Shown here: positions 1-54,704 of the stretch, one piece after another
Numbering within the stretch: position 1 is the first letter of the stretch
How the letters are laid out: every line of letters starts with the position of its first letter
The notes under the pieces: generated by a model
What the model saw: only the letters and a program-made list of their open reading frames with translations
Told to the model about the DNA's origin: nothing
Databases searched by the model: none
Translations under genes and position numbers: made by a program
DNA from: a virus
Virus record (IMG/VR): IMGVR_UViG_3300047578_000001
Location: 1-54,704 of that record
Length of the DNA: 54,704 nt
Reading direction: 5' to 3' (one strand)

Positions 1-9
1 TTGCTACCA

Positions 10-45
10 CGCGGGCACGGGGGTGTGCCCCCCTGCCCGTCCGCG
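10..45. other. Nested GC hairpin at left end
   Basis: A G5/C5 stem around TGTG (19-32) sits inside further pairing of GGGCA with TGCCC and GCG with CGC. It is the strongest secondary structure near the left end. It may be an end or packaging element or a terminator for leftward reading; function is inferred only. Confidence 0.4.
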
Positions 46-352
46 CGTGCACGCACGCGATGTGTCATGCGCGAGACACTACCCTCACACCATGCCAGAC
101 CACAATCCCCAATTTCTGTACTGCACACCACACGCCAATCCTCTTCCTAATACCCACCCTCGTGTGCTAGTACGCGTGTGCTGTCCTCACCTCACCCACA
201 CACAGCCCAGTACCCACCTGCACACACCCCCATACTGCCCCCTAGGAGCTCCATACAGCCCCCTACAGGGGGTACCTGGTACGAAGGGCTAGCCAGGGGG
301 GTGTAGGCCCTGAGATTGCCCCACACAGGGCTTAAATAGGTTTTCCCTGGCA

Positions 353-379
353 GGAGGGGGTGCCATATAGACCCCCTCC
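353..379. other. Stem-loop, 9 bp, upstream of first early promoter
   Basis: GGAGGGGGT pairs perfectly with ACCCCCTCC around a 9-nt loop. There is no U-run. It lies about 40 bases before promoter 1 and may insulate it from upstream transcription. Confidence 0.5.
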
Positions 380-417
380 CCCTATAAACACCTCCTGACC
401 TGGTCTTATGGGCCGAT

Positions 418-446
418 TTGACAGCCCCTTTGGGGGCGCGTACTGT
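418..446 (+). promoter_or_regulatory. Early promoter 1 (sigma70-like)
   Basis: TTGACA (418-423), a 17-bp spacer, then TACTGT (441-446). The spacer contains the palindrome GCCCC-TTTG-GGGGC, a possible operator. Predicted start is near 453. Confidence 0.6.
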
Positions 447-616
447 TCTCCATGTCGCCACCACGGGACACCAGGAAAGCCCCCGAAGTTGGGGGTTGCG
501 GGTCAGAACCCCGTCTGGTAGGGTCAATCCCATCAATTCCACATGGTCCCGAGGACATCCCGCCTAGAGCGGGGGATAGTACGGACCAGCCGATTCGGGT
601 CTCCCGAAATCCGGAG

Positions 617-645
617 TTGACAGGAAAAACCCGATTTGCTAAGCT
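617..645 (+). promoter_or_regulatory. Early promoter 2 (sigma70-like)
   Basis: TTGACA (617-622), a 17-bp spacer, TAAGCT (640-645). Downstream TTCACCC/CCGAAA sequence resembles that after promoter 3. Confidence 0.6.
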
Positions 646-785
646 TCACCCGGAGCCGAAAGGCCCCTCACAACTACATACGCAGCCAAGGTTACCGACC
701 CGATATGGGCGCTACCAAGTCAGGCGGGGCTTAAATCCCCGTAGGCGACCAATGGTGTGGGGGCGACAAACCCCCACTGCGAGAC

Positions 786-815
786 TTGACAAGGGTTGAG
801 CCGCTCTGATAGGGT
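786..815 (+). promoter_or_regulatory. Early promoter 3 (sigma70-like)
   Basis: TTGACA (786-791), an 18-bp spacer, TAGGGT (810-815). It is the closest promoter to the first gene (1127), leaving about 300 nt of 5' leader. Confidence 0.55.
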
Positions 816-921
816 TCACCCAGTACCGAAAAGGGATACGGGTACAGGGGCCGACCAAGGTAAGACTTGGAGAACCTGGCAGCCATTGATCTTAGGGATG
901 CGTCCCACAAACACATAGGTT

Positions 922-942
922 CCATGACACCGGAAGTCATGG
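922..942 (+). other. Leader stem-loop CCATGAC/GTCATGG
   Basis: A perfect 7-bp stem with a 7-nt loop in the leader between promoter 3 and the first gene, followed at 950-965 by CCCCG/CGGGG. No U-run, so more likely an RNA structure than a classical terminator. Confidence 0.45.
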
Positions 943-1073
943 TCTGGCACCCCGACATTACGGGGACACGTTGACTTGTCCGTGTGGTAACAGATCCGGG
1001 AGACCGGTGAAAGCCTAGCGCAGAGGATGGCCATAATGAACGAAAGGCATCCAAACTTTAGAAATGCTTAAGT

Positions 1074-1099
1074 GGGACAGAGTGTTGAGTCTCTGTCCC
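1074..1099 (+). other. Stem-loop before first early gene
   Basis: GGGACAGAG pairs with CTCTGTCCC (9 bp) around the loop TGTTGAGT. An almost identical hairpin with loop GCTTGAGT precedes the gene at 3104. It lies 14 nt before the ribosome site of the first gene. No U-run. Confidence 0.6.
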
Positions 1100-1126
1100 G
1101 CCTTGGCACTTCTAAGGAGAGTTGAT

Positions 1127-1411
1127 ATGAACGTATTCAACGCGGTAAACGTGAATGACATCGGCGACGATGCGATGCCCAGAACGGGTGTCATCCTGAG
1201 AAGGATTCACGTGTTCGTGGAATTGCAGGGTGAGTACTGCGACATCCGTAATCAGTGGACCCTTTCGTGGCCGTTGGTCGTTGCTTACACCAACGGTCTG
1301 GTCACGGAAGAAGGAATCACCGAAGAGGGTTGGGACAAAGTAGAGCTGCTCTTTGAGTTCCTCTATGAGTACTCGGCTTGGGAAGATTTCAGGTTGACCG
1401 AAGAACTGTGA
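1127..1411 (+). CDS. Early hypothetical protein (94 aa)
   Basis: First gene of the rightward operon. ATG 1127 is chosen because AAGGAG (1114-1119) sits 7 nt upstream; the open frame extends further left without a ribosome site. The acidic, aromatic-rich product has no signal peptide or membrane segment. Function is not recognised. Being first in the operon, it should be among the earliest products, the position where host-takeover proteins often lie (inference). Confidence 0.75.
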   Translation: MNVFNAVNVNDIGDDAMPRTGVILRRIHVFVELQGEYCDIRNQWTLSWPLVVAYTNGLVTEEGITEEGWDKVELLFEFLYEYSAWEDFRLTEEL

Positions 1412-1422
1412 TTGAACCTGGT

Positions 1423-1441
1423 ATTGGGTCCACGACCCAAT
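1423..1441 (+). other. Stem-loop between early genes
   Basis: ATTGGGTC and GACCCAAT form an 8-bp stem with a 3-nt loop, between the stop of the first gene and the ribosome site of the second. Confidence 0.55.
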
Positions 1442-1474
1442 TCCGGATTGAACCACCGTTCAAAGGAGTAAGTT

Positions 1475-1723
1475 ATGGTTGAGCAATTGAAGGTTGAGAC
1501 CGAAAACGCGACGATCTACGCTAACCACACCAAAGGATCACGATACGTGACTATGGTGTGGAAGTGGAAGACTTCAAACCAGTGGGTTGCCAAGGGTTGG
1601 TGTGATGCGGGTCCGGAAGTTACCCGGATGCGTGCCGGTGAGACCTTGGAACAGTTCATGCGGGAGTTGTTCTTTACCAACATCTCGGTCGGCCCGGTCA
1701 CGGGTCTGCCCGGTCATCGCTAG
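1475..1723 (+). CDS. Early hypothetical protein (82 aa)
   Basis: ATG 1475 follows AAAGGAG. The product is small, soluble and mixed-charge with several Trp residues (VWKWK). No family recognised. Its last codons form the left arm of a 13-bp inverted repeat (1700-1753), so the 3' end of the message is structured. Confidence 0.75.
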   Translation: MVEQLKVETENATIYANHTKGSRYVTMVWKWKTSNQWVAKGWCDAGPEVTRMRAGETLEQFMRELFFTNISVGPVTGLPGHR

Positions 1724-1753
1724 ATGTCTTGAGTGGTTCACGGGCAGACCCGT
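1700..1753 (+). repeat. 13-bp perfect inverted repeat spanning a stop codon
   Basis: ACGGGTCTGCCCG (1700-1712) and CGGGCAGACCCGT (1741-1753) are exact reverse complements, and the TAG stop at 1721-1723 lies in the 28-nt loop. It could be an RNA stem protecting the 3' end, a processing site or an operator. Confidence 0.7.
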
Positions 1754-1791
1754 CAACCGCTTTCTACACCTAGAGTGATGAGGTAGTTACA

Positions 1792-2013
1792 GTGAAGGTG
1801 AAAGAAGCGTTGAGCCGAATAGTGATTGCTCCGGTCATTGCTGGAATCATCGTTGGGTGTGTAAGCCTTGGAGCTTTTGCCCCGAAGGATTCACCTGAGG
1901 TTGACAACAACTCGTGTGGCGTGTTCTTCCTGCGGTCTTCGGACTGCCCGGAAGACACGATTGGGTGGATTGGCTCACCCGAAGACTCACGGACGGGAGC
2001 CCAGAAGGTATGA
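1792..2013 (+). CDS. Small membrane-anchored or secreted protein (73 aa)
   Basis: GTG start. Residues about 9-30 form one hydrophobic segment after basic residues, containing IIVGC, which resembles but does not match a good lipobox. The rest is polar and acidic with two Cys residues and would lie outside the membrane. It overlaps the next gene by ATGA. Possible superinfection-exclusion or envelope role; no family recognised. Confidence 0.65.
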   Translation: MKVKEALSRIVIAPVIAGIIVGCVSLGAFAPKDSPEVDNNSCGVFFLRSSDCPEDTIGWIGSPEDSRTGAQKV

Positions 2014-2252
2014 GGCTGCCACGACTTCCGCAGTGGATTCGCAAGGGGTTCAATGAGGCATCACACATGATGTCTATGGGGTTGGACACCTACACAATCT
2101 GGGCTTTCCAGTCCGAAGAAGACATGGAAGATCACAAGTGGTACTTCAAGGATGTGTTCCAGGATTACGACACGGCCTGTGACTTCCTCGAAGAATTGAG
2201 GATCTTGCACGACGAACTGTTCTTCACAACCGATTTCGAGTCTCTTGTATAG
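2010..2252 (+). CDS. Early hypothetical protein (80 aa)
   Basis: ATG overlaps the stop of the preceding membrane gene (ATGA), implying translational coupling. The N-terminus is basic (MRLPRLPQWIRKG); the rest is acidic and aromatic, probably helical. Not recognised. A UUCG-capped stem-loop follows directly. Confidence 0.7.
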   Translation: MRLPRLPQWIRKGFNEASHMMSMGLDTYTIWAFQSEEDMEDHKWYFKDVFQDYDTACDFLEELRILHDELFFTTDFESLV

Positions 2253-2258
2253 AGGGTT

Positions 2259-2275
2259 GGGGCCTTCGGGTCCCC
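2259..2275 (+). other. UUCG tetraloop hairpin
   Basis: GGGGCC-TTCG-GGTCCCC, one bulged base, directly after a stop codon and followed by pyrimidine-rich sequence. Similar UUCG hairpins occur at 13525 and 24734, suggesting partial terminators or transcript-end stabilisers. Confidence 0.5.
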
Positions 2276-2306
2276 CTTCTGTACTCTTCACTCGAAAGGG
2301 AAGAAA

Positions 2307-2477
2307 ATGAAGTTGCACGCAAGAGTTCAAGTAAAGCCTCACCTTGATTGCTGGATGCAGGGCGACCGCTACGGAAGGGTTGTCAAGATCCAAGAGAAGG
2401 TGGTCCATGTCCGGATGTTTCGGACCGGGCGAATTCGCATCTTCTCTCACCTGAACGTGGATGAGGTGAAGGTATGA
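2307..2477 (+). CDS. Small SH3/KOW-like basic protein (56 aa)
   Basis: ATG 2307 follows GGGAAG. The pattern GDRYGRVVKI ... VHVRMFRTGRIRIF is an alternating beta pattern like the small SH3/KOW-like proteins common in phages, which may bind nucleic acid. The protein is basic, unlike its acidic neighbours. It overlaps the next gene by ATGA. Family placement is by pattern only. Confidence 0.65.
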   Translation: MKLHARVQVKPHLDCWMQGDRYGRVVKIQEKVVHVRMFRTGRIRIFSHLNVDEVKV

Positions 2478-2665
2478 GCCGTCCAATGTTGGTAGACGGC
2501 TATGAGGTCATCTACCTCACGAGTGATGGTCGAGTGGTTCACGGTAACTGCGCAAGTGATGAGGACACCCAACTCCCCTACTGGGAGGGTCCCTCACACG
2601 AGTGCGATTGCCTTGACCAGTGCGGCCGGATGATCCACTCAAGTTATAGTGAGGTAGAGGAATGA
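2474..2665 (+). CDS. Early hypothetical protein with Cys cluster (63 aa)
   Basis: Coupled on both sides by ATGA overlaps (2474 and 2662). Contains HECDCLDQC, which could bind metal with the upstream His/Cys residues. Function unknown. Confidence 0.7.
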   Translation: MSRPMLVDGYEVIYLTSDGRVVHGNCASDEDTQLPYWEGPSHECDCLDQCGRMIHSSYSEVEE

Positions 2666-3039
2666 GCGACGTGTCAAAGACAACTTACAACCACAACGGC
2701 GTCCAGTACATAGAGGTTAGGGCCGTTGGTGGAACCCGCCGTGAACGTGGTTCCGCCACTGGAGCATTCGTCCGGAAACTACCGGGTAAGTGGGTGAAGT
2801 ACCACACCACCTATTCGGAGACTCACGGGTTCCAGACCTGCACCTACACCAAGTACATGTGTGAGAACCCTCCGAGGTTTGAGGCGCACACGGGTCAACC
2901 ATCCTGGCACCAGGCCAGGGCTGGTGCGATCTCATCAGGTATCGTGGTGTTCGGCACCAAGGATGAGGCTGACCAGTACGTGGAAAGGTACAAGGCTTCG
3001 CATCCCGGGGAGCCCGCGTTCGTGGTCGTCAAAACCTGA
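2662..3039 (+). CDS. Early hypothetical protein (125 aa)
   Basis: ATG overlaps the preceding stop. Basic, Gly/Thr-rich protein with a likely alpha/beta C-terminus (IVVFGTKDEADQYVERY). No signal peptide or membrane segment. Function not recognised. Confidence 0.7.
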   Translation: MSDVSKTTYNHNGVQYIEVRAVGGTRRERGSATGAFVRKLPGKWVKYHTTYSETHGFQTCTYTKYMCENPPRFEAHTGQPSWHQARAGAISSGIVVFGTKDEADQYVERYKASHPGEPAFVVVKT

Positions 3040-3051
3040 GTGACCTTGGTG

Positions 3052-3075
3052 GGATAGAGGCTTGAGTCTCTATCC
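3052..3075 (+). other. Stem-loop before gene 3104
   Basis: GGATAGAG/CTCTATCC, 8 bp, loop GCTTGAGT. Near-copy of the hairpin at 1074-1099, with compensating changes in the stem and a conserved TTGAGT loop. Confidence 0.6.
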
Positions 3076-3103
3076 TGCCATCCTTACTTAGGGAGTGTAA
3101 GTT

Positions 3104-3520
3104 ATGGGTGTCATGAAGCATATCTCCGCTTTTGTGGACGAATTCGAACAGGGCTACATTTCGTGCCTGCTCTGGACGGACGAGTCACAGGCCCAGGAAG
3201 ATGTGTCTGAGGCTGGCGAGAACTGGGAAGATTTCGACTGGTCCGAAGACATGATCGACCCTGAGAGCAAGGACGAAATTCGCGAGGTCTGCGAGGATTT
3301 CGTGACCAGCAACTGGGACGACTTGGAGCTGTACGTCCAGAAGGGTCGCCCGGCAGACCACGCGGGTCACGACTTCGCTCTGTCCCGCAACGGACATGGT
3401 ACGGGGTTCTGGGACCGTGGGATAGAAGCCTTGGGAGACAGGCTGCACGAGGCTGCAAAGGTCTACGGCTACGCGGCGCTCACCCTGTCGCACAGCAAGG
3501 CAATTTACTACCAAGGTTAG
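3104..3520 (+). CDS. Conserved phage protein, GHDF...RNGHGTGFWDRG type (138 aa)
   Basis: The second half carries GHDFALSRNGHGTGFWDRG, a signature I recognise from a widespread but uncharacterised phage family. The N-terminal half is very acidic. ATG 3104 follows AGGGAGTG. The conserved His/Asn/Asp cluster could be a metal or catalytic centre, but no activity is established. A hairpin lies on each side. Confidence 0.8.
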   Translation: MGVMKHISAFVDEFEQGYISCLLWTDESQAQEDVSEAGENWEDFDWSEDMIDPESKDEIREVCEDFVTSNWDDLELYVQKGRPADHAGHDFALSRNGHGTGFWDRGIEALGDRLHEAAKVYGYAALTLSHSKAIYYQG

Positions 3521-3538
3521 AGGCATGATTCTATCGTG

Positions 3539-3555
3539 TTCGGTCTGTGACCGAA
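3539..3555 (+). other. Stem-loop TTCGGTC/GACCGAA
   Basis: A 7-bp stem with a TGT loop. The same core stem recurs extended to 10 bp at 4271-4293. Confidence 0.5.
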
Positions 3556-3591
3556 TACGGTGGTGTCAGACCCCTAGCAAAGGATAGAGAC

Positions 3592-3843
3592 ATGAACAGC
3601 ATGGCCGAAATCTTCCCGAAGCCCCCGCGTTTCGTGGTGCAGTCGGACCTCTTCGGGGTGTACGTCCGCGACACGTTCAGTGGACATGCGGTCAGGGACG
3701 GGAAGGAGAACGTGATCAGGTTCCCGGACTCCAAGCGTGACGAGATCCAGGACATCGCAGACCACATGAACGAACTGACGGCAGGTATCTCTTTCGAGGA
3801 TTCGGCGGTTAACATTCCGACCGACCAGGAACTGGCAGCCTAG
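3592..3843 (+). CDS. Early hypothetical protein (83 aa)
   Basis: ATG 3592 is preferred over the upstream in-frame GTG (3547) because AAAGGA (3579-3584) is 7 nt away and the GTG lies inside a hairpin. Small acidic soluble protein, probably a beta hairpin (FVVQSDLFGVYVRD) followed by a helix. Unknown function. Confidence 0.7.
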   Translation: MNSMAEIFPKPPRFVVQSDLFGVYVRDTFSGHAVRDGKENVIRFPDSKRDEIQDIADHMNELTAGISFEDSAVNIPTDQELAA

Positions 3844-3856
3844 TAACCTCCTTAGG

Positions 3857-3873
3857 CGGGGGCACGACCCCCG
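3857..3873 (+). other. Stem-loop CGGGGG/CCCCCG
   Basis: A 6-bp GC stem with loop CACGA, followed by TCTTTGG. It separates the genes at 3592 and 3902. Confidence 0.5.
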
Positions 3874-3901
3874 TCTTTGGTCCTTACTAGGAGGTTTGGT
3901 T

Positions 3902-4258
3902 ATGTGTGTTGGTTGCGACACCGTTGCGATGATTCCCGAGCAGGAGCAAACCCCTGCCGAGATCATCCAGAAAAGGGTTGACAACGGGATCGAGTTTCTG
4001 AACGAGGAACTCGCCTTCGATTGGCCCTGGGACCTGGATACGGGAAGGCTTGACCTGGGAAACATGGTCTGGTGTGTCATCGGACAACTGTACGCACCGG
4101 TCCCAGGTGCGCGGGGTGGTTGGAGCAGGTTTTTCGACCTGCATGAGCCCAGTTCCGAATGGATGCTGGCCCACGGGTTCGACAGTCCGGAACGTGAGGA
4201 CTACGTGCTTCTGACCGCAGAGTGGAAGCGTAGGGTTTACGAGATCCTGGCCCACTGA
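3902..4258 (+). CDS. Early hypothetical protein (118 aa)
   Basis: ATG 3902 follows AGGAGG at good spacing; the frame also opens with a TTG two codons earlier. Acidic protein rich in Trp. The segment GARGGWSRFFDLHEPSSEWMLAHGFD resembles small conserved phage proteins of unknown role. No membrane segment. Confidence 0.75.
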   Translation: MCVGCDTVAMIPEQEQTPAEIIQKRVDNGIEFLNEELAFDWPWDLDTGRLDLGNMVWCVIGQLYAPVPGARGGWSRFFDLHEPSSEWMLAHGFDSPEREDYVLLTAEWKRRVYEILAH

Positions 4259-4270
4259 TTGTCTTTGATT

Positions 4271-4293
4271 GGGTTCGGTCTGAGACCGAACCC
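4271..4293 (+). terminator. 10-bp hairpin with weak U-run
   Basis: A perfect 10-bp stem (arm GGGTTCGGTC) with loop TGA, followed by TTTCATTT. The best terminator-like structure in this part of the operon, though the U-run is interrupted. Confidence 0.5.
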
Positions 4294-4325
4294 TTTCATT
4301 TATAATCGGAATGGAAGGTATGACA

Positions 4326-4694
4326 ATGACTGTTGAAGACTTCAACCCCAACCCGGCGTTTGCTCCCATCGTGGAAGCGTTGGCACTGGAGTTCACGGCA
4401 GGCCGGAACTGGGACATGGAAGCAGAACTCCTGCTGGCCGTGGAATGTGACTCGGCCTGCGAGGACGAGTGCTGCGTCGAACCCAAGGCTCCCGAGTTGA
4501 CCGAGTCCCAAGCCCGGGACCTATTCGACGACTTCGTGAACGAGTGCTACCCCACGGTCTCGATCATGGGACTCGACTACGATCCCGCACGAGTCCTGAA
4601 GGAGATTGACCACACCGCTTACCATCAGGAGTTCCTGAACTGGATGGACTCCGAGGAAAGGGATGGTGTGTACTCGTTCCCGTGGAACGAGTGA
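4326..4694 (+). CDS. Conserved phage hypothetical protein (122 aa)
   Basis: ATG 4326 is best placed for GGAAGG (4312-4317); ATGs at 4311 and 4320 are alternatives. The Cys cluster CDSACEDECC sits mid-protein; the C-terminal YDPARVLKEIDHTAYHQEF with a downstream Trp/Asp resembles a small uncharacterised phage family. Very acidic. Unknown role. Confidence 0.75.
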   Translation: MTVEDFNPNPAFAPIVEALALEFTAGRNWDMEAELLLAVECDSACEDECCVEPKAPELTESQARDLFDDFVNECYPTVSIMGLDYDPARVLKEIDHTAYHQEFLNWMDSEERDGVYSFPWNE

Positions 4695-4710
4695 TCTGGA
4701 CAGTCAAGGA

Positions 4711-4742
4711 CCCCACACAGGTTGAGAAATATCTGTGTGGGG
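4711..4742 (+). other. Stem-loop with GTTGAG loop
   Basis: CCCCACACAG/CTGTGTGGGG, 10 bp perfect, loop GTTGAGAAATAT. The loop again contains TTGAG, as at 1074 and 3052. Confidence 0.6.
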
Positions 4743-4774
4743 GATTGGTTGCCCAGTCATGAAAGGCTAGAGAC

Positions 4775-5128
4775 ATGGAATACAAAGTCACTGACGAAGT
4801 GATGAGTGTGGTTCCCATTGACGAGATCCTGTCTGACTGGCAAAGCGGAGATGCCGAGATGATGGGCATGACTCTCCCACAGATGTTGGACCACAAGCGG
4901 GGGGACGACCATTACCCTAAGCTGGTCGAAACCCTGAAGAAAGAGGGTTGGACCAAGGGAGTGGGGTGTGTGAGCTGGATCAACGGCACGAAAGTGTTGT
5001 CTGATGGTCATCACAGGCTGGCAGCGGCTATTGACCTAGGGCAGAAGTACGTGCCTGTTCGGTCTGGATACGCTGAGGCGGACTCCGGATCGTGGGGGCT
5101 GGTAAACAACGCCCAATCGTGGTTCTGA
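4775..5128 (+). CDS. ParB-like nuclease-domain protein (117 aa)
   Basis: The motif LSDGHHRLAAAIDLG (about residues 75-90) is the ParB/Srx-type DGHHR signature that binds CTP/ATP-type nucleotides in this superfamily. It lacks a helix-turn-helix, so it is a stand-alone ParB-like domain as in many phage proteins, possibly a nuclease or nucleotide-binding modulator. ATG 4775 lies downstream of AAAGG. Single early gene framed by hairpins at 4711 and 5138. Confidence 0.75.
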   Translation: MEYKVTDEVMSVVPIDEILSDWQSGDAEMMGMTLPQMLDHKRGDDHYPKLVETLKKEGWTKGVGCVSWINGTKVLSDGHHRLAAAIDLGQKYVPVRSGYAEADSGSWGLVNNAQSWF

Positions 5129-5137
5129 GTTTTCATT

Positions 5138-5165
5138 GGGTCCAAGAACGTAAAGTCTTGTGCCC
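5138..5165 (+). other. Stem-loop between early genes
   Basis: GGGTCCAAGA pairs with TCTTGTGCCC with one mismatch; 8-nt loop. Lies between the ParB-like gene and gene 5197. Confidence 0.45.
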
Positions 5166-5196
5166 TGTTGGTAACTCAGCCTAAGGAGAAAAAGAC

Positions 5197-5667
5197 ATGA
5201 CAAATAAGGTTTCACTTCGGGACTTGGTGGATGCCCTGCGTTCGGGAAAGTACCCGAAGGGTGTCGGAGCTTTGAGGGCAAAGAAAGCAGGAGAAACCGA
5301 GTTTTCCTTTTGCTGCGAAGGTGTGATGTGTGAACTCAACGGCGTCCCGCAGGTGTCTGTCCACATGGACGACTTCGGCGGGTGGTACACCAAGTACTAC
5401 GACGAGACCCTCCCGTCGACGCCTGCCACGTCATTCGCGCCGCAAAACGTGTGGGTCGGTACCGGGATGCGCACGGCCACGGGCGTGACCGCACAGATCA
5501 AACTGCCTTCCTACTACAAGAACGAGGACACGGGGGAGTTGGAATCGGATGGGTGGGAATATCTCAGCCTGGCAGCGTTGAACGACTACACCCCGGCACA
5601 CCCCAAGAACGCATTCACCTTCGACCAGATCGCTGACCTGATCGAGTGGGCGTACCTCTCGGACTGA
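5197..5667 (+). CDS. FCCEGVxCEL family phage protein (156 aa)
   Basis: Contains FSFCCEGVMCELNGV near residue 35. The gene at 20648 has the matching YCCLGVLEEVAG and the same C-terminal TFDQIA, so the two are divergent paralogs of a phage family marked by a C-C-x-G-V motif. Function unknown; the paired Cys may bind metal. ATG 5197 follows AAGGAG. Confidence 0.75.
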   Translation: MTNKVSLRDLVDALRSGKYPKGVGALRAKKAGETEFSFCCEGVMCELNGVPQVSVHMDDFGGWYTKYYDETLPSTPATSFAPQNVWVGTGMRTATGVTAQIKLPSYYKNEDTGELESDGWEYLSLAALNDYTPAHPKNAFTFDQIADLIEWAYLSD

Positions 5668-5674
5668 ACGCCTT

Positions 5675-5709
5675 CCGGGGATCTCAAGCTTTGGTTTGAG
5701 GTCTCCCGG
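5675..5709 (+). other. Imperfect stem-loop
   Basis: CCGGG plus CTCAA pair with TTGAG and CCCGG in an interrupted 13-bp stem. Separates gene 5197 from 5746. Confidence 0.45.
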
Positions 5710-5745
5710 TGCGCATTCAGCGCGTAACCAGAGGAGAGTAAAGAC

Positions 5746-6261
5746 ATGACGAGTTCTACTCAGATCAAGCTTTCGGACGCAATGGTGGCGGCCCTGAAGG
5801 GTGCCGATATCCTGAGTCCGACCGGCCCGACACTTCCGGCTTCCACCAAACAGTCCACGGTCAACGCGCTGGCCTCGCGAGGTCTGGTGTCGCTGGACCG
5901 ATACTTGACCCCGGAAGGTGTGGAAGCCGCACGCCAGCTCGGCAACGACACCACCACGTACAACGACCCCGCACCGATCGAGGTCCTGGAGGAGTTGCTG
6001 GAAGGCGACCCCTGGAGCCCTGAGAAGGCCGTGGAGACCACGGAAGGCAATCCGGCAGGGATCACCCCGGAGATGGTCACGCAGGCCGCACAGAACATCC
6101 TGAAGGCTGTCGACCTGGACGAGCCGCACACCGTGCCCAACCGCGAGGACAAGCGGAAGGTCAAGTTCCAGCTTCGTGGCGCACTCTCGCGTCTGAAGGA
6201 GCGTCAGCGCGTCAAGCGCATGAAGAAGTACGGCTCGGTTCCGACCGCCCAGGTTGTCTAA
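5746..6261 (+). CDS. Hypothetical protein, possible winged helix (171 aa)
   Basis: Helical throughout. Residues about 30-62 (VNALASRGLVSLDRYLTPEG) look like the recognition helix and wing of a MarR/PadR-like winged helix, so a DNA-binding regulator is possible. The C-terminus is strongly basic (RLKERQRVKRMKK). ATG 5746 follows AGAGGAGA. Regulator role is inference. Confidence 0.7.
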   Translation: MTSSTQIKLSDAMVAALKGADILSPTGPTLPASTKQSTVNALASRGLVSLDRYLTPEGVEAARQLGNDTTTYNDPAPIEVLEELLEGDPWSPEKAVETTEGNPAGITPEMVTQAAQNILKAVDLDEPHTVPNREDKRKVKFQLRGALSRLKERQRVKRMKKYGSVPTAQVV

Positions 6262-6280
6262 ACCGAAAGGTTAGACCCTC

Positions 6281-6370
6281 ATGGAATACTTCTGGCCCCT
6301 GTTCTGGGGCTTTGTGGTCCTCGCATCATGGCTTGTATGGATCTTTGCCGACCCGTACGATCCCGACTAG
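6281..6370 (+). CDS. Membrane micro-protein (29 aa)
   Basis: One hydrophobic helix (FWGFVVLASWLVWIFA) with acidic ends. ATG 6281 is 11 nt after AAAGG. First of five consecutive small genes of which three are membrane peptides. Unknown function. Confidence 0.6.
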   Translation: MEYFWPLFWGFVVLASWLVWIFADPYDPD

Positions 6371-6379
6371 AAAGACATC

Positions 6380-6613
6380 ATGAAAAGGCATCAGGTTAGT
6401 ATCGAGCACTTGTTCAGGCTTTCCGAACGGGGCATTGACCCCGGTCGGGAGCTGGACATGATCCAAAACATCCACAGGTATGTGCGGGATGCTCATGAGT
6501 TCGCCAGGTCGTATGCGAACTACGCACAAACCGTGCGTGAGTTGTGTTCGGGGGAGCCCGAACCGGTTTCCACCTTCCTCCAGAGGTGGCCACACAGGAA
6601 GGTTGTACTGTGA
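6380..6613 (+). CDS. Hypothetical protein (77 aa)
   Basis: Helical, basic, soluble. The ribosome site is weak (AGAAAG). Overlaps the following GTG by 4 nt. Unknown function. Confidence 0.65.
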   Translation: MKRHQVSIEHLFRLSERGIDPGRELDMIQNIHRYVRDAHEFARSYANYAQTVRELCSGEPEPVSTFLQRWPHRKVVL

Positions 6614-6753
6614 CCAACCCGTTTTACATCTTGACCATCCTTTTGTTCTGTGCCGCATGTTTCTTGGGGCGCAACAACAAGTACGCTGCTTTCGCGTGCT
6701 TCCTGGTTGGTGTGTTGTCGGCTTTCGTGGGGACATACCACAATGCCCCCTAA
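6610..6753 (+). CDS. Two-helix membrane micro-protein (47 aa)
   Basis: GTG start coupled to the preceding stop (GTGA). Two hydrophobic helices separated by a short GRNNKY turn. Unknown function. Confidence 0.6.
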   Translation: MTNPFYILTILLFCAACFLGRNNKYAAFACFLVGVLSAFVGTYHNAP

Positions 6754-6940
6754 GAAAGGTAAGAAGTCTGGTGTGTTGCCCCACATCGACAGGAGTAGAG
6801 CCCTGCCGGTGAGGACCGGCATCGGATTCTGGAAAGTCTTGGCTCTGGGCTCGGCTGTAGGGTTGGTGGTCTATGCTTGTGGTAACCACCAATCCGAGCC
6901 TGTTACTCCAGAGCCCGCACAGGTAGTAACCACACAGTAA
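6743..6940 (+). CDS. Small single-pass membrane protein (65 aa)
   Basis: ATG lies inside the end of the preceding gene. The N-terminus is basic (PPKKGKKSG), one helix spans about residues 29-45 and ends in ACG, and the tail is Pro/Val rich, consistent with an outside-facing tail. The ACG could be a weak lipobox. Unknown function. Confidence 0.65.
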   Translation: MPPKKGKKSGVLPHIDRSRALPVRTGIGFWKVLALGSAVGLVVYACGNHQSEPVTPEPAQVVTTQ

Positions 6941-6950
6941 GGGGAAGATA

Positions 6951-7082
6951 TTGGGTAAGGGCGACGAAGACGACAACTCACACCGCAGGCCCGACGCAAA
7001 GTGGTGTGGTGACTGCAATGGCACTGGAACAAATCCGGATGGGGAACAGTGCGGCACGTGTTCGGGTCAGGGCTGGTACTGA
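6951..7082 (+). CDS. DnaJ-type zinc-finger micro-protein (43 aa)
   Basis: TTG start preceded by AAGGGGAAG. Two repeats, CGDCNGTG and CGTCSGQG, match the CxxCxGxG units of the DnaJ zinc centre; two units bind one zinc. It is the first micro-protein in the window with a clear metal motif. It overlaps the next gene by TGATG. A role in binding an unfolded or partner protein is possible. Confidence 0.7.
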   Translation: MGKGDEDDNSHRRPDAKWCGDCNGTGTNPDGEQCGTCSGQGWY

Positions 7083-7291
7083 TGATCCAGATCCAGGAAG
7101 ATGGGTGGACTGTCACCCTCACCAACAGCCGTGATCTGACCGTGTCAGGATTCGGTATCACCCGAATCCATAAGGTTGGGGATATGTCGGCCGATGAGCT
7201 GGTCGGCTTTGCCTTGGGGTGGGTTGCCTACCACAAGATGGTCAGGGCAGACAGCCCGATCCAGTCCGAGTCATATCCGGTTTTCCAGTAA
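7082..7291 (+). CDS. Hypothetical protein (69 aa)
   Basis: ATG overlaps the previous stop (TGATG). Small alpha/beta protein beginning with alternating beta pattern (IQIQEDGWTVTLTN). Not recognised. Last gene before the non-coding stretch around the tRNA. Confidence 0.65.
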   Translation: MIQIQEDGWTVTLTNSRDLTVSGFGITRIHKVGDMSADELVGFALGWVAYHKMVRADSPIQSESYPVFQ

Positions 7292-7428
7292 GACAACACG
7301 CGTTTCGGACCTGTTCACCAGACCAAGCGGTTATGACTGAGGTCGACTGAACGTGTGACAACTGAATAGCCACCTGTGATGAGCCCGCATAGGGTCGGGG
7401 CTACGTCTTGCACAACACAGGGGCACTC

Positions 7429-7501
7429 GGACGTCTAGCCCAACGGCAGAGGCAACGCATTCAAGATGCGTTCAGTAAGGGTTCGAATCCCTTGTCGTCC
7501 A
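7429..7501 (+). tRNA. tRNA-Leu(CAA) with short variable loop
   Basis: Acceptor GGACGTC pairs with GTCGTCC (one T-T mismatch). T arm AAGGG-TTCGAAT-CCCTT; anticodon stem ACGCA/TGCGT with loop TTCAAGA gives anticodon CAA (codon UUG). The variable region is only 5 nt although bacterial tRNA-Leu is normally class II with a long arm. Discriminator A; no CCA encoded. It stands alone in the early operon, upstream of lsr2. Confidence 0.85.
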
Positions 7502-7539
7502 CTCCTAAAATCACAACAAAAATTGAAACGGAGAAAGTC

Positions 7540-7896
7540 ATGGCCAAGGTTACCAAGATTGTCGACGACATCGATGGCACGGACGCAACCGACACCCTGG
7601 AATTCTCGTGGGGTGGTGACAACTACACGATCGACCTGAGCGACGAGAACGCCGATGAGTTCCGTCGACTGATGGCCAGGTACGTCTCTCACGCCACGAA
7701 GGTGCGGCACGAGGTCAAGCCCTTCGGGAAGCGTGTGAGCCCCGTACGGTCCACCTCGGAGCTGAACGAGATCCGTGCATGGGCACGTGAGCACGACTTC
7801 GAGGTGTCCAGCGTGGGACGTATCCGTGAGGAGATCCTGACGGCCTACGAGAACCGCGACGTGGACCAGGAGACGACCGACAAGGAAGCGGAGTAG
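7540..7896 (+). CDS. lsr2: Lsr2-like nucleoid-associated protein (118 aa)
   Basis: Lsr2 is the actinobacterial H-NS analogue that bridges AT-rich DNA and silences xenogeneic genes. The N-terminal dimerisation domain matches: VDDIDGTDATDTLEFSWGG then YTIDLSDENADEFR. The C-terminal DNA-binding domain ends IRAWAREHDFEVSSVGRIREEI; the usual AT-hook-like RGR is VGR, so minor-groove binding may be weaker. ATG 7540 follows ACGGAGA; the upstream part of the frame runs through the tRNA. Phage copies may block host Lsr2 silencing or control the phage itself. Confidence 0.9.
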   Translation: MAKVTKIVDDIDGTDATDTLEFSWGGDNYTIDLSDENADEFRRLMARYVSHATKVRHEVKPFGKRVSPVRSTSELNEIRAWAREHDFEVSSVGRIREEILTAYENRDVDQETTDKEAE

Positions 7897-7994
7897 TGGG
7901 TATATACTACTTAACCGGAGCCATCGTGCTCCTTCTGGTCGGTCTGTACATCCACGATAAGTACGGCGGCAACAACGATAAGGACAAATGGTAA
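7896..7994 (+). CDS. Membrane micro-protein (32 aa)
   Basis: GTG overlaps the lsr2 stop (TAGTG). One hydrophobic helix (YYLTGAIVLLLVGLYI) then a charged tail. First of four tandem membrane micro-genes after lsr2. Confidence 0.55.
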   Translation: MGIYYLTGAIVLLLVGLYIHDKYGGNNDKDKW

Positions 7995-8065
7995 TGTGGG
8001 CTATCGGAATACTCGCACTGGGAGTGCTTGTCTGGTACATGGTCATTCTGTTGTGGGACATGTGA
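7994..8065 (+). CDS. Membrane micro-protein (23 aa)
   Basis: ATG overlaps the previous stop (TAATG). The product is a single hydrophobic helix with almost no soluble part. Confidence 0.5.
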   Translation: MWAIGILALGVLVWYMVILLWDM

Positions 8066-8157
8066 TTACCTACGATCACGTGCAAGGGTTCTTCTCTGGA
8101 ATTATCTTTGCATCGGCGATGGCGGTATTGATTCTGTGTTCCGGAAGGAACAAGTAA
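8062..8157 (+). CDS. Membrane micro-protein (31 aa)
   Basis: GTG overlaps the previous stop (GTGA). One hydrophobic helix (FFSGIIFASAMAVLILC) and a basic end. Confidence 0.5.
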   Translation: MITYDHVQGFFSGIIFASAMAVLILCSGRNK

Positions 8158-8186
8158 ACACAACTAAATAGAAAGGAGGTAGAGAT

Positions 8187-8300
8187 ATGTTGGCTTATTC
8201 GGGGGAAGGGTTGACCCAGGGTCAGACCAGTGCCCTCGGAATATTCGTTATTTTGGTCGCAGCAGCCTGTTTTCTGATCGTAGCTTTCTGGAAGAGGTAA
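8187..8300 (+). CDS. Membrane micro-protein (37 aa)
   Basis: ATG 8187 follows a strong AAAGGAGG. Polar N-terminus, one helix (LGIFVILVAAACFLIVAF), basic C-terminus KR, suggesting an N-out topology. The only one of the four with its own strong ribosome site. Confidence 0.6.
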   Translation: MLAYSGEGLTQGQTSALGIFVILVAAACFLIVAFWKR

Positions 8301-8307
8301 GACAGAG

Positions 8308-9078
8308 ATGGGAGTACCAACATACCGCAGTGTTTCTCAGGTAAACGAACTTGACAGGTGCCCGGAAGCATATCGCTTGGGACGAATCGAACGAGCCTGG
8401 AAGAAACCAGCAGCATGGCTCTCACAAGGTACAGCCGTTCACTATGCGGCTGAAATGTGGGAGAAGTCAGGCCGTACCATGAGCCTGGAAGAGGCCCAGA
8501 ACGCTTTCAAACAGTCGTACACGGACGAGGTGGCAAAGTATGCTGCCACGACGCCTAACTTCGACTTCTGGGAGCGCTCAGGGCCGTACAACGGGCGTAC
8601 CGATGTGGAACGCAGGTGGGGTATTGGTGTTCAGCAAGTAGCAGGATATATCGACTACTACACCAAGTATCCCGAGGAAGTACCCGGAACTTATGATGGT
8701 GTTCCGGCAGTGGAACTTGAGTTTGATGTCGAATTTGGTGAGACCCCGGTGAGGGGTCTCATCGACATGGTTGTTGATGACAAGCCACGAGACAACAAGA
8801 CCGGTAAGAAACCTGGGTCAGACTTTCAGCTAGCAACCTACGCGGGTGCTTTGGCTGTAAAGTACGACGTGCCATTCACACAAGGTGATTACTGGATGGC
8901 TCAACAAGGCCAACCAACCAGGCCGTATGACTTGTCGAACTGGTCGGTGGAGCGGCTTGCCGATGTGTACGGAGAAGCAGACGAACAGATCAAAGCGGAG
9001 AACTTTGATCCGAAGCCGTCTGTCGAGACTTGTCAGTTCTGTAGTGTGCGTAATTCTTGCTCGTACGCAATGGCCTAA
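8308..9078 (+). CDS. Cas4/RecB-like exonuclease (256 aa)
   Basis: PD-(D/E)xK nuclease of the RecB/Cas4 group. Visible signatures: N-terminal LDRCPEAYRLGRIERAW (first Cys and helix), active-site core GLIDMVVDD ... KTGKKP, QLATYAGALA (Qhx3Y motif) and a C-terminal CQFCSVRNSC. The four Cys could hold a 4Fe-4S cluster as in Cas4. Such enzymes are standard in the replication-recombination part of actinobacteriophage genomes and resect DNA ends. ATG 8308 follows GACAGAG. Confidence 0.85.
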   Translation: MGVPTYRSVSQVNELDRCPEAYRLGRIERAWKKPAAWLSQGTAVHYAAEMWEKSGRTMSLEEAQNAFKQSYTDEVAKYAATTPNFDFWERSGPYNGRTDVERRWGIGVQQVAGYIDYYTKYPEEVPGTYDGVPAVELEFDVEFGETPVRGLIDMVVDDKPRDNKTGKKPGSDFQLATYAGALAVKYDVPFTQGDYWMAQQGQPTRPYDLSNWSVERLADVYGEADEQIKAENFDPKPSVETCQFCSVRNSCSYAMA

Positions 9079-9090
9079 GAAAGGGTAGTC

Positions 9091-9219
9091 GTGGCGTGTT
9101 GGCACAAGTGGACCAAAAAATGGGTGGACTACACCTATTGGAAGGCAAACGGGACAGTTGCTGACCAGACGAAACGCTGTCTGAAATGCAACAAGCTTAA
9201 GATCAGGTCGGTCAAGTGA
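9091..9219 (+). CDS. Zinc-binding micro-protein (42 aa)
   Basis: GTG start after AAAGGG. Cys/His pairs CWH near the start and CLKC near the end fit a small zinc ribbon; very basic with four Trp residues. Coupled to the next gene (GTGA). Possible nucleic-acid binder. Confidence 0.6.
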   Translation: MACWHKWTKKWVDYTYWKANGTVADQTKRCLKCNKLKIRSVK

Positions 9220-9644
9220 GTAACGGGAAGGTCCGAGACGACCTGTACCGCTATCTCAAGACACGGACCCTACCCAACCCTGTCCAGTTCGGTGTAACCG
9301 GCTCACGGGGCTTCTCAGACCTGGGAACGGTGTCTCTGGCACTGGGTTGGGTGGGGTTGCTGTTCCCCGATGCGGTGATGCACAACGGCAACTGCAAGCA
9401 AGGCGCAGACGCGCTGTGTCTGGAGGTGTGGCCTTGGGTGTCCACGGGTAAGGGGTTCCTGCACGAGCCCCTGTTGCACATCTACGGGAGCCCACGGGCC
9501 TACCACGTCCGGAACGAATCCATCGTAGCAAGAGCTGACTTCTTGTTGGCCTTTGATCGTGGTGGAACTCCTGGGACTGCCAGCACGATCAGGTTCGCCG
9601 AAGAACGGGGAATACCGGTATTCAAGTTCACCCAGGAGGTGTGA
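9216..9644 (+). CDS. SLOG/DUF2493-like nucleotide-binding protein (142 aa)
   Basis: Matches the YspA/DUF2493 branch of the SLOG (LOG/DprA Rossmann) superfamily: FGVTGSRGFSD, then HNGNCKQGADALC, then RNESIVARADFLLAF and GTPGTASTIRFAEERGIPV. These domains bind nucleotides or nucleotide-derived signals, and some enzymes of this fold act on them. GTG start coupled to the previous gene. In a phage it may sense or remove a defence signal such as an ADP-ribose derivative; this is speculation from the fold. Confidence 0.8.
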   Translation: MSNGKVRDDLYRYLKTRTLPNPVQFGVTGSRGFSDLGTVSLALGWVGLLFPDAVMHNGNCKQGADALCLEVWPWVSTGKGFLHEPLLHIYGSPRAYHVRNESIVARADFLLAFDRGGTPGTASTIRFAEERGIPVFKFTQEV

Positions 9645-9919
9645 TGGAAGAGGAGTTCTGTCAAGGCTGCGGAGAAAGCTTCCGTGGTCCTAAGATTCCG
9701 CAGGAGTACATCGACAAGGGTTACTACGAAGAAGGTGTCCAGTACTACTCAACGAAGCTGGGCATTGAGGTTCGGGGTGTCTATGATGGCGTCCTGATCT
9801 GGAAGTGCGAGAATTGTTTTCATATGTGGCCCAGGTTCTCTCAAGAGAATTGGGAAAGGCTTCACAACAAAGCTTTGGACATCATCAAAGAATGGGAGAA
9901 AAGTGAAGAAGACGTATAG
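9644..9919 (+). CDS. Zinc-ribbon protein (91 aa)
   Basis: CQGC near the N-terminus and CENC near residue 57 form a likely zinc ribbon. ATG 9644 has AGGAGGTG just upstream; it overlaps the previous stop (TGATG). Acidic helical C-terminus. Unknown function. Confidence 0.7.
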   Translation: MEEEFCQGCGESFRGPKIPQEYIDKGYYEEGVQYYSTKLGIEVRGVYDGVLIWKCENCFHMWPRFSQENWERLHNKALDIIKEWEKSEEDV

Positions 9920-10553
9920 CGTCAACGGTACCAGCAACACCAGGCCTGGGGGCCTGCCTGAGGGTTTTGAGGTGGTGGAAGAGATCAAGACCCACGACAG
10001 GTTTTGGGCAACCTCACGTGGCGGGTTCTCGTGTAAGTTCGAGGAGTTCGGAGGTGCAGGTGAAAACCCGTGGATTCGTGCAATCTTCGACAACCCGGTT
10101 GCTTCGTTCGACATGGACACGGCCCGAAAGATCGGTGAGTGGCTGATCGAGGTTGCAGACTCCTACAAGAAGGAACTCCGGGAGTACACCACCGGTTCTG
10201 GTTCGGTGTGGTTCGAGATCGAGCCGGAATGGTTCGTCACTGCCGATGACTTCGACGATGCTGTCATGATCTCTGCGGGCATGGACCGAACCGAGTTCGG
10301 TTACGACAGCTTCGAGAAGCTGACGCGGACTTACCCGGATGGTATCCTGTCCGGGGAGACCAAGCTCCGGAAGTTCTCGGATGGTACCAGCATCAAGTCT
10401 CACTGGTACGAGGTCAAGCCCGAATGGGTTGTGTGGGCTTCGTCTCGTTATGAGGCTGAGACGAACTTCGTGGCTGGTGGCGACCACTACGGCAAGTCTT
10501 TGGACCGTGCAAGGGCGATTTACAGCGACGATTTCAAGCAGGTTTCTGAGTAA
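9903..10553 (+). CDS. Hypothetical protein, KTYxVxG family A (216 aa)
   Basis: GTG start inside the end of the previous gene. The N-terminus (KKTYSVNGTSN ... LPEGFEVVEE) matches that of the next gene (RKTYTVTGEST ... LPDGLTIEE), and both carry WFEIEPE/WYEVEPG blocks, so they are tandem paralogs. Here the W-(F/Y)-E-(I/V)-(E/K)-P unit occurs twice (WFEIEPEWFV and WYEVKPEWVV), suggesting internal duplication. Unknown function. Confidence 0.75.
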   Translation: MKKTYSVNGTSNTRPGGLPEGFEVVEEIKTHDRFWATSRGGFSCKFEEFGGAGENPWIRAIFDNPVASFDMDTARKIGEWLIEVADSYKKELREYTTGSGSVWFEIEPEWFVTADDFDDAVMISAGMDRTEFGYDSFEKLTRTYPDGILSGETKLRKFSDGTSIKSHWYEVKPEWVVWASSRYEAETNFVAGGDHYGKSLDRARAIYSDDFKQVSE

Positions 10554-10602
10554 AGCCTTCACAAAACCCACCAAAATTTTAATCGACAAAGGAGAAAAGC
10601 AC

Positions 10603-11067
10603 ATGCGTAAGACTTACACCGTGACCGGTGAATCCACCATCAAGCCCCTGAACCTTCCGGATGGTCTGACCATCGAAGAGAAGAAGGTCGAGACCAAGGA
10701 AGTCATCAACACCAAGCTTTCCCGGCGATTCACGGTCAAGGAGGGGGGTGTCTACGACGGGGGTGTGCACATCAAGGTGGAAGTCACCAACTCGACGTTC
10801 AACCCGGATGTGGTCCAGGCAGCCCTGAACCGTGAGGAAGCCACCAAGCTTCGAGATGTGCTCACCGAGATCCTCAACGATCGTGTTCGCAAGATCCTGG
10901 ACTCCGAGGGTGACTACTGGTACGAGGTGGAGCCTGGCCTGTTCCGGATGGGTGATGACCTGTCCAACGCCAAGCAGAAGCACTCCCGTGATGGGGCCGA
11001 GGGCTACGCCAAGACCCTGGACGAGATCAGTTCCGCACACGGCGTGGACTCGGTCACCTACATCTAA
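10603..11067 (+). CDS. Hypothetical protein, KTYxVxG family B (154 aa)
   Basis: ATG 10603 has AAAGGAG upstream; the frame extends far left without a ribosome site. Paralog of the preceding gene, sharing the N-terminal block and one WYEVEPGLF unit. Probably beta-rich N-terminus and helical middle. Unknown function. Confidence 0.75.
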   Translation: MRKTYTVTGESTIKPLNLPDGLTIEEKKVETKEVINTKLSRRFTVKEGGVYDGGVHIKVEVTNSTFNPDVVQAALNREEATKLRDVLTEILNDRVRKILDSEGDYWYEVEPGLFRMGDDLSNAKQKHSRDGAEGYAKTLDEISSAHGVDSVTYI

Positions 11068-11075
11068 GGAGAAGC

Positions 11076-11837
11076 ATGACAACTCTTGTGATTGGCTCTC
11101 ACGCGATGAAACTACTGGGGGTGGGTAACAGGACCCCCAAGGACCTTGATGTCTTCAGCGACGCTGCTGGACCCCAGGAAGACGTGTTCTGGCACGAGTC
11201 GTTCCGTGGCTGGTTGCGTGAGGGCCAGTCACGGTGGGCCACCCTTGACGAGTTGTACACCATCAAGGTGTCCCATGCCCAGTGGGACCTGAACAACAAC
11301 ACGTGGGAGAAGCATGTCTACGACATCGTGCAGCTCAAACGTGCCGGGGCTGTTCTGGATCTGCAACTACACAAGTTGTTGTACTCGGTCTGGGAAGAGA
11401 CTCACGGGGTCAAGGTCATAGACCTTGCCCAGGACAAAGCCGAGTTCTTTGATGATGCTGTCCGACGCACATACGATCATGACAGCCTTCACGATTCGGT
11501 GGCCTATGGTGACCTTCCGATCTACACCGAAGTCCTGAAGGATGGGGCCGAGGTCGACATCGACATGAAGAAGTTGAAGGCCCTTCCTCTTGAGAGGTTT
11601 GTCGACCTCATCAAAGAGGAAATCTTCGTGACAGCACTCGAACGCATCGTGGTCCCCAAGGATTACGATGTGAGTCCTGGGGCTGCGTACTGGTGGGCCT
11701 TCAGGCGTACTGCTACCAGTCTCACCAAGGGCTGGACTGCACGGACCATCCTGGACCACGCAGAACTGTTCTTGACTCCTGGCAGCAACTACATCCAGCG
11801 CCACAAGTCCAAGTCCCACAAGTTGGTGAGGGTGTGA
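11076..11837 (+). CDS. Nucleotidyltransferase-like protein (253 aa)
   Basis: N-terminus TLVIGSHAMKLLG ... RTPKDLDVFSD matches the MNT/Pol-beta nucleotidyltransferase core (GS, then DxD). It continues with NNNTWEKHVYDIVQLK and a helical C-terminal part. Similar phage proteins are annotated as nucleotidyltransferases and often accompany RNA ligase and polynucleotide kinase. Substrate unknown; tRNA 3'-end or RNA modification is a reasonable guess given the ligase and kinase at 14588 and 15861. ATG 11076 follows AAGGAG. Confidence 0.75.
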   Translation: MTTLVIGSHAMKLLGVGNRTPKDLDVFSDAAGPQEDVFWHESFRGWLREGQSRWATLDELYTIKVSHAQWDLNNNTWEKHVYDIVQLKRAGAVLDLQLHKLLYSVWEETHGVKVIDLAQDKAEFFDDAVRRTYDHDSLHDSVAYGDLPIYTEVLKDGAEVDIDMKKLKALPLERFVDLIKEEIFVTALERIVVPKDYDVSPGAAYWWAFRRTATSLTKGWTARTILDHAELFLTPGSNYIQRHKSKSHKLVRV

Positions 11838-12001
11838 CCGGAAGAGTTAGGGTTATCCACGCCCCAGAAGACGAACAGGAGCTTCTGGGGATGGAAGGTG
11901 ATGTGGTGTCGTGGACTGCCGTTCAGATCCGGGTGTTCTTGGACGGCGACAAGTTCCCCACTGATTTCTACCGCTACGAAGTATCCGTACTAGACAACTG
12001 A
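11834..12001 (+). CDS. Hypothetical protein (55 aa)
   Basis: GTG coupled to the nucleotidyltransferase stop (GTGA). Small acidic beta-rich protein (RVRVIHAP ... AVQIRVFLDGD). Unknown function. Confidence 0.6.
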   Translation: MTGRVRVIHAPEDEQELLGMEGDVVSWTAVQIRVFLDGDKFPTDFYRYEVSVLDN

Positions 12002-12011
12002 ATGAGGAACA

Positions 12012-12146
12012 ATGACGTACCCGGTTTATCCCCCACAAAAGAAGGGGACCAATCACGCGTTGCACTTGATCGTGACGATTTGCACCTGTGGTGTGTGGCT
12101 TCCGGTCTGGATTGTGATTGCAGCATTCAACGGAGGAAAGCGATGA
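12012..12146 (+). CDS. Small membrane protein, TCGVWLPVW type (44 aa)
   Basis: ATG 12012 after GAGG. Basic N-terminus, then one helix (HLIVTICTCGVWLPVWIVIAA). The L-x-T-x-C-T-C-G-x-W-x-P-V-W pattern is a motif seen in small actinobacterial and phage membrane proteins. Coupled to the next gene (ATGA). Confidence 0.65.
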   Translation: MTYPVYPPQKKGTNHALHLIVTICTCGVWLPVWIVIAAFNGGKR

Positions 12147-12253
12147 ACGAAGAAGACGACGCAAAATACGGGGCTGTTGCAGCTCTCGCATCGTTCGTGA
12201 TCATCCTGGCTATCGTGGCAGTACTCGGCGTAATACTGGGAGCGTGGAGTTAG
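12143..12253 (+). CDS. Membrane micro-protein (36 aa)
   Basis: ATG after GGAGGAAAG. Acidic N-terminus (NEEDD) and one helix (ASFVIILAIVAVLGVILG). Overlaps the next gene by TAGTG. Confidence 0.55.
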   Translation: MNEEDDAKYGAVAALASFVIILAIVAVLGVILGAWS

Positions 12254-12381
12254 TGAAAGAAAAGACTGTTAGCAGGCTTGTAGGAGCCTGGTTCACACTC
12301 GCCCTCGTGGGCGGACTGGCAATGACTGGTGTAATGATCTGGGGACTGATCGAGATCGTTCAGTGGATTGGGAGGCACTAA
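12253..12381 (+). CDS. Membrane micro-protein (42 aa)
   Basis: GTG start. Basic N-terminus, one long hydrophobic region (residues about 12-38). Third consecutive membrane micro-gene. Confidence 0.55.
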   Translation: MKEKTVSRLVGAWFTLALVGGLAMTGVMIWGLIEIVQWIGRH

Positions 12382-12783
12382 ATGGATTGTGTGAAGTGCA
12401 AGTACGAGCAGCTCTTTTTCGATGGTGATGTCGACTGGGAGACTGCGTACGATGGTGATTACGACTACAAGCCAGGTACCTGCCAGGGTATCTACCGGAA
12501 CTTCAAGCGAAGCTTGTCGAATGGTTCTGTTGTCGAAACCATCGACAAGCACGACAAGGACTCGTGGGCTGGGGGTTACTACGACGGAGAATACCCACAG
12601 GGTTCCGAGTTCGATGCGTGGGTCATTCTGAAGGTGACCGAGGCTGATGGTGACGTGCTGTACTTCCGCAAGGGTGGCACGGCCAACTCTTACGGGGACG
12701 TCTCGTGGGACAAGCCGCTGCGAGAGGTCAAGGTCGTGGAGAAGACGATTCAGGTATTCGAGACTGTCTTCGAGGTGGTCTGA
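12382..12783 (+). CDS. SYG/EV-repeat family protein 1 (133 aa)
   Basis: N-terminal CVKC pair and a C-terminal block YFRKGGTANSYGDVSW ... LREVKVVEKTIQVFE. The same C-terminal block, with variations, ends the products at 12783, 13138 and 14216, so these are four paralogs. ATG directly follows the previous stop. Acidic, beta-rich. Families with an SY-G...W...EV...K motif are common but uncharacterised in phages and plasmids. Confidence 0.75.
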   Translation: MDCVKCKYEQLFFDGDVDWETAYDGDYDYKPGTCQGIYRNFKRSLSNGSVVETIDKHDKDSWAGGYYDGEYPQGSEFDAWVILKVTEADGDVLYFRKGGTANSYGDVSWDKPLREVKVVEKTIQVFETVFEVV

Positions 12784-13145
12784 TGGGTGACACGTGCTAC
12801 GCCTGCGGGCAAAGCATCACCAAGGCAAATTCATCCTTCGAAGACAGTCTTCGTACTGTGTGTGATGCGGAGGTATCCTACTACGACGGCTGGGACGCGG
12901 TCTGGGCCAGATGGCGGGTAGGAGACTGGAAGATTGTCGACGGGAAGGTAGTTACCAAGGTCTTCGAGACCGACGAAGACGAGCTGGACGGATACGGTGA
13001 CGTAGACATCCAAATGGTCTTCGAAGACGAGGTCATGCAGTGTTGGAAGTTGAAGGGTTCATGGTCTTCCTACGGCGGTAAGAAGTGGGAAGATGGATTG
13101 GTGAAGGTAGAAAAGAAAGAGAGGACATCTGTTTACTATGGCTGA
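12783..13145 (+). CDS. SYG/EV-repeat family protein 2 (120 aa)
   Basis: ATG overlaps the previous stop (TGATG). N-terminal CYACGQS zinc-type pair, then the family C-terminal block CWKLKGSWSSYGGKKW ... LVKVEKKERTSVYY. Paralog of the genes at 12382, 13138 and 14216. Unknown function. Confidence 0.75.
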   Translation: MGDTCYACGQSITKANSSFEDSLRTVCDAEVSYYDGWDAVWARWRVGDWKIVDGKVVTKVFETDEDELDGYGDVDIQMVFEDEVMQCWKLKGSWSSYGGKKWEDGLVKVEKKERTSVYYG

Positions 13146-13518
13146 TATCAACGAGCAGGAAGTGTCGGACCTGATCGAGAGCCACGTGTTCAGGGGCTAT
13201 AACGAGCCCTGGACTTCTCGTGATGGCTCTTACTCCACTCCTGGTGGTGATTGGGAGGCCGAGGGCTGGGATGCCTGGGCCGAGAACGATGATAGTCCTG
13301 TGTTGGTTAATGGTCTCGGTGAAGTCAGTGTTGTCACCTCTTTCGGAGGTGCGGGCCAAGGAGACGAGTACTACATGATCTTCCGAGTCATCTTCGACGC
13401 AGGCGGTGAACAGCTCTACAAGCTGGGTGGCTACTACGCCTCCTATGACGGCGGGTATTACCAAGGCCCGCTGTCCGAGGTGAATGCGGTTGTTCGTGAA
13501 GTGACCTTCTACGAGTAG
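13138..13518 (+). CDS. SYG/EV-repeat family protein 3 (126 aa)
   Basis: ATG lies 8 nt inside the previous gene. C-terminal block YKLGGYYASYDGGYYQG ... LSEVNAVVREVTFYE. This paralog lacks the N-terminal Cys pair. Followed by a perfect UUCG hairpin. Confidence 0.75.
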   Translation: MADINEQEVSDLIESHVFRGYNEPWTSRDGSYSTPGGDWEAEGWDAWAENDDSPVLVNGLGEVSVVTSFGGAGQGDEYYMIFRVIFDAGGEQLYKLGGYYASYDGGYYQGPLSEVNAVVREVTFYE

Positions 13519-13524
13519 GTTCGT

Positions 13525-13546
13525 CTGGGAGCCTTCGGGCTCCCAG
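13525..13546 (+). terminator. UUCG-capped 9-bp hairpin
   Basis: CTGGGAGCC-TTCG-GGCTCCCAG is perfect. There is no U-run, so it may be a leaky terminator or a 3'-end stabiliser of the upstream transcript. Confidence 0.5.
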
Positions 13547-13551
13547 GGGTT

Positions 13552-13586
13552 CCGGCTTCTAGAATTCCACCAAAATTTGAAGCCGG
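13552..13586 (+). other. Inverted repeat CCGGCTTC/GAAGCCGG
   Basis: An 8-bp perfect repeat with a 19-nt AT-rich loop, immediately before the ribosome site of gene 13602. Could be an operator or RNA stem. The CACCAAAATTT in its loop resembles sequence before gene 10603. Confidence 0.45.
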
Positions 13587-13601
13587 GAATGAGGATTTAG
13601 T

Positions 13602-14219
13602 ATGGGTAACATTTTTTCTGACCTGGTGGCCAAGCTGACCCGAAGGCAGAAGAAGAACAAGCCGGTACTTGTGCCGGTTCCGTCCAAGCCTGAGCCGCCA
13701 ATCAAGGCGGTGACCTACAACCGTGTGGATGGCCAGGTCTCTGGAGCACAACTCAAGGGCGGTGTTGTCTGGGATGACATCGCCAAGGTCTACACCCAGG
13801 AACAGTTCAGGGCTATGAAGCCCCCGCTCCAGCAGACTCCGTACAAGGGTACGAACTACTTCGTCCAGGCACAGGAGGCTGAGCGTCTGGAAAGGGAACG
13901 TCGAATCAAGCGATACGATCAGGACAACGACGACTTCATGTTGTTCGCCTCGGCTACCGAGTTTGACCAGGCATGGTTCTACCAGAACGAGGAAACTGCC
14001 CCTGAGATCGATTCTAAGCCATTGGAGAGCCCTTCCGGGTATGATTACCCTCGGGAGACGTTTTCTCCCGTGTACGAGGCTCCTAGCTACCAGTACGAGC
14101 CTCCTACGAGCACGACTACGTACGACACGGGAAGTTCGTGGACTTCTTCCGGAGATTCCGGGAGCAGCAGCACGGATTCTGGTTCGTCGTCTTCGTACGA
14201 CTCGGGGGGCTCGTGGTGA
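13602..14219 (+). CDS. Hypothetical protein with Ser/Gly-rich tail (205 aa)
   Basis: ATG 13602 after GAGGA. Basic N-terminus (LTRRQKKNK), Pro-rich segment, a charged helix near residues 90-108, and a low-complexity C-terminus of Ser, Gly, Asp and Tyr (YDTGSSWTSSGDSGSSSTD). Such tails are flexible and occur in many actinobacterial phage and membrane-associated proteins. Coupled to the next gene (GTGA). Confidence 0.7.
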   Translation: MGNIFSDLVAKLTRRQKKNKPVLVPVPSKPEPPIKAVTYNRVDGQVSGAQLKGGVVWDDIAKVYTQEQFRAMKPPLQQTPYKGTNYFVQAQEAERLERERRIKRYDQDNDDFMLFASATEFDQAWFYQNEETAPEIDSKPLESPSGYDYPRETFSPVYEAPSYQYEPPTSTTTYDTGSSWTSSGDSGSSSTDSGSSSSYDSGGSW

Positions 14220-14584
14220 GCTACTTCGAGGATCTCCTGACCTCGGGTCAGAGGCCGTACGAGTACGACGGAGAAATCTACCACGAAGAGTTCTCGTGGC
14301 ACTTCTGGCTGTACGAGGGTGGTGATGGCGAGTTCGTACGTCTCAACGACCAGTACATGGGCCGAACAGTCAAGACCGTGGGTGGCCATGAGGGCGGTGG
14401 GGAATACGTTGAGATTGTCGTAGAGGTTTCCCCACATGTCGACGGGAAGAAGAAGTTCTCGTTCCAGTCCCGCTTCTTCAAGAAGTTGGGTTGGTACCAG
14501 TCCTACCACGGAGTGGACATGGACGGGACCTTCAAGGAAGTGTTCCCCAAACAGAAGACCATCACGGTCTACGAAGAGGAGTAA
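14216..14584 (+). CDS. SYG/EV-repeat family protein 4 (122 aa)
   Basis: GTG 14216 coupled to the previous stop. Family C-terminus FFKKLGWYQSYHGVDMDG ... FKEVFPKQKTITVYEE. The best match in this set to the general phage pattern (SY-G, EV-P-K-x-x-T-V-Y-E). Separated from its three paralogs by the Ser-rich gene at 13602. Confidence 0.75.
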   Translation: MSYFEDLLTSGQRPYEYDGEIYHEEFSWHFWLYEGGDGEFVRLNDQYMGRTVKTVGGHEGGGEYVEIVVEVSPHVDGKKKFSFQSRFFKKLGWYQSYHGVDMDGTFKEVFPKQKTITVYEEE

Positions 14585-14587
14585 ACA

Positions 14588-15679
14588 GTGAGGATCGGAG
14601 ACATCTTCGATCCGGACTTGCTGTTGGACATGGTGAACGAGGGGATGGTTCGCATTCAGTTCCACCCCTCGTTTCCGTTGTGTATCGCTACCTACACCAA
14701 GGATGCGGTCGTCAAGCGGGAATGGAACCCGGTTACCACAGCATGTCGCGGATTGATCTGGCACGAAAAGACCGGGGAAGTTCTCGCACGACCCTTCCCC
14801 AAGTTCTTCAACCTGGGTGAGCCTGGGGCTCGTGTGGACTTCGAAGCGCAGGTAGAAGTTACCGACAAGATGGATGGCTCTCTCGGGATTGGGTATGTCT
14901 GGGAGGGTAAGTGCTACGTCGCCACCAAGGGAAGTTTCGACAGTCCCCAAGCCATCGAAGGTATTCGAATCCTTCACAAGTACTACCCCGATTGGCTTCC
15001 TCCTGAGGGTGTAACCCCCTTGTGGGAGATCATCTACCCCGAGAACAGGATCGTCCTGGACTACGGAGATGCTCGTTACCTCGCCCTGATCGATGGCATT
15101 GAAATCAAGACAGGTAAGACCTACAACCCGGATGGTATGGAAGACAACGGCTTGTGGTCTTCGTGGAACGGTGCAGCCGTGAACCTGACGTGGTACTTCA
15201 CACTCGGTGAGGTTGTATCGGCGTTGCCCCGACAGAACGCAGAGGGTTTTGTCGTGAGGTACCTGGACACCGACGAGCGAGTCAAGATCAAGCAGCAGGA
15301 TTACATCGACAAGCACAAGCTGGTCTTCAACCTGTCCGAGAAGACTATCTGGGAATCCCTGAAGGATGGAAGGTTCGACGAGTACAAGAAGGGAATGCCC
15401 GACGAGTTCCATGAATGGATGGACATCACGGCCTCCCCATTTCTCCAAAAATTTCAGGACCACATTACGCTTGTCGAAGAGACTCGATTTATCCCTGAGG
15501 TAGATGAGTTGTTTGAGAAGGGCGACAGGTCGTCCCGTAAGAGCTTGGCTCAGATGACTAGGGATGCGCCGCGATGGGTCCAGAAGGTTTTGTGGTGCAT
15601 GTGGGACGGAATGGACTACACCGAGTACATCTACAAGCAGTTCGAGCCGAAGGGACAGACGAAGGTGGCTAAACCATGA
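14588..15679 (+). CDS. rnlA: T4 Rnl1-like RNA ligase (363 aa)
   Basis: ATP-dependent RNA ligase that seals 3'-OH/5'-phosphate RNA ends through a lysyl-AMP. Visible: TACRGLIWHEKTGEVLARPFPKFFN before the active site, motif I KMDGS with Lys94 as the probable nucleophile, ATKGSF (motif III region), LWEIIYPENRIV, EGFVVRY (motif IV) and KIKQ (motif V). The length fits the T4 RnlA family. GTG start just after the previous gene. With the kinase/phosphatase at 15861 it forms a tRNA-repair pair like T4 RnlA/PseT. Confidence 0.92.
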   Translation: MRIGDIFDPDLLLDMVNEGMVRIQFHPSFPLCIATYTKDAVVKREWNPVTTACRGLIWHEKTGEVLARPFPKFFNLGEPGARVDFEAQVEVTDKMDGSLGIGYVWEGKCYVATKGSFDSPQAIEGIRILHKYYPDWLPPEGVTPLWEIIYPENRIVLDYGDARYLALIDGIEIKTGKTYNPDGMEDNGLWSSWNGAAVNLTWYFTLGEVVSALPRQNAEGFVVRYLDTDERVKIKQQDYIDKHKLVFNLSEKTIWESLKDGRFDEYKKGMPDEFHEWMDITASPFLQKFQDHITLVEETRFIPEVDELFEKGDRSSRKSLAQMTRDAPRWVQKVLWCMWDGMDYTEYIYKQFEPKGQTKVAKP

Positions 15680-15864
15680 ACATTCCCAGCCCGTGTGACT
15701 GCGGGTTCTCCGAGGATGACCTGGAGTTCTGTTTCAACGGAATGATTCACTCGGATCTGTTCCGTAGGATCATCGAGACTCCGTGTAACTGCGTTTGTCA
15801 TGGCACTGATGTGGCTCTGGAGTTCCCAGTACCACTCAAGGAACTGGAGTTGGTAGCAGCATGA
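15676..15864 (+). CDS. Cys-rich small protein between ligase and kinase (62 aa)
   Basis: Overlaps both neighbours (ATGA at each end), so it is translated with the repair enzymes. Cys pairs near the start (CDCG) and CNCVCHG mid-protein suggest one metal site. Possible accessory factor of the repair pair; no family recognised. Confidence 0.65.
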   Translation: MNIPSPCDCGFSEDDLEFCFNGMIHSDLFRRIIETPCNCVCHGTDVALEFPVPLKELELVAA

Positions 15865-16787
15865 ACTGTCTAGTAATCTGTGTGGGGATTCCCGGATCGG
15901 GGAAGACCACCTTCGCACGGGAGATGGTGGCAAGTCTCCCGGCTGGTGAAGCCGTGGCCATCTCCAGGGACGACCTCAGGGTGACCCTGTACGGAACCAA
16001 GCTGGGTCTGACCTCGGAGCAGGAGAACGAGATCACCGCCTTGGAACACAGCATGATTGAGAAGGCTCTCAGCCGTGGCCTTGTGGTGATTGTCCACGAC
16101 TGCAACCTGAAGACTGCGTACCGCCGGCCACTGGCCTTGATCGCAGAACGTCTTGGTGTCGAGTGGTGTCAGGTAGATTTCACCTGGGTTCCATTGGAAA
16201 TCTGCTTGGAAAGGAACTCCAAGCGTGAACACCAAGTTCCGGAAGAAGTAATCCGCAACATGTACCAGCGCTACATCACTCCGCTTAACGGCAAGACTCC
16301 GGTTGAGCCTGACGTGCGGGGTAAGTTCACGATCCCCTCGCATGAGCTGTACGTGCCGGACACGTCCTTGCCAGACGCGGTGCTGGTGGACATCGATGGG
16401 ACTGTGGCTCTCCACGAGGGTGTGAGGGGTCCGTACGACACCTCCAGGTACCACCTGGACAAGCCCAACCTCCCGATCATCGACATGATTCGACACGAGT
16501 ACTACGATCTAGGAAACAAGATCGTGTTTGGCTCTGGTCGGAGCGACAAGTTCTATGGTGTGACCGAGGAGTGGCTGTATCAGGAAGTCAAGGTTCCGAT
16601 TGCCGGGTTGTTCATGCGTCCCGAAGGTGATGGTCGCAACGATGCGGTCGTGAAGCTGGAACTCTTCGACAAGCACATCAGGAACAACTGGAACATCAAG
16701 CGAGCATACGACGACCGCAACAGGGTTGTTGCTGCTTACCGTTCCATTGGATTGACCGTGCTTCAGGTAGCGGAAGGAAACTTCTAG
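15861..16787 (+). CDS. pseT: T4 Pnkp-like polynucleotide 5'-kinase/3'-phosphatase (308 aa)
   Basis: Heals broken RNA ends before ligation. N-terminal kinase: P-loop GIPGSGKT at residues 9-16, SRDDLR near 35-40, and a lid with ERNSKREHQVP. C-terminal HAD-type phosphatase: DIDGTVA with catalytic Asp177 and Asp179, FGSGRSD and a final YDDRN acidic motif. Length matches T4 Pnkp (301 aa). Kinase then phosphatase order is as in T4. Together with two RNA ligases and phage tRNAs this points to repair of tRNAs cut by host anticodon nucleases. Confidence 0.93.
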   Translation: MNCLVICVGIPGSGKTTFAREMVASLPAGEAVAISRDDLRVTLYGTKLGLTSEQENEITALEHSMIEKALSRGLVVIVHDCNLKTAYRRPLALIAERLGVEWCQVDFTWVPLEICLERNSKREHQVPEEVIRNMYQRYITPLNGKTPVEPDVRGKFTIPSHELYVPDTSLPDAVLVDIDGTVALHEGVRGPYDTSRYHLDKPNLPIIDMIRHEYYDLGNKIVFGSGRSDKFYGVTEEWLYQEVKVPIAGLFMRPEGDGRNDAVVKLELFDKHIRNNWNIKRAYDDRNRVVAAYRSIGLTVLQVAEGNF

Positions 16788-16789
16788 TG

Positions 16790-16930
16790 ATGTGGGCAGG
16801 AATCGCAGTAGCATTCAGCATTGCTGCTGTGCACAGGTTCTCGACAATGCGTGAGCCGTCAGACAGGATTATCCTTGCTCTGTACGGTGGTATTGCGACC
16901 TTCTTTTGGATTGTATACCTCGGAAACTGA
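16790..16930 (+). CDS. Two-helix membrane micro-protein (46 aa)
   Basis: Start is ATG 16790 or the overlapping GTG 16787 (TAGTG with the kinase stop). Two hydrophobic segments around a charged loop (FSTMREPSDR). First of five consecutive tiny genes. Confidence 0.6.
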   Translation: MWAGIAVAFSIAAVHRFSTMREPSDRIILALYGGIATFFWIVYLGN

Positions 16931-16945
16931 CAAAGGAGAAACACA

Positions 16946-17080
16946 ATGCACAGTTCGAGTCTGATCGTCGCTGGTGTGCTCGCCCTCATCGGGCTTGGCG
17001 TGTACAACAAGTCCAAGGCTGTGGGTACGGTGGTTCTGGTCCTGGCCACGGTGATGGTTGCCGCAGGAGTAACCGGGTGA
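16946..17080 (+). CDS. Two-helix membrane micro-protein (44 aa)
   Basis: ATG 16946 after a strong AAAGGAGAAA. Two hydrophobic helices separated by YNKSKA. Ends GTGA with the next start. Confidence 0.6.
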   Translation: MHSSSLIVAGVLALIGLGVYNKSKAVGTVVLVLATVMVAAGVTG

Positions 17081-17133
17081 ACGCATTCAAGCGAAGCTTG
17101 AACACTTCCAAGAACACTGGAGGTGTTCTGTGA
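17077..17133 (+). CDS. Putative leader-size peptide (18 aa)
   Basis: GTG and stop overlap both neighbours, so it could simply carry ribosomes between two membrane genes. Basic N-terminus (NAFKRSLNTSKN). May not make a stable product. Confidence 0.4.
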   Translation: MNAFKRSLNTSKNTGGVL

Positions 17134-17276
17134 GGCTCGCATGGTTCTTTGGTGGTATCTGCTTTGCTGGTATCGCCGTGCTGTGTTGGTACGCCCAGCT
17201 TCACGAGTTCGCGATCGGATCTGCGATCGTAGGTTTAGGAATGTTCACCGAAGCTGGAATCAAGGAGGATAAGTAA
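17130..17276 (+). CDS. Membrane micro-protein (48 aa)
   Basis: GTG start overlapping the previous stop. Two hydrophobic stretches (residues 3-20 and 28-39). Its end carries AAGGAGG, the ribosome site of the next gene. Confidence 0.55.
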   Translation: MRLAWFFGGICFAGIAVLCWYAQLHEFAIGSAIVGLGMFTEAGIKEDK

Positions 17277-17414
17277 ATGTTCAAGCTCACTATGGTAAGG
17301 ACCATCCTGGCGTGGATCGGTGCGATCACCGTGGTTCTGGTGTTCGGGACTGCGATTGCGCAAGGTGTCGATGGACTTTTGGAGCTTCTGCGTACCGCAG
17401 GCGTCAAGGTCTGA
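17277..17414 (+). CDS. Membrane micro-protein (45 aa)
   Basis: ATG right after the previous stop. One hydrophobic helix (ILAWIGAITVVLVFGTAIA) then an amphipathic C-terminal helix. Unknown function. Confidence 0.55.
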   Translation: MFKLTMVRTILAWIGAITVVLVFGTAIAQGVDGLLELLRTAGVKV

Positions 17415-17454
17415 TCTGGCAACCCACGTAACAAACAACAAAGGAGAAACCAAC

Positions 17455-17646
17455 ATGTCCACCCCTCAGATCGACACGCGTGCAGAGATCGAGTCTGCCC
17501 TTGAGGACTTCAAGATTTTCCTTGATGCGGGAGTGGCTGTGTACTCCACGCTTCCGGAGCGCTACACGCCCCAGGTTCTGGGTGCGTTGAACCTGGTGAT
17601 CAAAGAGTTCGAGACCATTCTGAAGCCGCGTATCCTCGCGGCTTGA
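17455..17646 (+). CDS. Small helical protein (63 aa)
   Basis: ATG 17455 after AAAGGAGAAACC. The whole 5' block ACAAACAACAAAGGAGAAACC is nearly repeated before gene 17685. The protein is acidic and fully helical. Unknown function; may be a DnaB-associated or host-interacting factor. Confidence 0.65.
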   Translation: MSTPQIDTRAEIESALEDFKIFLDAGVAVYSTLPERYTPQVLGALNLVIKEFETILKPRILAA

Positions 17647-17684
17647 TGTACCAACCCTCATAGTAAACAACAAAGGAGAAACCA

Positions 17685-17858
17685 ATGAGCACGACTGTTA
17701 CCAAGGCTCAAATCCGGGTCGCAATAGACCTGATGAAGGAAACCCTTGCGATGGAAGGCCTGTCCTACATCCTCCGCAATCAGCAGGTTGCGGCTGAGTG
17801 TGCGGCCAACACGATCAAGATGTTGGAAGCCTTCGAGCGCGACCTGAACCGTCTCTAA
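17685..17858 (+). CDS. Small helical protein (57 aa)
   Basis: ATG 17685 after AAAGGAGAAACC. Similar size and helical make-up to the preceding gene and the same upstream block, so possibly a distant duplicate. Its end supplies the AAGGAG for the next gene. Confidence 0.65.
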   Translation: MSTTVTKAQIRVAIDLMKETLAMEGLSYILRNQQVAAECAANTIKMLEAFERDLNRL

Positions 17859-17867
17859 GGAGCAGCC

Positions 17868-18749
17868 ATCTTCTCCCTCACACAATCGATGAGGGCAAGA
17901 GGGTCTGGGGGAGAGCCCATCCCTACGGGGTGGAAAGCACTGGACAATGCGGGTATCGTGTTCCGCCGTGGTCAGCTCGTTCTGATCGCGGCGGGACCTG
18001 GTACCGCCAAGTCTGCTCTTACCCTTGCACTGACCATTCAATCCGGTGCTCCGGGTATGATATTCAGTGCTGACTCTGATGCCTTCACACAGATGACACG
18101 AGCAATCTCCATGATTACCGGTCTTCCACTGTCCAAGACCACGGAAATGGTATTGGAAGATACGATCCCGCAAGAGATCGTAGAACAACTAACCAACGTC
18201 CCGCTGCGTATCGACTATGAGTCTTCCCCGTCTTCGGATGATATCGAAGAGATCCTGGAAGCATATTGGGAGTTGTTCGGAGAGTACCCAACCCTGATTG
18301 TTATCGACAACATCACCAACGTGGAAGGTGTTGGCGGTGAGGACACCGACTATTCTGCTGGTCTTGAGGGTCTGATGGATTACCTTCACGGCATGGCACG
18401 AGAGACAGCAGCGTGTGTCATTGGTCTTCACCACGTGAAGGGGGAGTACAACAACGGAGACAAACCCATCCCGTTGAATGGTATCAAGGGTCAGATCGGA
18501 CGAGTACCCGAGATGATCCTGACCTTGCACAAGCGTCCGTTGGACGACGAGACCAACATCTTGTGTATCTCCAAGGTCAAGGTTCGTGGGGGTCAACCAG
18601 ATCCCACGGGAATGACCTGGGCAGAACTGGAATTCGTAGGAAACAGGATGTCGTTCAAGGATGTGGAACTCCATGAGCTAGCTCCTCCGGAGCAGCAGTG
18701 GGAAGACGACCAACGCAGACAACAAGAGGAGTTGGAATGGGCAGGGTGA
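17868..18749 (+). CDS. DnaB/RecA-like replicative ATPase (286-293 aa)
   Basis: Walker A AAGPGTAKSA and Walker B LIVIDNI identify the RecA/DnaB-type ATPase used as replicative helicase in many actinobacteriophages. The short N-terminus PIPTGWKALDNAG is typical. The first canonical start is ATG 17889, but the only ribosome site, AAGGAG at 17857-17862, is 26 nt away. It is ideally spaced for ATC at 17868, giving (M)FSLTQSMRARGSGG, an N-terminus resembling homologs. I therefore list 17868 and flag it as uncertain. Confidence 0.85.
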   Translation: MFSLTQSMRARGSGGEPIPTGWKALDNAGIVFRRGQLVLIAAGPGTAKSALTLALTIQSGAPGMIFSADSDAFTQMTRAISMITGLPLSKTTEMVLEDTIPQEIVEQLTNVPLRIDYESSPSSDDIEEILEAYWELFGEYPTLIVIDNITNVEGVGGEDTDYSAGLEGLMDYLHGMARETAACVIGLHHVKGEYNNGDKPIPLNGIKGQIGRVPEMILTLHKRPLDDETNILCISKVKVRGGQPDPTGMTWAELEFVGNRMSFKDVELHELAPPEQQWEDDQRRQQEELEWAG

Positions 18750-19342
18750 ACGACAGCCCGTGGAAGCACAACTGCGATGGATTCTGGAACTGCCGAGTCA
18801 AGTCACATCCCGCTAGTAATCACAGGATCTATCACTGTGGATTCCACGAGAAGTTGGAACCGAACGGGGCTAACCACATCTGGACCAACAGCCACAAGGG
18901 CTGTGTCACTCCACAGATCCCGTGCGAGGGCAAGACAGCATTCCACATCACGGTCTACGATTGTGGTGTGGTGTATAACGACAAGGAGGATGAAGTGAGC
19001 TATGTGAATTCGTCTCGGTACGAGACCGAGACTGCGGTAGAAGCAGCCGAGCGTCGGGTTCGCGAGGCGGAGAAGGCTTTGGCCGATGCCAAGGACAACG
19101 AGAAGCGGGCTAACCAGCTCATGCGGTTTGGCTTGGAGCCCCGAAATGGGTGTGTCATCAAGTTCCAGAAGGAGTACGATCGTGGTGGTGTGTTGTACGA
19201 CTTCGTTGCTCTCCGTACCAACGGGTTGTGGTACTTGACCCAGTCCAACGGGTTCACCAAGAGTCCGATGTCGTGGCAAGAACTCAAGGACTTCATCGGA
19301 GATGGTAACGCCTGGAACATGACGACGTACAAAGCGCTGTGA
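18737..19342 (+). CDS. Hypothetical protein, His/Cys-rich N-terminus plus coiled coil (201 aa)
   Basis: ATG 18737 after GAGGAG, overlapping the helicase end. Residues 1-75 are rich in Cys/His (HNCDGFWNCR, HCGFH, CVTPQIPC) and may bind zinc. Residues about 98-130 form a charged coiled coil. The C-terminus looks beta (VLYDFVALRTNGLWYLT). A strong internal ribosome site AAGGAGG (18983-18989) precedes in-frame GTG 18995, so a 116-aa C-terminal form may also be made. Confidence 0.7.
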   Translation: MGRVNDSPWKHNCDGFWNCRVKSHPASNHRIYHCGFHEKLEPNGANHIWTNSHKGCVTPQIPCEGKTAFHITVYDCGVVYNDKEDEVSYVNSSRYETETAVEAAERRVREAEKALADAKDNEKRANQLMRFGLEPRNGCVIKFQKEYDRGGVLYDFVALRTNGLWYLTQSNGFTKSPMSWQELKDFIGDGNAWNMTTYKAL

Positions 19343-19503
19343 TGCGCAAGGTTGGTGGGTATCTCATCCTGGCCGGTCTCTTCGGGGGCTGGTTCGGGGC
19401 AGCATCCTTCAGTCTGGGCATTGTTCAGACATCAATCATGACCGGAGTGGTGGTAACAGTCTTCGGGCTGTTGGCGCTTGCCGCTTACCTAATTCAGGAG
19501 TGA
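19342..19503 (+). CDS. Two-helix membrane micro-protein (53 aa)
   Basis: ATG overlaps the preceding stop (TGATG). Two hydrophobic segments with a Gly-rich first helix. Unknown function. Confidence 0.6.
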   Translation: MRKVGGYLILAGLFGGWFGAASFSLGIVQTSIMTGVVVTVFGLLALAAYLIQE

Positions 19504-19504
19504 C

Positions 19505-19681
19505 ATGTTCGAGTTGAACGACCCAGTATGGGTCCTGGGTATCAGCCCAGGATTCTTCGAGAGCTACCTGGACGACAGGAATCCCCACACAGGGATTCGG
19601 GTTGGTGTTTCGGCCAACGGAGTTGGGTTCGGGGCGGTTGTCCCGACCCATTGGGTGACGGAAAGGGAAATCAATGGCTGA
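19505..19681 (+). CDS. Hypothetical protein (58 aa)
   Basis: ATG 19505, ribosome site AGGAG within the previous gene. Small soluble beta protein (FELNDPVWVLGISPG ... IRVGVSANGVGFGAVV). Unknown function. Confidence 0.6.
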   Translation: MFELNDPVWVLGISPGFFESYLDDRNPHTGIRVGVSANGVGFGAVVPTHWVTEREING

Positions 19682-19802
19682 CCACCACCACGACGCGTGT
19701 GGTTATTGTGGTAAGGGTTTCAACCACACCGACTACGACACTCTTCGATCTATCGTTGCCACGCACGAGGCGTCATGTTCGGACAACCCAAACAAATCTT
19801 GA
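19674..19802 (+). CDS. C2HC zinc-knuckle micro-protein (42 aa)
   Basis: CGYCGKGF, then a helix, then THEASCSDNP: the CxxC-x(n)-HxxxC pattern shared by several micro-proteins in this genome. An N-terminal His run adds possible ligands. ATG overlaps the previous gene; the next gene encodes the same motif. Confidence 0.7.
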   Translation: MADHHHDACGYCGKGFNHTDYDTLRSIVATHEASCSDNPNKS

Positions 19803-19824
19803 ATAAACCCAGGAGGGGATGACC

Positions 19825-20019
19825 GTGGCCAGACACTTTCACGACAACTGTGCGTATTGTGGCGCGCCATTCAGTGACAAGACCATCGCAGGTGTGCAGA
19901 ACATCACGGCAAACCACGAGATGTTCTGCCCAGACAATCCTGACAACACCATCGGTGACACAGGCCCTTCTGTGGAAGAGGCCTTGGAAGCTGCGAGGAA
20001 GGAACTGGGTGACTGGTAA
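19825..20019 (+). CDS. C2HC zinc-knuckle protein (64 aa)
   Basis: CAYCGAPFSD ... NHEMFCPDNPDN repeats the pattern of the preceding gene; they are adjacent paralogs. GTG 19825 is preferred because AGGAGGGG (19811-19818) is too close to ATG 19819. Acidic C-terminal helix. Confidence 0.7.
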   Translation: MARHFHDNCAYCGAPFSDKTIAGVQNITANHEMFCPDNPDNTIGDTGPSVEEALEAARKELGDW

Positions 20020-20651
20020 TCAAAACCAAGGACAAGCTGTGTACTAGATGCGCTCGACCAAACAAACGAGGCGGACAAACCAGGATTTGCGCGGCGTGTT
20101 TCGCCGAAGCCCCACAGAAGTCAAAAAGGCTTCCTGCTGCCCCAGAGGAGAAGCGGTGTTCACACTGTAGGGAGATAAAACCGAAGGAGCAGTTTTTCAA
20201 GAATGCAGCGAGAGCCGACTGGCTTAGTGTGTACTGTCAAGACTGCCACAAAAAGAGCGAACGCAATCGGTACACCGAAGACGCAGATCGCGGCAAGGAT
20301 TACAGATTGTGGACCAGGTACAACATCTCCTTGGAAGAATACAATCAGATGTTGTTAGCACAGAACAACACCTGTGCATTGTGCCCAAAAAAGCACAGCA
20401 TCAAGAAACCACTTCATGTTGACCATTCGCACGAAGATCCTTGTGTGGTTAGGGGCCTTTTGTGTTATGTTTGCAATGCAAACAAGCTCGGGGGGCTAAC
20501 ACTTAAGGAAGTAGAAGGGATACATGAGTACCTTCTGACCCCGCCTGCCGCTTTGGTGGTGGGGCACAGGTTGGTTCCTATAGGAAAAGAAAAAGGCGTT
20601 AAGTCCAAGCGCAAAAGAACTTACAAGCATTACAAGAAGGAGAGAGCATGA
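20013..20651 (+). CDS. HNH / endonuclease VII-like nuclease (212 aa, non-ATG start)
   Basis: C-terminal domain of the recombination endonuclease VII/HNH type: CALCPKKH ... LHVDHSHED ... VRGLLCYVCNANKLGG, with zinc Cys pairs and catalytic His. Two more Cys pairs precede it (CTRC/CAAC and CSHCREIKPKEQFF/YCQDC). No ATG/GTG exists before 20229, yet conserved sequence starts near 20025, so initiation must be at CTG 20013 (AAGGAA 8 nt upstream) or ATC 20019. Lower GC and different codon use suggest a mobile (homing-type) gene. Confidence 0.8.
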   Translation: MVIKTKDKLCTRCARPNKRGGQTRICAACFAEAPQKSKRLPAAPEEKRCSHCREIKPKEQFFKNAARADWLSVYCQDCHKKSERNRYTEDADRGKDYRLWTRYNISLEEYNQMLLAQNNTCALCPKKHSIKKPLHVDHSHEDPCVVRGLLCYVCNANKLGGLTLKEVEGIHEYLLTPPAALVVGHRLVPIGKEKGVKSKRKRTYKHYKKERA

Positions 20652-21151
20652 CCAATCAGTACAAGCCGACCCAGTTGATGATTGACTGGGTTGCCAAGCT
20701 GCGTGAACCCGACCTTGAGCAGACGGACGGCGCACTGTGCAAGACAGATGCCGATGGCAACAAGTCCTACTGTTGCCTGGGTGTCCTCGAAGAGGTCGCA
20801 GGGAATGAGACTCGTCCTCAGGCTGTTGTGATGAGGGCGGGAGACGGTGTGCAGTTCGAGAACCTCGCATTCTACGGGCTTACTGCCCAGGGTGAGACCG
20901 GATTGCCGAATCCGGCACTCATCGCACAGGTTCTGGGTCATGACCCGGTTGGGTTCATGGGAGACAATATTGCTCTGGGTGTGGACGAGGATGCTGGTTT
21001 GTTCCACGCATCCGAAGCCAACGACGACTACCACTGGACCTTCGATCAGATCGCATACCAGTTGGAAAAGGTCTACATCAACGGCACCGGGGACCCCAGT
21101 GACTATACGATCGAGGACGCAAGGTTGGCAGACACGACGACCGATTACTAA
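20648..21151 (+). CDS. YCCLGVLEE family phage protein (167 aa)
   Basis: Coupled to the HNH gene by ATGA. Contains KSYCCLGVLEEVAG and a C-terminal WTFDQIAYQLE, matching gene 5197 (FCCEGVMCEL, TFDQIADLIE). A widespread uncharacterised phage family marked by C-C-x-G-V. Acidic, soluble. Confidence 0.75.
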   Translation: MTNQYKPTQLMIDWVAKLREPDLEQTDGALCKTDADGNKSYCCLGVLEEVAGNETRPQAVVMRAGDGVQFENLAFYGLTAQGETGLPNPALIAQVLGHDPVGFMGDNIALGVDEDAGLFHASEANDDYHWTFDQIAYQLEKVYINGTGDPSDYTIEDARLADTTTDY

Positions 21152-21163
21152 GGAGGTGTTGTA

Positions 21164-21250
21164 ATGGAGTGTGTTCTTGGCGGTGAGTGCCAGTTCCCGG
21201 ATGAGTGTTTCGGGACTGACCTGGAGCCGGATGACGATGACGACGAGTGA
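21164..21250 (+). CDS. Acidic Cys micro-protein (28 aa)
   Basis: ATG 21164 after a strong AAGGAGGTG. Three Cys in the first half (ECVLGGECQFPDEC) and an Asp/Glu tail. Overlaps the next gene. Confidence 0.6.
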   Translation: MECVLGGECQFPDECFGTDLEPDDDDDE

Positions 21251-21368
21251 CCCACGGTCACAATGCGATGACTGCCCGGACCCTGAAGCTTGTAGTCAGG
21301 GTGCACCATGCGAAGTAGTCAAGTACTGGACTGATGTCATGAACGAGAGGAAGAAGTCTGATGACTGA
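21231..21368 (+). CDS. Cys-cluster micro-protein (45 aa)
   Basis: Starts at ATG 21231 or 21237 inside the previous gene. CDDCPDPEACSQGAPC gives four Cys with spacing suited to one metal. Basic C-terminus. Overlaps the next gene by 8 nt. Confidence 0.6.
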   Translation: MTMTTSDPRSQCDDCPDPEACSQGAPCEVVKYWTDVMNERKKSDD

Positions 21369-21567
21369 CTCTACCGAAGCTCTGAACGTTCTTGCAGATT
21401 GGTTCGCAGAGGATCACCCTTCTGGGTACTACACCCGTGGTGATGGGTACGACCACACCTGGACCTTCACAGTGTCCAAGGGTGTGGGAATTCTTCGAGT
21501 CACGATGGAAGACGTGAACTCGCTCATCACGGAGGACTTCGAGTGGGTACTGAACCTCCGATCGTAG
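21361..21567 (+). CDS. Hypothetical protein (68 aa)
   Basis: ATG in the ATGACTGA overlap with the previous gene. Acidic, with a helix then a beta pattern (TWTFTVSKGVGILRVTMED). It overlaps the primase start by 25 nt. Confidence 0.65.
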   Translation: MTDSTEALNVLADWFAEDHPSGYYTRGDGYDHTWTFTVSKGVGILRVTMEDVNSLITEDFEWVLNLRS

Positions 21568-21914
21568 TCCTGCTGAAGAGGTGGTTCCCCGAGTGGGAAC
21601 CACCTCGGGGCAGGCGAACCTGGCTCCCATGTTTGTGCCCGTTTCATGCTGAGACACGTGCCTCAGCGTCTGTGTCACTAGAACTCAACGCGTTTACCTG
21701 TCATGGGTGTGCGATGAAGGGTGGTGTCATCAGCCTGATCATGAGAAAGGAGGGGCTGAATTTTGCAGAAGCCGAGCGTTACGCAGAAGAACTTCTTGAT
21801 GGAAGCTACGTCCCTGTACCACGCAAGCCTGCCAGGAAGCAGGGCCGAAGAGTATTTGGCCAGTCGGGGACTGGAAGGACCGGAACTAAAAAAGTTCCGG
21901 CTTGGCGTGGTTGA
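21543..21914 (+). CDS. DNA primase, N-terminal zinc-binding part (123 aa)
   Basis: CHC2 zinc-finger domain of DnaG-type primases: CLCPFHAETRAS ... FTCHGCAMKGGVISLI. This part recognises the template. GTG 21543 after GGAGG. The catalytic TOPRIM domain is a separate reading frame starting at 21763, so the gene is split. The last 50 residues, read opposite the second frame, are basic and low in complexity. Confidence 0.85.
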   Translation: MGTEPPIVVLLKRWFPEWEPPRGRRTWLPCLCPFHAETRASASVSLELNAFTCHGCAMKGGVISLIMRKEGLNFAEAERYAEELLDGSYVPVPRKPARKQGRRVFGQSGTGRTGTKKVPAWRG

Positions 21915-22422
21915 TGACCCATTGCCTGGGCACGACATGTATCGGGGATGGCTTGCTATTCCCTACCTCAGGTGGAGTCCTGGTCAGGGCTGGTGTGTTA
22001 TCACCATGCGATTTAGGTGCTTGGAAGACCACGACCATGCCAAACATGGTAAGTACATGGCGCACCCCGGAAGCCAAGTCCATATCTACAACACACTGTC
22101 GGTGTTGCGGAGCAACGATGAGATATGCATTTGCGAAGGCGAGCTTGATGCTGTTTCGGCTGAGCTGATGGGTTTGCCGTCCGTGGGTATTCCAGGTCGG
22201 GAGAACTGGAAGTCACACTTCCACAGGATGTTCAAGGGATACGAAAGGGTTTACATCCTGGCAGACGGAGACGAAGCAGGTCGGGATTTCGCTTTCGATG
22301 TAATGAAGACCCTTCCCAAGGGTCGTATCATCAACATGTCGGAAGGCCATGACGTGAACTCCACAATCCAGACGTTCGGTGTCAATTCGGTGCTCAAGAA
22401 GATGGGGAAGTCAATTGCCTGA
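21763..22422 (+). CDS. DNA primase, TOPRIM catalytic part (219 aa)
   Basis: Begins in the +1 frame inside the CHC2 gene, at TTG 21763 with AAGGAGGGG (21747-21755) 7 nt upstream, so it has its own initiation site. YHASLPGSRAEEYLASRGL, then the TOPRIM motifs ICEGELDAVSAELMGLPSVGIPG and ILADGDEAGRDFA are typical of phage primases. Makes RNA primers for the polymerase at 25462. The two subunits probably work together. Confidence 0.9.
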   Translation: MQKPSVTQKNFLMEATSLYHASLPGSRAEEYLASRGLEGPELKKFRLGVVDDPLPGHDMYRGWLAIPYLRWSPGQGWCVITMRFRCLEDHDHAKHGKYMAHPGSQVHIYNTLSVLRSNDEICICEGELDAVSAELMGLPSVGIPGRENWKSHFHRMFKGYERVYILADGDEAGRDFAFDVMKTLPKGRIINMSEGHDVNSTIQTFGVNSVLKKMGKSIA

Positions 22423-22429
22423 GGTAGTA

Positions 22430-22606
22430 ATGGAATCCCGGATGCTGGTCACCTTCGATTGGGGCAATGTCTACCTCTCGGTAGACCAGGCAGAAGAACT
22501 CCTGGAACAATTGCAGGACGCCCTGCCAGGAGGTCAGCTCATGAAGCATGTGGGTGGTTCGTTTGGTTTTGGCGCGCACAACGAAGAGGAGAACGACAAT
22601 GAGTGA
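22430..22606 (+). CDS. Hypothetical protein (58 aa)
   Basis: ATG 22430, five nt after GAGG. The block YLSVDQAEELLEQLQDAL is repeated in the next gene (YTLDQDQAEALLDLLADAL), so the two overlapping small genes are paralogs. Unknown function. Confidence 0.65.
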   Translation: MESRMLVTFDWGNVYLSVDQAEELLEQLQDALPGGQLMKHVGGSFGFGAHNEEENDNE

Positions 22607-22736
22607 CTACAGCATTGAAGTAACCAGGACTATCGCGGTCAGCATTGACTATGAAGAGTACACCCTGGATCAGGACCAGGCTGAGGCGCTGCTGGATCTA
22701 CTGGCAGATGCCCTTGGCAAGAAGGTCAGTACGTGA
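22599..22736 (+). CDS. Hypothetical protein, paralog of previous (45 aa)
   Basis: ATG within an 8-nt overlap with the previous gene. Shares the DQAE-LL-L--AL helix. Coupled to the exonuclease gene (GTGA). Confidence 0.65.
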   Translation: MSDYSIEVTRTIAVSIDYEEYTLDQDQAEALLDLLADALGKKVST

Positions 22737-23470
22737 GGATTCTGGTCCTGGACATCGAGACCAGTTACAACGTGGCCAATGTGTGGGGACTTTTCAAGCA
22801 GAATGTCTCCCTCAGTCAGTTGCAGGAAGTAAGCAGGGTTATCTGTTTTGGTGCCAAGTGGCACGGGGAGAAGAGGACCATGTTCTTCTCTGACTTCCAT
22901 GACGGCCATGCTGAGATGATCCAGAAGGCCCACGATCTGCTAGATCAAGCAGACGTGGTGGTTCACTACAACGGGACGTCGTTCGACATCCCGCACTTGC
23001 AGCGTGAGTTCTTGTTGGCAGGTCTGGGTCCGACCTCGTCCTTCCAGCAGATTGACCTGCTTCGGGTTGTGCGGAACAAGTTCAAGTTTGTTTCCAACAA
23101 GCTGGACCATGTATCACAACAGCTCGGGTTGTCGGGTAAGGCATCCCATGCTGGTTTCCAGTTGTGGGTCGACTGCTTGGCAGGTGATCCGAAGGCCTGG
23201 AAGTCCATGAAGAAGTACAACGTTCAAGACGTCGTGCTGACAGACGACCTGTATCTGCTTGTCAGGCCTTGGATCACGAACCATCCTAGTCATGCGTTGT
23301 ATGACGGGACTGCTGACGTGTGCCCGAACTGTGCAAGTACCGAACTCGTGCGTCGTGGGTTCAAGTACACCAACCTCGGGAAGTACCAGCAGTACAGGTG
23401 CTCTGGGTGTGGTGCTTGGAGTCGCAGTGGAAGGTCAGAACAACTAACCGACCTTCGGGGTTCGGCATAA
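22733..23470 (+). CDS. RNase H-like 3'-5' exonuclease with zinc ribbon (245 aa)
   Basis: DEDD-type fold: ILVLDIETS (Asp/Glu of motif I), VVHYNGTSFDIPHLQ (motif II) and YNVQDVVLTDDLYLL (motif III), matching the predicted 3'-5' exonucleases of the RNase_H_2 family. A C-terminal zinc ribbon CPNC ... CSGC is added. Probably processes nucleic acid ends during replication. GTG start. Confidence 0.82.
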   Translation: MRILVLDIETSYNVANVWGLFKQNVSLSQLQEVSRVICFGAKWHGEKRTMFFSDFHDGHAEMIQKAHDLLDQADVVVHYNGTSFDIPHLQREFLLAGLGPTSSFQQIDLLRVVRNKFKFVSNKLDHVSQQLGLSGKASHAGFQLWVDCLAGDPKAWKSMKKYNVQDVVLTDDLYLLVRPWITNHPSHALYDGTADVCPNCASTELVRRGFKYTNLGKYQQYRCSGCGAWSRSGRSEQLTDLRGSA

Positions 23471-23482
23471 GCAAGGAGCACA

Positions 23483-24091
23483 ATGAACAACGACGACATT
23501 CCGGAGGATTTCTACAGGGCCGTGGAACGAGCGGCTCGCAACACGGCGGAAAAGTGGCCGTTGGAAGAGTGGGAAGACCTGAGTCAAGACATTTGGGTAA
23601 GGATGCTGGAAACTCCTAGCACACTAGAAAAGTGCTTGACCTCGGATAATCCAGCACCCATGCTGTCTAAGATGTCAGGCCAGATCGCCACCGAGAATCA
23701 GTTGAAGAGGAACCTCTTTCAAGGAAAGAATCCATACAGTCCAATTCAGGTCAGGTCCATGCTGGATGCGGGGATCTTGAAGGACTACAACGTGGCCACC
23801 GTAAGCGAGTCTCACGACATCTCTTACGGTATGTTGGATCTGAAGAAGGTAAACGACGATTATTTTCAGATCGTTGTGCGTAAGTACAGGGATGATCTTC
23901 AAGTAACAGACACGAAGAAGGTAACACGCAGCATCGACAAACTGACGGACCTGATGAACATCACAGTCCTGAAGGCACCAAAGTATTACGACGGTCATGG
24001 CGGTAGAAAAGCAATGTCCAATAGCGCAGCACAGAGTGCGAAGTCGTTTGACTGGCAAGGCGACGTGTCAGACGGCTACGGGAGGCGGTAG
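23483..24091 (+). CDS. Possible sigma-factor-like protein (202 aa)
   Basis: N-terminal half resembles sigma region 2 of ECF type: EEWEDLSQDIWVRMLE followed by SKMSGQIATENQLKR. No clear region 4 is seen; the C-terminus is basic and disordered. If real it could redirect host RNA polymerase to late promoters. ATG 23483 after AAGGAG. Confidence in the sigma assignment is modest. Confidence 0.6.
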   Translation: MNNDDIPEDFYRAVERAARNTAEKWPLEEWEDLSQDIWVRMLETPSTLEKCLTSDNPAPMLSKMSGQIATENQLKRNLFQGKNPYSPIQVRSMLDAGILKDYNVATVSESHDISYGMLDLKKVNDDYFQIVVRKYRDDLQVTDTKKVTRSIDKLTDLMNITVLKAPKYYDGHGGRKAMSNSAAQSAKSFDWQGDVSDGYGRR

Positions 24092-24165
24092 TGGCAGATC
24101 CCGTAGTACAGACCGAAGAAGAGTTCCACAAGAAGCATGTACATGTAGAACCCACCAAGAAGTAA
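24091..24165 (+). CDS. Micro-protein (24 aa)
   Basis: GTG overlaps the previous stop (TAGTG). Charged, His/Lys-rich end (HKKHVHVEPTKK). May be a coupling peptide only. Confidence 0.4.
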   Translation: MADPVVQTEEEFHKKHVHVEPTKK

Positions 24166-24178
24166 GGAAGTTAAAACA

Positions 24179-24727
24179 ATGGCAGTCGCAAAGAAGACGA
24201 AGACCGACCCGTTCGAGACCGACCCTTTTGAGACCGCGCCTGAGGGGAACGACACCCCTGGGGATGAGGCGCAGGCTGATATCGATTCTCAGGGCGTGAT
24301 CCGCCCGAAGGAGAAGTCGGTTGTTGTGGTGCCCTCTCCAGAGGGCCATGTGACGGTAACCCTCAAGGGTGGTGTTGGGTTCAACGCTCCGTGGGTTGTG
24401 ATCCACGGTAAGGATGTGGGTGATGCTCTGGATCAGATCAACGACCCCCAGATCACGGACCTCCTTGAGAGGGCTCAGAAGGCCTCTGCGTACTTCGCAG
24501 ACAAGGCCCCTGTCGTGACCCCTACCCAGCCGCAGGGAGGCTCTCAGATCCAGTCTGGGCAGCCCGCTGCGTCGGCTGCTGGACAGGGTGGTGTGGTAAA
24601 GACGTGCCCTCACGGTCAGATGGTGGCTAAGTCGGGTGTGAGTGCGTCTGGTAAGGCCTGGAGCGGGTTCTTCTGCCCGACTCCTCGGGACACTCCCGGA
24701 CAGTGCAAGCCACAATTCGACAGGTAA
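24179..24727 (+). CDS. Probable nucleic-acid-binding protein near polymerase (182 aa)
   Basis: Charged N-terminus with a duplicated DPFET unit, central domain VTVTLKGGVGFNAPWVVIHG, Gln/Gly-rich linker, and a C-terminal zinc ribbon (CPHGQM ... FFCPTP ... CKPQF). Proteins of this type sit next to DNA polymerase in actinobacteriophages and may act as single-strand-binding or zinc-ribbon accessory factors; this role is inferred. ATG 24179 after AAGGAAG. Confidence 0.65.
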   Translation: MAVAKKTKTDPFETDPFETAPEGNDTPGDEAQADIDSQGVIRPKEKSVVVVPSPEGHVTVTLKGGVGFNAPWVVIHGKDVGDALDQINDPQITDLLERAQKASAYFADKAPVVTPTQPQGGSQIQSGQPAASAAGQGGVVKTCPHGQMVAKSGVSASGKAWSGFFCPTPRDTPGQCKPQFDR

Positions 24728-24733
24728 TTCGTT

Positions 24734-24757
24734 GAGGGGGTCCTTCGGGACCCCCTC
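24734..24757 (+). terminator. UUCG-capped 10-bp hairpin
   Basis: GAGGGGGTCC-TTCG-GGACCCCCTC, perfect, followed by CTCTT. Separates the zinc-ribbon gene from the glycosyltransferase gene. Probably a partial terminator. Confidence 0.55.
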
Positions 24758-24771
24758 CTCTTAGGAGAAAC

Positions 24772-25446
24772 ATGAGAGAAAACATCAGTGTTCTGATTCC
24801 GTGGCGGGGAGGTGATCCCCAAAGAGAAAGAGTGTGGAACTTCGTCAAATCCGAGTGGGAAAAGACCGGAGTTGAGTTGTGTGTGGGTGTTGACGATCCG
24901 GGAGGTCCGTTCAACTGTTCTCGTGCGCTGAACCGCGCGTTCAGGATGTCCACCAAACCGATCATCATGCAGTTTGGTGCTGATTGCCTGCCCAGCACTG
25001 CGGCGATCGACCTGGCTTACACCATGCTTGTCCACGACTTGGAGTTGAACTGGATTCCGTTGTTCGACAGGACGGACTACTACAACGAGTTTGCCACAAA
25101 CGAAATCCTTCGTGGTATTCCCCGGATTATTTGCACAACAGATCCTAATCTGGCAGTGCCATTCCAGACTGGTGTATTGGCCATGACTCGTGAGGCCTTC
25201 CTGGAAACCGGCGGGTCCGACGAACGCTTCGAGGGGTGGGGCGCGGAGGATTCCGCATTCAGGATGTGCTTGTGGCGGTTGAATGGCGGTGGAACACCAC
25301 TGCCCTTCACCCTCCGGTGCCTGTGGCACAACAACGAACACCGTGTGTTGGGAGAAGAAAACCTGACGTTGTGCCAGGAGTATGAGCGAATCGAAACCCG
25401 AGAAGACATGCTCCTGTACATCGATCAGAGAGGCCACTACGTATAG
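24772..25446 (+). CDS. GT-A (family 2 type) glycosyltransferase (224 aa)
   Basis: VLIPWRGGDPQRERVW start, NCSRALNRAF, FGADCLPS (a DxD-like metal site, here GADC) and the acceptor-side VLAMTREAFLETGGSDERFEGWGAEDSAF, a signature of polypeptide GalNAc-transferase-like GT2 proteins. Likely transfers a sugar to a phage protein or host envelope component. ATG 24772 after TAGGAG. A second, unrelated glycosyltransferase lies in the head cassette at 41398. Confidence 0.82.
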   Translation: MRENISVLIPWRGGDPQRERVWNFVKSEWEKTGVELCVGVDDPGGPFNCSRALNRAFRMSTKPIIMQFGADCLPSTAAIDLAYTMLVHDLELNWIPLFDRTDYYNEFATNEILRGIPRIICTTDPNLAVPFQTGVLAMTREAFLETGGSDERFEGWGAEDSAFRMCLWRLNGGGTPLPFTLRCLWHNNEHRVLGEENLTLCQEYERIETREDMLLYIDQRGHYV

Positions 25447-25461
25447 GAAAGACGGGATGGA

Positions 25462-27270
25462 ATGCAGACATGGACACTTCATGTTCAAGGTGATCCGGTT
25501 CGGGTTCACCGAGTCGAGTCGTACGAAGACCTGGAACTGTTTAAGGAATTTGTTCGGAAGAACCTCCGTGTCTTGGCGTTTGATACGGAGACCACAGGGC
25601 TCGATATTTACTCCCGAGGATACCGCCTTCGCCTAGTCCAGTTCGGTAACCAACACGAAGCGTGGGTGTTGCCGGTTGAGCTAGGCGGTGACTACATCAC
25701 CGTAACGATCCAAACCCTGATGGCTGTGGACAAGATCGTGGGTAAGAACCTTGCGTTCGACTTCAAGGTTGTCGATAGGTGTTTGGGTATTCCGATGGAG
25801 AAGCTCTGGCCCAAGGCGGTAGACACCGAGATCCAGGCCAAGCTGATCGACCCTCGGGACAAGCTCAAGGGTGGTATTGGTGTCTCGTTGGAAGACCTGG
25901 TACGCCATTACCTAGACGAGGACTTGGCAGACAATGTCAAGGGTTTGATGACCACCCTTGCCAAGGAGTACAAGACCACCAAGGCCAAGATATTCGAGAA
26001 GATCGACCTGGATCATCCTCTGTACAACATCTATGCGGGGATGGACACCATCTTCCCGGCTAGGTTGGTAGGTATTCAGAGGAAGTTGATTCCGGCTTCT
26101 GCCGTGCAACTCGTGCACTTCGAGCACGAAATTGCAGAGGTGTGTACCTACATGGACCGAGAAGGATTCCTTCTTGATGTGGAGTACACACAGAATCTGT
26201 CGATGGAACTTCACGAAGACGAGGAGAAGTACTCGGATATCGCAGCTCGGTTCGGCTGCGAGAATGTCAACTCTACCGATCAGGTAGCCGAGGTTCTCCT
26301 GAGTCGTGGGGTTGTCCTCAAGGACAGGACTCCTACAGGTAAGCTCCAGGTGTCCAAGACAATTCTGGATAAGCTCGTGAAGGAAAACGACGAGTTTGCC
26401 ATTGCTGTCCAGAAGGCTAAGAAGGCGAGGAAGTGGCGTACCACATGGGTTGATGGATTCCTGAACAACATGGACTCCAACGGTAGGTGTCACGCATCGA
26501 TCAACACACTCCAGGCTCGGACTGGACGTATGTCGATCACGGGTATCCCGGCTCAGACGCTCCCTGCGTCTGACTACACCATCCGTAAGTGCTTTGTTGC
26601 GGAACCCGGACACCGCATCGTGAGTGTCGACTACAAGGGTCAGGAACTTCGTGTTCTGGCAGCCCTGAGTGGTGACAAGACCATGATTGATGCGTTCAAG
26701 CACGACCTGAACCTTCACCTCCTGACTGCACAGGCAGCATTCGGGGATCATGTCTTGAAAGACACCAAGGAGTACAAGGCGGGCAAGATCACCAACTTTG
26801 CCCGCGTCTTTGGTGGTGGTGCCAAGGTTGTTGCAGAACAAACCGGGCTCACCTTCATGCAGGCCAAGAAGGTGGTCGAGGCATTCGACAAGAGGTACCC
26901 TGGTGTAACCAGGTATGCCGACGAGTTGTCTGTATTGTCCCAACGAGATGGATACATCACAACCCACTTCGGGCGACGCCTTCCTGTGGACCACCACAGG
27001 GCCTACAGCGCTCTCAACTACATGGTGCAGAGTTCGAGTAGGGACATCACGTGTCGTGGCATCCTGAGGGCATACAGGGCTGGTTTTGGGCCGTATATGC
27101 GCCTACCTGTCCACGACGAGATCCTGATGTCCATGCCCGAAGCACGGGCAGAGTGGGGAGCACAAGAAGTAGCACGACACATGAGTGAAACCCTGGGTCC
27201 GGTCTTCATCGACACGGATGCCGAGGTTGGTCGTCGCTCGTGGGGCAGTTTGTACGCGGACGTTAACTAG
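25462..27270 (+). CDS. DNA polymerase I, family A (602 aa)
   Basis: Replicative polymerase. N-terminal 3'-5' exonuclease: LAFDTETTGLD (Asp41, Glu43), NLAFDFK and YAGMDTIF. Polymerase: TGRMSITGIPAQTLP; motif A VSVDYKGQELR with Asp390 (usual DYSQIELR altered); motif B GKITNFARVFGGG, keeping the conserved Lys and Phe; motif C PVHDEI with Asp552. No 5'-nuclease domain, as in T7-like and many actinobacteriophage enzymes. ATG 25462 starts close after GACGGGATGG, with a weak ribosome site. Confidence 0.95.
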   Translation: MQTWTLHVQGDPVRVHRVESYEDLELFKEFVRKNLRVLAFDTETTGLDIYSRGYRLRLVQFGNQHEAWVLPVELGGDYITVTIQTLMAVDKIVGKNLAFDFKVVDRCLGIPMEKLWPKAVDTEIQAKLIDPRDKLKGGIGVSLEDLVRHYLDEDLADNVKGLMTTLAKEYKTTKAKIFEKIDLDHPLYNIYAGMDTIFPARLVGIQRKLIPASAVQLVHFEHEIAEVCTYMDREGFLLDVEYTQNLSMELHEDEEKYSDIAARFGCENVNSTDQVAEVLLSRGVVLKDRTPTGKLQVSKTILDKLVKENDEFAIAVQKAKKARKWRTTWVDGFLNNMDSNGRCHASINTLQARTGRMSITGIPAQTLPASDYTIRKCFVAEPGHRIVSVDYKGQELRVLAALSGDKTMIDAFKHDLNLHLLTAQAAFGDHVLKDTKEYKAGKITNFARVFGGGAKVVAEQTGLTFMQAKKVVEAFDKRYPGVTRYADELSVLSQRDGYITTHFGRRLPVDHHRAYSALNYMVQSSSRDITCRGILRAYRAGFGPYMRLPVHDEILMSMPEARAEWGAQEVARHMSETLGPVFIDTDAEVGRRSWGSLYADVN

Positions 27271-27277
27271 ACGGGAT

Positions 27278-27308
27278 GGCCCCGCAAGGGGCCTCCCCTG
27301 AAGGGGAG
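27278..27308 (+). other. Two tandem tetraloop hairpins
   Basis: GGCCCC-GCAA-GGGGCC (27278-27293) is followed directly by CTCCCC-TGAA-GGGGAG (27293-27308). The second includes GGGGAG, the ribosome site of gene 27313, so it can hide it. GNRA-type loop in the first. Confidence 0.6.
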
Positions 27309-27312
27309 AATA

Positions 27313-27462
27313 ATGCCGTACCCAAGCCTATACGAATTTCATATTGCTATCAGTGAGGCGGACAGAAACCACACTGCATGGAAGTCAGCAGGAAACGAGG
27401 AGGACTTCAAGGAAGCCCTTCTTCAATATCTTCGGGCACTCGCCCTCAAGCCCAACCGATAA
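27313..27462 (+). CDS. Small hypothetical protein (49 aa)
   Basis: ATG 27313 follows GGGGAG inside a hairpin. Helical protein (EADRNHTAWKSAG ... EALLQYLRALALK). Unknown function. Confidence 0.6.
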   Translation: MPYPSLYEFHIAISEADRNHTAWKSAGNEEDFKEALLQYLRALALKPNR

Positions 27463-27473
27463 AGGAGAACACA

Positions 27474-27692
27474 ATGAGTGACGTCAAGACCCTGAACGAG
27501 TACATCAACAGCTTCCCGATCATCGGGGCCAACATCGCAGACGGTTTGGAAGAATTGCTGGACGAGTTGGAAACCCACAATCCCCACCAGAAGAACACCT
27601 TGGCTACCAACATCATCATCCAAGCAGCACAGCTCCAGGCTTTGCAGGCTATTGCGATTGGTATTGCCAACCTCGCACAGAAGGAGAGCTGA
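27474..27692 (+). CDS. Small helical protein (72 aa)
   Basis: ATG 27474 after AAAGGAGAA. Entirely helical, hydrophobic C-terminal helix (LQALQAIAIGIANLA) but not a typical membrane segment. Unknown function. Confidence 0.65.
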   Translation: MSDVKTLNEYINSFPIIGANIADGLEELLDELETHNPHQKNTLATNIIIQAAQLQALQAIAIGIANLAQKES

Positions 27693-27693
27693 C

Positions 27694-28053
27694 ATGGGAT
27701 ACGACAACCCGGATCTGTACTACCAGCCCGAAGCTTTTGGTATCACGACCATCGGTGAAGTGTCTTGGCATGAAGAGTCTTACGAGTTCGACTTCACCGT
27801 TGTGTGGCAGTCCAAGGAAGACCCTAAGTTGTTCTACTGGGCACGTGATTCTGGTTGTTCTTGCCCTTCGCCCTTCGAGGATTACACGTCCTTGGATCAT
27901 GATGGCGTGGAGAAGGGAACCAGGCAGGAAGTGTGCAAGGCGCTGTTTGAGGAGCTGGACCACGTCAAGAAGGTAAACGAAAGCTACTCGTGGCGTACGT
28001 ATGACCCCTCAGATTCCGTGCTTGAACTAGTAGGAAAGCTGGTGCGACTGTGA
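27694..28053 (+). CDS. Conserved phage protein, DSGCSCPSPFED type (119 aa)
   Basis: MGYDNPDLYYQPEAFG and DSGCSCPSPFED are signatures of a family I recognise from many actinobacteriophages. Function unknown. ATG 27694 after AAGGAGA; overlaps the next gene by GTGA. Confidence 0.8.
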   Translation: MGYDNPDLYYQPEAFGITTIGEVSWHEESYEFDFTVVWQSKEDPKLFYWARDSGCSCPSPFEDYTSLDHDGVEKGTRQEVCKALFEELDHVKKVNESYSWRTYDPSDSVLELVGKLVRL

Positions 28054-28370
28054 GCTACATCGAATACAGTTCCAACAACTCTGGTGGGGGATGGTGGTTG
28101 TCCGACCAGAACTGGAAGGACCTGGAGACCGCAGGCTGGAAGGTTCAGTGGGCAAAGGACATGGAAGACGGTATCTTCCACACCAAGGGTGAAGACAGGT
28201 GGCTTGGCGCACTGGCATACAAAGCAACCCGCGAGGGTTTGTCTTACCGCATGGCCGTAGCCGAGTGGGAAGACGTCACGGGCATGTCGGCATATGATGA
28301 AGGTTGTGGCTGTTGTGGACAGCCTCACAGTTTCTCCGAATACGATGACGAAGGGGAGTGGATCGGTTGA
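28050..28370 (+). CDS. Conserved phage protein, EYSSNNSGGGWW type (106 aa)
   Basis: N-terminal YIEYSSNNSGGGWWL is a signature of another common actinobacteriophage family, often next to the preceding one. The C-terminus has CGCCGQPH, a possible metal site. Coupled to both neighbours. Confidence 0.8.
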   Translation: MSYIEYSSNNSGGGWWLSDQNWKDLETAGWKVQWAKDMEDGIFHTKGEDRWLGALAYKATREGLSYRMAVAEWEDVTGMSAYDEGCGCCGQPHSFSEYDDEGEWIG

Positions 28371-28927
28371 GCATCGACTTCATCAAATGGGATTCAACTC
28401 CCAGGTTCCACAAGTACCTGACCATCACCGAGAAGATTGATGGTACCAACGCGTGTATCCGTATCCTGGATGGGGAACTCACGACCCAGTCACGTAAGCG
28501 ACTGATCACCCCAGACGACGACAACTTCGGGTTTGCCAGGTGGGCCTACGAGAACGCGGGGGCTCTGACGGATGTGTTGGGCTACGGAGTTCACTTCGGT
28601 GAGTGGTTCGGCGAAGGTATCCAGAAGAACCCCCTCGGCATTGAGGGCAAGAGGTTCGCCCACTTCTCTCCGTGGAAGTTCAACGACGTAGAGAAGGAGC
28701 GTATCGAGAACTCGGGGCTGGTCGAGTTCGTTCCGGTCCTCTTCGAGGGTCAGGCGGATTACAACACCATTCCTACGGTTATCAACAACCTGATGGCTTT
28801 CCACTCCTATGTTCCCGGAGCCAAGTGGGATGCCAAGGCTGAGGGGATCATCGTCTGGCACCGCGAGACCCAGCAGAAGTATAAGATTCTTCTGGAGAAC
28901 GATTCGGTTCATAAGGGGGAGCAGTGA
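28367..28927 (+). CDS. Second RNA ligase, Rnl2/small-ligase type (186 aa)
   Basis: Nucleotidyltransferase core without a C-terminal domain: motif I EKIDGTNA with Lys23 as probable AMP-accepting residue, SRKRLI (motif Ia), FGEWFG (motif III), AEGIIVW (motif IV) and KYKIL (motif V). TTG 28367 (spacing 10 from AAGGGGAG) is preferred over GTG 28358, giving the usual MSxxFIKWxSTPR start. A second ligase beside the Rnl1 type at 14588 suggests two different RNA substrates. Confidence 0.88.
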   Translation: MSIDFIKWDSTPRFHKYLTITEKIDGTNACIRILDGELTTQSRKRLITPDDDNFGFARWAYENAGALTDVLGYGVHFGEWFGEGIQKNPLGIEGKRFAHFSPWKFNDVEKERIENSGLVEFVPVLFEGQADYNTIPTVINNLMAFHSYVPGAKWDAKAEGIIVWHRETQQKYKILLENDSVHKGEQ

Positions 28928-29193
28928 ACATCAACGTAACCACTAGTGGTGGTTCTTCACAGGTTGCTGTCGGTTCCAGTAACGTGACTCAGGTCCAGAC
29001 AACCAACCCCTTCGACGAGGATCTGAAGAGGTACGTCGAGTTTCTTTGTGATAATGCTGTAGAAGACATCGAGAATTCTACGGTGTGGGAGATGGCCGAA
29101 CAGTTCTTCGGCCATGACCTGGAAGACACGGAACTTGAGCACGTATTCAAGCTCCTACGAGCAGCCAAGGTTGAGGTGACCGTGACGTGGTGA
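28924..29193 (+). CDS. Hypothetical protein (89 aa)
   Basis: GTG coupled to the ligase stop. Ser/Thr/Val-rich flexible N-terminus, acidic helical C-terminal half. Unknown function. Confidence 0.65.
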   Translation: MNINVTTSGGSSQVAVGSSNVTQVQTTNPFDEDLKRYVEFLCDNAVEDIENSTVWEMAEQFFGHDLEDTELEHVFKLLRAAKVEVTVTW

Positions 29194-29375
29194 AGGTAGA
29201 TCGAGAAAAGCTGGTCATCTACTTCGACAAACCGGAGTCCTGGCGGGGAGTTGTCGACCTCCCCGCCGGGTTCGACCAGATGGAATACGATGAGCAGAAC
29301 GACATCGTCCAGGCTTTCGTAGAAGAGTTCGAACTGCGAAGGCCTACCGTGGATTACTGGGATTACATCGATTAG
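29190..29375 (+). CDS. Acidic hypothetical protein (61 aa)
   Basis: GTG coupled to the previous stop (GTGA). Strongly acidic, aromatic C-terminus (VDYWDYID). Unknown function. Confidence 0.6.
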   Translation: MKVDREKLVIYFDKPESWRGVVDLPAGFDQMEYDEQNDIVQAFVEEFELRRPTVDYWDYID

Positions 29376-29383
29376 GGAGTGTC

Positions 29384-29620
29384 GTGGAGTACTGGAGTTA
29401 CGTCTTGGCTATCTCCGGAGCACTCAACTACTTCCTGGTAATCAGGGGTAGGGTGTCCGGACTATGGTTGGGTCTTGCCAACCAGGTTGGATGGATTGCG
29501 TATGCCTTGACGACACACCAGTATGGTTTCTTCGTGACCGTGGCCTTGTTTGGTCCTATCAACATCTATGGGCTCAAGAAGCACTTCGAAAAGAAGGAGG
29601 ACAATGGGCAAGACCAATGA
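29384..29620 (+). CDS. Three-helix membrane protein, PnuC-like (78 aa)
   Basis: GTG 29384. Three hydrophobic helices with NYFLVIRGRVSGLWLGLANQ and WIAYALTTHQYGF resemble half-size relatives of PnuC vitamin transporters. Transport of a nucleoside or NAD precursor is possible but unproven. Basic C-terminus faces the cytoplasm. Confidence 0.6.
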   Translation: MEYWSYVLAISGALNYFLVIRGRVSGLWLGLANQVGWIAYALTTHQYGFFVTVALFGPINIYGLKKHFEKKEDNGQDQ

Positions 29621-29753
29621 CATGGGTAACTTCTACACCCACGGGCAAGAGAAGTGCCCCCATTGTAGCCAGTGCTTCCCCGAGAGGTGGATTTACAACC
29701 ACACGACAATCTGTGCAAGCAACCCAGAAAACCAGGAGGAGACAGATGACTGA
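29604..29753 (+). CDS. C2HC zinc-knuckle micro-protein (49 aa)
   Basis: CPHCSQCF, then YNHTTICASNP: the same CxxC...HxxxC-x-(S/D)NP pattern as genes 19674, 19825 and 29746. ATG 29604 after AAGGAGG; overlaps both neighbours. Confidence 0.7.
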   Translation: MGKTNDMGNFYTHGQEKCPHCSQCFPERWIYNHTTICASNPENQEETDD

Positions 29754-29880
29754 CATGGCTAGGTGTCAATACTGTAGTGGGCAGGTTCCGGATGCGATGA
29801 TCTCACACCACGAGGAGCACTGTTCCAGTAATCCGAACCGCGAGGAGTTCGGGTCCCGGTACGACGAGGAAACCTCATGA
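29746..29880 (+). CDS. C2HC zinc-knuckle micro-protein (44 aa)
   Basis: CQYCSGQVPD, then HHEEHCSSNPN. Tandem paralog of the preceding gene, started in the ATGACTGA overlap and coupled to the exonuclease gene (ATGA). Confidence 0.7.
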   Translation: MTDMARCQYCSGQVPDAMISHHEEHCSSNPNREEFGSRYDEETS

Positions 29881-30377
29881 GGTTCTTCTACGACACCGAG
29901 TTCTATGAGAACGGATGGGAAAACCCCATCGACTTGATTTCCATCGGCATTGTTGCCGAGGATGGTCGTGAGCTGTACCTGGAGAACGCGGACTTCGATC
30001 CTGCCAACGTGCCTGCGGGTCACTTCTTGGTCGACAATGTGTTCCCCTGGCTGTACGACACTCCGGATGCTTTGCTACACCGACACCAGATACGAGACGA
30101 GGTCTACAAGTTCCTGGTGCTGGATTCCCCCGAGGAAGACCATGAACTATGGGGATACTACGCCGACTACGATCATGTGATCCTGGCCCAGTTGTTCGGG
30201 ACTATGGTCGACATGCCGGACGAGCTTCCCTGGTACACCCTGGACCTGAAGCAGGAGATCCATCGCTTGGGTATCGATCAGCTACCAGCCCAGTTGGGTG
30301 TACAGCATCACGCACTGGCCGATGCCAGGTGGAACAAGGTGGTCATGAACCACCTTCAACTACAGTGGAAGGACTGA
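29877..30377 (+). CDS. Rv2179c-like 3'-5' exoribonuclease (166 aa)
   Basis: DEDDh-type exonuclease: FFYDTEFYENG ... LISIGIVAEDGRELY (Asp and Glu of motif I), YYADYDHVIL (motif II) and HHALADARWN (His and Asp of motif III). It matches the Mycobacterium Rv2179c family of RNA-trimming enzymes found in many actinobacteriophages. May trim RNA ends for the ligases. Confidence 0.85.
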   Translation: MRFFYDTEFYENGWENPIDLISIGIVAEDGRELYLENADFDPANVPAGHFLVDNVFPWLYDTPDALLHRHQIRDEVYKFLVLDSPEEDHELWGYYADYDHVILAQLFGTMVDMPDELPWYTLDLKQEIHRLGIDQLPAQLGVQHHALADARWNKVVMNHLQLQWKD

Positions 30378-30382
30378 CAACC

Positions 30383-30640
30383 ATGAACAAGGCTCTCAGA
30401 TCGATTCTAAGCGTCTCAGTGGCCCTAGCCCTAGTTGGGTGTGGGTCAGCCCCTTACAGGGCTGCACAGGCCGTCTCAGGCCCAGCAAACAACCCCGACA
30501 GGGTTCTGGACATGTTCAGGACGCCCGACAACAGCTCGGATGTCATCCTGTTCTGTCGGAACGGGGACTACTACGTCTACATGAATGGTTACAAGGAGGG
30601 GAACATTTCACAGTTCCCCCACGACGAAAGGTGCAAGTAA
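30383..30640 (+). CDS. Putative lipoprotein (85 aa)
   Basis: Signal peptide with lipobox: basic start NKALRS, hydrophobic stretch SILSVSVALA, then LVGC with Cys20 as lipidation site. The mature part is small and soluble with one more Cys pair position. Phage lipoproteins of this size often block superinfection at the cell envelope (for example T5 Llp); here this is inference. Confidence 0.75.
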   Translation: MNKALRSILSVSVALALVGCGSAPYRAAQAVSGPANNPDRVLDMFRTPDNSSDVILFCRNGDYYVYMNGYKEGNISQFPHDERCK

Positions 30641-30871
30641 ATGCCCCCGGTTACCTGGCTCTGGACGGTTCACACCGCCTACCCACAGAAGCCACTGGCA
30701 ATCTTCGACCAGAAGGCCAAGCTTGTGGTCTGGTTGAAGTCACTGCCTGAGCTGTCCGAGTTCCACTTCTTCAAGGCTCCGATCGCAGATCCATTCCGGG
30801 TGTCTGTGGTTGAGCTGTACGAACTCCTCCCGGATTACGTCCCGCCGGGCGAGGAGCCACCCAATCCCTGA
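30641..30871 (+). CDS. Hypothetical protein (76 aa)
   Basis: ATG right after the lipoprotein stop; ribosome site AAAGG. Aromatic, Pro-rich C-terminus. No membrane segment. Unknown function. Confidence 0.65.
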   Translation: MPPVTWLWTVHTAYPQKPLAIFDQKAKLVVWLKSLPELSEFHFFKAPIADPFRVSVVELYELLPDYVPPGEEPPNP

Positions 30872-30956
30872 TAACATCTACGTGTGTGACCACTGCGGTG
30901 GTCGAAACGCAAGTTCATGCGATGACGACTGCACAGGAAGAGGTTGGGGAAAATGA
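30864..30956 (+). CDS. Zinc-knuckle micro-protein with apparent ATC start (30 aa)
   Basis: The open frame gives (I)PDNIYVCDHCGGRNASSC ... CTG. GAGGAG lies 7 nt before ATC 30864; the only standard start is an internal GTG (30882) that would remove the residues resembling the minus-strand micro-gene 49627 (MPDKIEIFYCPDC). CxxC plus two more Cys fit one zinc. Overlaps both neighbours. Confidence 0.55.
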   Translation: MPDNIYVCDHCGGRNASSCDDDCTGRGWGK

Positions 30957-31051
30957 GTGAACCAGTTGACAACGATCCGCCCCCGGAGGACTTGGTCGAG
31001 AAGGTCCAGAAGCGGTTGCACGAGGAGTTGGACAAGGAAGACGATGACTGA
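30953..31051 (+). CDS. Acidic micro-protein 1 (32 aa)
   Basis: ATG in the ATGA overlap with the previous gene. Acidic with a short charged helix. First of five acidic micro-genes at the operon end. Confidence 0.5.
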   Translation: MSEPVDNDPPPEDLVEKVQKRLHEELDKEDDD

Positions 31052-31151
31052 TCCCAACGGCAATAAACTGACCCAAGAGGAAATGGAACAGATTCGCGAC
31101 ATCTTGGGTCGTGAAGCAGATGATTACATCCGTCCCTGGGAAGATGACTAA
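31044..31151 (+). CDS. Acidic micro-protein 2 (35 aa)
   Basis: ATG inside an ATGACTGA overlap. LTQEEMEQIRDILG helix then acidic end. Confidence 0.5.
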   Translation: MTDPNGNKLTQEEMEQIRDILGREADDYIRPWEDD

Positions 31152-31242
31152 CCCGGACGACGAAGACCTTCGGGTCTTCATTGCACAGTTGAATGAAATA
31201 GAACCCAAGTGGCCTGAGGAGGAGGAGGTTGATAATGGGTAA
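31144..31242 (+). CDS. Acidic micro-protein 3 (32 aa)
   Basis: ATG inside an ATGACTAA overlap. Acidic with a central helix (DLRVFIAQLNEIE). Confidence 0.5.
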   Translation: MTNPDDEDLRVFIAQLNEIEPKWPEEEEVDNG

Positions 31243-31345
31243 GCACAGTGCCGATGGTGATGGCCTGTCCGACGATGAGCTTGACCGGCTCTGGCAGGAA
31301 ATGGAAGACGAGTCCGACGAAGATCCCGAGGAATCTGATGGCTGA
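31235..31345 (+). CDS. Acidic micro-protein 4 (36 aa)
   Basis: ATG 31235 after GGAGGAGG. Very high Asp/Glu content with LSDDELDRLWQEME helix. Confidence 0.5.
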   Translation: MGKHSADGDGLSDDELDRLWQEMEDESDEDPEESDG

Positions 31346-31418
31346 TCCAGAAGGTGAAGACGACCTGGACCTTGAGGATTACATCGACATCCTCACCGGC
31401 GACTTCGACCTAGAGTAA
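31338..31418 (+). CDS. Acidic micro-protein 5 (26 aa)
   Basis: ATG inside an ATGGCTGA overlap. Almost half Asp/Glu. Last gene of the rightward operon, ending just before the terminator. Confidence 0.5.
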   Translation: MADPEGEDDLDLEDYIDILTGDFDLE

Positions 31419-31424
31419 AACAAC

Positions 31425-31461
31425 AAAAGCCCCCACCCGGATTCCGGGTGGGGGCTTTTTT
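31425..31461. terminator. Bidirectional Rho-independent terminator
   Basis: A-run, a 12-bp perfect stem (arm GCCCCCACCCGG) with loop ATT, then T6. It works in both directions and separates the converging early (+) and late (-) operons. Confidence 0.95.
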
Positions 31462-31472
31462 GCGTTTCTGTG

Positions 31473-31691
31473 TTATTTCACGATACTAGGGCTGTGGGGA
31501 GCACCCACATTCTTCAGGGCCAAGCCCTTCAGAACAACCAGGACTGCGCCACCAAGGCCTACGCCGAGCGCAGCCTTAAAATCCAGGTGCAGGACATCCA
31601 GAACATCCAAACCGGTGACACTCAGGACACCTGCGGCGAAGCCCTGTACCGTCTCTTCGGCAAGGGCCTTCCAGTACTGTGCGGTCCACAT
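31473..31691 (-). CDS. Holin, r1t type (72 aa)
   Basis: Last gene of the late operon. MWTAQYWKALAEETVQGFAAGVLSV ... HLDFKAALGVGLGGAVLVVLKGLAL fits the r1t holin pattern: N-terminal W-T-x-x-F/Y-W-K and two hydrophobic segments, the second Gly-rich. It would make the membrane lesion that frees the two endolysins (52551, 51592). ATG 31691 after AAAGAGGA. Confidence 0.85.
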   Translation of the reverse strand: MWTAQYWKALAEETVQGFAAGVLSVTGLDVLDVLHLDFKAALGVGLGGAVLVVLKGLALKNVGAPHSPSIVK

Positions 31692-31702
31692 AATTCCTCT
31701 TT

Positions 31703-31993
31703 CTACTTGTTTACGATCATAAATACAACCACGGCCACAAGAACAGGAAACACAAGGGAGGTCAAAATTGCCCATACTGCTTGCCTGGACGAAGTTTGAC
31801 GTAGTTGAGTCTCATATTCAAACTTACCTTCGAGGGTGGTCAAGTCCTTGCGTAGCTCCATGATCTCATGACCCTGGGTTGCCGATTCAACGTCGTGTCT
31901 GTTGATGTATTCGGACAACTTGTCCCCGAGAGACCTTATCTCGGTATACAGCTCTGTCATTCCAATGGAATGCACCGTGTAATCCTCCGTCAT
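31703..31993 (-). CDS. Coiled-coil protein with C-terminal membrane anchor (96 aa)
   Basis: Residues 10-65 form a charged coiled coil; the last 23 residues are one membrane helix (AVWAILTSLVFPVLVAVVVFMIV). Proteins like this sit beside holins in many actinobacteriophages and may regulate lysis. ATG overlaps the previous gene. Confidence 0.75.
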   Translation of the reverse strand: MTEDYTVHSIGMTELYTEIRSLGDKLSEYINRHDVESATQGHEIMELRKDLTTLEGKFEYETQLRQTSSRQAVWAILTSLVFPVLVAVVVFMIVNK

Positions 31994-32532
31994 TATAGCG
32001 GTCCCATGTATTCGATGGAGATCCAGGGAGCCCTCCCCGTCCCTGACTCACGTACGAGGTTAAGACCGATAGAAGACCACATCCACACAGAATACACATC
32101 GGCTGCTGCGATACGGAAGGTAGCCGACGTCCCGAGGGACACACCGCCGGTTGCGGCGTTCTTACCCCTGTCTTGGGTCGCATCGGATGTGGGTGCGAAC
32201 CACAGATACAGACCGGCGTTCGCATCCGTTCGGATACTGGAAGAGAACGTGTAGACACCCGCAGTCGCGAATGTGAATGACCTCGTGGTGCTACCCGTGT
32301 AGGTAATCCCCGACCCAGCATTGAGAGATGTATCGAAAGGGACCTTGGTGTTGGTAGTAGCAGAAATAGCCTGGGAAGCGTTATGCCTGCGTTCGATGTT
32401 GGACGGGGTACCCGGAGTCACCGCCGTGACTCGGGTGTCCAAGTCCAGGATATTGTCGATAAGGATGTTGTAGTCCGCAGAGCTGGCAACGTTACCAGCC
32501 ACCGCATCATTCATCGGCAGAGTAAGTGCCAT
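31993..32532 (-). CDS. Minor tail / receptor-type beta protein (179 aa)
   Basis: N-terminal ADYNILIDNILDLDTRVTAV resembles tail-fibre anchoring segments; residues about 55-179 look like a C1q/TNF-like jelly roll (FTFATAGVYTFSSSIRTD). Probably a tip component that contacts the host surface. Starts 2 nt after the large minor tail gene. Confidence 0.75.
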   Translation of the reverse strand: MALTLPMNDAVAGNVASSADYNILIDNILDLDTRVTAVTPGTPSNIERRHNASQAISATTNTKVPFDTSLNAGSGITYTGSTTRSFTFATAGVYTFSSSIRTDANAGLYLWFAPTSDATQDRGKNAATGGVSLGTSATFRIAAADVYSVWMWSSIGLNLVRESGTGRAPWISIEYMGPL

Positions 32533-32533
32533 G

Positions 32534-34957
32534 TTAACCCCAAACGAAGGTAGAGCCCCAGATGCCGTACTGGTTGGAGTCCCAGATACCTGCTGGTGCT
32601 GCGATCAATTCAACTGAGAGTGTGTCGGTCAGTCCCGAGTCCACAGAATACTGCCTGCGGATACCCTGAATCTGAACGTCGAATCGTTCTCCGAAACCAT
32701 CCCTGTCATGAATCCTCAGGGTGTCGCCAAACTGAAGGCGGGGGTCGCCTGCGATGGTGATGGCCTGGGTTGTCGGAACTGGAAGCTCGGTCCCTGGCAT
32801 GAGGTAGGAAACCATGCCCCCGTAGTTCACCATCTCCTGGTAGAAGTCTCCGGACAGCCGCAGGTTCTTACCACCATAGGTGTCGATAGAGTCCTGCGCC
32901 TTGAACAGGGTGAGCTGGGAGTCGAAGGTCTCGATCCGGGTTCCACCCACACGGAATGCTGCGCCCCCAGTATCCTTTGCAAGACGTGCTGGTTCGGCAT
33001 ACCCATTATAGAAGTTCACCACGACCTGGCCCAGGTTGTCGAAGTACACATAGATGTCGACCCCTGAGGTCTTACCATCATCCTCAGCCCAGTTAGCCCC
33101 GTCGTACCACTGTACGACATACCCATGATCCAGGATGTCATCCCATTCGGGGATTGGTCCTCCCACGGTTGAACTGTACCTGGTGATCTTACCTGGGTTA
33201 GGACTCAGAACCTCGTCCGACCAGATCCGGAACAGTTTACGTTCCGCACCTTCAACGTAGAACTCCCATTCCGAGTTGGATTCGTACGACGCAGCCTGGA
33301 AGGCTCGTCGTTTCCCGGACTGGACTGTCCAGATATTTCGCACCGAGTCCAACGAGTTGGTGATTTCCAAACCGGTCACATCATCCAGTGTCAGTTCCCT
33401 GACGATGGTGCTACGTAGATTCCGCATACGTTCTGCATTCCAGAACCTGAAAATACCTGACTCATCCCAGAAGATGGACCCAAACTCGGCCGAAGCCACG
33501 TTGGCCGCGACCTCCCAGGCGTCGTCTCCCTGGTGAACCGGCATATAAGACAGCCCGTTCCGCCCGTTGTCCAACACCGCCGTGTACGAAGGCGTCCTGC
33601 CACCCCACTGGAGAGCAGAAGCCACGGACAAAGACCCGAAGTTGGTTGCGGTGTAGTAAATATCGCTGAGTGAACAGCGGTGATCCACGGTGAACAAGCC
33701 CTTAAGCTCATCGACAGCAGCCACCCATGTCTTGGCAGACCCAAGATCCTGGTAGTTACCCGAGTTGTTGGTATTGACACCAGCCGCCACATAAACCTGG
33801 GGTCCTGCGGCATTGAAGTAGTCCCACACCACGTTGATACGCTGGTAATCCCCTGTCGTGGGGATATTAACCTTGGACGAAATGGCCGTCGTAACCAGAG
33901 TCTCGTCTTCGAACTCGGTCCAGACCTGTCCGTTCTGGATCATCACGGAGATGACATAAAATTCTCCCAGACGAACATGGATAACTTCGTGCTCGGCTGC
34001 GGTCAGGTAAAAGGTGTTGCGAGGCCCCCGTAGGTTCAGTGTGAACCCAAGAACCTGCATACCCAGAGAAGACATCCGGTCACGATCGGTGCACCAGTAC
34101 TTCAGGATGGAATCACCGGTTGTTCCGAGTGCTGCCAACGCCATTGGTGGCGTTGTGGGCTCCGGGGAGTTGGGATTGGTAGGACCCAGGAGGTTGTACA
34201 TGACCTCGCCCGTGTCTTCGGTGAAGGGGTAGGTCTGTACGTTCCAGTTGTCCAGCCACCCAATAGATGGCAGCCACGAACCCGTTCCGTTGATCCAAAT
34301 CTGGGGTCCGGTGACGTCGTCATCGTCCAAACCATTCTCTTCACGGGAAGTGGGACGGTAGGGGGTTGGGCTGACCTTACATTCACGAAGGCAGTGGTCC
34401 ATAACCCATTGCGGATCTGCCAATTGGGCTTCGATGATGCCACGCGAAGCGTGGTAGTCGTAGATAGCCCACACAGGGAACGTAATAGGCCTGCGCATGA
34501 GTTCTGCACGGTCGATAGCACTCAGGGAAACCAGTCCTGAGCCCCTATTCGGGGTGATACTCCGGACATTGCCGATAAACTGGGGGTACCACACCATTCC
34601 GATGGATGTTTGCACGCCGATGTCGTACTTAATCTCGACACCAATGGTTTCCTGGTGGAAAAAGGGAGACCTAGGCTGATACGGGCTGAAAATACCCGAG
34701 AACGGAATCCCCGTGTATTCCCCAGACAGAATTACATCCATTTGAGCAGCACCAGCACCCTCGATGAGGGTTACTTCCTGTGGAGCAGACCCCTTCAGGG
34801 ACCTGTCGGTGCTGACATCACGTGCGTAACGGGACAGGTCGCTCAACGCGTGGGTGAACAACCCATCCCGGTTCCAGTCGGCCAGGAGACGAATACGGAA
34901 CTCGCGGTCTGATGCCTTGATGGCTGTGGTAGCCTCGGCACCTCCTTGGTTCTGCAT
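32534..34957 (-). CDS. Large minor tail protein, Tal-like (807 aa)
   Basis: Third after the tape measure in order (tape measure, Dit-like, this), the place of the tail-associated hub protein. Beta-rich; FRIRLLADWNRDGLF at the start is typical of actinobacteriophage minor tail proteins. ATG 34957 has GGAGG just upstream; the frame extends 36 codons further without support. Forms the tail tip that attaches to the cell. Confidence 0.85.
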   Translation of the reverse strand: MQNQGGAEATTAIKASDREFRIRLLADWNRDGLFTHALSDLSRYARDVSTDRSLKGSAPQEVTLIEGAGAAQMDVILSGEYTGIPFSGIFSPYQPRSPFFHQETIGVEIKYDIGVQTSIGMVWYPQFIGNVRSITPNRGSGLVSLSAIDRAELMRRPITFPVWAIYDYHASRGIIEAQLADPQWVMDHCLRECKVSPTPYRPTSREENGLDDDDVTGPQIWINGTGSWLPSIGWLDNWNVQTYPFTEDTGEVMYNLLGPTNPNSPEPTTPPMALAALGTTGDSILKYWCTDRDRMSSLGMQVLGFTLNLRGPRNTFYLTAAEHEVIHVRLGEFYVISVMIQNGQVWTEFEDETLVTTAISSKVNIPTTGDYQRINVVWDYFNAAGPQVYVAAGVNTNNSGNYQDLGSAKTWVAAVDELKGLFTVDHRCSLSDIYYTATNFGSLSVASALQWGGRTPSYTAVLDNGRNGLSYMPVHQGDDAWEVAANVASAEFGSIFWDESGIFRFWNAERMRNLRSTIVRELTLDDVTGLEITNSLDSVRNIWTVQSGKRRAFQAASYESNSEWEFYVEGAERKLFRIWSDEVLSPNPGKITRYSSTVGGPIPEWDDILDHGYVVQWYDGANWAEDDGKTSGVDIYVYFDNLGQVVVNFYNGYAEPARLAKDTGGAAFRVGGTRIETFDSQLTLFKAQDSIDTYGGKNLRLSGDFYQEMVNYGGMVSYLMPGTELPVPTTQAITIAGDPRLQFGDTLRIHDRDGFGERFDVQIQGIRRQYSVDSGLTDTLSVELIAAPAGIWDSNQYGIWGSTFVWG

Positions 34958-34959
34958 TT

Positions 34960-35790
34960 TTACGCCTCCAATAGTGTGATTGTGCAATCCATGAGTGGAT
35001 ACCTCGGTGAGGTTGACGGCAATTGGTCGATCAGGACTGCCGGTGCCCCGCCACCCAGGTCCCACGACGTCACAGACGCCCCTGATTCGACCTGTGCGGC
35101 TGACAGGTTCATAGACGTAGTAGCCACTGCCGACAAGACCATACGGGCCGCACAGGCGTTGCTGGGGGCCGTCCTGGTGATGGTGTACCTAGCCCACGAC
35201 GTGGTGACCGCCGTAGCCTCCGTGGTGGACGATGACAGGAGTACATTGTCCTTGTCGTAATAGTCGAACTTCAGCAACGCGGAGATGGCCGAGTCGCCCT
35301 TGATGTACACAGACCCCGTGATCTGTTCAAGTGGGAAGATGGGGTTGTGCATATCAGGGTCCCACGCAGCAATACTCGATGCTGTGCGTCCGGTCCACCT
35401 CAGGCAACGAGTGCCATAGCCTGCTGCTGAAGGGAAGTCGGACACCCATTCCCAGTCCCCGGCAGAAAACCGGAGACCAGGACGGGAAGAACTGACCGCA
35501 TTGCACGAAGCACCATATTCTGACAGGCGATTCTTGCGGAGCGGGTTGATAAGGCGGTGCGGGCCAGGGATGTGCCGGGAAGCCAACGCCTGGAGCCAGC
35601 GGTAGTCCGCCTCGGTGAGGAGGCGGAACGACAGCGCTAGATCCTGCTTGACTCCGGTGGTATCCATAGTCCTGGCACCACTCAGAGCCTGATGGACTCC
35701 ACCATAACGAACATCCGTGATGGTCATGCTGACCTCCGGAGTGTCCAGTTCACGGAGGTTGCCCAATGGGCCTAGGTACCAGGAAACCAT
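34960..35790 (-). CDS. Dit-like distal tail protein (276 aa)
   Basis: Follows the tape measure gene. N-terminal GPLGNLRELDTPEVSMTITDVRYGG ... matches distal-tail proteins; the C-terminal half (VYIKGDSAISALLKFDYYD) looks like a carbohydrate-binding jelly roll. Would form the ring joining tube and tip. Confidence 0.8.
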   Translation of the reverse strand: MVSWYLGPLGNLRELDTPEVSMTITDVRYGGVHQALSGARTMDTTGVKQDLALSFRLLTEADYRWLQALASRHIPGPHRLINPLRKNRLSEYGASCNAVSSSRPGLRFSAGDWEWVSDFPSAAGYGTRCLRWTGRTASSIAAWDPDMHNPIFPLEQITGSVYIKGDSAISALLKFDYYDKDNVLLSSSTTEATAVTTSWARYTITRTAPSNACAARMVLSAVATTSMNLSAAQVESGASVTSWDLGGGAPAVLIDQLPSTSPRYPLMDCTITLLEA

Positions 35791-38072
35791 TATCGCCTCT
35801 TGTTCAGATTATTGGTCTTGTTGACCATTCGGGTCAAGCCATTTGCGTCCATTTCGACAGACCAGCCGCTGAGCGCAGCAGCAACCTTGTCGCTGATGCT
35901 ACCAAATCCGTCAGACTGTACTGCTGCTTCGATATCCATAGCAGCCTGAGTCTGCCCAGCCACATCCTCGATTGCCGATATTGCATCAGGAGCTGCTGAA
36001 CGAATACCTTCGGCAAACCCCTCGACCAGAGCCGCACCGGAGAAGGTTGTCCACCCGCGCCCCGAGAACGGACCCTGCTTGGCAGGGGAGAAGGGCAGGA
36101 AGCTCCGGATGTTATCGACAACACCCTTGATTGCGTTACCAGCAGCACCGATCATGGACTTGATACCATCAATCAAACCTTGGACGATCTTTCGACCGGC
36201 ATCGGCCAGCATCTTTCCGGTATCACCCAACGAACCGATGATTTCCAGTGGAAGACCGAGGAAGAAATCGATGACCAGGTCAAGTCCGGCTTCGATGACA
36301 CTACCCAGGATATCCACAGCACCCTTGGCCATCTCCTGGATACCATCCCAGAATTGACCCCAGTCGCCTGTGATCAGACCAATGAATGCGTCGATGACAC
36401 CAGTGATGTATTCGATGACACCCTTGATGATATCCTTGACAGGACCCATCACATCCTTCACGATCTGCAAGAAACCGTTGAAGGCTGGTACCAGGTTATC
36501 AATGATCCACCCCACCAGGTCTGCAATTGCAGGCACGATATTGATAAAGGCGTCGATCATATCCAGGATAAACGGAGTCAGGTCCTTGATTGCCTGGATA
36601 ATCAGAGGCAATACCTCTTCTGCAAACCGCATGAGGTGGGGCATCAGATCCTTCATCACATCAATGATGGCCTGAAGAATTTCCGAACCCAACTCGATCA
36701 GCGAGGGAAGCAGCGGTGTGATTGCGGTCAGCAAATCCGTGACAAACTTGACGATCTGATCGAACAACGGCATCAAGTCGGTGAAGGCCTGCATCAGCTT
36801 TTCGCTGATGATCAGAGCCAGTTCCTTGAATGCGTTCAACAATGGTTCGATGAACGGCTCAAGGGCGGTCAATGCCTTCAGGAGTGTATCCCCTAGGATC
36901 TTGGCGATTGTTTCGAGAAGCGGACTCAGTCCGTCCAGGGCTCCACCCACAAGCTCACCGAAGATGTCGGCCAGCTTCAGGAATGCTGGGGTCAACTTGT
37001 CGAAGATGGGAACCAGGGCTTCGAATGCCTTGCCCAAGACGTTGAACAGAATCTCTGACAATTTGGTCAGAGCTGGCATCAGCGACACCAAGGCGTCACC
37101 AAAGCCCTTGAATAGATCCGCGATCGGACCACCCAAGACTCCCATTGCGTCAAGACCCGCACCAAACAACTTGGTGAACACGTCAAGCAAAGCACCTGTT
37201 ACCTTGGCCAGGCCATCGAGGGCATCAAACAGGGTGCCAGACTTGACAGCCTCCTGGATCATGTCGTCGAAACCCTTGGTGAAGGTGTTGAACACATCGG
37301 CCAGCTTGCCGAACGACTCGGCACCAGCACTTGCCAGAGTCAGCAAGGTGCGGGTGAGCGATTCGATACCCGGCGTAATCTGCTGGAAGAACTGTCCTGT
37401 GTTATTCAGGAAGTTCTCGATCTGGGCCATGCCCTCCGAAGAAGTAACCACATTGGTGAATCCTTGTGCTACCGACACAAGACCTTCGGCAACCACGTTC
37501 AGTCCACGTTCAAGGACTGGAAACACAGAATTCAATTGCTCGAATACCGGGGTCAATCCCTGTTCAAATGTTGCAGACAACGAGTTCTTCAGACTCTCGA
37601 TAGAAGGTCCGAATACTTCTGCTGCCTTGGTGATACCATCCATGCCCAAGGCTACAGCCGCAAACGCACCGCCTGCCAGGAACAGCAACGACGGGAGTCC
37701 GGCCAGCAGGGTTGCAATCAGAGCCAGTGCGGGTGCCAGCAAAACCAAAACAGCAACGCCGATGAGGGCGAACCTGCTCATGCTACTGAATCCCTCACCT
37801 GCGGAAGTCGCAGCACCGCCGATATCCTTCAAACCCTTGACGTCGTCCTTGTTGACCCTGACACGAACAGTCTTGTCAAGAGAATCAATCTTCTTCTTGA
37901 GTGCTTCAAGCTCGGCTCGTGCGGCGGCAGTATCGGCTTCGACGTCGATACTGACCTTCATGTCCTTCAGAGTCTTCTTGAGCTGTGCTTCTAGTTCTTG
38001 CTTGAACTTGGAGGTATCCGGAACAACCTTGACGGATACGCGACCAATGGTAGAGCCGCCAGGGCTGCTCAT
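35790..38072 (-). CDS. Tape measure protein (760 aa)
   Basis: Longest gene, directly after the chaperone pair. N-terminal coiled coil (residues 10-90), a hydrophobic block near 105-150 (LVLLAPALALIATLLAG), long helical repeats and a Gly/Ser C-terminus. Sets tail length and helps DNA pass the membrane. At about 1.5 Angstrom per residue, 760 aa suggests a tail near 115 nm (estimate). Confidence 0.93.
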   Translation of the reverse strand: MSSPGGSTIGRVSVKVVPDTSKFKQELEAQLKKTLKDMKVSIDVEADTAAARAELEALKKKIDSLDKTVRVRVNKDDVKGLKDIGGAATSAGEGFSSMSRFALIGVAVLVLLAPALALIATLLAGLPSLLFLAGGAFAAVALGMDGITKAAEVFGPSIESLKNSLSATFEQGLTPVFEQLNSVFPVLERGLNVVAEGLVSVAQGFTNVVTSSEGMAQIENFLNNTGQFFQQITPGIESLTRTLLTLASAGAESFGKLADVFNTFTKGFDDMIQEAVKSGTLFDALDGLAKVTGALLDVFTKLFGAGLDAMGVLGGPIADLFKGFGDALVSLMPALTKLSEILFNVLGKAFEALVPIFDKLTPAFLKLADIFGELVGGALDGLSPLLETIAKILGDTLLKALTALEPFIEPLLNAFKELALIISEKLMQAFTDLMPLFDQIVKFVTDLLTAITPLLPSLIELGSEILQAIIDVMKDLMPHLMRFAEEVLPLIIQAIKDLTPFILDMIDAFINIVPAIADLVGWIIDNLVPAFNGFLQIVKDVMGPVKDIIKGVIEYITGVIDAFIGLITGDWGQFWDGIQEMAKGAVDILGSVIEAGLDLVIDFFLGLPLEIIGSLGDTGKMLADAGRKIVQGLIDGIKSMIGAAGNAIKGVVDNIRSFLPFSPAKQGPFSGRGWTTFSGAALVEGFAEGIRSAAPDAISAIEDVAGQTQAAMDIEAAVQSDGFGSISDKVAAALSGWSVEMDANGLTRMVNKTNNLNKRR

Positions 38073-38075
38073 ATA

Positions 38076-38809
38076 CTATCCTCCCTTAGCCTTTTTGGCT
38101 GCGTTCAGACGCTGTCGGAACGGATTGGATTCTCCCGTACTCTTCTGTGCACGTGAAGGTCGAACGGTAGGCTTTGGAGCCTTTGGCTTCCTCTTGGAGT
38201 TAGCCGCTGCCACGGTATAGGCCACACGGTTCACGCCGTCGATAAGCTGTGCCAGAAGATACCGGTCCACATCCCAGCCAATAAATTGTTCACCGCCTCG
38301 TAGGGCGGCAACCGTCCTGGACCCAAGGGGGAATTGTTTGATAAGCACAAGTATGGTGGCGGGGTCGTGAGACCCCGTCCGGACGATATCAACCAGGTTC
38401 AGACCATACTCGGCTTGGAGATCCGCAAGGATAGCCTCACCAGCCTGGTCTATTAGGCGGGCGAGGGCGATGCTTCCCCCGCCTGGGTCGCCTCGATCCA
38501 CATCTCGATCAGGGTCTTTACCCGGACAATGTCGTGTTCCAAGAGCGAAACCAGATCGTCACCACGGCCGTCTGCGGTGATGGTCGACAAGATGGATTCC
38601 ATGACATCAAGAATCTCTTCCTCGTCGGGCTCGTCGTCACTGATGGAATCCATATCCTTCAGGAGACTCACCACAACGGCTCGCTCAGATGAGGCAAGCC
38701 TGAGAACCTGACGAAGCTTGTAGGTGTACCCACCAGCAGTGATGGTGAACGGGGCGTACTTGGTTTCGATGGCCTTGTTCAGGTCATCGAGGCTGAAACT
38801 GTTACTCAT
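38076..38809 (-). CDS. Tail assembly chaperone fusion by -1 frameshift (G-T)
   Basis: The short product is read 38809 to 38453 and the T frame runs on to 38076. The slippery run GGGGGAA lies at 38480-38474; slipping back one base continues as GSIALARLIDQAGEA in the T frame. The T part has no convincing start of its own. This matches lambda G/GT-type chaperones, which bind the tape measure before tail tube assembly. The two must be kept in ratio by shift efficiency. Confidence 0.85.
38453..38809 (-). CDS. Tail assembly chaperone, short form (118 aa)
   Basis: Acidic helical protein (DEPDEEEILDVMESIL) between the major tail protein and tape measure, as expected. Terminates at TAA about 20 nt after the slip site. 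Confidence 0.85.
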   Translation of the reverse strand: MSNSFSLDDLNKAIETKYAPFTITAGGYTYKLRQVLRLASSERAVVVSLLKDMDSISDDEPDEEEILDVMESILSTITADGRGDDLVSLLEHDIVRVKTLIEMWIEATQAGEASPSPA

Positions 38810-38843
38810 GGCGAACCCTTCGTAGTTTGTGGGGGACCCAGTG

Positions 38844-38886
38844 AAAAAAGGGGAGCACGGCGGGTCCGCCAGGAACCGTGCTCCCC
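38844..38886 (-). terminator. Strong terminator after major tail gene
   Basis: Read leftward: GGGGAGCACGG, a 15-nt loop, CCGTGCTCCCC, then T6. A real Rho-independent terminator inside the late operon. It would cap the abundant major tail protein message and lower expression of the genes downstream. Confidence 0.85.
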
Positions 38887-38894
38887 CTTACCGA

Positions 38895-39473
38895 TTAGGA
38901 GTGGTTAACCCCGGTGTCGGTAGACACCCATGCGAGCAGAGGATCAGTAGAGTTCTTCAGGAACGTCGCACGAAGCGGCATGAACGCAAACTCATCGATC
39001 GACAGTTCCATCGCGTCTTCACGTCGAATGGAAACCTTGGAAGCCCACATGGCAATATGGGTCGTACCATCCATGATGACGATAACGATGGCACTCTCGA
39101 TTGGCGTGGTCGGCGCACTCTGCACCTCGAACACGCCTTCGGTAGACCCACCATTGGCCACCGAGTAGTACAGACCCAGAACAGTCTCGTCAAACTGGTG
39201 GCAGTTGAAGGTAACGAAGTCGGAAGCAACCTCGGTCACAACCTCGCGCAGCGAAGCGTTCTGCCAGGTGCCCTTGACCTCAGTGTCACCACCATCAAAG
39301 CCGAAGGTTGGGAGTTCGTCACGGGCAGTATGCCCGATGGAAACCCAGCCCGAAAGTCCCACGGCAGGATCGAACGAATCGATAGCACCTGGGGTTGGTC
39401 GTGCCGTTCCGGTCGCGGCAAGGTAAATATAACCCCTTGCCGGTGTGATTACGGCGACATCATTTTCTGCCAT
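38895..39473 (-). CDS. Major tail tube protein (192 aa)
   Basis: Position between tail terminator and chaperones, beta-rich sequence and size fit the tail tube protein (GYIYLAATGTARPTPGAIDSFD start). Followed by a strong terminator, consistent with high expression. Confidence 0.88.
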   Translation of the reverse strand: MAENDVAVITPARGYIYLAATGTARPTPGAIDSFDPAVGLSGWVSIGHTARDELPTFGFDGGDTEVKGTWQNASLREVVTEVASDFVTFNCHQFDETVLGLYYSVANGGSTEGVFEVQSAPTTPIESAIVIVIMDGTTHIAMWASKVSIRREDAMELSIDEFAFMPLRATFLKNSTDPLLAWVSTDTGVNHS

Positions 39474-39490
39474 TCTTGCTTACTCCTCAT

Positions 39491-39907
39491 CTAATTATGC
39501 GGTCGGAGACCAAGTTGGATCAGTCCCTGAATGCGCCATGTATCATCGAACGGTGAATCGAACTGGGAAGGACCGAACGTCTCAAAATACGAGTGAATAT
39601 AACCAATACCCGGGACTACGGTTTGAGCAAGCCACGCTTCGTAGATAACCTCGCGGGCCTGTAGATACAAATCTTCGGCTGGGACAATGCCCTGATCGTG
39701 GTACACAGTCAATTCAATGACAGGCTTGTCCAGACGCTGTGGGTCGTTGGGGAGGCCCCCAAGCCGACGCACGTTGACAACCGGCCATGTCCTGTCATGG
39801 TCCACATCTCTCATCCATGACCCGATGGTCACAGACGGGTCTAGCCTCGCTATCAGGAGAGGGAGCACCACAGCCTGAATACGGGGCATCTTCGGCGTTA
39901 CCGCCAT
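39491..39907 (-). CDS. Tail terminator protein (138 aa)
   Basis: AVVLPLLIARLDPSVTIGSWM ... RTWPVVNVRRLGG ... VIELTVYHD matches phage tail-completion proteins that cap the tube at the neck. Correct place in the neck gene order. Confidence 0.82.
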   Translation of the reverse strand: MAVTPKMPRIQAVVLPLLIARLDPSVTIGSWMRDVDHDRTWPVVNVRRLGGLPNDPQRLDKPVIELTVYHDQGIVPAEDLYLQAREVIYEAWLAQTVVPGIGYIHSYFETFGPSQFDSPFDDTWRIQGLIQLGLRPHN

Positions 39908-39916
39908 GTCTACCTC

Positions 39917-40222
39917 CTATAGCAGACTGGTCATGATGTACAAACCCTGGACATAACCACCACGATGGTTGCGGTGACCAAACTCGACACTGAGAGGGGC
40001 AGACCCCTCCAGGCTGATCAGGTAATCCAGGAACCCATACTTCATTGATGTTCGCTTCTCGATCACAATCTTATGGTCGCCTGTCTTGCGGTGTGCTGCC
40101 AGGCGGGCCTCTGCAATCCTGCCCAGTCGATGAGCCTGCTTTCGGACTTCCGCCTGAACCTCGGATTGCGGAGCGATAATCTTGTTCATGGCCTTTCGGC
40201 CGATCAACCTCACAGCAACCAT
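39917..40222 (-). CDS. Head-tail/minor tail protein, DUF5403-like (101 aa)
   Basis: Basic N-terminal helix with AHRKTGDHKIVIEK and a C-terminal SVEFGHRNHRGGYVQG, a signature of DUF5403-type neck proteins. ATG 40222 overlaps the upstream stop region; ribosome site AGGA. Confidence 0.75.
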   Translation of the reverse strand: MVAVRLIGRKAMNKIIAPQSEVQAEVRKQAHRLGRIAEARLAAHRKTGDHKIVIEKRTSMKYGFLDYLISLEGSAPLSVEFGHRNHRGGYVQGLYIMTSLL

Positions 40223-40223
40223 C

Positions 40224-40577
40224 TTAGTTCCTACGGATGATATAGTCAGTGTGGGCAGTTGTGTTGGACCCGTTGTACCTACGGGGCTTACCAATAATGG
40301 ACCACCTCACACCAAGCCACTCGACCTGGGCCTGAGCCCCGATCACCATAGTGAAAGACCTCGGAAGCCTGAGACGATAAACCTGCTCGGACTCGAACCC
40401 CTCGTTGTCCTGCTCGGCACGGCGCGCAGAAGTACCAGACTGCGCAGCCAACTGAACGGCTGCGATGGTTTCTACTCCTGTTGGCCCTGCCTTGGTGATT
40501 GTATTTCCATCCGAGTCGGTAGTCTCGATCTCTTGGTAGATGGTTACTATCTCTCGTCCTGTGTCTAGAAGGCTCAT
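40224..40577 (-). CDS. Head-tail stopper-like protein (117 aa)
   Basis: ATG overlaps the adaptor stop (ATGA). Beta-rich (REIVTIYQEIET ... VQLAAQSG ... VEWLGVRWSIIGKP), typical of neck stopper proteins such as SPP1 gp16. Confidence 0.78.
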   Translation of the reverse strand: MSLLDTGREIVTIYQEIETTDSDGNTITKAGPTGVETIAAVQLAAQSGTSARRAEQDNEGFESEQVYRLRLPRSFTMVIGAQAQVEWLGVRWSIIGKPRRYNGSNTTAHTDYIIRRN

Positions 40578-40996
40578 GCTGGCCAACTCCCAATATCTTC
40601 CCACGGGTACGGTGGGTAACAACGTCCTGGGTAAGGACCGATATATGGCCGGATGACATAAGCTCCCGCGCGGACACCCAGAAGTGCCCACTCGGCTGCC
40701 AAGATGTCGATACGCCCCGAGGCGACCTTGACACTGATCTGGTAGGAGTAGTTGCCATCTGTTTCAGCGGTGTACCCCTCTGGGTTTCGGATCAGTCGAA
40801 GGATCGCTTCGGCTTCAACCATGATGACTACTTCGACATCCAGGGTTCCGTCTGCCACAAGGGTATCCAGATCAGGAAGCCGGTTACGGATGATTAGCTC
40901 AACGTCGTTCAGGCGGGTCTGTACAATCTGGGTTTCCCCGGCTTCCAGTGGCCTGCCCAGCCGATCGATGACGTCTTGGACTGACGCATAGCTCAC
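40574..40996 (-). CDS. Head-to-tail adaptor (140 aa)
   Basis: SYASVQDVIDRLGRPL start, four-helix core and a conserved VEAEAILRLIRNPEG ... match the Gp19/Gp15-type adaptors that dock on the portal. ATG 40996 after AAGGAG. Confidence 0.85.
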   Translation of the reverse strand: MSYASVQDVIDRLGRPLEAGETQIVQTRLNDVELIIRNRLPDLDTLVADGTLDVEVVIMVEAEAILRLIRNPEGYTAETDGNYSYQISVKVASGRIDILAAEWALLGVRAGAYVIRPYIGPYPGRCYPPYPWEDIGSWPA

Positions 40997-41005
40997 TGGA
41001 ACTCC

Positions 41006-41227
41006 TTAGAACGTGGTGGGACGGAGAACAGAACGAATCAGGGCCATGAAACCGGTCTGGAGATCGGTACGACCAATCGAGGCCCAGCGCTTGTCGGTGT
41101 CCTCGCGGGCAAACACAGCATCCACATGGTCACCCACGAGCTGTGCCAACTCTTTCAGCTCGTTCGCGATACGGAGTTCCTCGTCGGACAGTTCTCGATA
41201 GCCCGTAATGGGCGCAGTCTTAGTCAT
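41006..41227 (-). CDS. acb2: Acb2-like anti-CBASS candidate (73 aa)
   Basis: ITGYRELSDEELRIANELKEL ... DKRWASIGRTDLQTGFMALIRSV..P matches the Acb2/Vs.4 hairpin family: GYR-x-L-S-x-E-E start, long helices, and the (R/K)W-x-x-I-x-x-T-x-L-Q-x-G-x-M-A-L-x-R end. Known members form hexamers that trap cyclic di- and trinucleotides, disarming CBASS. As in several phages, it lies by the capsid genes. ATG sits in the ATGACTAA overlap with gene 41220. Not tested; assignment rests on pattern recognition. Confidence 0.72.
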   Translation of the reverse strand: MTKTAPITGYRELSDEELRIANELKELAQLVGDHVDAVFAREDTDKRWASIGRTDLQTGFMALIRSVLRPTTF

Positions 41228-41408
41228 TGGTTTCTTTCTGCTTGGGGGGACGACCCCGCTTCTTGGGCGCAACAGGCCCTGAGATCGTCTGTACGGACTC
41301 GGGAACCTCTTTGAGGTAATACCACCCGTCTTGCTCTACTAGGCGCTTAGCGGTCTTCTCAGAGGCCTCTACGACCACACCGTTGCCACTTCGGATCTTA
41401 ACTCCCAT
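41220..41408 (-). CDS. Small head-cassette protein with AT-hook-like tail (62 aa)
   Basis: ATG 41408 overlaps the glycosyltransferase end. Small beta domain (VKIRSGNGVVVEASE ... DGWYYLKEV) then a basic KKRGRPPKQK tail like an AT hook. Proteins of this shape are common between capsid and adaptor genes. Confidence 0.72.
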   Translation of the reverse strand: MGVKIRSGNGVVVEASEKTAKRLVEQDGWYYLKEVPESVQTISGPVAPKKRGRPPKQKETND

Positions 41409-42363
41409 CGACAAGCCTTTCGAGTTCGGAGACCCAGGCCAACATTTCGACCTTGGGATCTAGTTCTGCCGACCTCTTCAAGGCAAGCTCGGAAGCTGCC
41501 TCCCACTCCTCGGGTTGCAAGAGTCGTCGGATTTCGGATTCATACGCGTCCAGATCATCACGGTCAACAAAGATGCCGTGTTCACCTTGTGACTCCAGGA
41601 GTCCCAGAGTTGGGTGGCAAATAACCGGAATCCCCGAGGCGTTTGCCTCGACACCAGCCATACCATACGACTCGTAAACCGAGGGCATCAGGAGAATCTT
41701 GGTCTTGGACCACACCTCATCACGCATCTTGTCTGTGTGCTTGACGAAGTCCACGTTGTTCAAGTCTGGGGGTGGCATGATCTGTGTGCCATGTCCTCCT
41801 TCGACCGCCAGGAACTCCACATCTGGCATTCGACGCGCAAGCGCATACAGGATCTGTGAACCCTTGTGTTCGTTCAGGTTGACCAGGGTCACCTTGTTAC
41901 CAGGAATCGTCCTGTGCTGGTCTGGGAACACAGGGGGATGAACAATCATGGATCGCATCCCTAGGCGTTCTAGTTTATATTTCAACCATTCCGAGTTGAA
42001 CACCACGAACTCTGGCTGTAGGTCGAACACCTGTTCCACGCCGTGCATGTCATTGTGGCACAAGAAGACCAGTGGAATTCCCATCTTCTTGGCGATGTTG
42101 TTCGCACGGATCGTGTTATCGTGGTGGGTGATGATCACATCAGGCTTCCACGTGATGATATTCTGTCGTGCATAGATAATGTTGGTGACGATAACCTCTA
42201 CACCCTCGTACTCATAATGTACCGGGGCTTCGGGCATCACCGTTGCGAAGACCACAACTTCATGGCCTGCCGCAAGAAGTTCCTTCGTCATGGAGTGGAG
42301 CATCGTTTCGGAGCCCGCACACCTAAAAGGAACGTAGAAATGTACTAGAACTGCTACACGCAT
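41398..42363 (-). CDS. GT-B (family 4) glycosyltransferase in head cassette (321 aa)
   Basis: MRVAVLVHFYVPFRCAGSETMLHSMTKELLAAGHEVVVFA is the GT-B N-terminal Rossmann fold; the C-terminal MPSVYESYGMAGVEANASGIPVI is the GT4 E-x7-E sugar-nucleotide site. ATG 42363 has AAGGAG 6 nt upstream; the 8 codons before it lack support. Lying between major capsid and adaptor, it probably glycosylates capsid or tail proteins. Confidence 0.88.
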   Translation of the reverse strand: MRVAVLVHFYVPFRCAGSETMLHSMTKELLAAGHEVVVFATVMPEAPVHYEYEGVEVIVTNIIYARQNIITWKPDVIITHHDNTIRANNIAKKMGIPLVFLCHNDMHGVEQVFDLQPEFVVFNSEWLKYKLERLGMRSMIVHPPVFPDQHRTIPGNKVTLVNLNEHKGSQILYALARRMPDVEFLAVEGGHGTQIMPPPDLNNVDFVKHTDKMRDEVWSKTKILLMPSVYESYGMAGVEANASGIPVICHPTLGLLESQGEHGIFVDRDDLDAYESEIRRLLQPEEWEAASELALKRSAELDPKVEMLAWVSELERLVDGS

Positions 42364-42385
42364 TGGCGGACTCCTTGTACGCCCC

Positions 42386-42416
42386 AAGGAGGGGACCCGA
42401 AGGCCCCCTCCTCAAG
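42386..42416 (-). terminator. Hairpin after capsid gene (UUCG loop)
   Basis: GAGGAGGGGGCC-TTCG-GGTCCCCTCCTT read leftward: strong stem, one mismatch, no U-run. It ends the abundant capsid message and probably limits glycosyltransferase expression. Confidence 0.65.
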
Positions 42417-42424
42417 ACTATGGA

Positions 42425-43423
42425 TTAGCTACCCGATGGGTTCGTGAACTTCACGAAGCCGTCCAGGTTACCCACGATCCAACCGAAGGTTACCTCGATC
42501 AGCAGGGCAATCTGGTTGGTCTGCCACATGGAGATGCTCGACACACCATCCGTCAGTGTGGCCTGATCCGAAATCTTGATTCGGACCTCGTCCGCAAAGC
42601 CCCATCGGAGCTGGGAGAAGTCTCCACCAATGATCTGGGTCGTGCTGGCCGTAGCCGCACCCAGGTCACCACGAACAGCCTTGCCGTACTCCGCAGGGAA
42701 GCCGAGGATGTTGCCTCGGGTCGCCGTGAAGTTGATCCCAGCCGGGTTCACCAGGTTACCGTTCGCATCGCGCTCGGCACCCTCACGAATCAGGCGTGCA
42801 CGGAATCGGGTGTCAACAGCCCAACCATCGAAGTCCGTCTCGGGGTCAATCATCTCGTAGCCCGCGATCAGCTCGTCATACAGGTTCCCAGGACCCGGCA
42901 CGGTGTCCAGGTTCACCACGTTGGTGGTGTTGTTGAGAACGTTGGTAGACGTAATACCCTGAAGCGCAGCTCCCGTCAGAGGCTGCTTACCGTGGAAGAC
43001 CGCGAGGTCGATACCACGCCCGATCGCGAGAGCCATATCCGACTGAATCTTGCTGTAGAACCCCTGCGGGTTGGTACGAGCAAACTCCTCGGACACGGTC
43101 ACGATCGTGGCCAGCTTGATCGGGCTGAAGGACTGGGTATCCCACGCAACACCCGACAGTGGCTTGGTACCACCCTCACGGAGTGCGTTGGTCGTACCAG
43201 TACCAACCTGGCCAACCTCGGGACGCTTCGTCTGAACCGGGATAACCGTCTCACCGTACGAGACGGGGATACGCTCACCCAGACGAAGCACAAGCGAAGT
43301 CTCCTGCGCCTGCTCGAAAATAGCCCCTACGATCTCTGGGGGCAGCAGGTCATCCGGAACATACGCAAGACGACCCTGGTGGTCGTTGGTAGTATTCGGA
43401 GCAAGCTCATTGATCATTGCCAT
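42425..43423 (-). CDS. Major capsid protein, HK97 fold (332 aa)
   Basis: Follows scaffold, as expected. LLPPEIVGAIFEQAQETSLVLRLGERIPV and the later GGDFSQLRWGFADEVRIKISDQA are typical HK97-type capsid segments in actinobacteriophages. No visible N-terminal delta domain, fitting the separate scaffold gene. Confidence 0.92.
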   Translation of the reverse strand: MAMINELAPNTTNDHQGRLAYVPDDLLPPEIVGAIFEQAQETSLVLRLGERIPVSYGETVIPVQTKRPEVGQVGTGTTNALREGGTKPLSGVAWDTQSFSPIKLATIVTVSEEFARTNPQGFYSKIQSDMALAIGRGIDLAVFHGKQPLTGAALQGITSTNVLNNTTNVVNLDTVPGPGNLYDELIAGYEMIDPETDFDGWAVDTRFRARLIREGAERDANGNLVNPAGINFTATRGNILGFPAEYGKAVRGDLGAATASTTQIIGGDFSQLRWGFADEVRIKISDQATLTDGVSSISMWQTNQIALLIEVTFGWIVGNLDGFVKFTNPSGS

Positions 43424-43435
43424 TTCGGCGTTTCC

Positions 43436-43933
43436 TTACCTAGTGATTTTACTTTGGACCATGTCGGCAAACAGCTCACCGGGGGTCTTCACGCCACTTG
43501 CGCTACCACCCGCACTCTGGGTCCGATCGGTTGCACGCTGCCTTCCGACAGGAGTACCGAACATCTCCTTGAGCTGTTTCGCGTGTGCGTTCAGCTCGTC
43601 TTCAGTGCTTCCCTGGAGCAAATCTGCAAAAGCCACGGCCTGTTCACCCGGAACATCAGCCGCAATGGCAACCTTGAGCTTGGTAAGCCCAGTCACCGCG
43701 TTGTCACGTTCCCCCATGATGGAGGTCTTCTCCTGAGACAAAGCCTGGAGTTGCCTGTCGTACTCGACCTTGGCTTCAGCCTTCGCCTCATCGGCGGCAG
43801 ACTGGGCCTTGACTCGGTACTTCGCAGCTTCGGCGTTAGCCTCAGCAATAGCCCGACGACCCCATTCCGGAAGTTCAGCAGTATTACCCTGAGTACCGGT
43901 CTGGTCGTTGGCGGACTTGTTATCGTCGGACAT
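43436..43933 (-). CDS. Scaffolding protein (165 aa)
   Basis: Long Ala/Glu/Lys-rich coiled coil (residues 28-80) and basic C-terminus, upstream of the capsid gene. ATG 43933 has AGGAGG inside a C4-AGGA-G4 mini hairpin. Would template capsid assembly and be removed. Confidence 0.88.
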   Translation of the reverse strand: MSDDNKSANDQTGTQGNTAELPEWGRRAIAEANAEAAKYRVKAQSAADEAKAEAKVEYDRQLQALSQEKTSIMGERDNAVTGLTKLKVAIAADVPGEQAVAFADLLQGSTEDELNAHAKQLKEMFGTPVGRQRATDRTQSAGGSASGVKTPGELFADMVQSKITR

Positions 43934-43976
43934 GTCCCCTCCTGGGGGGTGTTGTTGGGATCGGCTCCAGGCCGAT

Positions 43977-44771
43977 CTACTTTACTACTGCAAACTCTTC
44001 TGGATCGACTTGGTTGTCTTCGATAGCACGGCGAAACGCGTTAAGAGCATCCCGCCCGGAGAAACCCTTAGTTGCTTCAATCCATGTATCCCTTGCTGCC
44101 AGGTAATCATCCCTGCCTTGCCAGTTCATCCGGTCAAAGACCGGAACAACCTTGCAGTCACAATTGGGATGGAACCTGGTCATCAGCTCGTTGAACGCTT
44201 CTGTGTCGTTCTCGTCCAGAATGTCAAGGGCGGTTGTGTCGTCCGTGTTCAGACCAGCCGACTCTGCGGACTGGTAGACCGGACCTCGTGACACCAACAT
44301 CAAGCAGAAACCACAGGTCTCACGGCCCGTTGCCACACGAGCCCAACCCAATGCGAAACCGTCTGATTCGACCGCGTTTCGAATGGTCTTGCGACCACCA
44401 TTTTCTACCTCCTTGACCGCCCGGAACCCCGCCTGGATCGCTTGACCCGTGGTGGTGTTACCCGACTGAAACGGCTTCTTCGACGGGAACATTGCTTCGT
44501 AGAACCAGTCGTATTCGTATGCTGGAAGATCGATGTCGAACCTGTCGTCATCTCCTGTATGGTTCTTCCGCTGGGTATCGTAATACTCCCGTGCGAGCAA
44601 AGCACTTTCCGTCCGGGCTTGATTGACCAGAGGGAAAATGCTTTGCACGATATCAGCCCACACCTGCGAAGTGAGTGGAATAAACAAAAACGGGAGAAGT
44701 ACTTGCAGTACCAACCGCATTACGCGGGCAGAGATACTACGCTGTCTTTTGTGAAGCTGGGTTAGCAGCAT
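43977..44771 (-). CDS. MuF-like head protein (264 aa)
   Basis: RVATGRETCGFCLMLVSRGPVY and FHPNCDCKVVPVF are the Cys/His signatures of MuF/gp7-type minor head proteins, which sit by the portal. Start unclear: ATG 44771 overlaps the portal end (AAGG 9 nt upstream); ATG 44723 is an alternative. N-terminal helix is hydrophobic. Confidence 0.85.
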   Translation of the reverse strand: MLLTQLHKRQRSISARVMRLVLQVLLPFLFIPLTSQVWADIVQSIFPLVNQARTESALLAREYYDTQRKNHTGDDDRFDIDLPAYEYDWFYEAMFPSKKPFQSGNTTTGQAIQAGFRAVKEVENGGRKTIRNAVESDGFALGWARVATGRETCGFCLMLVSRGPVYQSAESAGLNTDDTTALDILDENDTEAFNELMTRFHPNCDCKVVPVFDRMNWQGRDDYLAARDTWIEATKGFSGRDALNAFRRAIEDNQVDPEEFAVVK

Positions 44772-46140
44772 TAGGATCAACCTTGCCGATCTGCTCATTG
44801 GCCTTCGCAGTGCCATCAAGCAGCAAGGAGTTCATCTGGGCTACGGGATCATCCTTATCCCACTGACGCATCTGCTTGCGCTGAACGTCGGAATAACCCA
44901 TCTCGATACGAGCCTGCTCAACCGGAATGATTCCAGCCTGCTGGAGCTTGACAACACCATCAGACTTAGCCGCGAAGGTAGGAGTCGAAGGATCACGCCA
45001 CACCGATTCGAGCTGATAAGCATCCTTCGGAATCGAACCGTCCATGACCAACATGCCGAGCCGCATGGTGTCTTCCCATGCCTGACCAAACATACGGGCC
45101 TTGCGTTCCGTCTTTTTGACCAAACGCGACTCGGCCGACTTGATGGCCTCAGCACTTGCCGGGTTCTCCGAAGAGAACGACAAATACTGTGGTGGAAGAC
45201 CCGTGTACGACGCTACCTGCTTGGCCAGTTCCTGGAGGGACTCGGTAAAGTTCCGCAGATCCGCAGCAGAAAATTGCATACCCTTGCCGTTCTCATTCTC
45301 GAACGCCAAGATACGTGCCATGTATGCTTCCATAGCCGCACCTGGGTTATCAGGGTCTGTAGGTAGTTCGTCTCGATCGATGCCAAACAGCACACGCTGT
45401 GGAATGGCCATGAGTTCAGAAGCAGTCTGGAGGTTCATCATGATCCTGGACGCCGCATCCGTTGCCGAACGAAGCTCAGGGGTAATCTCAGACTTGCCGT
45501 AGGACTCTGTGAGCCTTTCACGGTTGACCAACTGGGTTGCCAACACACGGTCAAGATCGTGCTGGATAACCTCGTCAACCTTCCACTGTGCAAACGGTCC
45601 ACCACGGGCTAGGTACACAGTCCTGTCGGGCAGGAGCAGCGTAGCCATATCCTCCTTGGGAATGGTGGGATGCTTGTACAGGCGAAGGCCTTCGTCCAAC
45701 TTCTTGGTGCGCTTGTTCTGCTTCGCGATGAAATTGAACGGGGACTCCACGCGGATAATCGGGATGTCCGGGTTGTCATCGTCGTCGCCAGGCGCGGCAA
45801 CCGTGATATAAGCAACACCATGAATCATGGCTTCCAGGTGACCCAGGCCGGACTCAGCATCAAGGAAGTTGGCTTGCCACCACGAGCGCAGGCGCTCATC
45901 GACTTCAGCCTGATCCGCATTGCGGAAATCTTCCAGGTCCAGCCTCTCTTCGAGACTGTCAAGATACATTCGGGGCCAACCAATAGCCGCCGTCATGTGT
46001 CGAAGCTCGGGAGGGGTTGACAATCCCAGCGCCTTGAGACGGTATTCCGACTCGTAATAAGCCTGGTTCTCCTTGAGACGGCCCTTTCGGCCGTTCAATG
46101 CGTTTACCAGATCGTCTACTGTCTTATCGTATTCGCTCAT
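44737..46140 (-). CDS. Portal protein, SPP1 type (467 aa)
   Basis: NALNGRKGRLKENQAYYESEYR start, WPRMYLDSLEERLDLEDF, then YTGLPPQYLSFSSENPASAEAIKSAESRLV are typical of SPP1-type portals of actinobacteriophages. Forms the 12-mer DNA gate. ATG overlaps the terminase stop (ATGA). Confidence 0.93.
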   Translation of the reverse strand: MSEYDKTVDDLVNALNGRKGRLKENQAYYESEYRLKALGLSTPPELRHMTAAIGWPRMYLDSLEERLDLEDFRNADQAEVDERLRSWWQANFLDAESGLGHLEAMIHGVAYITVAAPGDDDDNPDIPIIRVESPFNFIAKQNKRTKKLDEGLRLYKHPTIPKEDMATLLLPDRTVYLARGGPFAQWKVDEVIQHDLDRVLATQLVNRERLTESYGKSEITPELRSATDAASRIMMNLQTASELMAIPQRVLFGIDRDELPTDPDNPGAAMEAYMARILAFENENGKGMQFSAADLRNFTESLQELAKQVASYTGLPPQYLSFSSENPASAEAIKSAESRLVKKTERKARMFGQAWEDTMRLGMLVMDGSIPKDAYQLESVWRDPSTPTFAAKSDGVVKLQQAGIIPVEQARIEMGYSDVQRKQMRQWDKDDPVAQMNSLLLDGTAKANEQIGKVDPNAANPASQKTA

Positions 46141-47807
46141 CGCAGGATTGCAACTCCCTTCTTCTTATTTGACTTGCTCATCAGGAACTCCTGTCGGGAT
46201 CCAAAAGCCAACACCGCACAGACTGCGGCATCAATCTTCCGCGATGAGTCCTTGGTGGCCTTACTGATGGAGATCCCAAAATTATTTGGACGCCGGATGG
46301 CGTTCAATACATGTCGTCGAAGCGCGACGTCGCCGTTGTGGACCAGTTCTTGTTCAAGAACCGCATCCTGGAAGCGCTCACAATCTAGTGTGAACGCCTT
46401 GATGTTGGACCGCATGTCATACGCAACCGGGTGCTTGGCAGTAGCCTTCAACTTCAACTTCTTGCCATACGTAGCACCCCACGCATCCACATACGATTCG
46501 AATTCCTTCACGTCAGACCTGAACCCCACGACATCGTACTGCGCGAATGCCCAGTCGACCGTGTTGTTCACATCCTCACGAGGAACCTCACCGCCGTACT
46601 TCTCGGGATTCCAAATCTTGATGGGGAATATAGCCGCATCCTGGACACGACACGCCACCAGGGCGGTCCAGTCAGACGACTTGCTACCATCAAATCCCAT
46701 TGTGATACGGTCACCAGGACGGAGGGGTTCCAGCTTGACGCCCAAGCACTTGTCCCACTCTCGCGGAGACACCCAAGCATCTTCGGCTGCGTTGATCTGG
46801 TTCAGGAACTTTCGTCGTGACTCGGTGACGTCTTCTCGGACGTCCAGGATAGATTCTACGATCGTGTCCGTGTCTAGCCAGTCCGCGTCACCCTTGCAGA
46901 TTTCCAGGCCCTCGCGGAGCCTCTGAATGGCTGCTAGGTATGCTTCCTCGTCTTCCATCAGCTCAGCAATTTCACCGACTGGTGTGTCTGCCGGGGCTTC
47001 AAGAGCGTCGTACAAGAAACCGGTCTTGACAGCCTCACCTGCTTGCTGCTGCTGCCATGCGTCCCAGTCTCGTTCCGCATCTGATTCCTCACCAGGCCGG
47101 TGAGCGTTACAGATCGACAAAGACCGACACGTACCGTAAGCACCCTTGGTGACGTTGCCTCGAATGATGTTGGCCATCTCAAGACCCTGGTTGGATTCGA
47201 TCCACCACTGGGTCTCGTTCTTGATGACAAACGTGGGACGCTTGCCCTCAAGGGCCAGAGGCGACGAGGTAACCGACTCGATCATTCCACCCGCACGCGA
47301 GTAGATGATGGTCTTGTGGACTTCCAGTCCGAACTCTTCCTTCATGGTCTTGGAGGCCATAGCCGGAAAGAGGGTGAACGTATTACGAGTCTGGTCCTGG
47401 GAAACTGCCGCAATCTGAATCCAGGCTGACGCCTTGGGCTTGCCTACAGGCTTATCCCCGTTCCAGTGACTGAACTGGACAGGACCACACAGTTCCGCAA
47501 GTGCCATAGCAGCCGCAAGCGGGTCCTTGCCCCAACCCTTGAGTCGGCGCAGAAGACCATTTCGATAGATGAACTTTCCCATACCGTCGATGGCGTACCA
47601 CCACAGTAGGAATCTGAACTGTTCTTCGGTGACAAGAAAATTCTCTCCCGCACGCGGCCCAGAAGGTTGGACCACATATTTCCACATCCAGTTGACGATT
47701 TCGTCCCCCAGAGTGTGCTCGGGGAGATAAAAGTCCCCATTTTCCAGCTTTTGCCAGGTGGGGCCAACGATGTGAGCCGGTGCAGGAGCAAGAGGTGGCG
47801 AACCCAT
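46137..47807 (-). CDS. terL: Terminase large subunit (556 aa)
   Basis: Packaging motor. ATPase: RRLKGWGKDPLAAA (Walker A variant) with a downstream SVTSSPLALEGKRPTFVIKNETQWW (Walker B region). Nuclease: MGFDGSKSSDWTAL with catalytic Asp residues and DAAVCAVLA near the end. Length normal. Starts just after the tail-fibre gene; unusually the small subunit (53276) lies far upstream with lysis and tRNA genes between. Confidence 0.93.
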   Translation of the reverse strand: MGSPPLAPAPAHIVGPTWQKLENGDFYLPEHTLGDEIVNWMWKYVVQPSGPRAGENFLVTEEQFRFLLWWYAIDGMGKFIYRNGLLRRLKGWGKDPLAAAMALAELCGPVQFSHWNGDKPVGKPKASAWIQIAAVSQDQTRNTFTLFPAMASKTMKEEFGLEVHKTIIYSRAGGMIESVTSSPLALEGKRPTFVIKNETQWWIESNQGLEMANIIRGNVTKGAYGTCRSLSICNAHRPGEESDAERDWDAWQQQQAGEAVKTGFLYDALEAPADTPVGEIAELMEDEEAYLAAIQRLREGLEICKGDADWLDTDTIVESILDVREDVTESRRKFLNQINAAEDAWVSPREWDKCLGVKLEPLRPGDRITMGFDGSKSSDWTALVACRVQDAAIFPIKIWNPEKYGGEVPREDVNNTVDWAFAQYDVVGFRSDVKEFESYVDAWGATYGKKLKLKATAKHPVAYDMRSNIKAFTLDCERFQDAVLEQELVHNGDVALRRHVLNAIRRPNNFGISISKATKDSSRKIDAAVCAVLAFGSRQEFLMSKSNKKKGVAILR

Positions 47808-47816
47808 TTGTGCTCC

Positions 47817-49376
47817 TTAGCTTGAGATGGCAACCAACGGGATATAAGCGGTTACCGTGCCAACACTTGATGGCGTGAACGAACTCGGAAGGGAGGTCTG
47901 TGAAGTCAAGTAGGCTGCTCGCCTCTTGGTTTCGTTACCACCATTGATGATGTTTCCTTCTGCGGTTGCACCAACCAGACTGGCAGACGAGGGGTAAAAC
48001 AACTGAACCCCGGTCATACCACCAAGGATGAATCCTACATAACAGAACCTGGTGGTTCCCGACGCAGCAACCGGTGAGGTCAGTGTTCCAGAACGCCACC
48101 CGTTAGAGGTGTACAATGCTGGGTCGTCCGGAGTCAGGGAGAGTAGTGCTCCCGTGTCATCCCAGATACCGAGCTGGTTCGGAACACCGTTGGCAGAATA
48201 CGATCCTGCGGTCGACACAGCAATCCATACCTTGTTTATTGCCTTGCCTGCCTGGATTGGTAGACGGATAAGCGAAGCATCCCCGTTACCAACCCCGGAT
48301 CGGGTCATCCAATACAAGGGGTCACCGCTCCACGCAGCAAACCCGTTGAAATCGGACTGCGACAACGGAGCAGATCCACCAGACGGGGTTGCCCACTTCA
48401 CACCACTTGAGGTGCTGGAATCAGCAGTCAATACCTGGTCATTAGACCCAACCCCAACTCGGGATGCTGTGTTGGAAGCGGTTGCAACCACCAAGTCACC
48501 CTTGGTGGTCAGCAAAGACTGAGGAACACCATTATGGGTGTGGTCTTCCCTGGAAGAGGCTGTTCCTGTACCGGCTGAGTTAGACTGCCCCACAACCAGC
48601 GCAGCAACATCACTGAGAGCCGGAATGGTGGGCTTACCAGTCAGACTCGCGTACGTACCGGCCGTAGCAACCGGGGCTGCGTCAGCTTCCTTGAGATACT
48701 GGGTATGCGGGTCTGCGGCTGCGACGTGCGCAGCCAGAAGCCCGGATGCAACCCCGGTATTCTCCTTGGTGGCCAAACCAACAGTCAGTGCGGTGTTGGT
48801 CGCGTAGTCACCAGAAGCTTGCTTGGAGTCCAACGCGGTCTGTAGACCCGTGACATTCGAAATAACATGGGTGTGGATCAGCGCAGCATACCTGGTATCA
48901 CCCCGTGTATTGGTCAAGTACTGTGTGTGATCATCATCTGCAAGACCGGTCAATTCGCCGTGGTCGGTAACACCACCACCCCCACCGCCTGGCAAATCAA
49001 TATTGCCGTAGGCGTCGGGGAAATACCCATCAACACTGCGCACCGGATCGTACAGATCAGGGTCTGGAAGAAGCATTCCTACAGCATCAGGGAGGTTCAG
49101 GGCTACGCCTGTCTCGACCTCGATCACCTTGGTAGCCCTGTACAGCTCTGAGAGCCTCATAGAGACCTGGTAGGTCCCTGCGGGCAGGGTTTGGTTCAAC
49201 TGACCGGCTGGGACGTCTACAACCGTCTTGACAGGCAGCACGACCCCGTCTGGGTCGTCTGGGATCTCGATGGATTCCAAGAGGAGGAACACGATGGTGC
49301 CGACAGCCAACGCCCCTGCTGGGGTGTACCAGGTGCCGGTCACAGTGCCGGTAGGCACGGAGGCTGGAAGGGCCAT
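47817..49376 (-). CDS. Tail fibre / minor tail protein (519 aa)
   Basis: VTDHGELTGLADDDHTQYL and ADPHTQYLKEADA are H-x-x-L...DDDHxQYL repeats of phage fibres, with Gly-rich linkers (LPGGGGGGV). The C-terminal 170 residues look like a receptor-binding head. ATG 49376 (MALPASVPTG) is chosen over the upstream frame, which runs through tRNA-Pro; ribosome site is weak. Confidence 0.85.
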   Translation of the reverse strand: MALPASVPTGTVTGTWYTPAGALAVGTIVFLLLESIEIPDDPDGVVLPVKTVVDVPAGQLNQTLPAGTYQVSMRLSELYRATKVIEVETGVALNLPDAVGMLLPDPDLYDPVRSVDGYFPDAYGNIDLPGGGGGGVTDHGELTGLADDDHTQYLTNTRGDTRYAALIHTHVISNVTGLQTALDSKQASGDYATNTALTVGLATKENTGVASGLLAAHVAAADPHTQYLKEADAAPVATAGTYASLTGKPTIPALSDVAALVVGQSNSAGTGTASSREDHTHNGVPQSLLTTKGDLVVATASNTASRVGVGSNDQVLTADSSTSSGVKWATPSGGSAPLSQSDFNGFAAWSGDPLYWMTRSGVGNGDASLIRLPIQAGKAINKVWIAVSTAGSYSANGVPNQLGIWDDTGALLSLTPDDPALYTSNGWRSGTLTSPVAASGTTRFCYVGFILGGMTGVQLFYPSSASLVGATAEGNIINGGNETKRRAAYLTSQTSLPSSFTPSSVGTVTAYIPLVAISS

Positions 49377-49420
49377 GATGATCCATTCTGAGTTCTTAGC
49401 GATGACTGAAACTATCGACG

Positions 49421-49493
49421 TGCGGGAGGCGGGACTCGAACCCACGGCTTCCTGTTCCCAAAACAGGCACTCTGCCTACTGAGCTACACCCAC
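49421..49493 (-). tRNA. tRNA-Pro(TGG)
   Basis: Acceptor GTGGGTG/CTCCCGC with one mismatch, D stem GCTC/GAGT, anticodon stem CCTGT/ACAGG with loop TTTGGGA (anticodon TGG), T arm GTGGG-TTCGAGT-CCCGC. Discriminator A, no CCA encoded. Confidence 0.9.
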
Positions 49494-49513
49494 AGCGTGT
49501 TCATTTTTGGTGC

Positions 49514-49549
49514 TGTTCAGAAAACTTGAACACACAGCTTTTCTGAACA
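49514..49549 (-). repeat. 11-bp inverted repeat between tRNAs
   Basis: TGTTCAGAAAA and TTTTCTGAACA are perfect complements around 14 nt. Lies between tRNA-Trp and tRNA-Pro; a likely RNA-processing stem or weak terminator. Confidence 0.6.
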
Positions 49550-49624
49550 TGGCGGGGCCAGGAGGACTCGAACCTCCAACCGCGCTTTTGGAGAGCGCTA
49601 TTTTTCCACCTAAACTATGTCCCC
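49550..49624 (-). tRNA. tRNA-Trp(CCA)
   Basis: Acceptor GGGGACA/TGGCCCC (one mismatch), anticodon stem GCGCT/AGCGC with loop CTCCAAA (anticodon CCA), T arm GGAGG-TTCGAGT-CCTCC, discriminator G and encoded 3' CCA. Confidence 0.93.
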
Positions 49625-49626
49625 GT

Positions 49627-49713
49627 TTACTCTTCTTTGTCGTTATAACACTCACACCAGGCTGCTAGTCTGAGACAATCCGGGCAATAGAATATTTCTA
49701 TCTTGTCTGGCAC
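49627..49713 (-). CDS. Zinc-ribbon micro-protein in tRNA cluster (28 aa)
   Basis: GTG overlaps the upstream stop (TAGTG). (M)PDKIEIFYCPDC ... WCECYNDKEE has a CxxC and CxC pair. The start resembles the plus-strand micro-gene at 30864. Too short for usual gene finders. Confidence 0.6.
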   Translation of the reverse strand: MPDKIEIFYCPDCLRLAAWCECYNDKEE

Positions 49714-49787
49714 TATGAACGCTTACCCTCACAGGTACACGTCTGGGTCGTGCCGCCACAGCCGCCCATGCACACCTCGTACTTCAA
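49713..49787 (-). CDS. Cys-rich micro-protein in tRNA cluster (24 aa)
   Basis: TTG start with GGAGG 5 nt upstream. Sequence (M)KYEVCMGGCGGTTQTCTC has four Cys in 15 residues, suited to one zinc. Coupled to the next micro-gene. Confidence 0.6.
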   Translation of the reverse strand: MKYEVCMGGCGGTTQTCTCEGKRS

Positions 49788-49806
49788 TGTAACCTCCGTT
49801 ATTTGG

Positions 49807-49882
49807 TGGTCGGGAAGACGGGACTTGAACCCGCTTGGGTCGGCTTCACAAACCGATACCTCGTCCACTTCGGTATCTTCCC
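49807..49882 (-). tRNA. tRNA-His(GTG)
   Basis: Anticodon stem TCGGT/GCCGA with loop TTGTGAA (anticodon GTG), T arm GCGGG-TTCAAGT-CCCGT, variable loop 5 nt, encoded ACCA end. The acceptor fits GGGAAG/CTTCCC; the next pair is unclear, and the usual G-1:C73 His identity is not evident. Its first base directly follows the CCA of tRNA-Gln. Confidence 0.85.
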
Positions 49883-49957
49883 TGGCTGCTGATTCACGAT
49901 TCGAACATGAAATTGAAGGGTCAGAACCTTCCGTGTTGCCGGTTACACCAATCAGCA
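49883..49957 (-). tRNA. tRNA-Gln(CTG)
   Basis: Perfect acceptor TGCTGAT/ATCAGCA, D stem GTGT/ACAC, anticodon stem GAAGG/CCTTC with loop TTCTGAC (anticodon CTG), T arm TCATG/CGTGA, discriminator G, encoded CCA that abuts tRNA-His. Confidence 0.9.
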
Positions 49958-50025
49958 TTGCCTGTATTCCTCGCACACGGACCCCCGGAATCAAACGTTC
50001 CGGCTGGTAACAGTACCGTGCTGTG
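49958..50025 (-). other. Structured spacer between tRNA-Lys and tRNA-Gln
   Basis: No gene seen. The RNA could fold as CACGG/CCGTG enclosing CCGGAA-CGTTTGA-TTCCGG, resembling a reduced tRNA without D arm. Perhaps a tRNA remnant or processing element. Confidence 0.4.
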
Positions 50026-50101
50026 TGGTCATCCATCCTGGACTTGAACCAGGAACCTTGAGGTTAAGAGCCCCATGCTCTACCACTTGAGCTAATGGAC
50101 G
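50026..50101 (-). tRNA. tRNA-Lys(CTT)
   Basis: Acceptor CGTCCAT/ATGGATG, D stem GCTC/GAGC, anticodon loop CTCTTAA (anticodon CTT), T arm CCTGG-TTCAAGT-CCAGG, discriminator A, encoded CCA. Confidence 0.93.
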
Positions 50102-50105
50102 CTTG

Positions 50106-50179
50106 CTGGGATACTCGGACTCGAACCGAGAACTGCGACATTAACAGTGTCGTCTTCTGCCAAATTGAAGTACATCCCA
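50106..50179 (-). tRNA. tRNA-Asn(GTT)
   Basis: Acceptor TGGGATG/TATCCCA (last pair G-T), D stem CTTC/GAAG, anticodon stem CGACA/TGTCG with loop CTGTTAA (anticodon GTT), T arm CTCGG-TTCGAGT-CCGAG. No CCA encoded. Confidence 0.92.
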
Positions 50180-50244
50180 TTACAGGCCACTCGATACATC
50201 ACAGTGAAGCTGCTAGTGCGGCCGTGCGACATCGCTGGACCTAG

Positions 50245-50320
50245 TCGCCCATGAAGGATTTGAACCTCCGCAAACCCAGGTTCGTAGCCTGGTGCTCTCT
50301 CCGGACTGAGCTAATGAGCG
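50245..50320 (-). tRNA. tRNA-Arg(ACG)
   Basis: Acceptor CGCTCAT/ATGGGCG, D stem GCTC/GAGC, anticodon stem CCAGG/CCTGG with loop CTACGAA (anticodon ACG, needing A34 to inosine editing), T arm GGAGG-TTCAAAT-CCTTC, discriminator A, no CCA. Confidence 0.92.
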
Positions 50321-50326
50321 ATTGTA

Positions 50327-50416
50327 CTAACAGTGGCAGGGCATCCCACACTTCTGGCAGTTCGGGTTGCGGGGGCTGTCACACAAACAAATATGGGAAC
50401 CGTCTCGAAAATTCAT
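50327..50416 (-). CDS. Cys-rich micro-protein in tRNA cluster (29 aa)
   Basis: Between tRNA-Arg and tRNA-Leu. ATG 50416 (or 50422) gives MNFRDGSHICLCDSPRNP then CQKCGMPCHC: seven Cys and one His in the last 20 residues, enough for two metals. Ribosome site weak. Confidence 0.55.
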   Translation of the reverse strand: MNFRDGSHICLCDSPRNPNCQKCGMPCHC

Positions 50417-50436
50417 CCTCATCCAATCGTTGGTTG

Positions 50437-50510
50437 TACCCCTCCGCAGATTCGAACTGCGATCATCTCGGGTCTGAGCCGAGCGCCTCTGCCAATTGGA
50501 CTAGAGGGGC
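50437..50510 (-). tRNA. tRNA-Leu(CAG) with short variable loop
   Basis: Acceptor GCCCCTC/GAGGGGT, anticodon stem CTCGG/CCGAG with loop CTCAGAC (anticodon CAG), variable loop only 5 nt (ATGAT), T arm CGCAG-TTCGAAT-CTGCG, discriminator A. Like the early tRNA-Leu(CAA), it lacks the long arm normal for bacterial tRNA-Leu and shares its D arm type. Confidence 0.85.
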
Positions 50511-50583
50511 GTGGTAGGCGCGACTTCCGGGCCACTTTGACGGAAATCCCCTAGCCCTACGTGATTTGGACACGCAGCATTTG

Positions 50584-50652
50584 TACCGCACCGTGGATTT
50601 GCACCACGACAAAAAGGAGCTTATGAGACTCCCTGCGCACTACGCGCACGGT
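50584..50652 (-). tRNA. tRNA-like RNA with CAT anticodon and shortened D arm
   Basis: Acceptor ACCGTGC/GTGCGGT, anticodon stem GGAGT/GCTCC with loop CTCATAA (anticodon CAT: Met or Ile), T arm CGTGG-TGCAAAT-CCACG. The D region is cut to about 13 nt, so it may be a pseudogene or an unusual tRNA. Confidence 0.4.
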
Positions 50653-50701
50653 TCGCGCCCGTTTTGATTCCCAGACTGGCTCCGAACTGGGTACAGCGGT
50701 C

Positions 50702-50776
50702 TTAGTCGGTGCTCTGTGAGCAAGACAGCATGTGGTTGTCTGGCTCGTTCCCATACTCAGCGCAAAGAGACCCCAT
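50702..50776 (-). CDS. C2HC-type micro-protein C (24 aa)
   Basis: ATG overlaps the previous stop (TAATG). LCAEYGNEPDNHMLSC keeps the DNHxxxC end of its neighbours (DNHSPTC, GNHEEWC) but has Tyr in place of the second Cys. Third of three tandem micro-genes. Confidence 0.5.
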   Translation of the reverse strand: MGSLCAEYGNEPDNHMLSCSQSTD

Positions 50777-50850
50777 TATCGCCTACTGCATGTAGGACTG
50801 TGGTTGTCTCCAACACCACCACAAAATACACACTTCTTGGGCTCGCTCAT
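50776..50850 (-). CDS. C2HC zinc-knuckle micro-protein B (24 aa)
   Basis: ATG overlaps the previous stop (ATGA). CVFCGGVGDNHSPTC is nearly the whole protein and can bind one zinc. Paralog of A and C on either side. Confidence 0.6.
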   Translation of the reverse strand: MSEPKKCVFCGGVGDNHSPTCSRR

Positions 50851-50948
50851 GCGGGCTCCCTACGCTTTGGGTTGAAGTCACACCATTCTTCGTGGTTTCC
50901 ACCCTTGCCACCGCACTTCATGCAGGTGGTTGGTCGTAAGTCAGTCAT
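50847..50948 (-). CDS. C2HC zinc-knuckle micro-protein A (33 aa)
   Basis: ATG overlaps the methyltransferase stop (GTATGA). CMKCGGKGGNHEEWC repeats the pattern CxxCGG-x(3-4)-NHxxxC. The CGG spacing and NH are shared with B, so the set arose by duplication. Confidence 0.62.
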   Translation of the reverse strand: MTDLRPTTCMKCGGKGGNHEEWCDFNPKRREPA

Positions 50949-51535
50949 ACGTTCTTAGCCACAATCTGTTGGGACCATTCGACATCGATGTGGGACACGA
51001 TCTCCCACCCCGATGACTCGATCATCTTGGAGTATCCTTCTCGATCCCAGGCCCACGCGTGGTTCCACTCGTGGTATTCGGCAGTTTCCGAATGCGGGGA
51101 CGAAAAGACTGCGTACTGGATTTCACGCTGCTTCAAGTCCCAGAGGAACTTGTGGGGGTCTTCCAGGTGTTCCAACATCTCGGTACAGACCACAACAGGA
51201 GCCAACTCCAGGGTGTAATCCCCGGTGACGTTCCCGAAGCGCAGGTCCACACCACGAACTTTACACCCGTACTTGATGCTGACACCAATAACGTCGTACC
51301 CGAAGGCTGTGTACTCAGGCCGGATAAGCTCAAGCAACCCGCCATCACACGAGCCGATATCACAGATAGCAACACCACCGAGTTGATCGGATAGTGCCAT
51401 TGCGGTTTCAGCCGCTGAGACCAAGCGAGCTTGGTGCACACGGTTGTCGATGTGATTCACATGGGGCTGATCAACCCACCAGAGTGGGTCTAGCCACTCA
51501 GGCGGACTCAGGGGGTCGAAAAGCCTGGCTTCCAC
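50945..51535 (-). CDS. SAM-dependent methyltransferase (196 aa)
   Basis: Class I fold: ICDIGSCDGGLLELI (SAM-binding motif I), VVVCTEMLEHLEDPHKFLWDL (motif IV region) as in small-molecule and sugar methyltransferases. No DNA-methylase catalytic motif, so the target is likely a sugar, lipid or protein, perhaps linked to the glycosyltransferases. GTG 51535 after GAGGTG. Confidence 0.82.
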   Translation of the reverse strand: MEARLFDPLSPPEWLDPLWWVDQPHVNHIDNRVHQARLVSAAETAMALSDQLGGVAICDIGSCDGGLLELIRPEYTAFGYDVIGVSIKYGCKVRGVDLRFGNVTGDYTLELAPVVVCTEMLEHLEDPHKFLWDLKQREIQYAVFSSPHSETAEYHEWNHAWAWDREGYSKMIESSGWEIVSHIDVEWSQQIVAKNV

Positions 51536-51565
51536 TACGAATCACCTCGAACGGTAATTCTGGAA

Positions 51566-51589
51566 TGACCCGTCTCTGACGGGGTCATG
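51566..51589 (-). other. Stem-loop between amidase and methyltransferase genes
   Basis: Arms ATGACCC-CGTC and GACGGGTCAT form about 10 bp with a bulge and 5-nt loop. No U-run. Contains a possible 17-codon ORF, judged unlikely. Confidence 0.45.
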
Positions 51590-51591
51590 TC

Positions 51592-52551
51592 TTAGACGGC
51601 CTCTACAAGCAGCGATCCACCCGCAGTAGCCGTATACTGGAGGAACACCGCATACGTGCCCTCAGGGGCCTGGTGACCGCCCATATCGGCAAAACCGGAA
51701 AGCATCGTGCCCTTCGGAACGATATCCACAGGGGTGCGCTTCCACTGGCCGTTTTCCAGCTTCGCGACAAGCCACTGAGCAACACCCAGCTTCATGCCGC
51801 CAGAACCGGCGGTGACGTTCACGTAGACTTCGGTGATCCCACCGTTGCCACCCTGCCAAGGCAGGGTCGTGAGAGACTCATTCAGGACATCAGGAAGCGT
51901 GGCGGGAACTGGAACAGACTGGAACATGGATTCCTTCTCTTCTTCGACAGGAGGTTCTGGCAGCGGGGGTTCAACATCCGGAATGGCAGCAGCCTGCGCC
52001 CGGAAAACGTTCATATCGATCATCAGGCCGGGAGCCCAACCTGGGTCCCACTTACCGTCGTAACCACGACCATTCACCTCACCATGACCACGAACGTATT
52101 CGAGGTTGCCGTCTGCGAACAGATCGGCCACTGCACGCGCAAACTTCTTGGAAGTAGCGTACTGTGCGTCCGTCATGGGCTGGTTGCCTGGATACACGAT
52201 CTCCAGGCCTACGGTGTAGTAGTTCCGGTTGCTGGCATAAGGGCTTAGCGGCCCCTGAGACGGCCCGTAGCCGCCTCCCGCGTGCCAGGTAAGCCCGGAG
52301 GCGATGACAGTCAGAGAGCCGTCAGCATTGCCGCTGAAGTTGCACAGCGCGTTGCCATAGGCCCAGTCCTGTCGACTGTAGACCAGGCCCTCGTAGGCCG
52401 AGCCGTAGTTGGAACCGGTGTGGTGGATGATCGCACCACGGATATCGATCTGGGGAGTGTCTTCGTTACCACGGCCGTACCAACCATCCCACTCTCGGAC
52501 TGTGATACCCCGTGCTCTTAGTTCGTTGACAAGAATCTCAACATCGCTCAT
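51592..52551 (-). CDS. Endolysin: N-acetylmuramoyl-L-alanine amidase (319 aa)
   Basis: Amidase_2 zinc enzyme: RGAIIHHTGS (first His ligand), LTWHAGGG, YYTVGLEIVY and RGHGEVNGRGYDGKWDPG (second His, Lys/Asp). Residues about 210-319 after a Pro/Glu linker form a separate domain, probably cell-wall binding. Cuts peptide stems from glycan. TAATG overlap with the lysozyme gene. Confidence 0.92.
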   Translation of the reverse strand: MSDVEILVNELRARGITVREWDGWYGRGNEDTPQIDIRGAIIHHTGSNYGSAYEGLVYSRQDWAYGNALCNFSGNADGSLTVIASGLTWHAGGGYGPSQGPLSPYASNRNYYTVGLEIVYPGNQPMTDAQYATSKKFARAVADLFADGNLEYVRGHGEVNGRGYDGKWDPGWAPGLMIDMNVFRAQAAAIPDVEPPLPEPPVEEEKESMFQSVPVPATLPDVLNESLTTLPWQGGNGGITEVYVNVTAGSGGMKLGVAQWLVAKLENGQWKRTPVDIVPKGTMLSGFADMGGHQAPEGTYAVFLQYTATAGGSLLVEAV

Positions 52552-53198
52552 TAGCGCCTGATCGCAATCTCATGTAGGTCTTGGGTTGACACGTCGCCAT
52601 CTGTGTTCCCTGCGGAGTTGCCAGGGATGCCGTTGGGTGCCAGCTTCAGTGAAGCCGTGTATTGATGGATAAACACACGGTCTGTCTTGTACTTCGGGAA
52701 TCCCGGAGTCGCACCCGTGAAGGTACCGTAATCCGCGATCCACAAGTGGGTCTTGGCGTCCATCCACGACTCGCCACCAAGCCAGGTGTCGACAAACGAT
52801 CCGGAGGTGTAGATCAACATTTCTTCAATGCCGGTATACCGCCTGAACGCTTCGATGAATCTCTGACAGAACTCCTTGCCTGGCTTCTGGTCTTCGTAGT
52901 CCAGAGCAGGAGGGAGCATCATGTCACCCTTGAAGGTGACACGCTGGAAATTGGTGGCGAAATGGAGAGCCTGTTTCTCAGGCGAACCCTGATCCACAAA
53001 CGCTCGGTGATAGGTTCCCGGAAGAATGGCATTCTGGTACATGCCCGCATAATTTGATTGCGCGGCAGTGTCAACCTCTGCCAGTCCTCGGGTGACTCGG
53101 GTGATACCAAACTTGATATCAGACGTACTTTTTACTAGTGGCCAATTGATCGTCCCCTGAAGGGACGACACATCAATACCTTTGATTGGATCGTGCAT
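52551..53198 (-). CDS. Endolysin: GH25 lysozyme (215 aa)
   Basis: GH25 fold: KGIDVSSLQGTINW start, GITRVTRG, PGTYHRAF, LPPALDYED (catalytic Asp/Glu), IYTSGSFVDTWLGG, HLWIADYG and FIHQYTA end. Splits MurNAc-GlcNAc bonds. ATG 53198 has AAGGAGAG upstream; the longer frame to 53261 is not supported. No LysB esterase follows, suggesting a host with an envelope not needing it. Confidence 0.93.
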   Translation of the reverse strand: MHDPIKGIDVSSLQGTINWPLVKSTSDIKFGITRVTRGLAEVDTAAQSNYAGMYQNAILPGTYHRAFVDQGSPEKQALHFATNFQRVTFKGDMMLPPALDYEDQKPGKEFCQRFIEAFRRYTGIEEMLIYTSGSFVDTWLGGESWMDAKTHLWIADYGTFTGATPGFPKYKTDRVFIHQYTASLKLAPNGIPGNSAGNTDGDVSTQDLHEIAIRR

Positions 53199-53219
53199 GT
53201 CTCTCCTTGAATGGAACGC

Positions 53220-53276
53220 CCCAACCGGGAGTCGGTGGAAAGGAGAGTAAACACCACTCAACCGGTTGGGGAGTCT
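53220..53276 (-). other. Long inverted repeat after small terminase gene
   Basis: CCCCAACCGG and CCGGTTGGGG pair over about 36 nt of loop, holding the lysozyme ribosome site nearby. A weak terminator or RNA stem. Confidence 0.45.
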
Positions 53277-53701
53277 TAGGCTGACTTCTGGGCACGCTCT
53301 CGGAAGTAGGTGGAGATATCCGTGATATCTGCTTCCTTGCCTTCACGTTCAACCTCGATACGAACACGGCGACGATCGCCTTCGGTAATCAGGAGGTTGG
53401 AAAGAGCCGTGTTGATAGCAGCGAACATAACGCTGCTCGGGTTCTTCTGTCGGAGTAGCTTGTTGATGTGGTACATGACGTACCTCGCATACTGCCAATC
53501 CGAAGGCTCGTAATAGCGAGCCTGTGCTGACTCCTTGAGGGAGTAGTAAAAGTCCACAACCATTGGGTGTGGGTCGTCCAGAGCAAGTTCCGGAGCGATA
53601 ACCAGTCCTGCGGCTGCTAGCTTCTCGATCGGAATGACATCGGCATTCCGACGAATCCGATCTTCGCTGCGCTTCGGTACTGGACCGGTGATCTTAGCCA
53701 T
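53276..53701 (-). CDS. terS: Terminase small subunit (141 aa)
   Basis: RRNADVIPIEKLAA ... PHPMVVDFYYSLKESAQARYYEPSDWQYARYV matches the actinobacteriophage small terminase family (ESAQ...YEPSDW). Recognises the packaging site. ATG 53701 has AGGAGG in a C4/G4 mini hairpin. Separated from the large subunit by about 5.5 kb, including lysis, tRNA and fibre genes. Confidence 0.85.
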   Translation of the reverse strand: MAKITGPVPKRSEDRIRRNADVIPIEKLAAAGLVIAPELALDDPHPMVVDFYYSLKESAQARYYEPSDWQYARYVMYHINKLLRQKNPSSVMFAAINTALSNLLITEGDRRRVRIEVEREGKEADITDISTYFRERAQKSA

Positions 53702-53717
53702 CTTCCCCTCCTGGGGG

Positions 53718-54014
53718 TTATCCGGCCTTCCTGAGGCCGGGGTGTTGTTCTCTAGGTCGTTTGGTCAACCTCTTCCTTCGGGTGCGTTCAAAAACTCCTT
53801 CTCTGGAGGATTTGATGCTATGGCAGGAGCTGCAAGCTCCTTGGAGGTTGTTGAGATTATGGTCATCTCCTGGAATTATGTGATCCACGTCGGTTGCCCT
53901 CACGGTGCAACCTCTGTATCGGAGTTGACATGTATTTCCATCCCTTGCCAGGATGGTCCGCCTCAAAGCGGACCAGTTTGGAGGGAGTTGTCTGGTTGAA
54001 GTTTCCCATCCCAT
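53718..54014 (-). CDS. HNH endonuclease (98 aa)
   Basis: HNH zinc nuclease: RRTILARDGNTCQLRYRGCT, ATDVDHIIPGDDHN, LQGACSSCHSIKSSREG. Small HNH proteins beside terminase genes assist DNA cleavage during packaging in HK97-like phages. First gene of the late operon, after a 500-nt leader. Its end forms the hairpin CCGGCCT/AGGCCGG (53722-53740). Confidence 0.9.
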   Translation of the reverse strand: MGWETSTRQLPPNWSALRRTILARDGNTCQLRYRGCTVRATDVDHIIPGDDHNLNNLQGACSSCHSIKSSREGVFERTRRKRLTKRPREQHPGLRKAG

Positions 54015-54161
54015 AGTTGCCTCCTTCGGAGGTCCCCTTGGATTTTGACAGGAGTAGGAGACGAACTTGTTCGGATTCTACCCTTTAGGGGCTCTTGGTA
54101 TCCGTTCCGATCTGCTCCCGCAGATCGGTCAACCCCAACTTATGGAGTTGTTATAGCTACT

Positions 54162-54181
54162 AGGCCCTCCTTAGAGGGCCT
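54162..54181. other. Hairpin AGGCCCTC/GAGGGCCT
   Basis: Perfect 8-bp stem with CTTA loop; a short T-run follows on the plus side, so it could stop rightward reading, and there is an A-run on the other side. Part of the late leader. Confidence 0.5.
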
Positions 54182-54328
54182 TTAACCAGGTGTTGGTTGT
54201 TGTAACCTAAGGACGGAACTAACCATCCCTGTGTTCGTTACCCCAGGTAGCATAATACCTGGTGGACTTAACCACCAAGCAAGTCGAATCCCAGTCAACT
54301 CTTCACAGGTCCAACCAACAGGGCCTTC

Positions 54329-54363
54329 GGGTACAACCGAACGGTTTTAGAGAGGTTGTACCC
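54329..54363 (-). repeat. Repeated RNA hairpin, copy 1
   Basis: A 10-bp stem GGGTACAACC/GGTTGTACCC with a 15-nt loop GAACG...AGAGA. Its partner at 54452 has the same loop edges and compensating stem changes. Confidence 0.65.
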
Positions 54364-54451
54364 TATGGGACCTCCTCCGTTTACCCGGAGGTCCCTGAAA
54401 TTTATGAAATTATTTGGACCAACCAGCGAAGCCCTTTAGGGGCTTCGTGAA

Positions 54452-54482
54452 GGCACAACCGAACGATGAGAGAGGTTGTGCC
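54452..54482 (-). repeat. Repeated RNA hairpin, copy 2
   Basis: A 9-bp stem GGCACAACC/GGTTGTGCC with loop GAACGATGAGAGA. Matches copy 1 in layout. Confidence 0.65.
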
Positions 54483-54546
54483 CCTCCTTTAATGGTTCCC
54501 CAGGGTCAAAACCCCTGGTGGTTGGGTTTTTGAGGTCTATAACCTC

Positions 54547-54576
54547 TATATAGGTGCCGCAGACGCGTGTTGTCAA
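54547..54576 (-). promoter_or_regulatory. Late leftward promoter (sigma70-like)
   Basis: Read leftward: TTGACA (54576-54571), 18-bp spacer, TATATA (54552-54547), or CTATAT at 17. A near-consensus promoter at the head of the minus-strand operon. Predicted start near 54540. Confidence 0.75.
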
Positions 54577-54581
54577 CAAAG

Positions 54582-54597
54582 TGTGATGGGGCTCACA
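54582..54597. promoter_or_regulatory. CRP-type operator TGTGA-N6-TCACA
   Basis: TGTGATGGGGCTCACA is a perfect match to the CRP/FNR-family half-site pair. Centred about 49 bp upstream of the predicted start, just outside the -35 box, where an activator could act. Confidence 0.55.
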
Positions 54598-54599
54598 TG

Positions 54600-54616
54600 A
54601 TGTCATAGTGTGACAT
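54600..54616. promoter_or_regulatory. Operator-like palindrome ATGTCA-N5-TGACAT
   Basis: A 6-bp inverted repeat with 5-bp spacer, centred about 19 bp from the CRP-type site (roughly two helical turns). Candidate binding site for a regulator of late transcription. Confidence 0.5.
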
Positions 54617-54637
54617 GATATAGTTGCAGCTTCAACT

Positions 54638-54672
54638 ACCTGGGGTTTTATCGGCTGACCTGGGGTTTTGTC
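54638..54672. repeat. Direct repeat ACCTGGGGTTTT(A/G)TC
   Basis: Two 15-bp copies at 54638-54652 and 54658-54672, differing at one base, with 20-bp period. Near the right end; possible iteron, packaging or activator site. Confidence 0.6.
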
Positions 54673-54704
54673 ATCAGCAACCCGTACCTGGTCGGAGTGA
54701 CGCT

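Follow-up and report, generated by a model that had tools for sequence, protein, structure and literature searches.

Between the capsid and adaptor genes of a soil phage akin to known mycobacterium phages lies a short open reading frame, and the question that it raises is whether its product is an Acb2-type protein that would counter CBASS from within the head genes, or a protein with another role that happens to sit there. The DNA analyzed (hereafter, the window) comprises 54,704 bases and is a virus record of IMG/VR. A preliminary description had placed an Acb2/Vs.4-type gene at 41006–41227, giving the coordinates without the strand. The frame exists, and it is encoded on the minus strand; the plus-strand reading of the same interval is a different frame without meaning. 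The product (MTKTAPITGYRELSDEELRIANELKELAQLVGDHVDAVFAREDTDKRWASIGRTDLQTGFMALIRSVLRPTTF, 73 aa) contains both of the motifs quoted in that description.

Identification of an Acb2-family protein

The protein matches the Acb2/Tad1 hairpin family of Pfam (PF24729) with 49.3 bits, above the cut-off of 27 (E 5.9e-13), which is the profile search that the preliminary description had proposed as a check. When PDB sequences were searched with phmmer, two PaP2 Acb2 sequences (8h2j/8ixz) were found at 1.5e-10, and besides PaP2 Acb2 there was no match with an E-value below 1. No match to the 73-aa protein came from NCBIfam or PADLOC, a result that we weighed neither for nor against Acb2, and its best PHROG (717) is one without known function. 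To these searches we added a profile made from the Acb2 proteins of seven other phages, with which we searched every stop-to-stop frame of the window that was 30 aa or longer (1,107 frames). Its sole match was the acb2-like ORF (E 1.7e-23); the real protein scored 80.8 bits, against 12.9 for the best of 2,000 shuffles, and the match thus goes far beyond chance.

An AlphaFold2 monomer model, built with 15 homologues (mean pLDDT 88), shows two long helices (residues 15–40 and 46–68) that run antiparallel after a short N-terminal segment, as in 8h2j/7uq2, the short N-terminal helix of the Acb2 fold not being resolved. The nine best Foldseek matches in the PDB were all Acb2 (8h2x, 8h2j; best 7.1e-5) or T4 Vs.4 (7uq2), and the next one, unrelated, appeared at E 1.2. 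Vs.4 and Acb2 also rank first in VIA-align (Z 8.2 and 8.1). As other helical hairpins reach Z 7 in that comparison, a high background, the predicted fold alone would be weak evidence; combined with the match at the sequence level, it agrees with Acb2. Profile, sequence and fold agree in bearing out the family assignment, and we annotate 41006–41227 (minus strand) as an acb2-like gene for a PF24729 hairpin protein, a predicted cyclic-oligonucleotide sponge, on the basis of Pfam, phmmer, Foldseek and the dN/dS values given below. The connection between the two helices is about 20 residues shorter than that of PaP2. Short forms of this connection are common in the family; we know of no Acb2 with a short connection that has been assayed.

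Eight residues (Gly9, Tyr10, Lys25, Thr54, Asp55, Gln57, Thr58 and Arg65) are unchanged in 15 homologues. Upon alignment with the solved proteins, Tyr10 corresponds to T4 Tyr8 and PaP2 Tyr11, Thr54 to T4 Thr68 and Arg65 to T4 Arg79. Lys25 is aligned with PaP2 Lys26, which we take to be a cyclic-dinucleotide contact, so that the contact positions considered (T4 Tyr8 and Thr68, PaP2 Tyr11 and Lys26) are occupied by Tyr10, Thr54 and Lys25. In T4 Acb2, binding of cyclic dinucleotides is abolished or disrupted by substitution Y8A and weakened by T68M (PMC12657218, PMC12657230). The ligand-stacking Phe82 of T4 is replaced by Leu68 in the window protein and by Ala in PaP2 (residues counted by hand), and ligand preference may for this reason differ. 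Judging from the alignment, such a stacking contact is not family-wide, as PaP2, with Ala at that position, still binds.

In a tree of 33 family members (74 columns), the window protein groups firmly with its syntenic relatives. As the deeper branches lack resolution, the tree does not place the origin of the gene and we make no claim on it. When the window protein was used as a tblastn query, matches came from Pseudomonas, Vibrio, Aeromonas and other phages, and no actinobacteriophage match of convincing quality was found.

Organization of the head gene cassette

The five genes of the cassette considered here lie on the minus strand. In the reading direction, the major capsid protein gene (42425–43423; PF05065, 1.6e-22; phrog_10, 7.9e-55) is followed by a GT4-type glycosyltransferase gene (41398–42387; PF13692, 3.2e-12; phrog_26352, 8.8e-92), a small DUF7302 gene (41220–41414; PF23976, 1.1e-6), acb2 and a head-tail adaptor gene (40574–40996; phrog_137 Ad1, 5.2e-37; PF09355 Gp19/Gp15/Gp42, 4.4e-15). 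The gene order upholds the proposed placement in a late head-tail cassette. "Between capsid and adaptor" is right for the interval, provided that the glycosyltransferase and DUF7302 genes are counted as intervening between capsid and acb2. The acb2 ATG and the DUF7302 stop share 8 nt (ATGACTAA), an overlap which suggests that acb2 is translationally coupled to the DUF7302 gene. As the adaptor gene starts within 9 nt after acb2, this layout on both sides points to a single late operon.

The DUF7302 protein has an AT-hook-like basic tail (KKRGRPPK), and in L011–L014 the small frame before acb2 ends in a similar basic RGRP tail, the remainder being diverged. A "head-tail connector" label for this neighbour (phrog_748) was dropped because the match is weak (3.6e-4). 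The glycosyltransferase gene follows the capsid gene throughout the lineage, and within the phage collection it matches only TurkishDelight, a Streptomyces phage (42%); its product possibly glycosylates the capsid or has another role in conflict.

Position of acb2 in other phages

The preliminary description had held the position to be that found in other phages with Acb2, and this is true of some of them. In the Mu-like phages JBD67 and RcapMu, the capsid gene is followed by a small gene, Acb2 and a Mu gp36-type adaptor. In at least 10 of 48 further Acb2 loci sampled from IMG/VR, acb2 is followed by the head-tail adaptor phrog_195, and in several more by a terminase, portal or minor head gene; phrog_195 is also found downstream in 4 of 21 loci from bacterial genomes. 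As this tally mechanically picked whichever ORF was longest within 350 nt and had no random control, it supports the word "recurrent" and not a rate. In T4, PaP2, Aeromonas phage MQM1 and Xandras the claim does not hold: acb2 lies elsewhere, among early genes or others, several of which serve DNA metabolism. The head-gene slot is hence recurrent, not general. As the order capsid, small gene, Acb2, adaptor occurs in at least three phages and with two adaptor families, we suggest that timing with the head genes may be selected.

Among the closest characterized proteins are those of PaP2/PaMx33 (8h2j, 8h2x, 8ixz), which share with the window protein the Pfam domain, the GYR...K...TD.QTG.MA.IR pattern, a C-terminal Phe and the predicted fold, at 41% identity. 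PaP2 Acb2 is longer (93 aa), as is its helix-helix connection, and in PaP2 the gene is found close to that of the DNA polymerase, on the strand opposite to the capsid gene. JBD67 Acb2 (gp38) belongs to the same subfamily and occupies the same slot, but it has 108 aa and comes from another phage lineage with another adaptor family and without the glycosyltransferase gene. In Rhodobacter phage RcapMu, RcapMu44 likewise has PF24729 and the capsid/adaptor slot; it differs in a C-terminal extension and a diverged sequence. T4 Vs.4 (Acb2, 7uq2) shares the fold and the equivalents of Tyr10, Thr54 and Arg65, but it is of a distant subfamily (28% identity) and its gene lies by regB, not by head genes. 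Tad1 (Thoeris anti-defence 1) has the hairpin domain PF24729 as well, preceded by an N-terminal beta-sheet (PMC12043709) which is absent from the window protein: the latter begins 8 residues before the hairpin motif, and its model contains no strand.

Acb2-family proteins of actinobacteriophages had been reported before, in the cluster E mycobacteriophages (Xandras gp101, BigBubba gp102; PMC11953737) and in Microbacterium phage Statler of cluster EG (gp57, likened here by its description; PMC13348362). As first stated, the finding of Acb2 in such a phage is thus not new: a Xandras-type query retrieves 295 phage records, mostly of Mycobacterium and Gordonia, 183 of them Mycobacterium phages. 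Xandras gp101 passes PF24729. Unlike the window protein, it groups with T4 in the tree (on a long branch with weak support), shares only 12% aligned identity with it and is encoded near SSB and ClpP genes. By sequence, the subfamily of the window protein (PaP2/JBD67) is different from that of Xandras gp101. What is already known is therefore the type of protein, its presence in actinobacteriophages and the head-gene slot (JBD67, RcapMu). What is new is the lineage, the conserved place of the gene among its head genes and a close relative with a clean loss; the PaP2/JBD67 subfamily now includes a soil lineage with kinship to the cluster A mycobacteriophages.

Conservation and loss of acb2 within the lineage

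Relatives of the window phage were gathered by IMG/VR scans. Taking as the lineage the contigs that have its glycosyltransferase together with its adaptor (24, several of them near-duplicates), acb2 is in the same place in 23. Pairwise dN/dS values within the lineage range from 0.02 to 0.25, with neither stops nor frameshifts, and the gene is under strong purifying selection.

The 24th contig, IMGVR_UViG_3300013096_000002 (L132/L192), has a capsid protein 97% and an adaptor 96% identical to those of the window, and exactly 214 bp are missing from it. Alignment of the junction (L132:4470–4520 against window 41005–41223) shows that the missing segment is bounded by two 5-bp CTAAG direct repeats, annotated on the minus strand, one just after the acb2 start (41219–41223) and the second over the acb2 stop codon (41005–41009). 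The junction keeps the DUF7302 stop codon, the AAGGAG ribosome-binding sequence of the adaptor gene and the neighbouring reading frames. This state, seen in one 10.9-kb metagenome contig in which an assembly fault is possible, is most simply a loss of acb2; we read it as a loss and not as a gain because all other members, distant ones included, have the gene. Since L132 lacks exactly acb2, we regard the gene as accessory and not structural. The two contigs provide a natural pair with and without acb2, ready for comparison.

Farther relatives, with capsid proteins about 62–67% identical and including the cultured cluster A mycobacteriophages examined, have no Acb2 in the slot. Their gap between capsid and adaptor genes is mostly of a few hundred bases, and some of them hold a head fibre gene there. 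For one of these phages, Hermia, PF24729 was run against the complete record and found nothing. The gene is thus absent both from L132 and from the cluster A relatives, whereas a head-tail connector or other virion protein would be needed in every member of the lineage.

Host group

That the genome is actinobacteriophage-like, as had been proposed, agrees with a capsid protein up to 67% identical to that of cluster A mycobacteriophages. Clues to the host point from the capsid to phages of Mycobacterium, Gordonia and Rhodococcus, and from the glycosyltransferase to a Streptomyces phage. For lysis the phage has an amidase and a GH25, with no mycolyl esterase among the lysis genes scanned; the GC content is 55%. 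Of 396 genomes sampled from the Actinomycetota, the phylum to which Kutzneria viridogrisea belongs, 29 have a CBASS-type (SMODS) cyclase, so that a CBASS target can exist in the putative host group. PF24729 gave a single match over the cut-off in the same 396 genomes, that of Kutzneria, and hence prophages offer no route to the host. The K. viridogrisea gene (L105:3845–4216) is chromosomal, lies just before a portal gene and probably belongs to a prophage; a SMODS search of that genome found no cyclase.

Proposed function

Very probably, the protein is an anti-CBASS cyclic-oligonucleotide sponge made with the head genes. The hexamer, the binding of ligand and the anti-CBASS effect are carried over from the family, and the late timing from the position of the gene. 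The compact protein, a two-helix hairpin, would by family precedent assemble into a hexamer that binds, without cleaving them, cyclic di- and trinucleotides made by host CBASS CD-NTases; sequestration, not cleavage, is what has been described for the family (PMC12657218, PMC12043709), and a mutant of JBD67, where the gene occupies the same slot, that lacks acb2 has been used to test CBASS (PMC13083879). If acb2 is translated along with the head genes, probably through coupling to the DUF7302 gene, synthesis of the sponge would coincide with the accumulation of capsid and head-assembly proteins; the sponge would keep the alarm nucleotide from its effector, the cell thereby surviving until lysis. 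The prohead protease of Bas13 interacts with a CBASS sensor; in a phage deleted for acb2, escapers have capsid mutations (PMC12409349, PMC10419184). By analogy, triggers of this kind may provide a rationale for late timing in the window phage, and the idea is testable, CBASS being triggerable by head-assembly proteins. A wider proposal, which we regard as rather doubtful, is that Acb2 in the capsid-adaptor slot evolved repeatedly, the sponge being made together with such triggers (head-assembly products, e.g., the prohead protease), whereby inhibitor and trigger would increase in parallel, with the soil lineage as one case.

The sponge might instead act mainly on another nucleotide signal, be it a cyclic oligoadenylate as used by type III CRISPR, a Panoptes decoy or a signal of the Thoeris type. 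In a separate pocket Acb2 binds cA3, and it could affect type III CRISPR (review, PMC12043709), the type III-A CRISPR of Mycobacterium tuberculosis is reported to use cyclic oligoadenylate (PMC6755085), and SMODS cyclases occur in only the 29 of 396 phylum genomes mentioned above. Nevertheless, we consider this unlikely, as the Acb2 proteins for which tests have been described counter CBASS, the beta-sheet that forms part of the Thoeris ligand pocket of Tad1 is absent, and Acb2 triggers Panoptes instead of blocking it.

A head-tail structural or assembly part which shares the hairpin fold by chance and works where it is placed would account for the fixed position in 23 of 24 relatives, the purifying selection and the use of the same slot in unrelated phages. 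It is made very improbable by the relative 96–97% identical that lacks exactly acb2 with its neighbours intact, by cluster A relatives with nothing like acb2 in the slot, by homologues that sit among DNA-metabolism genes, by the conserved ligand-contact residues and by a PHROG devoid of structural annotation. We give hardly any credence to a degenerate or inactive Acb2 kept by hitchhiking or translational coupling alone; although the gene was lost in one relative and Acb2 can be costly in a Panoptes-carrying host (PMC12657218, PMC12657230), dN/dS stays at 0.02–0.25 across the clade without stops or frameshifts, and the ligand residues are invariant.

Other genes of the window

Apart from the head gene cassette, the window contains at 14588–16787 a gene for a T4 Rnl1-type RNA ligase followed by one for a polynucleotide kinase-phosphatase, likely a tRNA-repair pair directed against anticodon nucleases. 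Eight tRNA genes lie in a row on the minus strand (49420–50510), and a tRNA-Leu gene is located at 7429–7502.

What the first reader, a model, noticed from the sequence alone, without database searches (positions are those of the whole stretch)
49627..50948. Zinc-knuckle micro-genes interleaved with the tRNA cluster
Six ORFs of 24-33 codons sit in gaps between tRNAs (50847-50948, 50776-50850, 50702-50776, 50327-50416, 49713-49787, 49627-49713). All encode Cys/His clusters; three in a row share C..CGG....NH...C and overlap by ATGA or TAATG. Overlaps, ribosome sites and conserved motifs make chance unlikely. Such a set of micro-metalloproteins with tRNAs has no function I know; they might bind tRNA, tRNA-modifying enzymes or ribosomes.
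Basis: partly seen in the sequence, partly recalled or inferred. Interest (0 to 1): 0.8.

Follow-up and report, generated by a model that had tools for sequence, protein, structure and literature searches.

The report
Tiny zinc-finger-like genes among phage tRNAs
A soil phage and its relatives carry a changing set of genuine 20-47-residue cysteine/histidine-rich genes, probably tiny zinc-binding proteins, tucked between their tRNA genes; they are real and undescribed, but what they do is unknown.

Summary
All six ORFs are at the stated coordinates. Four of the six (m1, m3, m4, m5) are real protein-coding genes by comparison with IMG/VR relatives. Window-versus-relative differences are 27 synonymous against 4 nonsynonymous; m5 alone is 13 against 0. 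m2 is supported by a close homologue and a shared motif. m6 is found only in the window and stays unproven. m1-m3 are paralogues with the pattern C-x2-C-x6-H-x3-C, although the window's m3 has lost one Cys. In a sister group the same slot holds five overlapping micro-genes, four of them of this family. Across 17 related contigs the tRNA gaps hold 17 CCHC ORFs on the sense strand, none on the antisense strand, and 0.09 expected from shuffles. Individual micro-genes are gained, lost and swapped as whole units, like the tRNAs. Two tRNA arrays from other actinophages lack them. The same spacing occurs in an uncharacterised phage family (PHROG 7051) that does not sit with tRNAs in the four phages I looked at. 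Best reading: late-expressed, single-zinc-site microproteins acting as small binding modules, carried as cargo in a recombination-prone tRNA region. A tRNA-specific role is possible but not shown. New variant of a known kind.

The parts
50847..50948 (-). m1, 33 aa, C-x2-C-x6-H-x3-C microprotein MTDLRPTTCMKCGGKGGNHEEWCDFNPKRREPA
   Evidence: Relatives in L012/L023/L014 (97% identical) and L007/L009 group (about 50%); W-L012 4 synonymous, 1 nonsynonymous
50776..50850 (-). m2, 24 aa, C-x2-C-x6-H-x3-C microprotein MSEPKKCVFCGGVGDNHSPTCSRR
   Evidence: 74% identical over 19 aa to a gene in L007/L009/L010/L015/L016; PHROG 7051 E=4.8e-4; absent from L012/L023 with m1 and m3 kept
50702..50776 (-). m3, 24 aa, degenerate copy: second Cys replaced by Tyr
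   Evidence: L012/L023 orthologues have Cys; 6 synonymous, 3 nonsynonymous differences over 22 codons
50327..50416 (-). m4, 29 aa, MNFRDGSHICLCDSPRNPNCQKCGMPCHC (6 Cys, 2 His), between tRNA-Leu and tRNA-Arg
   Evidence: Conserved in L002, L003, L013; W-L002 4 synonymous, 0 nonsynonymous; upstream ATG not conserved so start at 50416 is right
49713..49787 (-). m5, 24 aa, LKYEVCMGGCGGTTQTCTCEGKRS, TTG start with GGAGGT upstream
   Evidence: Conserved in L002, L003, L013 (ATG start in two); W-L002 13 synonymous, 0 nonsynonymous
49627..49713 (-). m6, 28 aa, VPDKIEIFYCPDCLRLAAWCECYNDKEE; window only, unproven
   Evidence: Overlaps m5 by TAGTG; no relative found; relatives carry MADPACPRCHGTGFFWMLGSWRPCGC in this place
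50945..51535 (-). class I SAM methyltransferase-like gene directly upstream, overlapping m1 by ATGA
   Evidence: Pfam Methyltransf_23 E=5.6e-7; absent from the L007/L009 group, which keeps the micro-genes
50436..50510 (-). tRNA-Leu(cag)
   Evidence: ARAGORN and Rfam
50244..50320 (-). tRNA-Arg(acg)
50105..50179 (-). tRNA-Asn(gtt)
50026..50101 (-). tRNA-Lys(ctt)
49883..49957 (-). tRNA-Gln(ctg)
49807..49883 (-). tRNA-His(gtg)
49550..49624 (-). tRNA-Trp(cca)
49420..49493 (-). tRNA-Pro(tgg)

Best explanation
m1-m5 are genuine genes for microproteins whose Cys/His residues most likely hold one structural zinc ion each. m1-m3 arose by tandem duplication of one C-x2-C-x6-H-x3-C module and are probably translated by termination-reinitiation at overlapping stop/start codons, from the polycistronic left-arm RNA that also carries the lysin, methyltransferase, tRNAs and tail gene, so probably late in infection. 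Each protein is too small to be an enzyme and most likely acts as a binding module on a nucleic acid or protein of the host. They sit among tRNAs because the array is a recombination-prone cargo region where small beneficial genes are swapped as units. Shown: coding, purifying selection, shared motif, gain/loss as units, clade-wide association with the tRNA array. Inferred: zinc binding, coupling, timing. Guessed: binding partner and benefit.
For: Substitution pattern: 13 pairwise ortholog comparisons over nine gene families give 68 synonymous against 13 nonsynonymous differences (binomial P about 1e-28 against a 25% synonymous expectation; pairs treated as independent); W-L002 m5 has 13 of 13 at third positions. 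Start codons move between ATG, GTG and TTG while downstream codons are kept. Only C7, C10, H17, C21 are invariant among 11 family members. 17 sense CCHC ORFs against 0 antisense and 0.09 in shuffles across 17 contigs. Unit-wise turnover: m2 missing in L012/L023 with m1 and m3 intact, m1-m3 missing in L013/L003/L002, m5 missing in L012 with the next micro-gene moved up behind the same ribosome site. Cargo reading: PHROG 7051-type proteins with the same spacing sit away from tRNAs in Hawkeye, Bananafish, JAMaL and Olak. Late timing: tRNAs of Rhodococcus cluster CA phage WC1 are transcribed late (PMC13313380); the cluster CA phage Takoda has 64% TerL identity to the window.
Against: No expression or metal-binding data exist. 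AlphaFold2 models are weak (m1 pLDDT 71, pTM 0.36; 47-aa family pLDDT 58) and the m1 model finds nothing in the PDB. Pfam zinc-finger matches are all below the curated cut-offs. m5 and m6 have no His and unusual Cys spacing. In whole records of this clade the m1-m3 family has strong matches only in the tRNA region, which a pure cargo reading does not predict.
Confidence: 0.6

Rival explanations
1. The microproteins act on tRNA or translation: free zinc-knuckle-like peptides that bind phage or host tRNAs, protect them from anticodon nucleases, or bind the ribosome, and are kept with the tRNAs because they work with them.
For: Association with the array in essentially every member of the clade with TerL at 75% identity or more, with at least eight sequence types of micro-gene; strong family A matches in these records only at the tRNA locus. 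Phage tRNAs are proposed to counter tRNA-cutting defences (PMC10264068).
Against: Two other actinophage tRNA arrays have no such ORFs; contig L084 with 20 tRNAs has none; PHROG 7051-type proteins occur away from tRNAs in the four phages inspected; no tRNA-binding family matched.
Confidence: 0.22
2. Cys-codon-rich attenuators: stalling at Cys codons when cysteine or tRNA-Cys is short regulates downstream genes; the peptide itself does not matter.
For: Mycobacteria have polycysteine short ORFs that act as cysteine-responsive attenuators (Canestrari et al. 2020, cited in PMC9094748 and PMC7790235); these ORFs lie in an operon; the array has no tRNA-Cys.
Against: No adjacent Cys codons in any of the six window ORFs; conserved His, Gly, Asn and other residues and strong purifying selection along whole ORFs; several copies in a row; downstream genes are often tRNAs, not proteins.
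Confidence: 0.07
3. Metallothionein-like or redox buffers that soak up metal or thiol-reactive species.
For: Some members are very Cys-rich (m4: 6 Cys and 2 His in 29 aa; the 47-aa family has CxCxCGC...CxxC...H).
Against: m1-m3 have exactly four spaced ligands, the design of a structural site rather than metal storage.
Confidence: 0.06
4. Chance ORFs in spacer DNA.
For: Each is short; m6 has no relatives and no clear ribosome site.
Against: Substitution pattern, motif conservation, and excess over shuffles and antisense.
Confidence: 0.03
5. RiPP precursor peptides modified by the neighbouring methyltransferase.
For: m1 overlaps the methyltransferase gene by ATGA.
Against: The L007/L009 group has five micro-genes and no methyltransferase in that place; L013/L003/L002 have the methyltransferase without m1-m3; no leader/core layout.
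Confidence: 0.02

Closest known systems
PHROG 7051 (37-aa phage family of unknown function; at least one of the inspected mycobacteriophages, Hawkeye, matches it at E 1.8e-9)
   Same: C-x2-C-x6-H-x3-C with CGG and (N/D)H; tiny size; phages of Actinobacteria; m2 matches at E 4.8e-4
   Different: Single copy, sometimes at the start of a 74-78-aa protein, not among tRNAs in the phages inspected; m1 and m3 give no hit to the profile
Zinc knuckle (zf-CCHC, retroviral nucleocapsid type)
   Same: Short CCHC module; the fourth L007 micro-gene matches zf-CCHC_6 weakly (E 0.006, below cut-off)
   Different: Canonical spacing C-x2-C-x4-H-x4-C is not met; stand-alone single-module proteins
N-terminal C2HC finger of about 220-aa proteins in the tRNA regions of T4-like phages (one homologue annotated HNH endonuclease)
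   Same: GNHxxWCxxNPKR stretch and location in a tRNA region; tblastn E 0.1
   Different: Longer Cys-His spacing and attached to a large protein; the match is not significant
DnaJ-type CxxCxGxG zinc module
   Same: Some gap ORFs in relatives (CPRCHGTG, CYTCKGG...CPTCHGNG) carry it
   Different: One or two repeats only, no J domain; not m1-m6
Polycysteine attenuator short ORFs of mycobacteria
   Same: Short Cys-rich ORFs in actinobacterial operons
   Different: No runs of Cys; protein sequence itself is conserved

Membership tests
PHROG 7051 | Ligand pattern C-x2-C-x6-H-x3-C | tested here: met
   m1, m2, L012 m3 and the L007 genes; same spacing in Hawkeye, JAMaL, Bananafish, Olak
PHROG 7051 | Significant match to the family profile | tested here: inconclusive
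   m2 E 4.8e-4, an L053 gene 7e-4, L007 second gene 0.01; none for m1, m3, m4, m5, m6
zf-CCHC zinc knuckle | C-x2-C-x4-H-x4-C spacing | tested here: not met
   Spacing is C-x2-C-x6-H-x3-C
Zinc-binding protein (general) | Binds Zn(II) through the conserved Cys/His | not testable with these tools
   Only sequence conservation available; AlphaFold2 models too weak
Protein-coding gene | Excess of synonymous change between relatives | tested here: met
   m1, m3, m4, m5 and five families of relatives; m2 by homologue only; m6 not possible
Polycysteine attenuator | Runs of consecutive Cys codons | tested here: not met
   No CC in any of the six
tRNA-binding or translation factor | Binding to tRNA, ribosome or tRNA enzymes | not testable with these tools
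   Needs an experiment

The most novel reading that the evidence does not exclude
A phage clade maintains a dedicated, quickly diversifying set of single-zinc microproteins that work together with its tRNA array, for example by guarding or remodelling tRNAs against host tRNA-cutting defences, translated partly from short RNA pieces left between excised tRNAs.
Probability: 0.18. Interest if true: 0.82.

Novelty: new variant of a known kind. Interest (0 to 1): 0.58.

Why it matters
Genes of 20-33 codons are usually dropped by annotation. Here comparative evidence shows a whole set of them, some near the lower size limit for a folded protein, kept by selection in one phage region. If they work with the tRNAs, they would give a handle on the open question of why phages carry tRNA arrays. 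If they are cargo, they are a ready collection of minimal zinc modules with unknown host targets.

Tried and rejected
(1) Direct tblastn of m1 and m2 in annotated phages: no significant hits; the E 0.1 hits to T4-like phage proteins were followed up and judged suggestive only. (2) DNA searches of the region hit only tRNAs and TerL. (3) Related annotated phages (Conspiracy, Takoda, Remus, Blue7, Trixie, BabyBack) have 1-3 tRNAs and no such genes annotated there. (4) AlphaFold2 and Foldseek were uninformative. (5) Profile of A1 against PDB sequences: only short CxxC matches. (6) PADLOC: nothing useful. (8) Prophages with 62-67% TerL in Pseudonocardiaceae lack the set. (9) RiPP, attenuator and chance readings considered and down-weighted. 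(10) No paper describing such a set was found; Fremin et al. 2022 on small phage genes was not held, so the families may be listed there.

Full report
What is there. The window is a virus record of 54,704 bases whose terminase large subunit (TerL) is 64-65% identical to Rhodococcus phages RGL3 and Takoda and to Mycobacterium phage Conspiracy. Reading along the minus strand, the order is endolysin (51592-52551), methyltransferase-like gene (50945-51535), m1, m2, m3, tRNA-Leu, m4, tRNA-Arg, tRNA-Asn, tRNA-Lys, tRNA-Gln, tRNA-His, m5, m6, tRNA-Trp, tRNA-Pro, a tail-repeat gene and TerL.

Are they genes? Relatives came from scans of IMG/VR with TerL, the methyltransferase and the endolysin. Orthologues of m1 (L012, L023, L014; more distantly L007, L009, L010, L015, L016), m3 (L012, L023), m4 and m5 (L002, L003, L013) were compared codon by codon. 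Window against nearest relative: m1 4 synonymous and 1 nonsynonymous, m4 4 and 0, m5 13 and 0, m3 6 and 3: 27 against 4 in all. Adding comparisons among relatives, 13 pairs over nine families give 68 against 13; with a 25% synonymous expectation the binomial probability is about 1e-28 (this sum leaves out the window m3 comparison). The pairs are treated as independent, which they are not fully, but the size of the effect does not depend on that. Start codons move (m5 is TTG in two phages and ATG in two; the gene after m5 is ATG or GTG) while the codons behind them are kept. m2 has no close orthologue to test, but a gene in the L007 group is 74% identical over 19 residues. m6 has no relative at all.

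How the set varies. In L012/L023, m2 is missing while m1 and m3 are intact. In L013, L003 and L002 the whole m1-m3 block is gone, leaving a 5-codon ORF (MSQIQ or MSNIQ) after the methyltransferase. In L012, m5 is missing and the next micro-gene (VADPACPRCHGTGFFWMLGSWRPCGC) stands directly behind the same AAGGAGG site. In the L007/L009/L010/L015/L016 group the methyltransferase is absent from this place, and five micro-genes of 25-38 codons run from the endolysin to the first tRNA, each overlapping or abutting the next; four of the five belong to the m1-m3 family. More distant members (TerL 75-80%) have other Cys/His micro-genes in their gaps: a 20-aa KCxCxxCxxYHSPxC gene before tRNA-Met, a C-x2-C-x3-H-x4/5-C gene after tRNA-Trp, and a 40-47-aa CxCxCGC...CxxC...H gene between tRNA-Val and the tail gene. 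These groups were picked with the help of their Cys/His pattern, so the invariance of the ligands in them is partly by construction. The m1-m3 family was first reached by tblastn and by synteny; in it the four ligands are the only invariant positions across 11 sequences. The window's m3, not among those 11, breaks this with Cys to Tyr, so it may be decaying.

Is it more than chance, and is it special to this clade? In the window the gaps hold six Cys-rich ORFs against 0.69 in shuffles and none antisense. Over 17 related contigs: 56 Cys-rich sense ORFs against 10 antisense and 12.9 in shuffles, and 17 CCHC ORFs against 0 antisense and 0.09 in shuffles; several of these contigs are close relatives, so counts are not independent. 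The tRNA arrays of Arthrobacter phage Atuin and Streptomyces phage Faust have ORFs in their gaps, of which at most one is Cys-rich and none is CCHC, so this is not a general property of phage tRNA arrays. Whole-record searches with the m1-m3 profile give strong matches only at the tRNA locus in the window and in the records behind L012, L007, L009 and L010.

What they resemble. m2 matches PHROG 7051 (E 4.8e-4). Four mycobacteriophage proteins inspected share the C-x2-C-x6-H-x3-C spacing: Hawkeye, JAMaL, Bananafish and Olak. They came from tblastn with the Hawkeye ORF, which has 364 matching records at the loose limit used; the Hawkeye stretch matches the PHROG profile at 1.8e-9. None of the four sits next to tRNAs in the regions viewed. 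The spacing is not that of a classical zinc knuckle. Pfam matches to zinc families are below cut-offs. m1 also resembles the N-terminal finger of about 220-aa proteins found in the tRNA regions of T4-like phages (GNHTRWCDLNPKR; E 0.1), which may be coincidence. AlphaFold2 gave weak models and Foldseek no match, so zinc binding rests on sequence pattern alone.

How it most likely works. Shown: coding, selection, family relationship, turnover as units, clade-wide association with the tRNA array. Inferred from sequence and known biology: one zinc per protein, translational coupling through ATGA/TAATG overlaps, and late expression, since tRNAs of cluster CA phage WC1 are transcribed late (PMC13313380). 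Not shown: partners and benefit. I favour small binding modules carried as cargo in a recombination-prone tRNA region (0.6) over a tRNA-specific function (0.22). The attenuator reading, suggested by the polycysteine short ORFs of mycobacteria (Canestrari et al. 2020, as cited in PMC9094748 and PMC7790235), fits poorly because there are no adjacent Cys codons and the whole peptide is conserved.

Verdict. The tRNA function remains a hypothesis. New variant of a known kind: tiny Cys/His proteins of phages are known as uncharacterised families, but an interchangeable, partly tandem set threaded through a tRNA array was not found in the databases or papers searched.

Noticed in passing
window 50584-50652 (-): Probable tRNA-Met(CAU) missed by ARAGORN and Rfam: minimum-energy fold is a cloverleaf with a very short D hairpin (4 pairs, 3-base loop) and loop CTCATAA; closely similar in L012, L013 and L003. 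Also scored as a terminator-like site.
   Followed up: partly
window 49970-50028 (-): Hairpins resembling a T arm and acceptor ends (CACAC...GTGTG) without room for a full tRNA; perhaps a tRNA remnant. By eye only.
   Followed up: no
L003 3465-3482, L002 and L013 same place: Five-codon ORF (MSQIQ/MSNIQ) left behind the methyltransferase where m1-m3 are missing; the same stretch lies between m1 and m3 in L012.
   Followed up: partly
window 50945-51535 (-): Methyltransferase-like gene with no tblastn match in annotated phages; found at 61-85% identity only in this IMG/VR clade, plus one 39% match.
   Followed up: partly
L007 3562-3765; L041 332-613: Other Cys-rich gap ORFs, including a DnaJ-like CxxCxGG...CxxCxGNG protein between tRNA-His and tRNA-Ile and three in a row after tRNA-Asn.
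   Followed up: no
L017 2947-3624, L018 2965-3633, L019 2956-3612: T4-like phages carry a roughly 220-aa protein with an N-terminal C2HC finger; in L017 and L018 it lies among tRNAs, and one homologue is annotated HNH endonuclease.
   Followed up: partly
window 7429-7502 (+): Single tRNA-Leu(caa) far from the array.
   Followed up: no
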